Position numbers and translations under genes: made by a program
Part shown: positions 1-38,195 of the stretch, piece by piece
How positions within the stretch are numbered: position 1 is the first letter of the stretch
Layout of the letters: each line of letters starts with the position of its first letter
NCBI GenBank assembly: GCA_002796125.1
Contig: PCWA01000073.1
Span: 1-38,195, forward strand
From: Candidatus Ghiorseimicrobium undicola
Lineage (GTDB): Bacteria; Omnitrophota; Gorgyraeia; Ghiorseimicrobiales; Ghiorseimicrobiaceae
DNA: 38,195 nt
Direction of reading: 5' to 3'
Notes under the pieces: model-generated
What the model saw: the letters and a program-made list of their open reading frames with translations, nothing else
Databases searched by the model: none
Told to the model about the DNA's origin: nothing

Positions 1-380
1 TCAAGGCTGGTAGGAATGTTAGACTCTGTCAGGCGCCGCTTTACAATCGGGTTTGTATCATCGGGGATATAACCGTCGGATGTAATCGTATAAGTGCCAT
101 CGCCGTTATCCAGAGTCGTAAAAGTATACGTGCCTTCGCCGAAGGATATATCGCTTTCTCCGTATCCGGCGGCCTCTCCGCCGCCAGTCAGCTCCCACCT
201 GGCCTTTGCCCGCCCTGCTTCGGCAATGTAAAACACCTGCATGTTCAGCAACCCGGCATGTGCAGTTTTTATTTCATCGCTAATCATCGTAGAAAAAGCC
301 AGGGCAATAAGCACTAAAACAACAAGAACAGCAAACACAAAGATAAGTATCGCCCCTTTTTTATTTTTAACGTGCCTCAT
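1..380 (-). CDS. PilX-like minor pilus assembly protein, 3' end cut by window edge
   Basis: This is an open frame with no stop from an ATG at 380 to the window edge, 126 visible codons. It starts MRHVKNKKGAIL and continues into a single hydrophobic segment (about residues 10-32, rich in V, L and I). The sequence AEAGRAKARWEL follows, resembling the Y-x-A-E-A-G pattern after the membrane helix in PilX-type proteins. The rest is Gly/Thr/Asp-rich, as expected of an extracytoplasmic domain. PilX-type proteins sit in the inner membrane and help prime type IV pilus assembly. The frame opens 20 bp after the stop of the preceding pseudopilin gene, so it is the last visible cistron of the pilus operon. 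The PilX assignment rests on the N-terminus and context only; the missing C-terminus could change it. Confidence 0.7.
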   Translation of the reverse strand, partial: MRHVKNKKGAILIFVFAVLVVLVLIALAFSTMISDEIKTAHAGLLNMQVFYIAEAGRAKARWELTGGGEAAGYGESDISFGEGTYTFTTLDNGDGTYTITSDGYIPDDTNPIVKRRLTESNIPTSL

Positions 381-400
381 TTTCAATCTTTCGGCTGCAA

Positions 401-907
401 TTACTGATTACGGCAATAAGCGCTTGAGCTAAGGGTAAAACTCTCATCGCCCTGGCTTGCCGTCATTAATATGCTAATCACCCGTATGGTATCCCTCGTT
501 GCCTGCGGGTTAACCGGGGCGGACAATGTATTATTGTCGGCATCCAGATAACTTAACGTAAAAGTACCCACACCAGAAGCCAATATCGTCGTTACGCCGT
601 CCACATCGCGGGTCAGGTTATTGGCATTATCCACGTCAAATTCCAATGACTCATTTGCGCCGTTATTATCCAAATCAACATCTACGGTTACATCGCCAAC
701 GCGCGCCCTGGCAACACTATCGGTTTGGGCAAGCTCTCTGACCATTCGCTCCATGGCTAAGGCGCAATCCTGACGGACTTTAGCCCGGTTAAGAGCGGAA
801 TTCCACGATCGCAAACCAACAGCAAAAACCAGCCCGGAAATACCGGCTATCAGTGAAAAAAGCAAGACCACAATCAAAAGCTCGATTAAACTAACCGCCT
901 TCTTCAT
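401..907 (-). CDS. PilW/GspJ-like minor pseudopilin
   Basis: This 168-residue protein begins with a prepilin signal, MKKAVSLIELLIVVLLF: a short basic leader, a predicted peptidase cut after Ala4, then a hydrophobic helix with Glu at mature position 5. The helix spans about residues 5-28. The remainder is Asp/Asn/Thr-rich and ends in a short cysteine-containing tail, typical of an exported globular pilin domain. The fold family (PilW, ComGF or GspJ) cannot be separated by eye. Its ATG shares one base with the stop of the upstream pseudopilin gene, which indicates translational coupling. It probably acts as a minor, tip-complex pseudopilin. The N-methylation motif is very clear; the subfamily is uncertain. 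Confidence 0.85.
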   Translation of the reverse strand: MKKAVSLIELLIVVLLFSLIAGISGLVFAVGLRSWNSALNRAKVRQDCALAMERMVRELAQTDSVARARVGDVTVDVDLDNNGANESLEFDVDNANNLTRDVDGVTTILASGVGTFTLSYLDADNNTLSAPVNPQATRDTIRVISILMTASQGDESFTLSSSAYCRNQ

Positions 908-1260
908 TAATTTTTTGATATATAGCTCAAGAGCGGAACTTCCGATTCCGCTCCTTTATAGCTCCAAAATACCGTTACCGTTATTTGCTTAAGCCCGGCT
1001 TGCGGGGCCTCCACTTCTACCTGCCTTTGGAAACCGGCAAATCCGGCTACCGCCGCCTTTGCCTCATTGATTATGCCGGTATCAAAATCAAGGTTCCTGA
1101 TCTCTTCCATTCTTTTCTGCGCCAGATTCATGGAAATAATGGTATTTTCGCTGTCAATGCTGCCGGCCAAACCAATACCGAATATTCCCACGACCGCGAT
1201 AACGCCAACCGTAAAAATAATAAGGACGATGATAACTTCTAACAGGCTAATCCCTCTCAT
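907..1260 (-). CDS. PilV/GspI-like minor pseudopilin
   Basis: This 117-residue protein starts MRGISLLEVIIVLIIF, a class III prepilin signal with cleavage after Gly3 and Glu at mature position 5. A hydrophobic helix runs to about residue 30. The sequence NLAQKRMEEIRNLDF follows, close to the conserved A-x-x-x-x-E-x-I-R region of PilV/GspI/ComGE proteins. The ending VFWSYKGAE resembles the final beta strand of GspI-like domains. It overlaps the downstream pseudopilin gene by one base and follows the major pseudopilin gene by 25 bp, so it is within the same operon. Role: minor inner-membrane pseudopilin that helps start pilus or pseudopilus assembly. Confidence 0.83.
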   Translation of the reverse strand: MRGISLLEVIIVLIIFTVGVIAVVGIFGIGLAGSIDSENTIISMNLAQKRMEEIRNLDFDTGIINEAKAAVAGFAGFQRQVEVEAPQAGLKQITVTVFWSYKGAESEVPLLSYISKN

Positions 1261-1285
1261 GTATTAATGTCTTTTATTAATGCCT

Positions 1286-1735
1286 CTACGGCTGAGCGTC
1301 ACGGTCGGCGTTTGAAACATAAATACAGCTTGAGCCGTTTGTTTCCGCTACCGCATCGCCGGTTATCGTAGCGCTCCCGTTGCCGCTCGGGCCTACCGAA
1401 TAAACAACATAGAATTTGTTATTTGTCCCGCCTAATACATAGACATAGTCGGCCCCAGTTGAACTAAACGGGTCGGCCGGCACAAAATCAATAATATTCG
1501 GCACCGCGCTTCCCAGCGCGGTTTCGAGGGCGCTGGAGCCGGTAGCCGGATAAGCATTATTGTTATGCATATAATAACTTTCTATAGCGCTCTGCAGGGT
1601 ACGCAGCTCTGCTTTGGCCTTGGCAATGTTGCCTTCATCCTGCATGCCTTTAAACCGCGGTAAAGCGATACCAATTAAGATGCTTATTACGGCAATTACT
1701 ATTAAAAGTTCAATTATCGTAAAGGCCTTTTTCAT
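1286..1735 (-). CDS. GspG/PulG-type major pseudopilin
   Basis: Starting at the ATG at 1735 gives 149 residues beginning MKKAFTIIELLIVIAVI, a canonical prepilin signal cut after Ala4 before Phe-Thr. That ATG is preceded by AGGAGGGAAG, a very strong ribosome binding site, whereas the longer frame from 1777 adds 14 residues with no such site. After the N-terminal helix come residues typical of the GspG alpha-1 region (AKAKAELRTLQSAIESYY), then PADPFSSTGADYVYV, which matches the D-P-W/F calcium-loop region of GspG-like proteins. One Cys lies in the tail. It is most likely the main structural subunit of the pseudopilus made by this operon. Confidence 0.88.
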   Translation of the reverse strand: MKKAFTIIELLIVIAVISILIGIALPRFKGMQDEGNIAKAKAELRTLQSAIESYYMHNNNAYPATGSSALETALGSAVPNIIDFVPADPFSSTGADYVYVLGGTNNKFYVVYSVGPSGNGSATITGDAVAETNGSSCIYVSNADRDAQP

Positions 1736-1790
1736 CTTCCCTCCTGTTTGAATATTATGATTTTTTACTATAAACACGCCGTCTCCGGGC

Positions 1791-3005
1791 TCACCGCCTT
1801 AATATTTGTATCATATCAAAAATCGGCAAAAGAAGCGAAGCCATAATAAAACCAACCATGCAACCCATAATCACCAATAGTACCGGCTCTAAAATAGTAG
1901 TCAGTTTTTTTATCGCATATCCTATGCGCAGGTCATACAAACCGGAAACTTTATCCAGCATGGCATCCAGATTTCCCGTCCGTTCTCCCACAGCAATCAT
2001 CTGAATACTATCGGCGGGAAATTCCCTACCAACCTTTAAGGTCTCGGCCATACCCTCGCCTTTTTCCACAGCCTCGCGCAGATTGGCAATAACCCGCCCT
2101 AATGCCTCATTGCCGACAACGTCCCTAGTTATCTCCAATGCCAGGAGGACAGGAACACCGCTTGACAATAATGTGGCAAGCGTCCGGGAAAAGCGCGATA
2201 TCGCGGCCCGGAGATAAAGCGCTCCGATAAACGGCAGGCGCAATTTTAGCCGGTCAAAGCGGTACCTTCCCGCGCCGGTATTTCCGTAATAAGAAATTAA
2301 TAAATAAACCAATATGCCGCATAAAATAAATGTATGCCAGAAACGCTTAATCGCCATTCCGATATTAAAAAGAATTACCGTGGGCAGAGGCACCTTTATG
2401 CCGCTCTTTGAAAAAATATCTACAAACTGGGGAATGATAAAGGTTACGATAAGAAGGGTTACGGCAACGCCGGCGGCTAAAAGCAGGGCCGGATAAAAAA
2501 GGGCTCCCTTGATCTTCTGCCTTAAATCCGCCTGGTATTCAATAAATTTGGCAAACCTGTCTAAAACAATGCCTAATTTTCCGCTTGCCTCTCCGGATTT
2601 TACCATATTCACGAAAAGTTTTGAAAATACGCGCGGCTCTTGAGCCAATGCTTCTGAAAAACTGCTTCCCGATTCAACGCTTCTTCCAATGCCTTCTATA
2701 ATAACCTTAAATTTTTTATCGTCAATCTGTTCGCTCAAAGCGCGCAGGCTGTCAAGAATAGTTATACCGGAATTAATCATGCTAGCAAGCTGAATATTAA
2801 ATATGACCATGCTATCGGCGCTTATGCCGTAAAAATCAGCAAATAACGATACCACCTTGATTCCCCCGATAGACTCATCCGCGCCTACAGCCAAATATCC
2901 CATTCTATGAAGCCTGGCTATAAGCGCCTCTTTACTGGCAGCTTTCATAGTGCCTTTGACTAACTTTCCGCTTACATCCCTTGCTTCGTATCTATATTTA
3001 GGCAT
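1791..3005 (-). CDS. pilC: Type IV pilus/type II secretion inner-membrane platform protein PilC/GspF
   Basis: The 404 residues match the usual PilC/GspF length. The start, MPKYRYEARDVSGKLVKGTM, is the standard N-terminus of this family. Two repeated T2SSF domains are visible, at about residues 65-190 and 268-390. They contain the phrases MVKSGEASGKLG and MIAVGERTGNLDAML, equivalent positions in the two repeats. Hydrophobic segments lie near residues 170-195, 218-240 and 375-397. The ATG shares one base with the stop of the ATPase gene upstream. The protein is the polytopic platform that couples the assembly ATPase to pilin insertion into the growing fibre. Confidence 0.95.
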   Translation of the reverse strand: MPKYRYEARDVSGKLVKGTMKAASKEALIARLHRMGYLAVGADESIGGIKVVSLFADFYGISADSMVIFNIQLASMINSGITILDSLRALSEQIDDKKFKVIIEGIGRSVESGSSFSEALAQEPRVFSKLFVNMVKSGEASGKLGIVLDRFAKFIEYQADLRQKIKGALFYPALLLAAGVAVTLLIVTFIIPQFVDIFSKSGIKVPLPTVILFNIGMAIKRFWHTFILCGILVYLLISYYGNTGAGRYRFDRLKLRLPFIGALYLRAAISRFSRTLATLLSSGVPVLLALEITRDVVGNEALGRVIANLREAVEKGEGMAETLKVGREFPADSIQMIAVGERTGNLDAMLDKVSGLYDLRIGYAIKKLTTILEPVLLVIMGCMVGFIMASLLLPIFDMIQILRR

Positions 3006-4702
3006 TAGGCATCCCGCGTGAGCCGCAAAACTTCTTCAATGGTTGTCAGGCCATTTTTTATTTTATCAATGCCGGACTGTCTTAATGTAATCATCCCCGA
3101 CTCTATCGCCTGCTCTTTTATCTTCTGGTGCGGAAATTTCGCTATGGCTAAATTGCGTATTTTCTCATCGGGAATCAGCAATTCAAAAATGCCTATTCTC
3201 CCTTTAAAACCTACATTCATGCATTTGACGCACCCTTTACCGCGGTAAAATTTAATTTCTTTTTTTTCTTCGAATAATCCGATGTCTTTCAATGCGCCGG
3301 CGTCCGGGTCGTAGCGCTCTTTGCAATCGGGGCATATCTTCCTTGCCAGCCTTTGCGCCAAAACGCCAATAATGGAAGAAGAAGCCAGATAAGGCTCTAC
3401 CCCCATATCCATAAGCCGGGTTACTGCCCCGGCCGCGTCATTTGTATGCAAAGTGGAAAATACCAAGTGGCCGGTGAGCGCGGCCTGAATCGCTATCTCA
3501 GCTGTTTCAAAATCCCTTATTTCCCCTACCATTATTATGTCCGGGTCCTGCCGGAGAATTGAACGCAGGCCGTTGGCAAAACTCAGGTCTACTTTCGTAT
3601 TCACCTGCGTCTGCCTGATCCCCGAAAGCCTGTATTCCACGGGATCCTCGATGGTTATAATGTTTTTTTCCACGGCGTTAATCTTATCAAGCGAGGCGTA
3701 AAGCGTCGTGGTCTTGCCGCAGCCCGTAGGGCCGGTAACTAAAATTATTCCGTGGGGAAAATCAATAAGCTTACGGTATTCTATTAATAGTTTTTCAGAA
3801 AAGCCAAGCTCTTCCAGAGAGAGGAGCGCGCTCGCGGTGTCTAAAAGGCGCAAAACAACATTCTCCCCGTATATTGTCGGCATGCAGGAAACACGGATAT
3901 CAATCTCCCTGCCTTCCATTTTAATCTGAAATCTTCCGTCCTGCGGAAGCCTGCGTTCTGCGATATCCAGGTCCGCCAGCACTTTAATACGCGAAATAAC
4001 CGCTGACTGCAGATGTTTCGGAGGCGATGATACTTCATGCAGCAGGCCGTCCACCCTGAACTTTGTCTTGAGAATTTTTTCTTCCGGTTCAATATGCACA
4101 TCGCTGGCATTTTCATGGACCGCCTTGATAATAATCAAATTAACCAATTTTATTACCAACGGCTCTTGAATCATCTCCTGTAATTTTTTAATGTCTATTT
4201 CCTTTTCCGTCAAGGCGCTAAACTTATCCTGCGGTACGGTTTTAATCAAATCTTCCATTGTCCCGAGAGTGCCGTAATGCTCATCAATTGCCTTGCGTAT
4301 CTCTGACTCCGTGGCCGCCGCCGGCTCAACAATAAAATTAGTTTTTGCGCGTATTTCGTCTAAGGCAAAAATGTTCCAGGGGTCAACCATTGCACAGGTC
4401 AGCCGGTTGCCGATTTTCAATACCGGGATAAGCTCATGTTTTCTGGCCAATTCTTCAGGCACCAATTCAATTATTTTCGGGTCTATAAGATAATTACCCA
4501 ATTCTATTCTTAATATGTTCAATTTTTCGCTGAGAAATGAAACCAGGTCATCTTCATCGATAAAGCCCATCTTCACCAGCACCTTTCGAAGGCGAAGGCC
4601 GAGGTTTTTCTCCTGCTGGCAGGCTGCCGCAAGCTGCTCTTTGGTTAGAATACCTTCGGCTACAAGGCTCTCGCCTAACGACTTTTTTTCTTTTTTATCC
4701 AT
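3005..4702 (-). CDS. pilB: Type IV pilus/type II secretion assembly ATPase PilB/GspE
   Basis: This 565-residue secretion ATPase has an N-terminal MshEN/T2SSE_N-type domain (about residues 1-150). The RecA-like ATPase follows: Walker A GPTGCGKTT near residue 325, an Asp-box region at ITIEDPVEY, Walker B with IIMVGEIRD near 390, and a His-box at STLHTNDA. A tetracysteine zinc motif (CPDC near 459, CVKC near 488) is characteristic of PilB/GspE and absent from PilT retraction ATPases. It powers pseudopilin polymerisation at the cytoplasmic face together with the platform protein just downstream. It starts one base after the stop of the receiver-domain gene. No PilT is present in the window. Confidence 0.95.
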   Translation of the reverse strand: MDKKEKKSLGESLVAEGILTKEQLAAACQQEKNLGLRLRKVLVKMGFIDEDDLVSFLSEKLNILRIELGNYLIDPKIIELVPEELARKHELIPVLKIGNRLTCAMVDPWNIFALDEIRAKTNFIVEPAAATESEIRKAIDEHYGTLGTMEDLIKTVPQDKFSALTEKEIDIKKLQEMIQEPLVIKLVNLIIIKAVHENASDVHIEPEEKILKTKFRVDGLLHEVSSPPKHLQSAVISRIKVLADLDIAERRLPQDGRFQIKMEGREIDIRVSCMPTIYGENVVLRLLDTASALLSLEELGFSEKLLIEYRKLIDFPHGIILVTGPTGCGKTTTLYASLDKINAVEKNIITIEDPVEYRLSGIRQTQVNTKVDLSFANGLRSILRQDPDIIMVGEIRDFETAEIAIQAALTGHLVFSTLHTNDAAGAVTRLMDMGVEPYLASSSIIGVLAQRLARKICPDCKERYDPDAGALKDIGLFEEKKEIKFYRGKGCVKCMNVGFKGRIGIFELLIPDEKIRNLAIAKFPHQKIKEQAIESGMITLRQSGIDKIKNGLTTIEEVLRLTRDA

Positions 4703-4703
4703 C

Positions 4704-5081
4704 TCAGGCGGACTTTTTTAAAAGTTCTTCAATTTTAGCAATCAACACTTGCGCGTCAAAGGGTTTAATTATATAGGCATCCGCGCCTAATTCTTCGCCA
4801 AGCTGAATATCCTCTTGCTGCGCTTTTGCCGTAAACATAATGACGGGTATTTTTGCAAAACGTACGTCTTTCTTTAGTAGCCCGCAAATTTTATACCCGT
4901 CCATTTTGGGAAGCATTAAATCCAGAATAATCAAATCGGGATTTTCTTTTTTTGCTTTGTCAAACCCTTCCTGCCCGTCAGAGGCAGAAATAACCGCATA
5001 ACCAGATGCTTTCAGCCGGAAACTAACGGCATCGGCTAAATCTTTTTCATCTTCCACGATTAGAATTTTAGCGCTGTTCAT
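4704..5081 (-). CDS. CheY-like single-domain response regulator heading the pilus operon
   Basis: This is a 125-residue stand-alone receiver domain. The acidic pocket is ED at residues 10-11, the phospho-acceptor is Asp54 in IILDLMLPKMDG, the conserved Thr is in MFTAKAQ and the conserved Lys is in IIKPFDAQ near 107. There is no output domain. It ends one base before the start of the PilB-type ATPase gene, so the two are probably cotranscribed. PilG/PilH-type single-domain regulators control pilus motors in other bacteria, which makes this a plausible pilus regulator, although partner and output are inference. No histidine kinase lies in the window. Confidence 0.9.
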   Translation of the reverse strand: MNSAKILIVEDEKDLADAVSFRLKASGYAVISASDGQEGFDKAKKENPDLIILDLMLPKMDGYKICGLLKKDVRFAKIPVIMFTAKAQQEDIQLGEELGADAYIIKPFDAQVLIAKIEELLKKSA

Positions 5082-5116
5082 AATTTAGCTCTAAATGTAT
5101 TCCATAAATTCTAACG

Positions 5117-5142
5117 TTTATTCTTCCCAGGGAGAGAATAAA
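5117..5142. other. 8-bp inverted repeat between the AsmA-like gene and the pilus operon
   Basis: TTTATTCT at 5117-5124 and AGAATAAA at 5135-5142 are perfect inverted arms around a 10-base GC-containing centre. No run of T follows on either strand, so it is a poor intrinsic terminator. It lies about 36 bp upstream of the receiver-gene start, where an operator would also be plausible. Function is undetermined. Confidence 0.4.
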
Positions 5143-5152
5143 GCACAAATAA

Positions 5153-6118
5153 TTATTTCTTTAATCTTTGCGAAATTTGATGCATTATGCCCGCGGCAAT
5201 TTCCGGCTTAGGTAAAACTACTTTACGCGCGGAAACCGTAATACCGGATGATTTTTCGCCAATTTTTACGATTTTTAAAGTTGCTTTACATCCCTGAACA
5301 CGGGCAGTTATCAGGCCTGAATCCCTGCTTTCAGAAACTAATTCACCCATTTCCTTAATCGCCGCTACGGCAGCATCATAGGCCTTATCGTAGGCAACGT
5401 CAAAATCCCTCCGCGAACTATCCTTGCCTATCAAGATACCGGCTACCCCCGCCGGCAAGAATGCCGTCCCAAGCACGCTTGCCGCGCCGTAAATTGAGGC
5501 GCCTTTTATGGTCGTGCCTTTCATTGCCTCAACCATTACCAGCGCCGCCAGCTGCTGGGCGCTTGTAATATTCGTGTAGGTTTTGTCCTTAACCCCGATC
5601 TCGAATGCCTGTATTGACGGCTCGCCGCCTGCGCTAAAATCTTTAAAAATAACCTGTCCGATATTAAGCTTAAGCACATCTATCTGCATAGGCATCATCT
5701 CGGCGGGTTTTTCTTCCTTCTTCGGCGCTCTTTCTTTCGCCTGTGCAACTTTAAGCGAATCAACGTTTAATTTGCCTTCTTTATTTTTTATAACTACCAG
5801 CTCTCGTAAATCAAGGGCAATAAACGGCAGGTGTAGTTTCTTCTTTAATAGGGAGGCTAAATCATAATCAACGCTTATCTGAGCTATGTCCAAAAACGCC
5901 TCATCAGGATATCCTTTTGGATTGTAGATACGGAAATCCTTTATGCGCACGGACTGCTTAAAAACGCCCAATGAAAACCCGCCAATTTTAACCGGAGCCC
6001 CAACAACGCCTGAGGCGCTTAGGCTAATCAGCGACTTAATAAAAATATTTTTAAAAATAAGCAGCGAGATTAAGCATATGGCGATGATTACCAACAGGCT
6101 TGAAATTTTCTTTTTCAT
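5153..6118 (-). CDS. AsmA-like membrane-anchored protein with a DUF3568-like C-terminal domain
   Basis: This 321-residue protein has an N-terminal membrane anchor (about residues 5-27, KKKISSLLVIIAICLISLL). A segment like the AsmA N-terminus follows: GAPVKIGGFSLGVF, then RIKDFRIYNPKGYPDEAFLDI, then Leu-rich strands. A charged linker (about 128-142, Lys/Glu/Pro-rich) precedes a hydrophobic stretch near 203-227. The C-terminal 90 residues, with YDKAYDAAVAAIKEMG and ARKVVLP, resemble the alpha/beta DUF3568 family of small exported proteins. It probably faces the periplasm from the inner membrane. The start is supported by GGAGGCCCT before the ATG. The domain pairing is unusual and the molecular role is unknown. 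Confidence 0.65.
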   Translation of the reverse strand: MKKKISSLLVIIAICLISLLIFKNIFIKSLISLSASGVVGAPVKIGGFSLGVFKQSVRIKDFRIYNPKGYPDEAFLDIAQISVDYDLASLLKKKLHLPFIALDLRELVVIKNKEGKLNVDSLKVAQAKERAPKKEEKPAEMMPMQIDVLKLNIGQVIFKDFSAGGEPSIQAFEIGVKDKTYTNITSAQQLAALVMVEAMKGTTIKGASIYGAASVLGTAFLPAGVAGILIGKDSSRRDFDVAYDKAYDAAVAAIKEMGELVSESRDSGLITARVQGCKATLKIVKIGEKSSGITVSARKVVLPKPEIAAGIMHQISQRLKK

Positions 6119-6176
6119 AGGGCCTCCATTGCGGTCATTTTTTCCAAGACAGGCCGCTTGAAATGAAACCGTCTTG

Positions 6177-6602
6177 TTATTTTCCCAGCGCCTGCTCTAA
6201 ATCCATGGCGTGCTCCTGCTCAACCGCCAGAATATTACGTAATTGCTGGGCCAGATGGAAAAGATTCAACTCTTCCGCCTGCTTTATTCGCGTGATATAC
6301 CTGGCAATAGCGTCATTCTCTCCATCCAGGTCTTCTTTTAACATTTCAATATTCTCTTTAGACGTTTTCGGCTCCGGTATATTCACCGTAGGGAATCCCC
6401 CAAGATAATCTATCTGGCTGGCTAAAATTGTAGCATGAGCCAATTCTTCCTGGGCGTGTATAATTAGCTCCTTCTGAATACTTTGATACATTGCCCCTTT
6501 CAACACTCCCTGATGCTGAGTATACTGCACGCAAGCCGTATACTCTAAACCTAAGTCCTTATTTAACAAGTCTATTAATTTTTCTTTTGTAATACCTGCC
6601 AT
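6177..6602 (-). CDS. Bacterioferritin-like diiron ferritin
   Basis: This 141-residue four-helix ferritin-like protein carries a full set of diiron ligands: Glu20, Glu53 and His56 (in EELAHA) in the first helix pair, and Glu95, Glu128 and His131 (in VEQEHA) in the second. The length is slightly shorter than classical bacterioferritin (about 155). No methionine suitable for bridging haem is obvious. Likely roles are iron oxidation and storage or peroxide consumption in the cytoplasm. The ATG lies one base after the desulforedoxin stop, and its ribosome site AGGAGG is inside the last codons of that gene, so the two are tightly coupled. Desulforedoxin could supply electrons to release iron; that partnership is inference. 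Confidence 0.85.
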   Translation of the reverse strand: MAGITKEKLIDLLNKDLGLEYTACVQYTQHQGVLKGAMYQSIQKELIIHAQEELAHATILASQIDYLGGFPTVNIPEPKTSKENIEMLKEDLDGENDAIARYITRIKQAEELNLFHLAQQLRNILAVEQEHAMDLEQALGK

Positions 6603-6603
6603 G

Positions 6604-6729
6604 TTACCCTCCTATCTTTTCCATTGGTTCTCCGCAGCAAACAAGCTCTCCGCCGCCCACTTTAGTAACCGTAACTTCATTGCCGCAAACATTGCAACGA
6701 TATTTCTCCCCGATATCTTCTACAGCCAT
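6604..6729 (-). CDS. Desulforedoxin, 41 residues
   Basis: This short frame runs from ATG at 6729 to TAA at 6604-6606 and encodes 41 residues. The spacing Cys12-x2-Cys15 then adjacent Cys31-Cys32 is that of desulforedoxin and of the desulfoferrodoxin N-terminal domain, an Fe(Cys)4 centre. The context [10 protein letters not shown] is almost the family signature. The start has AAGGGGGT seven bases upstream. The gene sits between the permease-EIIA gene (3-base gap) and the ferritin gene (1-base gap). It is probably a one-electron carrier for the ferritin-like protein or for superoxide/peroxide reduction. It is easily missed because of its size, but motif, start signal and spacing all agree. Confidence 0.88.
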
Positions 6730-6731
6730 AG

Positions 6732-8579
6732 CTACCCCCTTCTCCTTTCAGCTAATAAAACAATATTCTTCAACTCATCCTCATTGGCCGCCTTAAGCCA
6801 CTCTTGGTCAAAATCGATATTCTGCGTAATTTGCGCGATTGCCGCCAGCGCTTTTAAGTGTAAATTACGCTCATCAGAAGAACCCAAAAGCAAAAAAATT
6901 ATATGCGCCAGCTTATCCTGGGGAAAAATTATGCCGGCTCTGGCCCTGACTAAAACGATACGAAAAATATTGCGGCCCTCTATAATGATATGCGGGATGG
7001 CTAATCCTCCGCGCAATAAGGTGCTGGACTCGCGCTCACGGTTAATGAATTTATCAAAAATACTGCCTGAATCCAGCCTTAAATCTTCTGCCAGGACATC
7101 AGAAGCCTTTTTAAAAAAATCTTCCATTTTAAGCGGCTCTTCTATATCCAAAACTTTGGCGTTTTCAATAAGCTTATGAAACCTATCCGCAATAATATTA
7201 TCCCGCGCAACAACCACATCTTTTAATTCCGTAAAAATGTTTTCGGAAATCAGTTCCTTATCTTTGGCAATGAGCCTTTCCAGCGCGTACATAAGGGCGG
7301 AATCGCGGCTGACTTTTTTCTGCGCGTAAAGCTTATACCAAATTATACCCAGCAAAAGAAATATGCTGGTAAGAAAAATAATGAAAGAACCCATTTCTAT
7401 GAGCAGAAAAAGCCCTCCCAGTATGCCGGCGACTTGCATATAAGGATAAAAAGGGCTCCTGAATTTAGGCCGGTAACTTAAAATTTTGCTTTCCCGAAAT
7501 AGAATCAGGGTTAGATTAGCGAAAATGTATAATAAAATTAAAATACTGGAGGCGACCTTAACCAACAGCTTAAGCTCAAGAAGCGAAATCACGGCGGTTA
7601 TAAAAACACCGGTAAAAAGTATCGCGATAAACGGCGTCTTAAAAAGCGTACCGACTTTCTGAAATACAGGCGGAAGCAGTTTATCGCGGCTCATCCCTAG
7701 AGGATAACGCGAAGCAGTCATGATGCCGGCGTTAGCGGTTGTTATAAACGCCAATACCGCGGCCAGGCCGATCAGTATAGCGAATGGCTCGCCCCCGATA
7801 AATCTTGCCCCGTCCGAAACCGGCGTAAGAGATACTGCCAGGCTTTCTGGCCGGGATACGCCGATAGTTACAAAAACAACGGCGGCATACAAAAAAGCCG
7901 TAGCCAAAAGCGAAAGCATCATGCCTAAAGGAAGATTCCTCCCGGGGCGCTCAACCTCCTCTGCCAATGAAGCCACTTTCGTCAACCCTCCGTAAGAAAT
8001 AAAAACAAAACTTGCCACAGAAAATAAAGGCCCGATACCCTTAGGGAAAAGCGGCGAAAAATTAGAAAAATTAAGAAACCTGGCACCCATAAATATATAC
8101 GCAACAAGTATCGCTAAAAGGCCAAACACCATGGCCACCTGAAACCTACCGGCGAATTTTACTCCAATTAAATTTATCAAAACAAACAATAGAGATAACC
8201 AGAGTGCCGAAACGCTTAAGGGAATGCCGCCTAAAACATTTAAGTAAGCGCTTATGCCTAATATGGCAAACGCGGCTTTCAAACTTAAAGCAAACCATGA
8301 ACTAAACCCGGCAATCGTACCAACCAGCGGGCCGAAACCGCGCATGATATAAAAATAATCACCGCCTGCCTTAGGCATGGCGGTTATCAACTCAGACATA
8401 CTAAAGAGTGTCGGCAAGCAGAAAAATCCGGCCAGAAGATATGCGAATATTGCTGCGGGCCCCGCCTGTGAAAAGGCAAGCCCGGGCAGTATAAAAAGCC
8501 CGGAGCTAATCATTGCGCCGGTTGAAACACAAAAAATATCCAGGAGCTTAAGCTCCTTCTTCAACTCTTTTGTCTTCAT
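6732..8579 (-). CDS. APC-family amino acid permease fused to a PTS EIIA-like domain
   Basis: The chosen ATG at 8579 gives 615 residues starting [16 protein letters not shown], the usual beginning of APC transporters. The longer frame begins with TTG at 8609. About twelve hydrophobic segments fill residues 10-415, including the APC helix-1 sequence [13 protein letters not shown]. After a basic linker, residues 470-615 resemble a fructose/mannitol-type EIIA domain. It contains [12 protein letters not shown] and GGLAIPH, whose His (about 528) corresponds to the phospho-accepting residue. No EI, HPr or EIIBC gene is in the window, so the EIIA part is probably regulatory, gating or sensing, rather than sugar transport. 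The substrate cannot be read from sequence. A promoter lies at 8688-8718. Confidence 0.85.
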
Positions 8580-8654
8580 AGGTTTGAGATACCTTGCTAA
8601 GCAGGCCAACTTCTCATCGAATTTGGCCTAACAACCTTTCGCGCGCTCAAGGAC

Positions 8655-8676
8655 GGATTTTTCTACTGAAAAATCC
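8655..8676 (-). other. Perfect 9-bp hairpin in the leader of the permease-EIIA gene
   Basis: GGATTTTTC (8655-8663) and GAAAAATCC (8668-8676) form a perfect stem with a 4-base loop. It lies just downstream of the predicted transcription start for the permease gene and about 75 bp before its ATG. No poly-T tail follows on the minus strand, so early termination is not obvious. It could stabilise the mRNA or bind a regulator. Confidence 0.4.
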
Positions 8677-8687
8677 AAGCTATATAT

Positions 8688-8718
8688 TTTATAATACCAT
8701 GCGGCTAGTATCAGTCAA
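8688..8718 (-). promoter_or_regulatory. Sigma-70-type promoter of the permease-EIIA, desulforedoxin, ferritin operon
   Basis: On the minus strand TTGACT (8713-8718) is followed after 18-19 bases by TTATAA/TATAAA (8688-8694). Five of six -35 bases match consensus, though the spacing is slightly long. The predicted start is near 8681, giving a leader of about 100 bases that contains the 8655 hairpin. The element lies between repeat copy 1 and the permease gene. No other upstream gene points into this operon without crossing the repeat. Confidence 0.5.
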
Positions 8719-8732
8719 TATATAAATAAACC

Positions 8733-8924
8733 AAATTGCCTAAATTCGCCGGCCGGCTTGGCCTGATTTTGAGCAGGGCCTAACGCAGGCCGAGCGGGCA
8801 CGGTTGGCCTTTGATTGCCTGCCGGCCAGAGCGAGGCCGAGTAGCGGAGCGCGATTTTCCACGCCGGGGAAAATCGCGCGTTCCTGCGATAAATCGGGCC
8901 AAGGCGGCCGGCAGCGATACAAAA
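8733..8924. repeat. MITE-like interspersed repeat, long form, copy 1
   Basis: This copy fills most of the 345-base gap between the permease gene and the AsmA-like gene. The left terminus is AAATTGCCTAAATT (8733-8746), identical to that of copy 2. Three stem-loops follow: GGCCTG/CAGGCC (8760-8765 with 8786-8791), TGGCC/GGCCA (8805-8809 with 8824-8828), and a 12-bp stem (8849-8860 with 8868-8879). The first hundred or so core bases match copy 4 at about 94 percent by eye. The right terminus is degraded and abuts the stop codon of the 8925-10949 gene. No transposase is encoded. A 62-codon open frame inside it is a by-product of the repeat. Confidence 0.85.
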
Positions 8925-10949
8925 TCAATGCGCGATATCAAATATCGCCTGCTCAACATTTCTCTCAATAGCGCGTTCAATAAAATCAGGTATGCGCGCC
9001 TTAAGCCGCTGTTTAAAATCCGATTCCAGCCATTTAAAATTCATCGCGGACAATAACCCGGAAAGCTGAAAATCAAAAACCAGTGATTCAATATCATTCC
9101 CTAAGATGCTCAATAACGGCCTGAATTTAGGCGACCCTTCAAGAATAGGGCGCGATAGGCCTAAAGACAACCTACTTTCAACCAAGCCGTTTTCCAGCTG
9201 CCTGAAATAACCGTCCAGGCTAATTTGAGATGAATCCAAATCTATTATATCCATTCCGGCAGACTCATCATCCACCAGAAAAGCCCCGGAAAGCCGGCCG
9301 AATTCTATCCTGGACAGTCCCGGCATGGCGAAAAAATCAGCAAGCCATTTAAAGAATTCGAAATTCTCCAAATAGCCGTCTCTCATAATCATCCCTCCTT
9401 TTAAAATCGATCCGTCGTAATTGTCATATGAGAGGCGGCTGCTTATCTTGCCATGTACTTTTGAAAAATGCTCCAAAACTAAGGCAAGCTTATTTGCCTC
9501 GGCATCCTTAACCCTGAAATCAAACCGGAGCTTTAAAGGTAAGCCGGAAGTATCAATCTGGCCCCTGCCGCTTAAAATCCCGCCGTAAATTCCGGAATCA
9601 AAAATTAAAGGTTTCTTTATTTCATGCCCATAATCCAACTCTGATGAAAAGTTATCCAGAAATACATTATAAAAGTTATCCTGTGCCCAATAAGATAAGT
9701 CGGCGCCGTTAAAATTAATTTCCAAAACCTTCTTATCTAAAGGCTTGAAATTCAAATTGTCAAAAATTATTTCCGCTTTCTCGGCGCTCGGCTTATTAGC
9801 GCCTTTACGCCTAAATTCGGAAGCAATCTTGCCGTAAAAACCCCAATCTTTTAGGGTTCCGGATATGGCGGCGTCAAAGGCGTTATAATTGCGGATCCGC
9901 GCCTGTTTAAGCTGATCTTGATATGAAGAAAATTTTAAATCCATAGAAACTGCCGGTACAAAGAATACATCTCCGGCGATATGAATAGGAACGTTGTTTA
10001 GAAAAAAATCAAGTGATTGTATTTTAAGGCTTGCCGCCAAAAATTTCATGCGCCAGGATATATCGGAAATCTCCAAATCTGTATTAAACTGCCTCTGCGG
10101 CAGAGCTAATTTATCGGCTCGCCAACCCAGGCGCCGGAAAAGGCCTGCCGGGAAATTACTTCCTGTCTTGTTTTCGGAAAATCTCTTTAAAAAATCATTT
10201 AATTCGAAAAAACCGTTTAATTGCAATGTGCTATTTTCGTAAAAACCCCAAAATCTTGAAAATAATTTATCGGCCTTAAACTCCAAATCATCTATCCTTA
10301 CGCCGTTACTTTCCAAAGCGCCTTTAAATTTGAATTTCAAAATATGCCCTGCCTTGCTGCCGGCGCTAAAGATATTCGGAATTTTTAACGAACCTTTCAC
10401 CAAAACATCTCTTTGGCGTATTCTAAGCCGCGTTAGGACAGACGCATTTAAAACACGGCCGTCCGGTAAAGAAAAAGACAAATTGATTTTTTCCAGGTTA
10501 ACCGCTAAATCATCCGGCGGGGTCAATTTTGCCAAAAATGCCAATAAAGGCCCCATGTTTTCTTTTAAAAAAGCGGCGCATAAAAAAATATCGGCACCAG
10601 CACCCTCTATTTTTATATCAGTAACTATCAGCTCCCCCGCGGATAAAAACCGCAGTAAAGAAAAACTGATTTTCAACTTATCGATAATAAGGGTAGGCGC
10701 GGAACCGCCTCCGCCGCTATCGTAAAAACGGGCTTGGCTTAAAATTACCCGATTAAAAGGGGAATAGGTTATTCTGGCGATCGATATTTTCCCGGGGAGA
10801 TTTTGCGAAAAATATTGCTCTATTTCTGTCTTGAGGCTAGGCGGGAAAAATTTCTTATTTATGAATAAAGCCGTTGCAAAATAAGCCAGAACAAAAATAA
10901 CGGATAAAACGATAATTATTCTAAAAAGGTATTTTCGCAAACAAATCAC
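8925..10949 (-). CDS. Large AsmA-like/TamB-like envelope protein
   Basis: This protein of about 674 residues has one N-terminal membrane segment (about residues 9-29) and then a long, repetitive, beta-rich body. Alternating hydrophobic strands and phrases such as IDKLKISFSLLRFLSAGELIV occur near residues 85-110. A C-terminal part (about 480-640) with RIEFGRLSGAF and SLDGYFRQLENG resembles AsmA_2/DUF3971 domains. Such proteins form hydrophobic grooves that help move phospholipid between membranes. The frame opens with GTG at 10949 and overlaps the upstream TPR gene by 29 bp; a TTG at 10940 is an alternative start. Its stop codon lies directly at the edge of repeat copy 1, so the last residues may have been shaped by that insertion. 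Confidence 0.68.
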   Translation of the reverse strand: MICLRKYLFRIIIVLSVIFVLAYFATALFINKKFFPPSLKTEIEQYFSQNLPGKISIARITYSPFNRVILSQARFYDSGGGGSAPTLIIDKLKISFSLLRFLSAGELIVTDIKIEGAGADIFLCAAFLKENMGPLLAFLAKLTPPDDLAVNLEKINLSFSLPDGRVLNASVLTRLRIRQRDVLVKGSLKIPNIFSAGSKAGHILKFKFKGALESNGVRIDDLEFKADKLFSRFWGFYENSTLQLNGFFELNDFLKRFSENKTGSNFPAGLFRRLGWRADKLALPQRQFNTDLEISDISWRMKFLAASLKIQSLDFFLNNVPIHIAGDVFFVPAVSMDLKFSSYQDQLKQARIRNYNAFDAAISGTLKDWGFYGKIASEFRRKGANKPSAEKAEIIFDNLNFKPLDKKVLEINFNGADLSYWAQDNFYNVFLDNFSSELDYGHEIKKPLIFDSGIYGGILSGRGQIDTSGLPLKLRFDFRVKDAEANKLALVLEHFSKVHGKISSRLSYDNYDGSILKGGMIMRDGYLENFEFFKWLADFFAMPGLSRIEFGRLSGAFLVDDESAGMDIIDLDSSQISLDGYFRQLENGLVESRLSLGLSRPILEGSPKFRPLLSILGNDIESLVFDFQLSGLLSAMNFKWLESDFKQRLKARIPDFIERAIERNVEQAIFDIAH

Positions 10950-11439
10950 CGTTTATATAGAAATCTACGTGGTCAATAAAATATACGGCTTTGTATTTTT
11001 TTGAAAGCGCCGAATGGTAAGTATACTCTTTGGAATCCCTGAATAGAAGCACAAGCTGCTTAGAAGAAGCAACCTGTTTTTTGATATCGCGGACTGCCGC
11101 CGCATCATTTCTTGCTTGCGCCATTAGCAATAGATACGGAAAGGCGAAAAGATGCGGTTTGGAATCCGCATGCTCGGAAACAATTTTTTCAAGGGCAAGC
11201 CTGGCATCTTTATAGTCGCCGATTGAAAAATAATATTCTGCGCTGGCAAATAGCGTATCAGGCGCAAACTTGGAATCAGGGTATCCCTCCAATAACATAT
11301 GGAAGCTCATAAAAGCAAAATCTAAATTCCCCGAACGCGCTGACTTAATGCCTTCAAAGTATAGGGCCTTATCTTCAGATGCGCCATAGGCCAATGAAAC
11401 CGACAAAAAAATAATAAGGAAAGTTATTTTTATGCGCAT
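10921..11439 (-). CDS. Exported TPR protein (YbgF/CpoB-like)
   Basis: This 172-residue protein has a clear Sec signal peptide (MRIKITFLIIFLSVSLAYGAS, cut near residue 19). Two to three TPR-like helical pairs follow, at about 25-60 and 63-98: YFEGIKSARSGNLDFAFM, then LLEGYPDSKFAPDTL, then YYFSIGDYKDARLALEKI. The phrase EGYPDSKFAPDTLF is the pattern of YbgF/BamD-type periplasmic TPR proteins. It overlaps the start of the AsmA-like gene by 29 bp, so both are likely translated from one message and act in envelope maintenance. The exact partner is unknown. Confidence 0.72.
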   Translation of the reverse strand: MRIKITFLIIFLSVSLAYGASEDKALYFEGIKSARSGNLDFAFMSFHMLLEGYPDSKFAPDTLFASAEYYFSIGDYKDARLALEKIVSEHADSKPHLFAFPYLLLMAQARNDAAAVRDIKKQVASSKQLVLLFRDSKEYTYHSALSKKYKAVYFIDHVDFYINGDLFAKIPF

Positions 11440-11511
11440 AGAAATTAATAGCTATAACAGGGTTATTTATAAACAGTTACATTATATCAGATTATAGAAA
11501 ATTAGGGAATT

Positions 11512-11895
11512 TTATTTTGAGGAATCATCGCCTTTTATGGCCTCTTCTAAGGCGGCGATTATATCTAAAGGCTGGATAGGCTTGATAAGGCATTTTTCTA
11601 TGCCGCATATCCGGATAAGCGGCCTATGTTCATCATTGGCATAAAATCCGGTCATGCCGATTACGGGGATATTTGCAAGCTTAGGAAGCTTGCGTAATTC
11701 AGCCGTAAATTTAAAACCGCTTACCGGGCTCATTTTTAAATCCACTAAAACAGCAGCGGGCATTATACCGCCTATCTGCGCAAGCGCTTCTTCAGCATCG
11801 GTAAAAAGATGGACTTTATAACCGCTCAATTTTAATGTTTCCGCGGCTTCTTCAACGAAAAGTTTATCGTCATCTATTATCATCACCCTGCTCAT
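11512..11895 (-). CDS. CheY-like response regulator receiver protein
   Basis: The ATG at 11895 gives 127 residues. It has AAGGAG seven bases upstream, whereas the longer frame begins with a GTG that overlaps that ribosome site. The protein is a lone receiver domain: acidic residues DDD at 8-10, phospho-acceptor Asp52 in VLVDLKMSPVSG, Thr in IGMTG and Lys in CLIKPI. No output domain is present. The leader carries a hairpin element shared with the gene at 27840-28013. It lies 73 bp after the HTH-receiver gene and may be cotranscribed with it. Signalling partners are not visible in the window. Confidence 0.88.
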   Translation of the reverse strand: MSRVMIIDDDKLFVEEAAETLKLSGYKVHLFTDAEEALAQIGGIMPAAVLVDLKMSPVSGFKFTAELRKLPKLANIPVIGMTGFYANDEHRPLIRICGIEKCLIKPIQPLDIIAALEEAIKGDDSSK

Positions 11896-11901
11896 TAAAC
11901 G

Positions 11902-11952
11902 CTCCTTCACAGTTAGTGAACACTTGCGCTTACAAGGTATTGCGCAAATGTT
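11902..11952 (-). promoter_or_regulatory. Structured leader element, copy A, before a receiver gene
   Basis: Read on the minus strand, a stem (arms 11942-11952 and 11919-11929, six paired core bases TTGCGC/GCGCAA plus outer pairs) encloses a 12-base loop at 11930-11941. A 17-base linker leads to the Shine-Dalgarno sequence at 11902-11907. The same arrangement, with the same linker length and similar linker sequence, is found at 28020-28071. The stem differs between copies by a compensated pair, and the loop is reverse-complemented. It is best read as a leader that controls translation or transcription of the downstream gene. The identity of the element is unknown. Confidence 0.6.
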
Positions 11953-11967
11953 AAGCCAAACGAAAAA

Positions 11968-12558
11968 CTAGCACGCCAATACTTTATGATTATTTGTAAC
12001 TTTTAAATATTTTTTTATAATTTTCAATAGGTAATCCATATCTACAGGTTTAGAAATATATTCATTCACGCCGGATTTTTTTATTCTGGCTTTATCCTTT
12101 GCCGAAGTCAATGCGGTAATAGCTATAATCGGTATGTCCGCTGTCGCCTTATCCCGTTTAAGTATCTCGCAGACCCTAAACCCGTCCAGGCCGGGCATTT
12201 TAAAATCAAGCAACAAAAGATCGGGTTTTTTCTGGTAAACACTCACACCAACTTCAAAACCGTCTCTGGCAAAATCCAAATCAAATCCCTGGGCGGAAAG
12301 CGCGTCCTGAAGCTCTTCCAAAAACTCATCATCGTCATCGGCTATCAGCAGCCTCTTCTTGCCGCTCAACGCTTCCATGGGAATAGGCAGTTTATACGTC
12401 CGCATGAATTCTAAAAGGTCATCTTTCTTAATCCTGCGGTGGCCGCCGGGAGTAACATATGCCTGAAGCTTACCTTCTTTAATCCAGTTTATGACTGTCG
12501 TATGGTGCACATTGCAAAGATTGGCGGCACTATATGTAGAAAATATGTTGGAAATCAT
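11968..12558 (-). CDS. Excisionase-type helix-turn-helix protein with a C-terminal receiver domain
   Basis: The protein has 196 residues. Residues 6-55 form a MerR/excisionase-like winged helix (STYSAANLCNVHHTTVINWI, then VTPGGHRRIKKDDLLEFM), the HTH_17 pattern. Residues 67-190 form a receiver domain with DDDD at 74-77, phospho-acceptor Asp118 in LLLLDFKMPGLDG, a conserved Thr in ITALT and a conserved Lys in YISKPVD. The order (DNA binding first, receiver last) is opposite to most response regulators. It probably regulates genes in response to phosphorylation. Its own promoter (12594-12622) is overlaid by two PerR-box-like sequences. Confidence 0.88.
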   Translation of the reverse strand: MISNIFSTYSAANLCNVHHTTVINWIKEGKLQAYVTPGGHRRIKKDDLLEFMRTYKLPIPMEALSGKKRLLIADDDDEFLEELQDALSAQGFDLDFARDGFEVGVSVYQKKPDLLLLDFKMPGLDGFRVCEILKRDKATADIPIIAITALTSAKDKARIKKSGVNEYISKPVDMDYLLKIIKKYLKVTNNHKVLAC

Positions 12559-12567
12559 AGCAAACTC

Positions 12568-12622
12568 TTATAATTATTAGAGATTTTATAATTATTATAT
12601 ATTACGGTAGGCGAAAAATCAA
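12568..12622 (-). promoter_or_regulatory. Promoter of the HTH-receiver gene with tandem PerR/Fur-like boxes
   Basis: On the minus strand TTGATT (12617-12622), a 17-base spacer and TATAAT (12594-12599) make a strong promoter. Two copies of TTATAATTATTA (12568-12579 and 12586-12597) lie 18 bases apart. The upstream one extends to a 14 of 15 match to the Bacillus PerR box TTATAATnATTATAA and covers the -10 element; the other matches at fewer positions and lies just downstream. This is repressor-type geometry. No Fur/PerR gene is in the window, and AT richness makes chance a real alternative. The 123-base gap contains nothing else recognisable. Confidence 0.55.
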
Positions 12623-12681
12623 GTTTTTTCTATAAATCCGGGGAAACCTCTGGCCTCATAGAACGCGGACAAACAAAAATT

Positions 12682-13092
12682 CTATTTACACACATTAAAA
12701 AGAACCAGCTCTTCCTTGCGCATGCGCTGCTTAAGCAAGGAAAAAATGTCCTGGAAATCTTTATCGCAATTTTTAGCCTGGCAAGGCTGAGGGTACCGGC
12801 TAAAGAAATCCTTGCAAGATTTAGATATTTCGCCTAAGCCCCTGCCAAAAACATCCAAGGCTTCATCAATACGGCTGTCATCTTTGGCGGCCGATTTTAA
12901 CATTGGATAAAATACGCGGTCTTCTTTATCAAGGTGTTCAAATAATTTGGTTTTGAGAGATAAGAGCTTTGCCTTGCCTTTATCGCTGTCAATGCCGATT
13001 TTCCAGGCCTCCTCCAGGCCGTTTACAATAAATATATGCTCATCATGCAATTGGCCTACCAATGAGGCAAATGCTTCATTTTTTATCAACAT
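12682..13092 (-). CDS. Hemerythrin HHE-domain protein
   Basis: This is a 136-residue all-helical protein with hemerythrin-type ligands. His16 and His19 occur in LHDEHIFIV, and FEHLDKEDRVFYPML, near residues 52-66, contains the H-x-x-x-E pattern typical of the second helix. The helix after that lacks a clear His pair but has MRKEELVLF at the end, and Cys residues occur near 92, 104, 109 and 135. It probably binds oxygen or nitric oxide at a diiron site, although the incomplete ligand set could mean a modified metal centre. It follows a small ferritin-like gene by 18 bp, in a stretch devoted to oxidative stress. Confidence 0.78.
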   Translation of the reverse strand: MLIKNEAFASLVGQLHDEHIFIVNGLEEAWKIGIDSDKGKAKLLSLKTKLFEHLDKEDRVFYPMLKSAAKDDSRIDEALDVFGRGLGEISKSCKDFFSRYPQPCQAKNCDKDFQDIFSLLKQRMRKEELVLFNVCK

Positions 13093-13110
13093 CCCAAACC
13101 TCAGCCTTGT

Positions 13111-13287
13111 TTATTTCATAATCTGCGATATTTTATCCGAAATCGTCTTCTTGTGTTTTTCTTCTTCATTTATCAAAAACAAGCAAAGGTCCTTAATCTC
13201 AGGGTGCTCCAGCGAAAATTTTCTATACATCGCTATTGACGCCTCTTCTTTATTCAATGCGATTTTTAATGCCTCAACAGGGCCCAT
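13111..13287 (-). CDS. 58-residue half-ferritin (rubrerythrin-like two-helix protein)
   Basis: This short frame runs from ATG at 13287 to TAA at 13111. GGAGG and AAGG lie 7-11 bases before the ATG, and an in-frame stop shortly upstream rules out a longer product without another start. The sequence MGPVEALKIALNKEEASIAM contains the E-x-x-A pattern of a rubrerythrin first helix. NEEEKHKKTISDKI (residues 40-53) provides the E-x-x-H pattern of the second helix. Only half of a four-helix ferritin fold is encoded, so a dimer would be needed to make a diiron site. It precedes the hemerythrin gene by 18 bp. The family likeness is clear, the activity inferred. Confidence 0.72.
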   Translation of the reverse strand: MGPVEALKIALNKEEASIAMYRKFSLEHPEIKDLCLFLINEEEKHKKTISDKISQIMK

Positions 13288-13373
13288 AGCTATGCCTTCC
13301 TCCGTATCAGGCGGACACGGTTTATCAAACTTTTAATATGCAAGTAAAAAACACGCTTATGCTCTAGAGGCGA

Positions 13374-13421
13374 TTACTTGTTGGGTTTTGGCTTCTTTTT
13401 ACAGCCGCAGCTATTGCACAT
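13374..13421 (-). CDS. Possible 15-residue Cys-rich peptide
   Basis: A tiny frame, ATG at 13421 to TAA at 13374, reads MCNSCGCKKKPKPNK. AAAGGAT is eight or so bases upstream, a usable ribosome site. Three cysteines in C-x2-C-x-C order followed by a basic tail suggest a metal-binding peptide. It lies among ferritin-like and hemerythrin genes. Such short frames occur by chance, and nothing beyond the motif, the ribosome site and the neighbourhood supports it. Confidence 0.3.
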   Translation of the reverse strand: MCNSCGCKKKPKPNK

Positions 13422-13499
13422 ATTTTATCCTTTCTTTTTTTATTATAACCCAAATCAGGCGCAGAGTCAAAAACCAGCCCTATCTGGGCAGCATACTGA

Positions 13500-13595
13500 A
13501 AATTGCCTAAATTCATCTGCCCGCTCGGCCTGCGTACGCCCCGCTCAAAATCAGGCCAAGCCGGCCATGCTAATCCGCCGCAATTTAGGCAATTT
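13500..13595. repeat. MITE-like interspersed repeat, short form, copy 2
   Basis: This 96-bp element has perfect 14-bp terminal inverted repeats: AAATTGCCTAAATT at 13500-13513 and its reverse complement at 13582-13595. The inside, in reverse orientation, carries the first stem-loop of the long copies (GGCCTG/CAGGCC around a loop containing ATTTTGAGC). It lacks the other two stem-loops. It occupies the gap between the Cys-rich peptide and the CNNM-like gene and has no coding content. Confidence 0.85.
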
Positions 13596-13630
13596 ACTTT
13601 ACGCAACCCCCTATCTGCCGCCCGGATAAA

Positions 13631-14626
13631 CTATTTTGGATGGCCGCTTGCAGACTTCGCCTCTTTTTCATCATATATTTCGCCAAAAAGCTCTTCCAGG
13701 ACATCTTCCATTGTCAAGATACCAATATTTTGTTTGGCGCTATTGCGCACGATAAAAAGATGCTGGTGATAAATCTGAAACTTTTCTAACAACTTATCAG
13801 CCTTCTCGCTATCATCGACAAATATCGGGCGCGAAATAAAATCCTTTACTTTTAGGCCGTAATTATCTTTTGCTATCTCGCGCAGCAGGGCTCTTTGCTG
13901 GGCAATTCCTATAATATTAGCTATATCTTTTTCATAAACCACTATTCTGCTATATGGAAAATTTATAACCTCTTCCTTTGCCTCCTGCAATGTCCTCTCA
14001 GCCTCAAGCGCATATACCATATCCATCGGCCTCATCATATTACCGGCGCGCAGATCGTTAAGCTTAAATACCCGGTTACATAAAACTTCCTCATCCAGCT
14101 CTACTGTCCCGGAATCTCTGCCTATCCTAAGCATAATCTTGATCTCCTCTTCGGTGACTTTCGGCAAGTTAGATTTTGATTTAAAAGGATTCATAGCTAA
14201 AGAGAGTATGGCAATAAACGGCCTAAAGAGCCAAATTAAACCTCTCAGTGAAACGGCACTGGCTAAAGAAACCTGCGTTTTGTAATGTTCGCCTATGGTT
14301 TTAGGTATCACTTCGGAAATTACGATAATCAACAGCGTTATCATGGCCGAGGCGATACCCAGCCAGCGGCTTCCGAATATATAACTAACATGCTGGCCAA
14401 CAAATATAGAGCCGACAATATTAACAGTATTGTTCAGTATGACTATTGTAGCTACGGCAAAATGGACATTTTCTTTAATAAACAAGAGCGCGGGAGCGCC
14501 TTTACGTTTTTGCTCAAATAAAATCCTGGCTCTTGTCAGCGGCAGGCTTAAAATAGCGGCTTCCACCATAGAGCAGACCCCAGATAAAAAAAGCACGCTT
14601 ATGATCAATAAGATTAAAATCAACAT
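13631..14626 (-). CDS. CNNM/DUF21-CBS membrane protein lacking the CorC_HlyC domain
   Basis: The protein has 331 residues. Residues 1-180 form a DUF21/CNNM transmembrane domain with three to four hydrophobic segments (LILILLIISVLFLSGVCSMV at the start, then helices near 57-75, 90-112 and 125-145). Residues 195-315 form a CBS pair, with MRPMDMVYALEAE and a second repeat ending GILTMEDVLEELFGEI. Full-length family members (about 420-450 residues) end in a CorC_HlyC domain; here the protein stops shortly after the CBS pair. CNNM proteins are linked to magnesium or other cation efflux. The gene follows the cyclodeaminase-like gene by 13 bp. Confidence 0.85.
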   Translation of the reverse strand: MLILILLIISVLFLSGVCSMVEAAILSLPLTRARILFEQKRKGAPALLFIKENVHFAVATIVILNNTVNIVGSIFVGQHVSYIFGSRWLGIASAMITLLIIVISEVIPKTIGEHYKTQVSLASAVSLRGLIWLFRPFIAILSLAMNPFKSKSNLPKVTEEEIKIMLRIGRDSGTVELDEEVLCNRVFKLNDLRAGNMMRPMDMVYALEAERTLQEAKEEVINFPYSRIVVYEKDIANIIGIAQQRALLREIAKDNYGLKVKDFISRPIFVDDSEKADKLLEKFQIYHQHLFIVRNSAKQNIGILTMEDVLEELFGEIYDEKEAKSASGHPK

Positions 14627-14639
14627 TAGCTTAACCCTT

Positions 14640-15629
14640 TCAAAAAAACTTAAACCACTTTCCCGCTTTTCGCCTTATAGCGGACTTATAAATTAAATCA
14701 GCTATTGCCAAATCCTGTATGGCAAGCCCGGTAGAATCAAAAACCGTTATTTCGTTTTTATCTGCCCTTGCGCCTTTAGACTTAAAAACAATCTCACCAA
14801 TATCGGCGTAAATATCCCTTTTATGAATTATGCCTTTGGCAAACGCCATATTAATCTCTCCGCTATGAACGGCCTGCTGCCAGTTATCCACAACCACCTT
14901 TGCAGACTTAAGAATCCAGGGGTCCAATTCCTGCTTGCCTTTTGCATCCGCTCCCATGGCATTTATATGCACGCCTTTTTTAAGCCATTGGCGCTTTATC
15001 AATGGTTTAGACGAAGGCGTGGTCGTCACTACGATATCGCTATTTTCCACGCAGCTCTTTGCGGTTTTTGAAGGCAATAGTCCCACCTTTAATGATTTCA
15101 TCTCCTTGATAAAATTATTTACCGATACCATATCCGGCGACCAGATTTTTACTTTCTTTATAGGAAAAATTTCATAAAGTCCGCTAAGCTGCATTCGCGC
15201 CTGCCTGCCGCTGCCGATTAGGCTTACGAGCGCCGATTCAGGGCGAGCCAGATATTTAGCCGCGACCGCCCCTGCAGCAGCCGTCCTCAAAGCAGTAGCG
15301 TATGTGCCGTCCATAACGCAGAGAGGAAAACCATTCCGCGGATCGTTTAATATAATTATGGCCATAACCGCCGGCAGGCCGGATTTATAATTTTTCGGGT
15401 GGACATTAACCCACTTTAAAGCGCATTTATTAAATTTATCGGCATAGACGGGCATTGCCCGAAAATCACCCGAAAATCTACCAAGATGAAGATATATTTT
15501 TGGAGGCATCTGTACCCGGTTTTTTCCGTATTCATAAAACGCCCTTTCTATCGCGATGATCGACTTACGGATATCAACAAGTTTCTCTATTGTTTTTTTA
15601 TCCAAAATCAACGTAGAATATTTTTTCAT
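14640..15629 (-). CDS. Ornithine cyclodeaminase/mu-crystallin family enzyme
   Basis: This 329-residue protein is typical of the OCD/mu-crystallin/alanine dehydrogenase family. It has KWVNVHPKNYKSGLPAVMAI near residues 72-91, the Rossmann glycine motif LIGSGRQARMQL near 137-148, VVTTTPSSKPLI near 200-211, and the family ending FDSTGLAIQDLA near 300-312. Enzymes of this family use NAD(P)H on imino or amino acids; the specific substrate cannot be told. It sits between the cupin gene (10 bp upstream) and the CNNM-like gene, probably as one operon. Confidence 0.88.
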   Translation of the reverse strand: MKKYSTLILDKKTIEKLVDIRKSIIAIERAFYEYGKNRVQMPPKIYLHLGRFSGDFRAMPVYADKFNKCALKWVNVHPKNYKSGLPAVMAIIILNDPRNGFPLCVMDGTYATALRTAAAGAVAAKYLARPESALVSLIGSGRQARMQLSGLYEIFPIKKVKIWSPDMVSVNNFIKEMKSLKVGLLPSKTAKSCVENSDIVVTTTPSSKPLIKRQWLKKGVHINAMGADAKGKQELDPWILKSAKVVVDNWQQAVHSGEINMAFAKGIIHKRDIYADIGEIVFKSKGARADKNEITVFDSTGLAIQDLAIADLIYKSAIRRKAGKWFKFF

Positions 15630-15638
15630 TCGGATTTT

Positions 15639-15959
15639 TTAGCTGCGGATCATAACCAAAAGCATCTTAAACCGTTTTAAGGCATTTAAAGCGTGCGGCT
15701 GATTTGCGGGCATTATGAGCATTTCTCCGCCTTTAACAAGATTCTTTTTACCTGAAATGGTAATTTCCGCCTCACCCTCCACTATATAAACAAATGCCTC
15801 AAAGGGCGCGGTATGCTCGCTTAAACCCTCGCCTTGTTCAAAAGCAAAAATAGTAATGCTGGCGCTATTTTTCTTTATTATTTGCCGGCTGAGGACGGCC
15901 CCATCCTGATATTCCAGTAATTGCGCTAATTTTAAAACATTTCCCGATAAATCTTCCAT
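15639..15959 (-). CDS. Small single-domain cupin
   Basis: This is a 106-residue beta-barrel protein. The first cupin motif includes GLSEHTAPFEAFVYIVEGEAE; its expected histidines are reduced to one His plus Glu. The second motif is MLIMPANQPHALNAL with a conserved His. It could bind a metal and act in substrate binding or sensing, but family members differ widely in function. AAGGAAGGA lies ahead of the ATG, although somewhat distant. It heads the cupin, cyclodeaminase, CNNM gene set, and the 141-bp region ahead of it has two stem-loops. Confidence 0.8.
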   Translation of the reverse strand: MEDLSGNVLKLAQLLEYQDGAVLSRQIIKKNSASITIFAFEQGEGLSEHTAPFEAFVYIVEGEAEITISGKKNLVKGGEMLIMPANQPHALNALKRFKMLLVMIRS

Positions 15960-15969
15960 AGCTTTATCA

Positions 15970-16050
15970 ATCCTTCCTTTGGTTTCGTCCGCGTTTTTAT
16001 AGACGAAAGGTTTCCGGTACGGTTGACTAAACTACCGCTCTATTTAAATA
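15970..16050 (-). promoter_or_regulatory. Structured intergenic leader before the cupin operon
   Basis: The gap between 15960 and 16100 contains two inverted repeats. TTTCGTC/GACGAAA (near 15983-15989 and 16002-16008) closes a 12-base loop. CGGTA/TACCG (near 16015-16019 and 16033-16037) closes a 13-base loop. An A/T-rich stretch near 16041-16055 could hold a -10 element. The structures lie within 60-70 bases of the cupin start, as a riboswitch or attenuator would. They do not match a riboswitch class recognised here, and no poly-T terminator is present. Confidence 0.35.
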
Positions 16051-16100
16051 TTTCAAAGCATGATGATAGCTATAAGCGGTTTTGGAGCCTCGGGATAAAA

Positions 16101-16640
16101 TTACTGGAACCTTCTTTTATTTTTGATTTTATCAAGAATTCTCTTGATATCTCCTTCGGCAGAGCGCGCGATTTGGCTGGCGATAAAAATTAAGACCGAA
16201 AACTGCCAATAGTCATCCAGTCCGCAAATCAGTCCGGTATGCACATCTTCTTCCCGGCGCAATTTATCCAAATAAAAATCAACGGCCTTTTCTACACACC
16301 CCTCGTAAATATCCAGGCGATGCGTTTTATTATTGTATTTTAAGGACGGCATGCTTACCCCTCTAACAAAAAGGAAATTTATCAACGTCTCTTCGCCAGG
16401 CCCCGAATCCGAATCAAATTCAAAGCCATCAAATTGCGGCAAATTCTCGGGAAGCAGCAACGCTGGCCTTTCCACCAAAACTTCCGCCTGCCTTACGAGC
16501 GTATCCCCTTCATTTACGCTTGAAGGAGATAAAAACACATACGGCAGCCTAGTCGTAGCAAATGTTAACAGTTCTTGAACGCGCGGCCGTATTATCTTTG
16601 TGCCAGCCAGGGCCTTCTCCCATTTATCCTGAATATCCAT
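16101..16640 (-). CDS. Hypothetical protein coupled to rubredoxin
   Basis: This 179-residue soluble protein is not recognised. It has no signal peptide, membrane segment or cysteine cluster; a single Cys lies in YEGCVEKAVDFYLDKL and another in LICGLDDYW. The middle contains an acidic loop (FDGFEFDSDSGPGEETL, about residues 70-86). The last 60 residues look helical, ending with a basic tail. The ATG is three bases after the rubredoxin stop, with a weak TAGG ribosome site in the rubredoxin tail, so the two are translationally coupled. A role as a rubredoxin partner is only suggested by position. Confidence 0.7.
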   Translation of the reverse strand: MDIQDKWEKALAGTKIIRPRVQELLTFATTRLPYVFLSPSSVNEGDTLVRQAEVLVERPALLLPENLPQFDGFEFDSDSGPGEETLINFLFVRGVSMPSLKYNNKTHRLDIYEGCVEKAVDFYLDKLRREEDVHTGLICGLDDYWQFSVLIFIASQIARSAEGDIKRILDKIKNKRRFQ

Positions 16641-16643
16641 AAA

Positions 16644-16802
16644 TTACAACCTATCAAAATTATCTTTTCCTACTCCGCATTCGGGACAAACCCAATTATC
16701 CGGTAAATTTTCAAAGCTTATTCCTGCCGATATGCCGTTATCCGGATCTCCAATAGCGGGATCATAAATATAACCGCAAACAGTACAGCGATATTTATCC
16801 AT
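16644..16802 (-). CDS. Rubredoxin, 52 residues
   Basis: The short frame runs from ATG at 16802 to TAA at 16644. Cys6-x2-Cys9 and Cys39-x2-Cys42 make the rubredoxin Fe(Cys)4 site. The surrounding phrases [13 protein letters not shown] and [11 protein letters not shown] are diagnostic. The length (52) is normal. It is a small cytoplasmic one-electron carrier, here probably feeding rubrerythrin, superoxide reductase or the flavodiiron protein. It is flanked by the thioredoxin-reductase-like gene (18 bp upstream) and the hypothetical gene (3 bp downstream). GGAG precedes the ATG. Confidence 0.95.
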
Positions 16803-16820
16803 AATAGTTTTTCTCCGAAT

Positions 16821-17726
16821 TTATTTCTGTCTCGCCAGGTATTTAAAAACTCCCAAGGCGGCCTTAGAGCCTTCGCCGGCAGCGACTATTATCTGCTTCT
16901 CAGCTACATCGCTGACATCTCCGGCGGCAAAAATACCTTCTATGCTGGTCTGATTATCATTTCCTAGCTTGATTTCTCCCCGGGAATTCTTTTCTGCGTT
17001 ATTTACAATCTCTGAATTCGGGATTAAGCCGATTTCCACAAATACGCCACTGACCTGCAAGGTTTTTTCTCCGCCCGGATGTTTAATCTTTATCGCCCTA
17101 ACAAAAGTATCTCCCGTAATTTTCGTAACAGCGGATTCATTAAAAACAGCCACCTTATCGCTTGATTCTACTTTTTTTATCATTATCTCATCGCCGGTAA
17201 GTTTCGGCGCTATATTTATTATGTAAATCTTCGCTGCGATATTTATCAATTGCAGCGCCGCGTCCATGGCGGAATTTCCTCCGCCGATAATCGCTACATC
17301 CTTGCCCGAAAACAAAGGCCCGTCACAGGTAGCGCAATAAGTCAACCCCTTATTCTTATATTCTTTTTCGCCGGCTACATTTAATTGGCGCCATCTGGCC
17401 CCCGTAGCTATTATTACCGCCCTGGCCTTATATGTATCTTTATCTGTCTTTATTTCGATTAACCCGCCGGAAGATTTAACCACATCTAAAACGGCTTCCG
17501 GCTCTTTTACCTCAATATTAAACCTGCGCATATGTTCTTCAAATTTATCCGCCAACTCCGGGCCTGAAATAAACTGATAGCCGGTATAATTTTCTACATC
17601 ACCGCTTAAAGCTGCCTGCCCGCCGATATCCTTGGAAATAACCATGGTTTTTAAACCTTTGCGCGCGGCATAAACGCTGGCGGTTATTCCGGCTGGCCCG
17701 GCTCCGATAATAATAAGATCATGCAT
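16821..17726 (-). CDS. AhpF/TrxB-like flavoprotein disulfide reductase
   Basis: This 301-residue thioredoxin-reductase fold protein has FAD-binding GAGPAG at 8-13, redox disulfide CATC at 131-134 followed by DGP, a second nucleotide fold at GGGNSAMDAA (148-157), and a C-terminal FAD motif GIFAAGDV. The segment after the second fold reads NIAPKLTGDE rather than the His-Arg-Arg and later Arg that bind the NADPH phosphate in classic TrxB. This resembles the NADH-dependent AhpF C-terminal part or low-homology thioredoxin reductases. It is next to glutaredoxin (56 bp) and rubredoxin (18 bp), and may pass electrons to them. AAGGTGA precedes the start. Confidence 0.88.
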   Translation of the reverse strand: MHDLIIIGAGPAGITASVYAARKGLKTMVISKDIGGQAALSGDVENYTGYQFISGPELADKFEEHMRRFNIEVKEPEAVLDVVKSSGGLIEIKTDKDTYKARAVIIATGARWRQLNVAGEKEYKNKGLTYCATCDGPLFSGKDVAIIGGGNSAMDAALQLINIAAKIYIINIAPKLTGDEIMIKKVESSDKVAVFNESAVTKITGDTFVRAIKIKHPGGEKTLQVSGVFVEIGLIPNSEIVNNAEKNSRGEIKLGNDNQTSIEGIFAAGDVSDVAEKQIIVAAGEGSKAALGVFKYLARQK

Positions 17727-17782
17727 TTTAAATCACCTTCTAGAAAGGATATCTTGCAGGATAATACTTGCTTGAACCGGCC

Positions 17783-18019
17783 CTATATATCCAGCGCTTG
17801 CTTTATCTTTCCCTTGTCAAAACCAATAATAATCTTGCCATCTATATCAATTACAGGAACCCCCATCTGCCCTGATTTACGCACCATTTCTTCCGCCTGA
17901 GCATGGTCCTGAGAAACATCGATGTTTTGAAATTCTATGCCATTCTGTTTTAAGAACTCTTTTACTTTGATGCAATAAGGACAACTCGGCGTACTGTAAA
18001 CCGTAACATTATGTGCCAT
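17783..18019 (-). CDS. Glutaredoxin-like protein (YruB/NrdH type)
   Basis: This 78-residue thioredoxin-fold protein has active-site Cys13-Pro-Tyr-Cys16 and the family phrases QMGVPVIDIDGKII (cis-Pro loop) and GFDKGKIKQAL. It is short, like YruB or NrdH, which are often reduced by thioredoxin reductase rather than glutathione. The AhpF/TrxB-like reductase gene next to it supports that. GGGGGA lies just before the ATG. Repeat copy 3 separates it from the erythrin gene upstream. Confidence 0.92.
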   Translation of the reverse strand: MAHNVTVYSTPSCPYCIKVKEFLKQNGIEFQNIDVSQDHAQAEEMVRKSGQMGVPVIDIDGKIIIGFDKGKIKQALDI

Positions 18020-18051
18020 TTTTCCCCCATGATTATAAATTAGATATCCTC

Positions 18052-18162
18052 CAATAAATTACTTAAATTGTAGTGGGCCAACCATGCCCGGTCGGCCTGC
18101 GTTACGCCCTGCTCAAAATCAGGCCAAGCCAGCCGTAAATAAATAATTTACGCAATTTATTG
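18052..18162. repeat. MITE-like interspersed repeat, short form, copy 3
   Basis: This 111-bp element lies between the erythrin and glutaredoxin genes. Its ends are inverted repeats that match at 16 of 18 positions (18052-18069 with 18145-18162). The core, in the same orientation as copy 2, has the GGCCTG/CAGGCC stem-loop with the conserved loop containing GAGCAGGGC. The second and third stem-loops of the long form are absent. The termini differ from copy 2 in the two central bases. The element interrupts what is otherwise a compact redox operon. Confidence 0.82.
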
Positions 18163-18176
18163 AGCACATCCATAAA

Positions 18177-18671
18177 TTATTCTTCCGGATGTGCCAGCAA
18201 ATAATTTTTTACCTCGGATAGTTTTTTAAAATGCGCCTGCTCCTGCTTAATGATTTCATCGACTACTTTTTTATCATGCTCGTAGATAAACTTCTTTACG
18301 CCTTCATAAAAAATAATTGAATCTTTTTCAAAACCGATAGACATATCTACGGCTTCCAGAAATGAATTGATTTTTTTTGCGATTTCCCTGCCTTTGTCTT
18401 TTTGAGTAAAAACATGCCCGCTCGCCAAAGCATTCATATAGGCAAAATATTCCTCTGAAAATAACCCCTTAGGTTCATTCTTTTCTACAGAATCCAATAT
18501 GCTCTTAAAAGCGGAAATGTGGCCTTTTTCCTCTTCGGCCAAAAATTTAAATACCTCTTTTGCCTTAATGTCTTTTGTATTTGTTTCAAGCTCAAGATAA
18601 AAATCGCGCCCGTTTTTTTCTATCTGAATGGCGATTTCTATTATCTCGCCCGCGCTAAGCATGTCCGCCAT
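18177..18671 (-). CDS. Erythrin/rubrerythrin-like diiron protein without rubredoxin domain
   Basis: This 164-residue ferritin-like protein has E-x-x-G-x-x-F-Y in AIQIEKNGRDFYLEL and FLAEEEKGHISAF (E-x-x-H) in the first helix pair. The second pair has AVDMSIGFEKDSIIFY and IIKQEQAHFKKL. These supply all expected diiron ligands. The C-terminal rubredoxin domain of classical rubrerythrin is missing, so electrons must come from a separate carrier. The superoxide reductase gene ends only 8 bp upstream and the rubredoxin gene is in the same cluster. Likely role: peroxide reduction in the cytoplasm. GAGGG precedes the ATG. Confidence 0.88.
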   Translation of the reverse strand: MADMLSAGEIIEIAIQIEKNGRDFYLELETNTKDIKAKEVFKFLAEEEKGHISAFKSILDSVEKNEPKGLFSEEYFAYMNALASGHVFTQKDKGREIAKKINSFLEAVDMSIGFEKDSIIFYEGVKKFIYEHDKKVVDEIIKQEQAHFKKLSEVKNYLLAHPEE

Positions 18672-18678
18672 ATAACCC

Positions 18679-19122
18679 TCACAAATCCGCCTCGCTTATC
18701 CAGGCGCCATGAATATTACAAAGCTCAATCACGGAAAGCGTCCCGCCTGATGCCTTAATATGCAAAGCTGCTGCCGGATTAAGCGTCCTCGGTGTAAGCA
18801 TAACCCGTGAAATAAATTCTTTATCCAGATAAAAATCCAGGTGGGTAATATAGTGTTTTTCTTCCATCGGGTGCTGAATTACGCCTATCTTGGCATGCGC
18901 GTCTTCACAACCTTCAGGTATCAAGCCGCATTTCTTAACCAAAGTAATGGCCGGTATATGCTTTTTTTCCGCTTCATTAAGATTGTTTTTATCTTGCGGC
19001 GTTTTTATAGCGTCGTCCTTTATCCGGAAAGATTCCCTTGCCGCGCCGCAGGCCGGGCATTTATCAGGAATAATGTTATTAATAGCAATAAAGCCGCAAA
19101 CAGAACATACAACCCCTTTCAT
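18679..19122 (-). CDS. Superoxide reductase with N-terminal rubredoxin-like zinc/iron knuckle
   Basis: The protein has 147 residues. Residues 1-32 carry Cys6-x2-Cys9 and Cys22-x2-Cys25, the short rubredoxin-like domain seen at the end of rubrerythrins. Residues 48-147 form a neelaredoxin/desulfoferrodoxin domain: His55 in KKHIPAI, His84 and His90 in QHPMEEKHYI, and Cys135 plus His138 in CNIHGAW. These correspond to the Fe(His)4Cys centre. The usual Glu two places before the first His is a Lys, with Glu52 three places before it. It reduces superoxide to peroxide, which the erythrin 8 bp downstream could then remove. The domain pairing differs from the usual desulforedoxin type. Confidence 0.9.
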   Translation of the reverse strand: MKGVVCSVCGFIAINNIIPDKCPACGAARESFRIKDDAIKTPQDKNNLNEAEKKHIPAITLVKKCGLIPEGCEDAHAKIGVIQHPMEEKHYITHLDFYLDKEFISRVMLTPRTLNPAAALHIKASGGTLSVIELCNIHGAWISEADL

Positions 19123-19170
19123 CTAACCCTCCTGCCGGGATTATTTTACCGCCGGCGATCCCATAAACGC

Positions 19171-19207
19171 AAACAGGCTAAATTCCAAAGATGATTTTAG
19201 CCTGTTT
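19171..19207 (-). terminator. Strong hairpin terminator after the GH57 cluster
   Basis: AAACAGGCTAAA (19171-19182) and TTTAGCCTGTTT (19196-19207) form a perfect 12-bp stem with a 13-base loop. Pairing extends outward with one bulge. On the minus strand it follows the DUF2934 stop (19236) by about 28 bases and is trailed by GCGTTTATG, a weak T-rich tail. It probably ends the alpha-glucan operon before the superoxide reductase gene. Confidence 0.65.
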
Positions 19208-19235
19208 TGCGAGTGAACAAAAATCACAATCTGCT

Positions 19236-19463
19236 TTATTTACAGAATTTGGCGCGAATTTCATTTTCCGCCTGAAGCCATATATTAAAATCATCCCCGC
19301 TGGGCTTGCCTTTTTCTTCCCAAATATAATAAGCTCTTTCACTAATCAGTTTACTTAAAGTCTCCCTATCCGCATTCTGCGACTTTGCGCTATTTGCCGG
19401 AGAGCTGCTTGCGCTTTTTTTGTTTAACGTTTTCATCAGCTTTTTACGAGCCCCTAAAACCAT
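19236..19463 (-). CDS. DUF2934 small protein
   Basis: The ATG at 19463 is preceded by AAGGAGGTCGCG and gives 75 residues; the longer frame starts with TTG and has no site. A basic, Ser/Ala-rich N-terminus (about 1-35) is followed by the DUF2934 helical motif: LISERAYYIWEEKGKPSG, then FNIWLQAENEIRAKF. DUF2934 proteins are small, common in bacteria that hold GH57 or glycogen genes, and have no known activity. It is 69 bp after the GH57 glucanotransferase-like gene and is the last gene before the terminator. Confidence 0.8.
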   Translation of the reverse strand: MVLGARKKLMKTLNKKSASSSPANSAKSQNADRETLSKLISERAYYIWEEKGKPSGDDFNIWLQAENEIRAKFCK

Positions 19464-19532
19464 CGCGACCTCCTTGTTATCATCACGCCTGCCTGCGGCA
19501 TGCCCGCCGCCAAACAAATCATGAGATTTTAT

Positions 19533-21578
19533 TTATTTTATTTTTTTTAATCTAAGCGAAATATCGAAATCATTTCTTTCGTCTTTTAAAATAAATACAA
19601 AAACCAATTGCTGATAAACCTTTTCAAATCCCGATTCGGAAGAAGAAACCGAATACAGCGGCATCGTAAATATATCGGCCCTGCTAAAGCTAAAATCCAG
19701 GCATACTTTTCTATAATTATCAACCATCGAAAATGAACTTAGCTTACTGAATTGATTCTGGTTGACTAGCGAAACCTCCATATTTTCGCCTCTCAAATAC
19801 AAATCATCCAAGGAAGGCAGCGATATATTAAATTCTATACCAAAATCATAAATATTCAAATAATTTTTTTTGTCAAATTTATAACGGACATCAAAACCCG
19901 CGTATTTTGAAAAATACACCTCTTTACTAAAACTAACCTGTTCTCTATCATGGCGATAACCCAAAATAACTTCGTTAGTTTTCTTTTTGGCGGAAAAATC
20001 ATACACTTCATTGCTTAAGGTAAAAACCCCGTTTTGCTTATTAAAGCTATCAAGGGTCAGGTTTTTATCCAGAAAATGGTCAACCAGCATGAGGCGGGCG
20101 TACTTGTCATAAATAAGAAACTTATCAAGATCGCCATCTTTTTGGGTTACCACTTCATGGATGGAAGAAGCGCTTCTTGCATTGCTTTTCATCTTTTCTC
20201 TTATCTTCTTATGGTAAGATTCCGGCCTCCGCGTCACCGTGTTAACCAGGTTTATTGCCTCGCCCCTCCAGCTCAGCTCTAAAAGAGAAGCGCCTTTTCT
20301 GGAAAAACAGCAAATTACTTCCTTATTCTTCAGGATTGCCTCTTTATTACCGTCAAAATCAATATCCTCTTCACTGAAAATTATTTCTTTCGTGCTTTTT
20401 TGAGCATCATAAAGATTTTCTGCCCGGATAATATTCTCATAAATCGATGCCCGGATATGCCCAAGATAGAATCCGCCGAATACACCGTGCCAATAACCGC
20501 AGTTCGTCTGAGCCTTCCAAAGTTGATGAAAAATTTTTTTATCTTTTCTATAATCGCAATCCCTATTTATTTTTTCGCTCAAGTTAAGCATGCGCTTGTG
20601 CATATAATTAAGGCGCGGATACTTGCGGTAAAAATTACGGAATGTCCCGCCGCGTAAAAAATTAAGGCACTGCGAAAACTTAACATTGCCTTGCAGTAAA
20701 TCCTTCACTATCGCATAATTAAAATAGTCCTCCGGCTCAAGCACCCACTCCCCCATCTCTTCGTAAGAGGCCGCCGGAAAATAGACGATGCCTTCGGTTT
20801 TAAACTTTTTAACCGCATCGCGCGGCAGGATCGTTTCAATTAAGGGCGATTTGTCCAGAAGAGAAAGAAAACGCCTAAGCCATTCTTTTTCGTAAACCCA
20901 CTCGTAGGTATGCGGCCAAAGACCGAATTTTTCTCCATCATCAAACAGGGTTATTAGAATATCATCGCTCTGAGCAAATCCTTCTAAAATCTTGATTGCT
21001 TCTTCCGGTTTTGAAAATGGTATCTTGTAACGCAATGCCTTGCTTATGGGAAAAACATTTATACCCATCGCATTATCTTCAGTAGTGTAATAACCAAAAA
21101 ATTCTTTATTCGTCAGGCCTGCCCAGCGAAAATGCGTATCGTCAAGAAATGTATAGTTTAGGCCGCAGGAATTTATTGTGCGCGCAAGATACTGCTCCCA
21201 GACCCTTTCAGTAAGCCATAAACCACCGGGACGAGATCCAATTTTAGACTTTATAAACTCATTCATCAGCTTTATCTGGTTTTGTTTATCGCTATCCAGG
21301 ATCAAAGGAAGAATCGGCTCATAATAGCCCCCGCTGATTACTTCTATCCGGCCTGCTTTATTCATTTTTTTAAGCCGCTCCATATATTCGGGATGATTCA
21401 GGCCTATCCAGTCATACAAGCATCCGGAATTATGAATACTGAATTTTATCCGCGGAAATTCACAGAGAGTCGAAATAAAAGGAAAATAACAGCTGTCATA
21501 GGCCTGTTTAAAAACATGCTCAAAATTCCCTGTCGGCTGATGATTATGAACGCCGAATATAAAGTATACTTTTCCCAT
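19533..21578 (-). CDS. GH57 4-alpha-glucanotransferase/alpha-amylase-like enzyme with DUF1925/DUF1926
   Basis: This 681-residue member of the GH57 glucanotransferase group (about 650-700 residues) has region-1 motif GVHNHQPTGN (9-18). Glu124 in WLTERVWE and Asp214 in LFDDGEKFG sit at the positions of nucleophile and acid in Thermococcus litoralis glucanotransferase (Glu123, Asp214). The N-terminal (beta/alpha)7 barrel is followed by DUF1925-like helices and a beta-rich DUF1926-like C-terminal half. No signal peptide is present, so it acts in the cytoplasm, probably remodelling maltodextrin or glycogen chains. The ATG begins two bases after the neighbouring GH57 gene ends. Confidence 0.9.
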   Translation of the reverse strand: MGKVYFIFGVHNHQPTGNFEHVFKQAYDSCYFPFISTLCEFPRIKFSIHNSGCLYDWIGLNHPEYMERLKKMNKAGRIEVISGGYYEPILPLILDSDKQNQIKLMNEFIKSKIGSRPGGLWLTERVWEQYLARTINSCGLNYTFLDDTHFRWAGLTNKEFFGYYTTEDNAMGINVFPISKALRYKIPFSKPEEAIKILEGFAQSDDILITLFDDGEKFGLWPHTYEWVYEKEWLRRFLSLLDKSPLIETILPRDAVKKFKTEGIVYFPAASYEEMGEWVLEPEDYFNYAIVKDLLQGNVKFSQCLNFLRGGTFRNFYRKYPRLNYMHKRMLNLSEKINRDCDYRKDKKIFHQLWKAQTNCGYWHGVFGGFYLGHIRASIYENIIRAENLYDAQKSTKEIIFSEEDIDFDGNKEAILKNKEVICCFSRKGASLLELSWRGEAINLVNTVTRRPESYHKKIREKMKSNARSASSIHEVVTQKDGDLDKFLIYDKYARLMLVDHFLDKNLTLDSFNKQNGVFTLSNEVYDFSAKKKTNEVILGYRHDREQVSFSKEVYFSKYAGFDVRYKFDKKNYLNIYDFGIEFNISLPSLDDLYLRGENMEVSLVNQNQFSKLSSFSMVDNYRKVCLDFSFSRADIFTMPLYSVSSSESGFEKVYQQLVFVFILKDERNDFDISLRLKKIK

Positions 21579-21580
21579 TT

Positions 21581-23161
21581 TTAACTTAGCTTATTTATGG
21601 CGGGAAGTTCAAATTTTCCACCTAAAAGAGAATAAATCTTTTCCACGTATGAAAAAAATATTTTTTTAAATTCTCCTTCTATGTCCTCAAATGTATTCCA
21701 CCAAAACCAATCGCTTCCCTCGATAAGATGAAAATAATCCTTTGCCATATTTAACTTATCGCTCTCTACATGGTGTTTTTTAAATAAAGCTTTTATTTGA
21801 TTTAAAAGCTGCCAATAAGAATTATTTTTTTCAGAGCCGATCCATACTCCAAAGTCTCCGTTTATCCACGACCCGCTTGCAAGGCGGTCCAGGTTTTTTG
21901 GTTCAAAACCTGCCAAAAATTCAGAAGGAAGGGTTGAGGAAAGTATGCTGCTTTTCTCAAGCGCTGAATATATCGTCTCCAGGAATTCCACCGCGTTATT
22001 TTTATAATACTCCCAGGCATTTTCTCCATCCATAATTATACTGATTACATTCTCCTTAAATATGCCCTTTAGATGGTAATGCGTTTTCTTAAAATGCTCA
22101 AGCAGGTCATTGGCGGCAAAAACAGGGTCTTCCCAGCCCTGATAAGTAAAACTTATGGCATCGGATAGATTCCTATCTCTAAAAAATATACTAATATCCT
22201 TAAATTTATAAGGGTGATAAATCAGCCTGCGCTGCTGCTTAATCATATCATAAGAAACTGACGGGCCTGCCAGGCTCTTAAAAAGAATGGCTTCGTCGGT
22301 AGCAATCCAATCAAACTTTTCCTGAGCGTATATATCACATACAGGCTCTGAAACGCTGCCTTCCGAAGGCCAGCTTCCCTGCGGGAATTTACCAAAAATA
22401 TCCTTAAATAATTCTTTTGACTTTTGTAAATGCCATCTACAATCAGAAGGCAGAGAAAACCTGTGAGCCGGCATTTTTAAATAAGGCGTATCTTTCAAAA
22501 TATCGGTATCGTAAATTAAGGGCATAATCGGATGGTGATACGGCGTTACGGTCAATTCTACTTTATTTTCTTTCACTAATTTTCGGTATAGCGGAAATAT
22601 CTCCGATATTACTTCATATTGCTTATTAATAATATAGGCCCTGTCATCCGTCGTATAATATCTTCCCTTGCGTATTAAATCCTTCAAATTTTTATCATTC
22701 CGTATGGTATAGGGATGAAACCAACATAGATTAAATAACGCCATAATATCGGAAATTTCCTGGGCGTCAAATCTCTGCGGCGAAGACATTTTTTTATTGT
22801 AAAGCTGATGATAACGCCTATTATTTAAAATAAACCTTTCGAAATTTATGGAAAAGAATCTGCGGACAATAAAATCTTTTTCTTTTTTATCCAAATGCTG
22901 GGCGTCTCTTAAGCTAAGCATGGAATAATAATCTTCGGCCCGGTTATTAACATAATCAAAAAGCTGGTGCAATAAAATGCCGCTAAAATTAAAGGCAACT
23001 TTAATTTTTTCAAATTTTTCTACGGTCTTCGCCATGCCGTAATAATCTTTTACCGCATGCAGCCTGACCCATGGTAAAACATAATAGTTTTCGTCGGGAT
23101 GTTTATAGTACGGCTGGTGCATATGCCAGAGGAATATTATTTTAGTAGGGTTGACACTCAT
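21581..23161 (-). CDS. GH57 alpha-amylase-like glycosidase
   Basis: This 526-residue GH57 protein has region 1 FLWHMHQPYY (about 10-19), the His motif TVTPYHHPIMPL (204-215), the predicted nucleophile Glu267 in WPSEGSV, and the acid Asp378 in IIMDGENAWE. The set corresponds to the GH57 alpha-amylase/amylopullulanase group rather than the branching enzymes. There is no export signal, so an intracellular role in alpha-glucan breakdown is likely. It overlaps nothing and ends two bases before the next GH57 gene, indicating one transcript. A good Shine-Dalgarno sequence is not apparent before the ATG. Confidence 0.88.
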   Translation of the reverse strand: MSVNPTKIIFLWHMHQPYYKHPDENYYVLPWVRLHAVKDYYGMAKTVEKFEKIKVAFNFSGILLHQLFDYVNNRAEDYYSMLSLRDAQHLDKKEKDFIVRRFFSINFERFILNNRRYHQLYNKKMSSPQRFDAQEISDIMALFNLCWFHPYTIRNDKNLKDLIRKGRYYTTDDRAYIINKQYEVISEIFPLYRKLVKENKVELTVTPYHHPIMPLIYDTDILKDTPYLKMPAHRFSLPSDCRWHLQKSKELFKDIFGKFPQGSWPSEGSVSEPVCDIYAQEKFDWIATDEAILFKSLAGPSVSYDMIKQQRRLIYHPYKFKDISIFFRDRNLSDAISFTYQGWEDPVFAANDLLEHFKKTHYHLKGIFKENVISIIMDGENAWEYYKNNAVEFLETIYSALEKSSILSSTLPSEFLAGFEPKNLDRLASGSWINGDFGVWIGSEKNNSYWQLLNQIKALFKKHHVESDKLNMAKDYFHLIEGSDWFWWNTFEDIEGEFKKIFFSYVEKIYSLLGGKFELPAINKLS

Positions 23162-23270
23162 ATATTAATTTAAGGTTTATACTGCGGGTAGGCACCGCCG
23201 CGAGCGGAAATAACACCATGCTTTCATCCTTCAAGCTAAAGCCCGGGGATTTCTGCAAGGGATTAAACTC

Positions 23271-24860
23271 CTAAGTGTTATTAGAATAGGCTGAATAATT
23301 AATTTCCGGAAAGATATTATCTTTTCGTTCTATGTCTTCGATGGCTTCGTAATTAAATACGTCTCTTTCCAGGTAGTCGTTTAACTGATAAAACCTGTGC
23401 AGGTGCGTTATGCTGCGTTTGGCGGCGTATTCGCTAAAAGCGCCGGTTTTCATCATAAACGCCCAATCGCTTGATTGTGCCAACAGCAATTCCCGCGACA
23501 TTTGATTCAACACCCTTTCTTTTACGCCTTCGGCTCCTCTGTTCCGCTTTGCCGCCTCGGCCATGCGTTCCTGCGCCCGGTGGATATGCGGATATATCCA
23601 GTCATTTGAACCATTAAGCCAAACCTCATAATAGCCTTTCCAGCCCCAGCTGGACGGCGCCGGATTAATCACCTGATTCTTGGGATATATCTTCAGGTAA
23701 CGGGAAGGCGTCGTCAGCTTTACGGTATCCTGATCGTAGCAGATCTTACGGATAAGAAAGTTAAGCCAATCAACCCCTTCAAACCACCAATGCCCGAACA
23801 ACTCAGCATCGTACGGAGCAAGTATAATCGGCTTTCTGCCTAAGGTCGGCTGTAAATATTCCACTTGCTTCTGACGGTTAAACATAAAATTCCCTGCGTG
23901 TTCTGCCGCTTTATCCATGGCTATTTTACGGTCATAGGGCTCTTTCTGATTAAACGGGCCGGAAATGCGATAATATTTAATACCCGTATTTACCCGGTTT
24001 CCACACGGAGAAATGTAAGGGCGTATATAATCATAATCCAGATCAAACCCTATATCCCGATAATATTCGCGATAGGCGTAATCTCCCGGGTATCCATCTA
24101 CCGAAGACCAAACACTTTTGGACGATTCGTGATCCCTGCCAAAGAGCGCAACCCGGTTAGGGGTATAATATCCGGAATACACCCCAAACTTCGGCCTGGG
24201 CCTGGCGAACATCACGCCATGAGTTTCTAAAAGAAAATACCTTATGCCTTCATCTTTTAAAAGCCTGTCCAATCCTTCAAAATAACCGCATTCGGGAAGC
24301 CAGATGCCCAGCGGCTCACGCAAGAAAAATTTCCGATACGAATTAACTCCTACGCGAATCTGGGCACGCACCGCATCTTTATTTAGGCTTAAAAGCGGAA
24401 GAAAACCGTGAGTTGCCCCACAAGTGATGATCTCAAGGCGCCCCGCATCCTGATGCCTTCGAAACTGAGAAATCAAATCGGTGCTGTAAGAATTCAAAAA
24501 TTTATCTTTTGTGCTGGTAAAACGCCGGTAATACATCAAAGCAATCGGCTGAAAACGAGAGTCGAAACGCGTACGGTCGAGCTCTTTCTCCGATAATTCT
24601 ATCAGCTTATCCAGATGCTTTACATAACGCTCCCTTAACAGATTATCAGCTATCATATTGCAAAGCGAAGGGGATAAATTCAGGGTAAAACATGAATCCA
24701 CATTATCGCGCTCCAGCCCTTCAAGCATCTCCAAAAGCGGAATATATGTTTCGGTTAGCGCTTCAAAAAACCATCTCTCTTCCAGGAATTCGTCATATTC
24801 AGGGTGGCGCACAAAAGGAAGATGCGCATGCAAGACCAAAGCCAAATAGCCTTTTTCCAT
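23271..24860 (-). CDS. GH57 1,4-alpha-glucan branching enzyme (DUF1957)
   Basis: This 529-residue protein has a GH57 barrel followed by DUF1957. Region 1 is VLHAHLPFVRHPE (9-21). Glu190 in IWLPECGYFEGL is the expected nucleophile and Asp351 in PYDAELFGHWWFEG the acid, as in archaeal GH57 branching enzymes (Glu183 and Asp354 in Thermococcus kodakarensis). The C-terminal helices (DWIYPHIHRAQERM, then ELLLAQSSDWAFMM) are diagnostic for the branching subfamily. It introduces alpha-1,6 branches in glycogen-like polymer. It begins four bases after the DUF4912 gene, with AAGGA before the ATG. The 109-bp gap downstream holds no gene. Confidence 0.93.
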   Translation of the reverse strand: MEKGYLALVLHAHLPFVRHPEYDEFLEERWFFEALTETYIPLLEMLEGLERDNVDSCFTLNLSPSLCNMIADNLLRERYVKHLDKLIELSEKELDRTRFDSRFQPIALMYYRRFTSTKDKFLNSYSTDLISQFRRHQDAGRLEIITCGATHGFLPLLSLNKDAVRAQIRVGVNSYRKFFLREPLGIWLPECGYFEGLDRLLKDEGIRYFLLETHGVMFARPRPKFGVYSGYYTPNRVALFGRDHESSKSVWSSVDGYPGDYAYREYYRDIGFDLDYDYIRPYISPCGNRVNTGIKYYRISGPFNQKEPYDRKIAMDKAAEHAGNFMFNRQKQVEYLQPTLGRKPIILAPYDAELFGHWWFEGVDWLNFLIRKICYDQDTVKLTTPSRYLKIYPKNQVINPAPSSWGWKGYYEVWLNGSNDWIYPHIHRAQERMAEAAKRNRGAEGVKERVLNQMSRELLLAQSSDWAFMMKTGAFSEYAAKRSITHLHRFYQLNDYLERDVFNYEAIEDIERKDNIFPEINYSAYSNNT

Positions 24861-24864
24861 TTGA

Positions 24865-25914
24865 TTAATCCTTGGTAAACCGCTTAACCGCGGGAGTTCT
24901 GGTTAACTTATGTTTTTTATTCGGAGATACTGCCTGGACCTCATATTTAAAATCTCCTTCGGGCAAGGCATACCTTAAAGAAAAGGTGCCATCATCACGC
25001 AAGGAAACTTTTTTACCCTCAACGCTAACTTCCGATTTCGGCCTGGTCCTTCCGTAAAGAATCAACTCTGTCCATACTTCAAGGAAAAAATCTTCTTTAA
25101 GTTTTTCCCGCTCCGAAAATAAACTACTAATGCCCCAGGAAGATACCGGAGAAGAAATTTGTTTTTTAAAAATCTCTTCTATTTTCTTTTTTACCTCAAG
25201 TGAACTCTTCCCGGATAAATCCATCATACCAAAAAGCCTGAAAAACTCCTCATCCGGCAAAGCCCATTCTTCATCAATCACGGAAGAAATTCCGAAATAA
25301 GGCGCCTTTATGATATTTGAGCGGGCAACAGCAAAAAATTTTCCGTAAACTGTCATCAAGCCTATTTCTACGCACCATTCGCGCTCAGGATTATCGACAT
25401 TTATATACCAGTTAGCAGCATCAAAATTTATGCCGAGATCGAAGAAATTATTGGCATTATCACCCCTGAAATCGCGTACGCCCGTAACATCATAAACTCT
25501 CAAAACCCAGCGTAGGTTCTGCCTTTCTTCCAACGGGATAAACGATATCACTTCGTTTATTCTCTCTTCAGATATATCCCAATAAGCGTGCAGCCACCAC
25601 GGATCGCGCGCCAGAAGCATTAGGCGGTTATCTTTATACCTTTTAGGAAGGCTGTAAGCAGGTACTGGCTGAGGTTCCTTCAGCAATAAACCCTGCTCAG
25701 GCGGCTTGGCCGCTTCCACATATACCGCCTGCGGCTGCGTGAATGCCGCGCGCCTGCGGGAAAAAAATCTGGAGGTTTTTACGGGGAGAGTTTTCTTTTG
25801 CGATATTTTTTTTGCTTTTGGTTTTACCGCTCTAAAAGAAACCTTCTTTGCCAGCGCCTTACGGCCAACGGCTCTCTTTGCTATCTTCTTGGTTTGCTTT
25901 TGCTTTTTTTTCAT
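24865..25914 (-). CDS. DUF4912 protein with basic N-terminal tail
   Basis: The ATG at 25914 follows GGAGGTGAGC and gives 349 residues; the longer frame begins with a GTG that lies within this ribosome site. The first 60 residues are strongly Lys/Arg-rich with no fixed fold expected. Residues 95-240 form a DUF4912 domain, with LLARDPWWLHAYWDI and WVLRVYDVTGV near the front and SSWGISSLFSE further on. The last 70 residues end in a beta-rich segment (RDDGTFSLRYALPEGDF). DUF4912 genes often travel with GH57 branching enzymes. Here the two are four bases apart. The biochemical role is unknown; the basic tail suggests binding to polyanion or polymer. Confidence 0.85.
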   Translation of the reverse strand: MKKKQKQTKKIAKRAVGRKALAKKVSFRAVKPKAKKISQKKTLPVKTSRFFSRRRAAFTQPQAVYVEAAKPPEQGLLLKEPQPVPAYSLPKRYKDNRLMLLARDPWWLHAYWDISEERINEVISFIPLEERQNLRWVLRVYDVTGVRDFRGDNANNFFDLGINFDAANWYINVDNPEREWCVEIGLMTVYGKFFAVARSNIIKAPYFGISSVIDEEWALPDEEFFRLFGMMDLSGKSSLEVKKKIEEIFKKQISSPVSSWGISSLFSEREKLKEDFFLEVWTELILYGRTRPKSEVSVEGKKVSLRDDGTFSLRYALPEGDFKYEVQAVSPNKKHKLTRTPAVKRFTKD

Positions 25915-25977
25915 GCTCACCTCCACGCAGGCAATATTTGCTACCGTTATTTTCGCCCGCCAACACAGTTATCGGCC

Positions 25978-26021
25978 ATTGTCCGGCTTGACCGGACAAT
26001 CCAGACTCTCGCTCCCTGGAT
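25978..26021. repeat. Palindrome-rich segment ahead of the DUF4912-GH57 operon
   Basis: Two inverted repeats overlap here. ATTGTCCGG/CCGGACAAT (25978-25986 with 25992-26000) is a perfect 9-bp stem with a 5-base loop. ATCCAG/CTGGAT (25999-26004 with 26016-26021) is a second stem. The segment sits in the 136-bp gap upstream of the DUF4912 gene and could be a repeat element or a leader structure. It occurs once in this window. Confidence 0.5.
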
Positions 26022-26062
26022 CACACCGATTTGATCAGGGGATAACATTAGCCGCGAAAATG

Positions 26063-26626
26063 TCAACAAATCCTCAGGCCTAATTCAAAAGCCTGCTTTA
26101 AAAAATCCGCATGCCTTAAAACCGATCCCTTTTCATCAAGTCCTGCACAAAAAAACTCCTCTTTATAAACTGCGTTTATGACCGAAAAGAAATTTTTTAT
26201 AACGGCTTTAGCGTTATCAAAAAAATCCTGCCGCTCTGATGCCTCGACGGATATAAACGCGCCTATCCTTTTTTTGGAGGCAAATATATCCGTGTTGAAT
26301 AAATATTTCCCGCGCCAGGCACATTGAAACCTGTCTATCATCATTTTAGTTTGCGCGCTGAGTGAGCCAAAAAAAATAGGCGATGCAATAATTACCGCAT
26401 CCGCCTTTAAGACCTTTTGATACACTTGCTGTATGTCATCTTTAACCTTGCAATTTCCATTATTTAACATATCCGCGCATTCCTGGCAAGGAGAAAACTT
26501 CAGGTTATTTAAGATAACTTTTTCTGTCTCAGCGCCTCTGGAACGCGCGCCCTCAAGCGAGTTTTCTAATAATAAATCCGTGTTTCCTTCCAAGCGCGGG
26601 CTTCCGCTAATTCCTAATATATACAT
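26063..26626 (-). CDS. NADPH-dependent FMN reductase/flavodoxin-fold protein with Cys cluster
   Basis: Starting at the ATG at 26626 gives 187 residues beginning MYILGISGSPRLEGNT, the phosphate-binding loop of the FMN_red/WrbA-like family; the longer frame begins with a GTG at 26677. The next motif, SPCQECADMLNNGNC near residues 45-58, carries three cysteines, as in iron-sulfur flavoproteins. VIIASPIFFGSLSAQTKMMIDR near 80-101 is the second FMN loop. It is likely a cytoplasmic FMN electron carrier or reductase, possibly with a [4Fe-4S] cluster. No strong ribosome site precedes the ATG. Confidence 0.82.
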   Translation of the reverse strand: MYILGISGSPRLEGNTDLLLENSLEGARSRGAETEKVILNNLKFSPCQECADMLNNGNCKVKDDIQQVYQKVLKADAVIIASPIFFGSLSAQTKMMIDRFQCAWRGKYLFNTDIFASKKRIGAFISVEASERQDFFDNAKAVIKNFFSVINAVYKEEFFCAGLDEKGSVLRHADFLKQAFELGLRIC

Positions 26627-26738
26627 AAATAATAAGTTTCGCTTAAGGCTATCGCGCTGAGCAAAACCGCTATACACCTATTCGAATTTTTCTAATTATC
26701 GCAAAAATTCTACTTACATGCAAGTAAAAAAAATAACC

Positions 26739-27314
26739 CTAATAATTTTCGGCTATAAGCTCAAAATAAGCCTGGGGATGTTCACAGGCGGGGCATTTTT
26801 CGGGCGGTTGATTACCCTCGATGACTCGCCCGCAGTTGCGGCAATGCCATTTAACGCTTGCCTCTGCCTTAAATACTTTTCCCTGTTTTAAATTACTCAG
26901 GAGCTTACGATAACGCCTTTCATGTTCCATTTCAACTTTGGCAATTTCCTCAAATTGCAATGCAGCCTTTTCAAAGCCTTCTTCTCGGGCGATTTTCCCG
27001 GCATCTTTATAAATAGTACCCCATTCAAGCTGCTCTCCTGCCGCAGCCGCCTCTAAATTGCTGGCCGTATCGGAAATAGTTCCCGCGGGATATGTAGCGG
27101 TAATCTCCGCATCTCCCCCTTCCAGCAATTTAAAGAACCGCTTGGCGTGTTCTTTTTCGTTATCCGCGGTTTCAAGGAAAATAGCGGCTATCTGCTCATA
27201 CCCTGCTTTTTTGGCGGCGCCGGCAAAATACGTATAACGGTTTCTTGCTTGCGACTCACCGGCAAAAGCGGCAAGAAGATTTTTTTCTGTTCTGCTCCCT
27301 TTTAAACTTTTCAT
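26739..27314 (-). CDS. rbr: Rubrerythrin
   Basis: This is a full-length 191-residue rubrerythrin. The diiron domain uses Glu20 (FAGESQARNRY), Glu53 and His56 (NEKEHA), Glu94 and Glu97 (GEQLEW), and Glu128 and His131 (VEMEHERRY). A C-terminal rubredoxin domain has Cys158-x2-Cys161 and Cys174-x2-Cys177. It reduces hydrogen peroxide to water using electrons from rubredoxin-type donors. A strong GGAGGAAAG precedes the ATG. It lies between the FMN reductase and the PNPOx-fold gene, with 37 bp to the latter, so the group may form a single transcript. Confidence 0.96.
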   Translation of the reverse strand: MKSLKGSRTEKNLLAAFAGESQARNRYTYFAGAAKKAGYEQIAAIFLETADNEKEHAKRFFKLLEGGDAEITATYPAGTISDTASNLEAAAAGEQLEWGTIYKDAGKIAREEGFEKAALQFEEIAKVEMEHERRYRKLLSNLKQGKVFKAEASVKWHCRNCGRVIEGNQPPEKCPACEHPQAYFELIAENY

Positions 27315-27351
27315 CTTTCCTCCATAGCTTATCGCTAAAAAAATACTCTTA

Positions 27352-27813
27352 TTATTTAATTTTTATGTGCGCAGGCGTAAGGTCTATCACCTCATCAACA
27401 TCCATAACGATTAAATACTTCGGTTTCGGCAGGAGCGCCTCCGGATGGCTGATGTGGCCTTTCTTCCCCTGCACGCTATTTATCACTCTCTGCGTGATGC
27501 GGCTGTTTATTTTCTTTTCCCATGCCTCAACAACATCATGCTCCAGCTTATCAGCATCTTCTATCCTCGCCTTGCCTTTTAAACAATATCCTTCAAATTT
27601 ATTTTCATCTATACCGGTTACGCTTATAAAATTATTTGCCTCTAAGTTTTTATAAGTATTCTTCTTAAACAAATCCAGTAAATACACTTTTCCTTCGGGA
27701 GTAATCTTAACTATACCCTTGCAGGCATTATGAGGGTAACCTTGATTATCCTGTGTTGTAACTATCGTAAAACTAAGGTGCTTAAAAAAATAAACTATGT
27801 CCTCTGAAAGCAT
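27352..27813 (-). CDS. Pyridoxamine 5'-phosphate oxidase-fold flavin-binding protein
   Basis: This is a 153-residue split-barrel protein. The start, LSEDIVYFFKHLSFTIVTTQDNQGYPHNA, followed by GKVYLLDLFKKNTYKNLEAN, is the pattern of the PNPOx-like group, which often binds FMN. VYVD-like strands follow, and a helical C-terminus ends in VMDVDEVIDLTPAHIKI. It could be an FMN-dependent reductase or a flavin/F420-binding stress protein; the cofactor is not determined. It starts 26 bp after the desulforedoxin-like gene, with no clear ribosome site. Confidence 0.8.
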   Translation of the reverse strand: MLSEDIVYFFKHLSFTIVTTQDNQGYPHNACKGIVKITPEGKVYLLDLFKKNTYKNLEANNFISVTGIDENKFEGYCLKGKARIEDADKLEHDVVEAWEKKINSRITQRVINSVQGKKGHISHPEALLPKPKYLIVMDVDEVIDLTPAHIKIK

Positions 27814-27839
27814 AACAAAGATTATTAATAATCTATTTT

Positions 27840-28013
27840 TTATCTCTTCTTTGCTTTTTTCCCGGGTTTGGCCTTTGCCTTAACCTTGGATTTTGGCTTC
27901 ATCGGCCGGCTGCAACACCAAAGCGTAGACTTGGAAATTCCGCACTCATCCACAATTATCTCTCTGCCGCAAGGAACACACTTAAGCTTGGCGCCTTTTT
28001 TAAGCTTTGCCAT
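27840..28013 (-). CDS. Desulforedoxin-like Cys protein with Lys-rich tail
   Basis: The ATG at 28013 follows GAAGGAGG and gives 57 residues; the longer frame opens with TTG inside the leader. Cys12-x2-Cys15 and adjacent Cys33-Cys34, followed by SRPM, form the desulforedoxin/desulfoferrodoxin-N metal site. An extra Cys is at 24. The last 20 residues are almost all Lys, Ala and Pro, an unusual addition that could bind nucleic acid or acidic partners. A strong promoter (28079-28108) and a structured leader (28020-28071) lie directly upstream. The following PNPOx-fold and rubrerythrin genes may share the transcript. Confidence 0.8.
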   Translation of the reverse strand: MAKLKKGAKLKCVPCGREIIVDECGISKSTLWCCSRPMKPKSKVKAKAKPGKKAKKR

Positions 28014-28019
28014 ATACCC

Positions 28020-28071
28020 CTCCTTCATAGTGAATGAACACTTACGCAATACCTTATAAGCGTAAGGTGTT
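28020..28071 (-). promoter_or_regulatory. Structured leader element, copy B, before a desulforedoxin-like gene
   Basis: On the minus strand a stem (28060-28071 with 28037-28047, one bulged base) encloses a 12-base loop (28048-28059) and is followed by a 17-base linker to AAGGAG. Stem and linker match the element at 11902-11952 at most positions. TTACGC/GCGTAA here replaces TTGCGC/GCGCAA there, a compensated pair. The loop is the near-exact reverse complement. The predicted transcription start from the promoter at 28079-28108 is at the first base of the stem, so the element forms the very 5' end of the mRNA. Confidence 0.65.
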
Positions 28072-28078
28072 TTGTCTT

Positions 28079-28108
28079 ATTATAAGCTTTATTTTCCTTA
28101 AATGTCAA
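28079..28108 (-). promoter_or_regulatory. Consensus sigma-70 promoter of the desulforedoxin-like, PNPOx, rubrerythrin genes
   Basis: TTGACA (28103-28108) and TATAAT (28079-28084), both perfect matches to consensus, are separated by 18 bases on the minus strand. The predicted start is near 28071-28072, where leader element B begins. The match in both hexamers makes this one of the clearest promoters in the window. Confidence 0.8.
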
Positions 28109-28118
28109 AGGTTATTCC

Positions 28119-28143
28119 AGCAGCCCGCGCTTTTTGGGCTGCT
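28119..28143 (-). terminator. Hairpin closing the cooC-fprA operon
   Basis: AGCAGCCC (28119-28126) and GGGCTGCT (28136-28143) form a perfect 8-bp GC-rich stem with a 9-base loop, starting three bases after the flavodiiron protein stop codon. The tail on the minus strand is not T-rich (GGAATAACC), so it may need help or only protect the 3' end. The next promoter begins within 11 bases. Confidence 0.55.
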
Positions 28144-28145
28144 AT

Positions 28146-29333
28146 TTACTTCAACAGTTTGCCAAAATTCCTGCCAAAGTCAAAACATTCACCCTTCTCT
28201 TTTTCATCCGGTATAAATTGAACGGATAAACCCGGCTGCGCAAGATTTATGCCTGCTTTCTCTAAAATCTCCTCAATATTCTTCACCGCGCCTCCTGCCC
28301 AGCCATATGAGCCAAAAACGCAAGCGATCCTGTTTTTGGGCCTCAATCCTTTTAAAAATTCCAAAAATGAGGCGATATTCGGCAGCATGTCATTATCGTG
28401 AGTGGATGAGCCGATAACAAAACCCTTAGCATCCAGCATCTCTTTCATAATTTCCGTTCTCTCGGATACCGCAACATCAAAGAGCTTAACCTCTAAGCCG
28501 CTCTCCGCAATGCCATCAGCGATTCTTCGTGCCATTTTTTCCGTAGCCGACCACATCGTCTCATAGACAACCACCACCTTGAGCCTTGCTTTATTTTTTG
28601 CCCAGTCAATATATGAATTTATTATTTTCTGCGGGTTTTTTCTCCATATGATACCGTGGCTGGGGGCGATCATGTCGATGGCGATATTTGATTTTTGCAC
28701 TTCTTCTATTTTAGACAATATTACTCCGCTTAACGGCCAGAGAATATTAGCATAGTATTTTGCTGCCTCATCCATAAGCGTGCAATCATCAACCTCATCG
28801 TCAAATATTCTAGAACTGGCAAAATGCTGCCCAAACGCATCGTTAGGAAGAAGCAGTTTTTCTTGTTGGCAATAAGTAAACATGCTGTCCGGCCAGTGAA
28901 TCATAGGCGCCTCAATAAAAGAAAGGGTACGTTCTCCTAACTCTAATCTATCCGAGGTTTTTACCGTCTGAAAATCAAGGTTTAGATAATAATTTTTATA
29001 AAGCCCGGCTTTGCACTTTTCGCTGCCAAAAACCTTCGCCTTGGGACAGAGCTTTATCAGCTCTGGGAGGGCGCCGGAATGGTCGGTCTCAACATGATTT
29101 GCGATGATGTAATCTATTTTTTCAGGCGCGATTATACGGCGTATATTTTCGATCATCTCTTTAGCGAATGGGGCGAAAACAGTATCCACTAAAGCGACTT
29201 TTTTATCTACGATAAGATAGGCGTTATAACTCGTGCCTCGTTTAGTGGCATAAGTGTGTCCGTGAAAATGGCGCATATTCCAATCAACGGCGCCCACCCA
29301 ATAAATACCTTTTTTTATTTCAATGCCGCCCAC
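28146..29333 (-). CDS. fprA: Flavodiiron protein (rubredoxin:oxygen oxidoreductase, FprA type)
   Basis: The protein has 395 residues. A metallo-beta-lactamase-like domain carries the diiron ligands His80, Glu82, Asp84 and His85 (NHVETDHSG), a His in MIHWPDSM, an Asp near DAFGQHF and a late His in PSHGIIW. The C-terminal flavodoxin domain (about 250-395) has VVVYETMWSATEKMA and GSYGWAGGA. It reduces oxygen or nitric oxide to harmless products. The GTG start at 29333 is preceded by AAGGAG, which overlaps the end of the high-molecular-weight rubredoxin gene, so the two are coupled. It ends the cooC-led operon. Confidence 0.95.
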   Translation of the reverse strand: MGGIEIKKGIYWVGAVDWNMRHFHGHTYATKRGTSYNAYLIVDKKVALVDTVFAPFAKEMIENIRRIIAPEKIDYIIANHVETDHSGALPELIKLCPKAKVFGSEKCKAGLYKNYYLNLDFQTVKTSDRLELGERTLSFIEAPMIHWPDSMFTYCQQEKLLLPNDAFGQHFASSRIFDDEVDDCTLMDEAAKYYANILWPLSGVILSKIEEVQKSNIAIDMIAPSHGIIWRKNPQKIINSYIDWAKNKARLKVVVVYETMWSATEKMARRIADGIAESGLEVKLFDVAVSERTEIMKEMLDAKGFVIGSSTHDNDMLPNIASFLEFLKGLRPKNRIACVFGSYGWAGGAVKNIEEILEKAGINLAQPGLSVQFIPDEKEKGECFDFGRNFGKLLK

Positions 29334-29339
29334 GCGTAA

Positions 29340-30029
29340 TCACTCCTTTTCAAATTGGCCCTTACCCGCGCCGCAGACGGGACATACCCAATTATCAGGC
29401 AAGCCTTCAAACGCGGTATTCGGTTTTATACCGTTATCAGGGTCTGCCGCTTCCGGATTGTAAACATAGTTACATACTCTACAACAGTATCTCTGTACGG
29501 CTTTTTGCCCTTTCCTAACAATCTCTTCCCGCAGAAATGTCGGTGCAGCCTGTGGCGTTGTGCCATGTTTTACGTTATGGTAATATTCATAGGTCATAAG
29601 GCGGCCAGTTTTTATAAAACCGGTTTCTGAAAGCCGCGCCAAAAAAAGAACATGGCTGCCGCAATCAAACTCTTCCACAACCTCTGCAGAAAAATAACAA
29701 ATCGCGTTATCAAGGACTATTGGACAGCCGGAGGAAAGCCTTTTGAAATTTACATCCTTAAACTTATCGGTTTCCCTGCCTGATTTGAAACCAAACTTTC
29801 CGATAAAACCCAGAGGAGTAGATTCCTCCAATATGGAAACAGCAAACTCTTTGCTTTTTTTTATAAATGAATAGGTAAGATTTTCTTTATTAATGCTTGC
29901 GGCGACTTTAGGGGGATTGCTGGTTATCTGAAAAACCACGTTGGCAATCTGCGCGTTAAGGAAAGCTCCATTGCAAGCGGATATTATGTATAAGCCATAG
30001 CTTAAATTATGCAGCACATTAGTATCCAT
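29340..30029 (-). CDS. hrb: Flavin reductase-rubredoxin fusion (high molecular weight rubredoxin)
   Basis: This is a 229-residue fusion. Residues 1-165 form a flavin-reductase-like FMN-binding split barrel ([13 protein letters not shown] at the start, [15 protein letters not shown] near 38-52, [11 protein letters not shown] further on). Residues 178-229 form a rubredoxin domain with two C-x2-C pairs ([12 protein letters not shown] and [11 protein letters not shown]). In Moorella thermoacetica the equivalent protein Hrb passes electrons from NADH to the flavodiiron protein FprA, and the two genes are adjacent here too. The following GTG start is six bases away. Confidence 0.93.
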
Positions 30030-30059
30030 ACGGCTTAAAGGCAGTCTTTAATTTTTTTT

Positions 30060-30281
30060 TCAGACCGCGGCTACTTCTTTTATTTCCGGCACATCTTTTT
30101 TTATCGCCTTTTCCACGCCCATCTTTAGAGTCATCGCGCTCATCGGACAGGCGCCGCATGCCCCGGTCAATTTAACCTTCACTATTCCGTCCGGGCTGAC
30201 ATCTACCAACTGGACATCTCCGCCGTCGGCGGCAAGCATCGGGCGTATTTTGTCTAATGCCGCTTCTACTTTTTGACGCAT
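30060..30281 (-). CDS. Nfu-type iron-sulfur scaffold (NifU C-terminal domain)
   Basis: This 73-residue single-domain protein is all NifU C-terminal domain. Cys42-x2-Cys45 in GACGACPMSAMTLKMGVE binds a transient [4Fe-4S] cluster between two subunits. Its length is typical of stand-alone Nfu proteins in anaerobes. It probably supplies clusters to the ferredoxin and CO dehydrogenase encoded upstream in the same operon. AAAGGAT precedes the ATG, and 30 bp separate it from the ferredoxin-domain gene. Confidence 0.92.
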   Translation of the reverse strand: MRQKVEAALDKIRPMLAADGGDVQLVDVSPDGIVKVKLTGACGACPMSAMTLKMGVEKAIKKDVPEIKEVAAV

Positions 30282-30311
30282 ATAAATATCCTTTCCGGAT
30301 TTAAAAAGCCT

Positions 30312-31190
30312 TTATAAATTTACCCATTCTTCTGAAAGAACCTCTCCTTGCAAGCTGACAATAATTGATTTAAGCGGGATCTTTCTCGTCGCCGAACTTG
30401 CCGCGCTTTTTGCCAGGTTAAGCAGCCCGGCACAACAAGGTACCTGCATCGTCAAGACAGTAAGAGTATTTATCCTGGCTTCATCGATCAGCGCTCTCAT
30501 TTTTTCTATATATTCCCGCTGGTCCGCGTCAAGCTTGGGGCAGGCAATAGCAAGGGATTTGCCTTTTAAATAGTCTCCATGAAAATTACCAAGTGAATAC
30601 GCGACACAGTCGGCAGACAAGACAACATCGGCACCCTGATAATAGGAAGCAAGCGGAGAAACCAGATGCAGCTGTATGGGCCACTGTTTGAGCTGAGAAG
30701 CAACTTTTCCGGCAGCCGCCTCTTCCTTGCCTTCTTTACCGGCTCCGAAGTCCATCGTTTTTGCTCCCGGGCATCCGGAAGGCGGCTTGGCATCTTTGGC
30801 GCCTCCGGCACCCATAACTTCAAATATCTTTTCCGCGTCAATTGCTATATTTTTCTCCGATAAAAAATCTAACGCCTGATGAAAATACTCTTCCTGTTTA
30901 TGCTCCTTAAGGTGTTTAAGGTGTTCTATTATCGTATTTTCACCCTGCTTAACGATATTTTCCATAACCCGGCGCTCGTCGTATTTTTCCGCCTCCCGTT
31001 CCTCTATCCGTATGGCATCCTGCGGGCAATGTTTAATACAGGCGCCTAATCCGTCGCAAAAAAGATCGCTGAGTAAGCGCACCTTGCCGTCAATCACCTT
31101 CAGCGCGCCTTCCGGGCAATTAGGAATACAGGCGCCGCAGCCGTTGCATTTTTCCTCATCTATCTTTATAATTTTTCTTTTCATTGCCAT
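30312..31190 (-). CDS. Ferredoxin-domain protein with C-terminal Cys-rich domain of unknown function
   Basis: The protein has 292 residues. The first 60 form a 2[4Fe-4S] ferredoxin-like domain. Cluster one uses Cys15, Cys18, Cys21 and Cys25. Cluster two has Cys45, Cys51 and Cys55 but Leu48 where the second Cys is expected. A helical middle (LKHLKEHKQEEYFHQAL, about 95-111) and SGCPGAKTMDF near 137-147 follow. The last 125 residues contain SADCVAYS, ACPKLD and VPCCAGL and are closely similar to the 35356-35826 protein. The family is found with redox enzymes in anaerobes but its job is not known. Its place between metV and nfu suggests electron transfer linked to CO dehydrogenase. Confidence 0.82.
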   Translation of the reverse strand: MAMKRKIIKIDEEKCNGCGACIPNCPEGALKVIDGKVRLLSDLFCDGLGACIKHCPQDAIRIEEREAEKYDERRVMENIVKQGENTIIEHLKHLKEHKQEEYFHQALDFLSEKNIAIDAEKIFEVMGAGGAKDAKPPSGCPGAKTMDFGAGKEGKEEAAAGKVASQLKQWPIQLHLVSPLASYYQGADVVLSADCVAYSLGNFHGDYLKGKSLAIACPKLDADQREYIEKMRALIDEARINTLTVLTMQVPCCAGLLNLAKSAASSATRKIPLKSIIVSLQGEVLSEEWVNL

Positions 31191-31211
31191 GATTTCCTCT
31201 TTTCAGGAATC

Positions 31212-31865
31212 TCAGGCCAAAACTTTCGCACGAGGCTTGAGCTGCTTAGAATATTTTCTGGGTTTTTGAATCTTCTCCATCTGGCTAATTTTACCTTTTT
31301 CTTTAAGCTCATTATATATCAATCCCCAGACGCAGTCTTTTTCCTTGTCTACTTCGCATTTACCTTTATCGGAACCGCCGCATGGGCCGTTTAATAACCC
31401 TTTAGCGCACCTGGTTACCGGACAAATTCCGCCGGTCAAATCCAAAACGCAATCACCGCAGGCAGAACACATTTCAGTAAGAACCTTCCCCGACCTGTCC
31501 AGGGTAGAAATAAACAATGTATCGCATCCAGCATGAACGCCTTTTTTCTGCCGCAGGTTTTCTTTAACCGACTGCACGCCCAACCCGCATGACATAACCA
31601 ATACAGAATCCGCCGACTCGATGAGCTTTCTGTTTATTGCCTGCGCCATTATTATTTGCGAGCCGATACATGGAGCCTTAGGTATCGCAAAACCAGTGAC
31701 ATTCTTGCCCGCGGCAATAAGTTGTTCTTTGATTTCGTTCAATTCTTTCTCGCCGCCGGTTTTACAAGTAGTGGAGCATTCGCCGCAGCCGATAAGAAAT
31801 ATATTCTTTTCATTGCCGATATTTTTTAATATCTCTTGTAAAGGTTTTTTCTCAGTAACTATCAT
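31212..31865 (-). CDS. metV: MetV-type methylenetetrahydrofolate reductase C-terminal (zinc/iron-sulfur) protein
   Basis: This 217-residue protein is very Cys-rich (GCGECSTTCKTGG at 26-38, CSACGDC near 134-140, then ICPVTRCAKGLLNGPCGGS) and ends in a basic tail. It matches the MTHFR_C family, to which the MetV subunit of Wood-Ljungdahl methylenetetrahydrofolate reductases belongs. The GGAC-like phrase GLLNGPCGG is diagnostic. It probably carries electrons to or stabilises a MetF partner; MetF is not in the window. It lies 13 bp after cooS, so it is cotranscribed with it. The ATG has GGATAAG before it. Confidence 0.9.
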   Translation of the reverse strand: MIVTEKKPLQEILKNIGNEKNIFLIGCGECSTTCKTGGEKELNEIKEQLIAAGKNVTGFAIPKAPCIGSQIIMAQAINRKLIESADSVLVMSCGLGVQSVKENLRQKKGVHAGCDTLFISTLDRSGKVLTEMCSACGDCVLDLTGGICPVTRCAKGLLNGPCGGSDKGKCEVDKEKDCVWGLIYNELKEKGKISQMEKIQKPRKYSKQLKPRAKVLA

Positions 31866-31878
31866 GACTTATCCTTCC

Positions 31879-33804
31879 TTAGACCGAAACTGTTTCTTTA
31901 GTTTTTTCATACATCATGGGCCGCAATTTAAGCTTTTCCCTTTTCTTATTTACATGCTCGATTATTAAACGCGCCGCCTTTACAGGGTCTTGCTCAAAGA
32001 TCCATCCGGCACCCACCATATCAAAAAGGTCTTTTGTAATAAGGCGCTTTACATTTTCACTACCGGATACGGGCATAGGAGTGCCGAAATGTACTGTTAT
32101 GCCTGATGCAACCGCATACCAGCCGATAGCGATGGCCTTTTCCGACATCCATTCCGGGGCTGAACCCGCAACGGGCAAATCACTAAAATCGTCTCCCAAG
32201 CCGCCTTCTTTTAAAATCTCGCAGCATTCTATTAAAATACGGCTATTATCTACGCATGCGCCTGAATGAAGCACCGGAGGAATACCCACTGCCTCGCATA
32301 CTTCGCGTAATCCCGGGCCGGCATATTCTAAAGCCGCTTCCGGACGCAAGAGCCCTGATTTTCCGCAGGCAATAGCCGAACATCCTGTCTGAATCACCAA
32401 AACATCATTGGCTAAAAGCTCCTTTACCATTTTTGTATGCGATCCGCCGCTCTCATTTTTTGGATTATCACAACCCACCACTGCCACAACACCTCGTATC
32501 CTGCCTTCAATAATCGCATTGTTAAGCGGCCGATAAGTAGACCTGTATCTGCCGCCAAGATGATGAAACACACCCTCGGCCGTAAAACCAACTACCATAT
32601 CCACTTTTTCTTTAGGGATATTAACCCGCGCTTTATCGCGGCGCGTATAATTATCGATAGCGGCCTCTACAAGGCGCTTTGCCGTATCCACAGCGCTTTC
32701 CTCTTTAAAATCCACATGCTCCACCCCGGGGAAACGCGCCTTTTCATGAGTAGAAAAAATCTTTGTATGGAAACAGCTTGCCACGCGCGCAAGAGACGGC
32801 ATGATACACTGTATATCAACGAGCATAACATCCACTGCTCCGGTTATCAAAGCTAATTCCTGCTGGAGAAAATTTCCGGCAACCGGTATGCCGCGTCTTA
32901 CCAATACTTCGTTTGCGCTGCAGCAAATCCCAGCGACGTTTATGCCTTTTGCGCCTTTTTTCCTGGCTTTGTCAATAAGCGCGCTATCCATCGCCACTTC
33001 GGCAACAATATCCGAAAGAAGCGGCACGTGGCCATGGACGATTATATTAACCTCATCTTCCTTTAATACCCCCAGATTCGCCTGCGAACGTACCGGCGCA
33101 GGCAATCCGAAAAGAATATCGGAAATTTCAGTTGCCACCATCGAACCTCCCCAGCCATCGGTTAAGGCGGTTTTCATGGTTGCCATAATAAGATTTTTAT
33201 AATCGTTATCCACGCCCATATTCGTGCGCGACATAGCTTCAGTCATTTCACGGTCTATGCCTCTAGGCATAATATCCAGCTTTTTCCATAAGTCTCTACG
33301 CTTCTTTGGCGCGCGGCGGCTAAATACCAGCTCACCTACCTGCTGTCCGTATTCAGCCAAAATTTTAATTGATAATTCTTCGGCTATTTTCTTTAAATCC
33401 TTATTATCGACAACCACTCCGTATTCTGCGGCAATAATTTTCAGCTTCTCCGGTTCTTTGATCTGATAACCCTGTGTCTTGCCTTGCGACAACGCCAAGA
33501 GCGCTAGAGTTAAATCCCGCCCATGGTCATTGTGACAGGCGGAACCCGCGACACAGTGACGAAGCAGGTTACGCGAAGCGATTACATCGGCATCCGCGCC
33601 GCATGCTCCGTATTGGGCGCCTTCGCCAAACGGGTCAATCCTGCAAGGGCCTAAATTACAATTTTTGCAGCAAAGGCCCAATGTGCCAAAACCGCAATGC
33701 GGCTCCTGCAGCTGGCTTCTATCCCAGACAGTTTCAATATTTTGTTCTTTCGCGATTTTTAATATTTCTTTTGTTGCCGGATCCACCTGCGTATTCTTAT
33801 CCAT
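31879..33804 (-). CDS. cooS: Anaerobic carbon monoxide dehydrogenase catalytic subunit CooS
   Basis: From the ATG at 33804 (AGGGGT upstream; a GTG two codons earlier is less likely) the protein has 641 residues, standard for CooS. The D- and B-cluster cysteines are Cys37, Cys45, Cys46, Cys49, Cys54 and Cys68. C-cluster ligands are seen in HGHVPLLS (His), GICCSANE, VDIQCIMPS, VVGCDNPKNE, TGCSAIACGKSG and HSGACVDNSR. It catalyses CO oxidation/CO2 reduction at a Ni-Fe-S centre in the cytoplasm. The matching maturation ATPase gene is two bases upstream of the track start (34574-33813). No acetyl-CoA synthase subunit is in the window. Confidence 0.96.
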   Translation of the reverse strand: MDKNTQVDPATKEILKIAKEQNIETVWDRSQLQEPHCGFGTLGLCCKNCNLGPCRIDPFGEGAQYGACGADADVIASRNLLRHCVAGSACHNDHGRDLTLALLALSQGKTQGYQIKEPEKLKIIAAEYGVVVDNKDLKKIAEELSIKILAEYGQQVGELVFSRRAPKKRRDLWKKLDIMPRGIDREMTEAMSRTNMGVDNDYKNLIMATMKTALTDGWGGSMVATEISDILFGLPAPVRSQANLGVLKEDEVNIIVHGHVPLLSDIVAEVAMDSALIDKARKKGAKGINVAGICCSANEVLVRRGIPVAGNFLQQELALITGAVDVMLVDIQCIMPSLARVASCFHTKIFSTHEKARFPGVEHVDFKEESAVDTAKRLVEAAIDNYTRRDKARVNIPKEKVDMVVGFTAEGVFHHLGGRYRSTYRPLNNAIIEGRIRGVVAVVGCDNPKNESGGSHTKMVKELLANDVLVIQTGCSAIACGKSGLLRPEAALEYAGPGLREVCEAVGIPPVLHSGACVDNSRILIECCEILKEGGLGDDFSDLPVAGSAPEWMSEKAIAIGWYAVASGITVHFGTPMPVSGSENVKRLITKDLFDMVGAGWIFEQDPVKAARLIIEHVNKKREKLKLRPMMYEKTKETVSV

Positions 33805-33812
33805 AGCCACCC

Positions 33813-34574
33813 CTATTTTGTTAATAATTTTTCCACCACTTCTTTTATCTCTGTATAAACCTTATCCTTTTTCAAGCTTTCCCAATCACCGCGCTGGTTA
33901 GCAGATTTACAATTATCGCTAAAATGCACAACTCCTAGAAGCCCCGCCGTATCAAGGCGCGAGGCGATAAAATTAATATCGCTATCACTGGCTATACGGT
34001 TTGCGACTAGTGAAATATTTTTTATGCCGATATCCTTTGCCAGAGGATAAATCCGCTTGGCGCTTTCTATGCTTAATGTGCTTGGTTCAACCACTATTAT
34101 CAAGCGGTCAAACTTATCAGCTGTCCCCCTGCCCAGATGCTCAACTCCGGCCTCAAAATCAACAACAATATGCTCGTTATCCCTTAATGTTATCTGATGC
34201 AAGAGGCGCTTTAAAAATGTGTTTTCGGGGCAGGCGCATCCGGTATTGCCGCCCTTAATAGTGCCCATAACGATTAATTTAATGCCTCCGTGTACTTTTA
34301 GAAACCTATCGGGGATATCATCAATCTTTGGATTCAGCTTAAAAAAACCGGGATTATCTTCGCTTACCCCCATCCTTTCATGTATCAATTCCTTCATCTC
34401 TACTATGGGTGTAATTTCCTGCGCTTTCGGAAAACCTAAAGCCGAACCAAGATTCGCATCCGGATCGGCGTCAACCGCCAAAACATCGAGCCCGGCATCC
34501 TTTAACGCCCAACAAATTAAAGCCGCCAGCGTAGTCTTGCCAACGCCGCCTTTTCCAGCAATACCTATTTTCAT
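33813..34574 (-). CDS. cooC: CO dehydrogenase nickel-insertion ATPase CooC
   Basis: This 253-residue ParA/MinD-type P-loop protein has the deviant Walker A GKGGVGKTT at about residues 7-15 and DADPDANLG (36-44). GNTGCACPE near 108-116 is a C-x-C motif that is characteristic of CooC and binds nickel or zinc. ATP hydrolysis drives nickel insertion into CooS, encoded next. The predicted promoter is at 34650-34678, giving a leader of about 69 bases. No clear ribosome site precedes the ATG. Confidence 0.95.
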   Translation of the reverse strand: MKIGIAGKGGVGKTTLAALICWALKDAGLDVLAVDADPDANLGSALGFPKAQEITPIVEMKELIHERMGVSEDNPGFFKLNPKIDDIPDRFLKVHGGIKLIVMGTIKGGNTGCACPENTFLKRLLHQITLRDNEHIVVDFEAGVEHLGRGTADKFDRLIIVVEPSTLSIESAKRIYPLAKDIGIKNISLVANRIASDSDINFIASRLDTAGLLGVVHFSDNCKSANQRGDWESLKKDKVYTEIKEVVEKLLTK

Positions 34575-34649
34575 ACGGATTGATTATGGTCTATTATAAA
34601 TTTGACAATTGTAGGCTTAAAAAATTTTATACATTTTCCACGAAACTTT

Positions 34650-34678
34650 ATTATATTCTATTTCGCCCCATTAATCAA
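34650..34678 (-). promoter_or_regulatory. Promoter of the cooC-cooS-metV-fd-nfu-hrb-fprA operon
   Basis: TTGATT (34673-34678) and TATAAT (34650-34655) on the minus strand are separated by 17 bases. The predicted start is near 34643, 69 bases before the cooC ATG. The 106-bp gap between the siroheme-protein gene and cooC holds nothing else recognisable. No sequence resembling the Rrf2-gene palindrome is present here. Confidence 0.65.
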
Positions 34679-34680
34679 AT

Positions 34681-35343
34681 TTATTTTATTCCTATTTCTT
34701 CCTTAAATTTATCCAGCCCTATTCTCTCAATAAATAACCCCAGGCGTTCGGCAAATTTTGCGCCTTTTTGATATCGCTTGATTATCCTTTCTACCAAGAT
34801 GCCTGCCTCTTCTTCGGATATACCACGCGCAAAATTTACGGCAATTCTCGGCCTGGCCCCTGCCGCACCGCCCACAAATAAATCATAACCTTTTGAAGAA
34901 GCGACTATGCCGATATCTTTAACCTTTGATTCAGCGCAGCACCTTGGGCATCCGGAAACGGATATAACCAGCTTAAAAGGAGTTTCTATCCCGTGGAATC
35001 TTTTATCAAGCCCCGTACCCAGCGAAAAAGAATCCTGTAAATTATTACCGCAGATATAGCCTCCGGCACAAACCTTAACCGGGCGCACGCAAAAGGCGGC
35101 AACCTTAAAAGTGGGCGTGTTCAGTTTTTTACGGCACTCTTCATTTCTTTTTTTATCGCTTACGCCTCCGATAATAATCTCTGAACCAAGCTTTATCTTG
35201 CTCTCTCCAAACTCATCACAGGCATCGGCAATCCTGCGTAAATCGGCAGGCGCTAAAACGCCTCCCGGAAAATGCAAGGCGATAAACTTATTGCCTTCTT
35301 TGTCTAAACTGCTATGAATAATCTTTCTGGCAATAAAATTCAT
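34681..35343 (-). CDS. Small nitrite/sulfite reductase-like siroheme [4Fe-4S] protein
   Basis: This 220-residue protein equals a single nitrite/sulfite reductase half. Residues 19-60 look like the ferredoxin-like half-domain (FIALHFPGGVLAPADL). The metal site is Cys92-x5-Cys98 (KVCAGGYICG) and Cys132-x3-Cys136 (SGCPRCCAES), the siroheme-[4Fe-4S] pattern. Full-length reductases have two such halves and exceed 450 residues; small dissimilar forms of 200-230 residues are known in methanogens and anaerobic bacteria, often of unknown substrate. It ends the Rrf2-led operon. The ATG is 12 bases after the paralogous domain gene. Confidence 0.85.
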   Translation of the reverse strand: MNFIARKIIHSSLDKEGNKFIALHFPGGVLAPADLRRIADACDEFGESKIKLGSEIIIGGVSDKKRNEECRKKLNTPTFKVAAFCVRPVKVCAGGYICGNNLQDSFSLGTGLDKRFHGIETPFKLVISVSGCPRCCAESKVKDIGIVASSKGYDLFVGGAAGARPRIAVNFARGISEEEAGILVERIIKRYQKGAKFAERLGLFIERIGLDKFKEEIGIK

Positions 35344-35355
35344 GATGAATTCCCG

Positions 35356-35826
35356 CTATAACCATTCTTCAGAAAGCACATCCCCCTGCAAACTCACCAC
35401 GATGGATTTAAAAGGGATTTTCTTTTTTGCCGCATCCAACGCCCGCCTGGCGGTGGCTACCAATCCAGCGCAGCAGGGCACCTGCATAGTCATAACCGTA
35501 AGCGTATTTATCTGGGCATCATCAATAAGAGATTTTATTTTTTCCACATATTCATCCTGCCCCTCATCCAGCTTCGGGCAGGCGATAGCAATAGATTTTT
35601 CTTTAAGATAATCCTTGTGGAAATCCCCTACGCTATAAGCCACGCAATCAGCGGATAAAAGCAGATCCGCCTTTTCGTAATACGGCGCAAGAGGTGAAAC
35701 CAAATGCAGCTGGATAGGCCATTGCCTCAATTGCGATTGCCTGCTTCCCTCCTTATTCCCGGAACCTGCTTCTTTTTTCCTAAAATCCTGCATACTTGAA
35801 CCCGGACATCCACCAAACGCGCTCAT
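35356..35826 (-). CDS. Stand-alone copy of the C-terminal domain of the ferredoxin-domain protein
   Basis: This 156-residue protein starts MSAFGGCPGSSMQDF, like the linker of the 30312-31190 protein, and then follows that protein residue for residue at roughly two thirds identity or more by eye. Its cysteines are Cys7, Cys61 (SADCVAYS), Cys83 (IACPKLD) and Cys118-Cys119 (VPCCAGL), all shared. The ferredoxin domain is missing. A duplication within about 4.5 kb is the simple explanation. It probably binds a metal or iron-sulfur cluster and works with the siroheme protein encoded next. The HD protein gene ends one base upstream. Confidence 0.78.
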   Translation of the reverse strand: MSAFGGCPGSSMQDFRKKEAGSGNKEGSRQSQLRQWPIQLHLVSPLAPYYEKADLLLSADCVAYSVGDFHKDYLKEKSIAIACPKLDEGQDEYVEKIKSLIDDAQINTLTVMTMQVPCCAGLVATARRALDAAKKKIPFKSIVVSLQGDVLSEEWL

Positions 35827-35827
35827 T

Positions 35828-36562
35828 TTATTCCTCCTTAAGATAAATTTTCTCCGCCAGCTCTTTACCTGCGGCCGTAAGAAATATTCTCTTTATCATG
35901 TTTTCGAGTTTTTGTTTATCCGAAACATTCGCCTCATCTTTTAAATTAACCAGCCAATCGGAATCATAAAGAACCTTAAAATTATCCGTATCGATCTTAC
36001 CCGGCGTATGATGATGCGCGATGATCGCGCAGATTTCCTCTATATCCTCTTTTTTCAGGGTCATTTTGAGCAATATTTTCCTGGCCGCGGCCGGCCCTTC
36101 TTTTTCTTGCAGGTTCCCAGCAGAGGAGCCGTATTTTTCCTCGGCTATCTTTATACCCACATCATGCAGGATCGCCGCCGGTATTACAATATGCCAGTCA
36201 GCCGGCTCTTTTTTCAGCAATTCTTCAGCAAACCCCAGCACTTTTTTTGCGTGATCTATCCTTTTTTTATCCTGCCCAAAAAATTCCTCTAATTCCTTCA
36301 GTAACTTATCCTTTAAAGTTATGGCCTTATTGTGCAAATAATTCTCGTAGGTTTCCTTTCCCACGCATCTAGCCGCCTCTTTGCACCAGTCCAAACAGCT
36401 GGCGCCGTCTTGCGTGCGCAATATTTTGTTCTTACACTTCGGGCATACAACCTGAACTTCATCGCTCCAGATCTCAACTAAATATCCGCAATTAGGGCAT
36501 CTAACTTCATCGGCTTGCGGCTCTCTGAATTTCGCAGAACCCGGACAAAAATCTATGCTCAT
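35828..36562 (-). CDS. HD-domain phosphohydrolase-like protein with N-terminal zinc ribbon
   Basis: The protein has 244 residues. Residues 20-45 hold Cys22-x2-Cys25 and Cys40-x2-Cys43, a zinc ribbon. Further cysteines at 56, 60 and 66 could form another site. Residues 100-215 form an HD domain: His104, His133-Asp134 (ILHDVGIKIA), a His cluster in IIAHHHTPGK near 173-180, and a late Asp in VLYDSDWL. HD proteins hydrolyse phosphate esters or bind metals; here the substrate is unknown. It overlaps the Rrf2 gene by four bases (ATGA), so it is translationally coupled to it. Confidence 0.85.
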   Translation of the reverse strand: MSIDFCPGSAKFREPQADEVRCPNCGYLVEIWSDEVQVVCPKCKNKILRTQDGASCLDWCKEAARCVGKETYENYLHNKAITLKDKLLKELEEFFGQDKKRIDHAKKVLGFAEELLKKEPADWHIVIPAAILHDVGIKIAEEKYGSSAGNLQEKEGPAAARKILLKMTLKKEDIEEICAIIAHHHTPGKIDTDNFKVLYDSDWLVNLKDEANVSDKQKLENMIKRIFLTAAGKELAEKIYLKEE

Positions 36563-36972
36563 CGGCGCTCCTGGTTTATCATTAGCGAATCAAGTGTCAG
36601 CAAACTCAACTCGGACTTAAGGCGCTTTTCAATATCGGAAATTTTACGGCGCAATAAACAGCTATTCACATCCGGGCAAATTTTCTTATTTAAAAAACAA
36701 TTATTCAATTTTAACGGCCCCTGAAAAACTAAAATTAAATCGTTTAAAAATATCCGCCTGGGGCTGCGCGCCAGGATAAACCCTCCGCCCTTGCCTTTAG
36801 ATGCGGCAAGAAAACCATGTTTATGCAAGGCCTGCAAAATCTTTCGTAAAAAAGGGTAGGGAATCTTCAATGCGCGGGTCAAATCAGAGACCTTCAGCTT
36901 TTCCTTATTCTGTTTAGCCATAAAGCAAAGCGCTTTAATCGCGTAATCCGTATCCCTATTTATGAGTGACAT
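36559..36972 (-). CDS. Rrf2-family transcriptional regulator with [Fe-S] cysteines
   Basis: This 137-residue protein has the Rrf2 winged helix. It starts LINRDTDYAIKALCFMA, the recognition part is RALKIPYPFLRKILQ (33-47), and the wing is SKGKGGGFILARSP (58-71). Cys92, Cys99 and Cys105 correspond in spacing to the IscR/NsrR iron-sulfur ligands. It probably senses cluster supply, oxygen or nitric oxide. A perfect 9-bp inverted repeat overlaps its own promoter, indicating autoregulation. It overlaps the HD protein gene by four bases and heads the operon with the paralogous domain protein and siroheme protein. Confidence 0.93.
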   Translation of the reverse strand: MSLINRDTDYAIKALCFMAKQNKEKLKVSDLTRALKIPYPFLRKILQALHKHGFLAASKGKGGGFILARSPRRIFLNDLILVFQGPLKLNNCFLNKKICPDVNSCLLRRKISDIEKRLKSELSLLTLDSLMINQERR

Positions 36973-36992
36973 CGCTATTATTGCCTCCTTTT

Positions 36993-37022
36993 AAATGATA
37001 CCATATTAGTATCATTTGTCAA
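36993..37022 (-). promoter_or_regulatory. Promoter and Rrf2-type operator of the Rrf2-led operon
   Basis: TTGACA (37017-37022) and TATCAT (36995-37000) on the minus strand are 16 bases apart. Across the spacer and -10 lies a perfect 9-bp inverted repeat, AAATGATAC (36993-37001) and GTATCATTT (37009-37017), with a 7-base centre. The operator-sized palindrome (25 bp) would place a repressor directly on RNA polymerase contacts. It is the likely binding site of the Rrf2 protein encoded immediately downstream. Confidence 0.75.
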
Positions 37023-37080
37023 GCTTTATATTGATCAAACAGTTATTTTCTCATTGCCAAAAAAACTGATTACGTAAAAT

Positions 37081-37281
37081 AAATTGTGTAAATTCGCCTG
37101 CTGGCTTGGGCTGATTTTGAGCAGGGCCTAACGCAGGCCGAGCGAGCACGGCTGGCCTTTGATTGCCTGTCGGCCAGAGCGAGGCCGAGTAGCGGAGCAT
37201 AATTTTCCACGCCGGGGAAAATTATGCGTCCCCGCGAAAAATCGGGACAAGGCAGCCGTGAATAAACAATTTCGACAATTC
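37081..37281. repeat. MITE-like interspersed repeat, long form, copy 4
   Basis: This 201-bp element has inverted termini (37081-37094 with 37268-37281, matching at most positions) and lies between the divergent Rrf2 and ispH genes. It carries all three stem-loops of copy 1. The 12-bp stem (37197-37208 with 37216-37227) has ATA/TAT where copy 1 has GCG/CGC. The CTGGCC/GGCCAG stem is also retained. A 72-codon frame inside is a by-product of the repeat. Confidence 0.87.
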
Positions 37282-37310
37282 TCAGCATACTACCAAAAAA
37301 ACTATTACCG

Positions 37311-37339
37311 TTGCCTTAGATAAGATGGCGTGTTAAAAT
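37311..37339 (+). promoter_or_regulatory. Promoter of ispH, possibly giving a leaderless mRNA
   Basis: TTGCCT (37311-37316), a 17-base spacer and TAAAAT (37334-37339) lie on the plus strand. The predicted start is at or very near the A of the ispH ATG (37346). No ribosome site is visible between -10 and ATG. Three to four of six -35 bases match consensus. Confidence 0.5.
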
Positions 37340-37345
37340 ATCTAA

Positions 37346-38182
37346 ATGAAAATAAATATCGCGAAAAGTTCCGGATTCTGTTTTGGGGTAAGGCGGGCGA
37401 TTAATACCGGCCTTAAACTTGCCCGCGGCAGGCATAAAACATATATTTTGGGTGATATCGTTCACAACAATTATGTCGTCAAAGACCTGGAAAAACAGGG
37501 AATAAAAAAAATACTCGCTATAAAACCAATCAACGATGCAGCGCTTATAATAAGCGCCCATGGCGCAGCCAGGCGTATATTCTTAAGAGCCAAGTCATGC
37601 GGCTATAAAATAGTCGATGCGACCTGCCCCAAAGTCAAAGACATTTATAAAATCGCGCGCTCACTGGAAAAAAACCGGCAGATAATTATAATCGGAGACC
37701 TTAACCATGAAGAGGTCAAAGGCATTGCCGGGCAACTCAGACAATGCGCGATAACCGTAGAATCGGCGCATAACCTGCCGGTTAAAAAACTAAAAAATAT
37801 CGCCAAAGCCGCCGTAGTGACGCAATCGACGCAAACAATTGAGAATATCGAAAGGATTATGCGGCGCCTTGAAAGAATCATCCCTGACGTCAAGCTTTAT
37901 AATACGGTATGCCGCACCACGATGATAAAACAAGAGGAGATTAAAACGCTGCCGAAAGAAAATGACATAGTATTGATTATCGGCTCTCCCACAAGCGCCA
38001 ATACTAAACGCTTATACGAAATTTCCCGCGCGATAAATAAAAAAACCTACTGGATTGAAAACTCAAAAGGAATAAAAAAATCCTGGTTTAGGGATATCAA
38101 AAGCGTGGGAATTATGGCAGGCGCCTCCACTCCGGATATAATTGTGCAAGAAATCGTAGCAAAGATAAAGCAAATGCGCTAA
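37346..38182 (+). CDS. ispH: 4-hydroxy-3-methylbut-2-enyl diphosphate reductase IspH
   Basis: This 278-residue protein ends with a normal stop at 38180-38182. The [4Fe-4S] cysteines are Cys12 (SGFCFGVRRA), Cys94 (DATCPKVKDI) and Cys189 (NTVCRTT). The conserved phrases GDIVHNN, AHGA, TQST, GSPTSANTKRL and GIMAGASTPDIIVQEI are all present. It makes the last step of the methylerythritol phosphate route, producing isopentenyl and dimethylallyl diphosphate, and its cluster is oxygen-sensitive. It is the only plus-strand gene in the window. The length is at the short end of the family. Confidence 0.97.
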   Translation: MKINIAKSSGFCFGVRRAINTGLKLARGRHKTYILGDIVHNNYVVKDLEKQGIKKILAIKPINDAALIISAHGAARRIFLRAKSCGYKIVDATCPKVKDIYKIARSLEKNRQIIIIGDLNHEEVKGIAGQLRQCAITVESAHNLPVKKLKNIAKAAVVTQSTQTIENIERIMRRLERIIPDVKLYNTVCRTTMIKQEEIKTLPKENDIVLIIGSPTSANTKRLYEISRAINKKTYWIENSKGIKKSWFRDIKSVGIMAGASTPDIIVQEIVAKIKQMR

Positions 38183-38195
38183 CCGCACCTAAGCT

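Follow-up and report, generated by a model that had tools for sequence, protein, structure and literature searches.

The window, that is, the whole 38,195-nucleotide stretch of Candidatus Ghiorseimicrobium undicola DNA analyzed here, harbors two minus-strand genes that are preceded by hairpin leaders of the same layout. One encodes a desulforedoxin-like protein of 57 amino acids (positions 27840..28013), assigned to the Desulfoferrod_N type with Pfam, and the other a receiver-domain protein (11512..11895; Response_reg, Pfam PF00072). A sequence-only reading of the window had described the two matching leaders, at 28020-28071 and 11902-11952, and inspection of the sequence confirmed that both are present.

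Upstream of the desulforedoxin-like gene, a phylum-wide covariance model (R2) identified a complete double-hairpin element at 28024..28070 on the minus strand (E = 1.4e-13). On this strand, positions 28070-28038 read ACACCTTACGC-TTATAAGGTATT-GCGTAAGTGT, followed by a second hairpin, a GGAG motif, and the ATG at 28013. The first hairpin, h1 (28038..28070), consists of ACAC-(c)-TTACGC, the loop TTATAAGGTATT (28059-28048) and GCGTAA-GTGT, and its pairs are backed by covariation in 117 relatives. The second hairpin, h2 (28024..28037), is formed by TCA-TTCACTA-TGA followed by A, which can also be read as TTCA-TTCACTA-TGAA; its pairs covary as well. The GGAG of the Shine-Dalgarno sequence (SD; 28020..28023) abuts h2 on the 3' side and is taken to be host sequence, as empty sites in relatives hold the same motif.

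The second copy reads AACATTTGCGC-AATACCTTGTAA-GCGCAAGTGT at 11952-11906 of the minus strand, followed by TTCA-CTAACTG-TGAA, GGAG and the ATG at 11895. Both its h2 (11906..11920, TTCA-CTAACTG-TGAA, supported by the sequence and R2) and the GGAG of the SD of the receiver-domain gene (11902..11905) lie on the minus strand, while h1 (11920..11952) was matched by R2 on the plus strand (E = 6.1e-8) and is therefore inverted relative to its own h2 and to the downstream gene. This inversion accounts for the earlier observation that the two loops are nearly reverse complements of each other, which proved to be real. The 17-base linker described between stem and SD is indeed there, but it is itself the second hairpin, TTCA...TGAA, rather than a mere linker. 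Both sites in the window are copies of a double hairpin of about 46 nt. Judged by folding energy (z = -0.8 and -1.5), the two leaders are unremarkable, so that these copies alone would have been insufficient as evidence.

A sigma-70-like promoter is predicted from the sequence at 28079..28108 on the minus strand, with TTGACA at 28108-28103, TATAAT at 28084-28079 and a spacer of 18 nt, and transcription from it would begin at about 28072. For the copy at 28071 it is thus plausible that transcripts begin with the first base of the stem, as proposed. This was discarded as a general rule, because the copies overall show no excess of -10-like boxes at a set distance upstream and most of them are located inside operons.

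Furthermore, another palindromic repeat, GC-rich and about 180 bp long, is dispersed over the window (8727-8910, 37075-37258, 13486-13609 and 18076-18135). Two of these copies are 89% identical, and the others are partial or inverted. A stretch related to this repeat was also found upstream of the element copy in L053.

Distribution and structure of the element

A search for the right half of the element, allowing up to three mismatches, gave nine occurrences in the 1.83-Mb genome and none for a reversed-pattern control. The sequence-only reading had suggested building a covariance model and searching the genome and its relatives, and this search indeed returned further copies before ribosome sites with covarying stems: a model made from ten copies yielded 21 matches at E ≤ 1 in the genome of the window (about 20 copies) and matches in 13 of 59 relatives. 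In a sample of the phylum, the element was present in 78 of 384 Omnitrophota genomes, some of which contain 50 or more copies; several genomes of one genus reached the scoring ceiling of this search. With the first model, 20 matches were obtained in a complete, one-contig Omnitrophota genome (NZ_CP019384.1; G056, with L156/L199), which shows that the element is no artifact of assembly.

Scanning of 84,980 prokaryote genomes with an SD-free pattern, in which three stem positions of each arm could be any base, matched at least 111 stretches, and all but one of the titles listed were from Omnitrophota. As known so far, the element is essentially confined to this phylum. The sole exception among the titles listed, L138 (SBBM01000011.1), is a typical copy under the title of a Planctomycetales metagenome-assembled genome, which may reflect misclassification or transfer. 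A phage origin was ruled out, with no match to the same pattern in 2.9 million viral contigs, and a literature search of open-licence papers found no description of such a repeat in Omnitrophota.

The alignment of copies defines a conserved architecture. Hairpin h1 comprises ACAC, an unpaired C, six more stem pairs, a loop of 11 to 12 nt (TWAnnnGGWATT) and the complementary arm, and h2 has a stem of 3 to 6 bp, a loop of 3 to 7 nt and a terminal AA abutting the GGAG of the SD. The termini are ACACC...AA, with ACACC at one end and GGCAA or GACAA at the other. A CsrA-type GGA loop was ruled out, as many loops contain GGT or lack GG.

Among the 84 scan matches listed, which carry several different stem sequences, 250 of the 252 unconstrained stem positions were paired, compared to a mean of 188 and a maximum of 203 in 2,000 shuffles. 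In 117 distinct aligned copies, 96% of the cells pair, and both sides had changed in 257 cells, against 76 after shuffling (0/500) and 11 to 47 in slid controls. The stems thus vary freely yet stay complementary, so it is probably the folded strand that is recognized or required. G-U pairs account for 1.5% of standard pairs, compared to 5.0% for the stems of tRNAs encoded on the same contigs, an imperfect yardstick, and this low share leans towards a DNA hairpin.

Position of copies relative to genes

To describe the genomic context, we used one element-rich genome (G108), in which 1.19 Mb was searched with the phylum model, yielding 55 matches, of which 53 were used and formed 50 sites. At 47 of the 50 sites, the gene that follows has the same orientation as the element, and its start codon is mostly 8 to 16 nt away. 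The start is at most 16 nt away in 33 of these 47, and most of the others are nested inner copies at 38 to 41 nt. Random intergenic placement would give 54% in sense orientation and 7% within 20 nt; individual gene calls, which came from a simple automatic caller, may err, but the contrast to this null is large. Similarly, about 80 of the 115 scan matches listed precede a start codon and four lie at the 5' end of a tRNA gene, a preference for start codons that emerged even though the scan pattern contained no SD. In Velamenicoccus archaeovorus (G056), by contrast, this SD rule is not followed, and copies lie in longer spacers. In this genus, V. archaeovorus and UBA6210 (G027) carry a variant, AGGCCCTTCGC...GCGAAGGCCT, with h2 as ACCC-...-GGGT (L081-L109), which occurs in clusters of several hairpins in longer spacers.

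The element generally leaves the GGAG unpaired rather than masking it, and h2 normally stops before this motif. The mean unpaired probability of the SD was 0.70 with the element and 0.52 with shuffled elements, and it was higher with the element in 64 of 80 cases. Five copies (L170, L176, L191, L221 and L289) share TCCTCC as the 5' arm of h2, which gives TCCTCC-nnnn-GGAGGA; in L170, L176, L221 and L289 the GGAGGA is at the SD position, and the SD would be sequestered. In four further copies (L054, L067, L110 and L154), the SD lies 5' of the element and the ATG follows 0 to 1 nt after h2. Folding of copies located between SD and ATG would restore normal spacing, but these "split SD" cases, while real, are too few for proof, and an upstream SD was found for only part of the copies that lack one downstream.

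Copies abutting tRNA genes were observed at L149, L185, L230, L083, L094, L099 and L125. In several of these, the mature tRNA begins within the 3' arm of h2 (e.g., GCGCGG|GAGTAG), an overlap that could hinder or guide processing by RNase P.

The genes downstream of the element are unrelated and include tuf, rpsG, rplF, smc, mreB, hisB and thrC; tuf, rpsG, rplF, rpsT and rpsF among them are highly expressed. Only 33 of 117 downstream proteins fall into homologous groups (14 groups), and the genes share no common function, mostly differ between genomes and form no regulon.

Turnover of copies between related genomes

Comparison of orthologous genes revealed that copies are frequently present in one genome and absent from its relatives. 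In the family of the window, eight of nine element-bearing genes have orthologues without the element wherever orthologues were found. In G000, these are the genes for an M16 peptidase, HisB, a Trm112-like protein, RpmF, OmpH, a DUF4330 protein, HPr and the desulforedoxin-like protein, whose only orthologue detected in the family, from G002, is not preceded by a copy. Of the thrC genes, just those of G000 and G001 carry the element, with G002 showing a spacer of two bases at this position. When 24 G108 sites were compared with G172, a genome of the same genus, 14 were empty there, 9 were filled and 1 held a deletion remnant (ACACCCCGCGC-AAGGAGG).

In sister species, many orthologous sites are empty and keep an intact SD, and clean insertions 5' of GGAG were evident from TTCTAATCA|GGAGG in G172 versus TTCTAAGCA[47 nt]GGAGG in G108 and from CAAAAAA|GGAG in G156 versus CAAAAAA[46 nt]GGAG in G108. 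Empty sites could in principle be losses, but the short intact spacers argue for insertion. An apparent SD-like duplication is visible at an aminotransferase site (AAGGAGTT...AAGGAGAT), and target-site duplication is suggested at ndk and rpsF and absent at the lipoprotein and hyp77 sites. A consistent target duplication thus has examples both for and against it.

In at least three families, copies were also found nested within one another: the inner copy sits in the h1 loop of the outer one, mostly between ..GG and AATT. Tandem copies occur as well, and a decayed copy is located at rpsT in G117. Other copies persist, with tuf, smc, pilT and rplF each carrying one in all of three sister species, and at smc and clpP in-place changes affect both sides of h2 pairs. 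Retention at these four genes could mean function.

We conclude, with a probability of roughly 0.8, that the double hairpin is a non-autonomous mobile (dispersed) element of Omnitrophota of about 46 nt. Copies would spread as a folded single strand, more likely of DNA than of RNA, whose structure, bulged C and h1 loop would be read by an enzyme; as the element encodes nothing, that enzyme must be supplied in trans. Insertion would be targeted to the SD, or to the purine context specific to its strand, and this target would set the orientation. Self-folding of the element, with the SD left open, is the probable reason why essential operons tolerate copies, including those before tuf, rpsG, rplF, rpsT, rpsF, smc and mreB. 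The element may affect translation, and any effect on translation or mRNA stability would be secondary. Taken further, and tentatively, a structure-read 46-nt unit that homes to SD sequences and to its own h1 loop, moved by an enzyme, may time and again have remodeled the leaders of core genes on their 5' side, such as those for EF-Tu and ribosomal proteins, in many families of the phylum.

Examination of Y1 transposases and RVT_1 domains identified no mobilizing gene. Y1_Tnp genes are equally common in element-rich and in element-poor or element-free genomes, their number is not tied to that of the elements, and no element lies within 1.5 kb of 20 Y1 genes. RVT_1 was present in G056 and G027 and absent from G000, G001, G003, G108, G156, G172, G293 and G128; reverse transcriptase-based spread as a retroelement was rejected, as most of the element-rich genomes lack this domain.

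A somewhat unlikely alternative that deserves consideration is that a mobile element has been widely co-opted as a general 5'-untranslated region (5'-UTR) module, which might enhance translation, act as a standby site or protect mRNA 5' ends, without being specific to any gene. The highly expressed genes downstream, the open SD, the retention of copies in three species and the paired changes in h2 are consistent with this. However, the turnover is high, with the 14 of 24 sites that are empty in the sister species, the decayed rpsT copy and the deletion remnant all arguing against it.

The sequence-only reading had considered a new cis-regulatory RNA or a protein-binding operator, an interpretation that is partly supported. 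Its statement that no known riboswitch or thermometer has this form held, with no Rfam match at the gathering threshold or at E ≤ 1. A dedicated regulatory role fared worse, as there is no regulon, orthologues in sister species usually lack the element, and copies are nested, in tandem, decayed or deleted. A riboswitch, thermometer or protein-bound leader that controls downstream translation through h1 and h2 would fit the sense orientation, the fixed position before the SD, the conserved h1 loop, the covarying stems and the pairing of TCCTCC with GGAGGA at the SD in L170, L176 and L221. It is nevertheless improbable, because the downstream genes are unrelated and turnover is high; copies at tRNA 5' ends, an h2 that normally ends before GGAG and an SD that is more open than with shuffled elements also speak against it.

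We regard a REP/REPIN family mobilized by a RAYT (a Y1 HUH transposase) as similarly doubtful. Small palindromic intergenic hairpin repeats and Y1_Tnp genes in element-rich genomes agree with it, but the foot of the hairpin bears no conserved GTAG/CGTC tag (GTAG occurs only inside h2 of one subtype), and the Y1_Tnp genes show neither the distribution nor the proximity to copies described above. That the copies serve a regulator as an operator in double-stranded DNA is very improbable in spite of the palindromic DNA and the promoter adjoining the 28071 copy, since stem sequences free to vary while pairing are the opposite of a sequence-specific operator and most copies lie in operons with no promoter at a fixed distance.

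Relation to known elements and significance

Like riboswitches and RNA thermometers in Rfam, the element forms a structured leader before the SD, but it has no Rfam match, is mobile and precedes neither functionally coherent genes nor conserved sites at orthologues. The attC sites of integrons act as a folded strand with an unpaired base, and their stems are variable while the structure is kept. The Omnitrophota element would resemble them in all these respects but occurs as dispersed single sites 5' of chromosomal genes, without a cassette array and, judged by eye, without a common GTTRRRY box.

Mitochondrial double-hairpin elements (DHE/RHE) of fungi, algae and sponges are short, dispersed, thought to be mobile and kept in transcripts without removal (PMC2800124). 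The element described here likewise has two adjacent hairpins, is dispersed and differs in presence between relatives. We note this likeness without claiming homology; the Omnitrophota copies differ in residing on bacterial chromosomes in strict sense orientation beside the SD, in nesting within themselves at one fixed loop position, and in their conserved h1 loop and unpaired C.

REP/REPIN sequences with RAYT are also small, palindromic, intergenic and non-autonomous (PMC3733652, PMC3116915), whereas the Omnitrophota element has no linked RAYT, lies directly before the SD and combines few G-U pairs with freely covarying stems. MITEs and Rickettsia palindromic elements share non-autonomous insertion and folding in transcripts (PMC10969869) but are found in AT-rich spacers or in frame rather than upstream of start codons. 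The present element is only 46 nt long, with target duplication at some sites but not at others and no parent insertion sequence found, and it has no terminal inverted repeats, its ends being ACACC on one side and GGCAA or GACAA on the other.

Among bacterial palindromic repeats, a mobile unit at translation starts, including those of EF-Tu and ribosomal-protein genes, with fixed position and orientation is out of the ordinary. Genes whose site is filled in one sister species and empty in another provide a natural experiment on how a structured insert beside the SD affects translation. The finding also cautions against reading a regulon into hairpin leaders that genes of such genomes have in common, and it points to an undiscovered mobilizing system in a poorly studied phylum.
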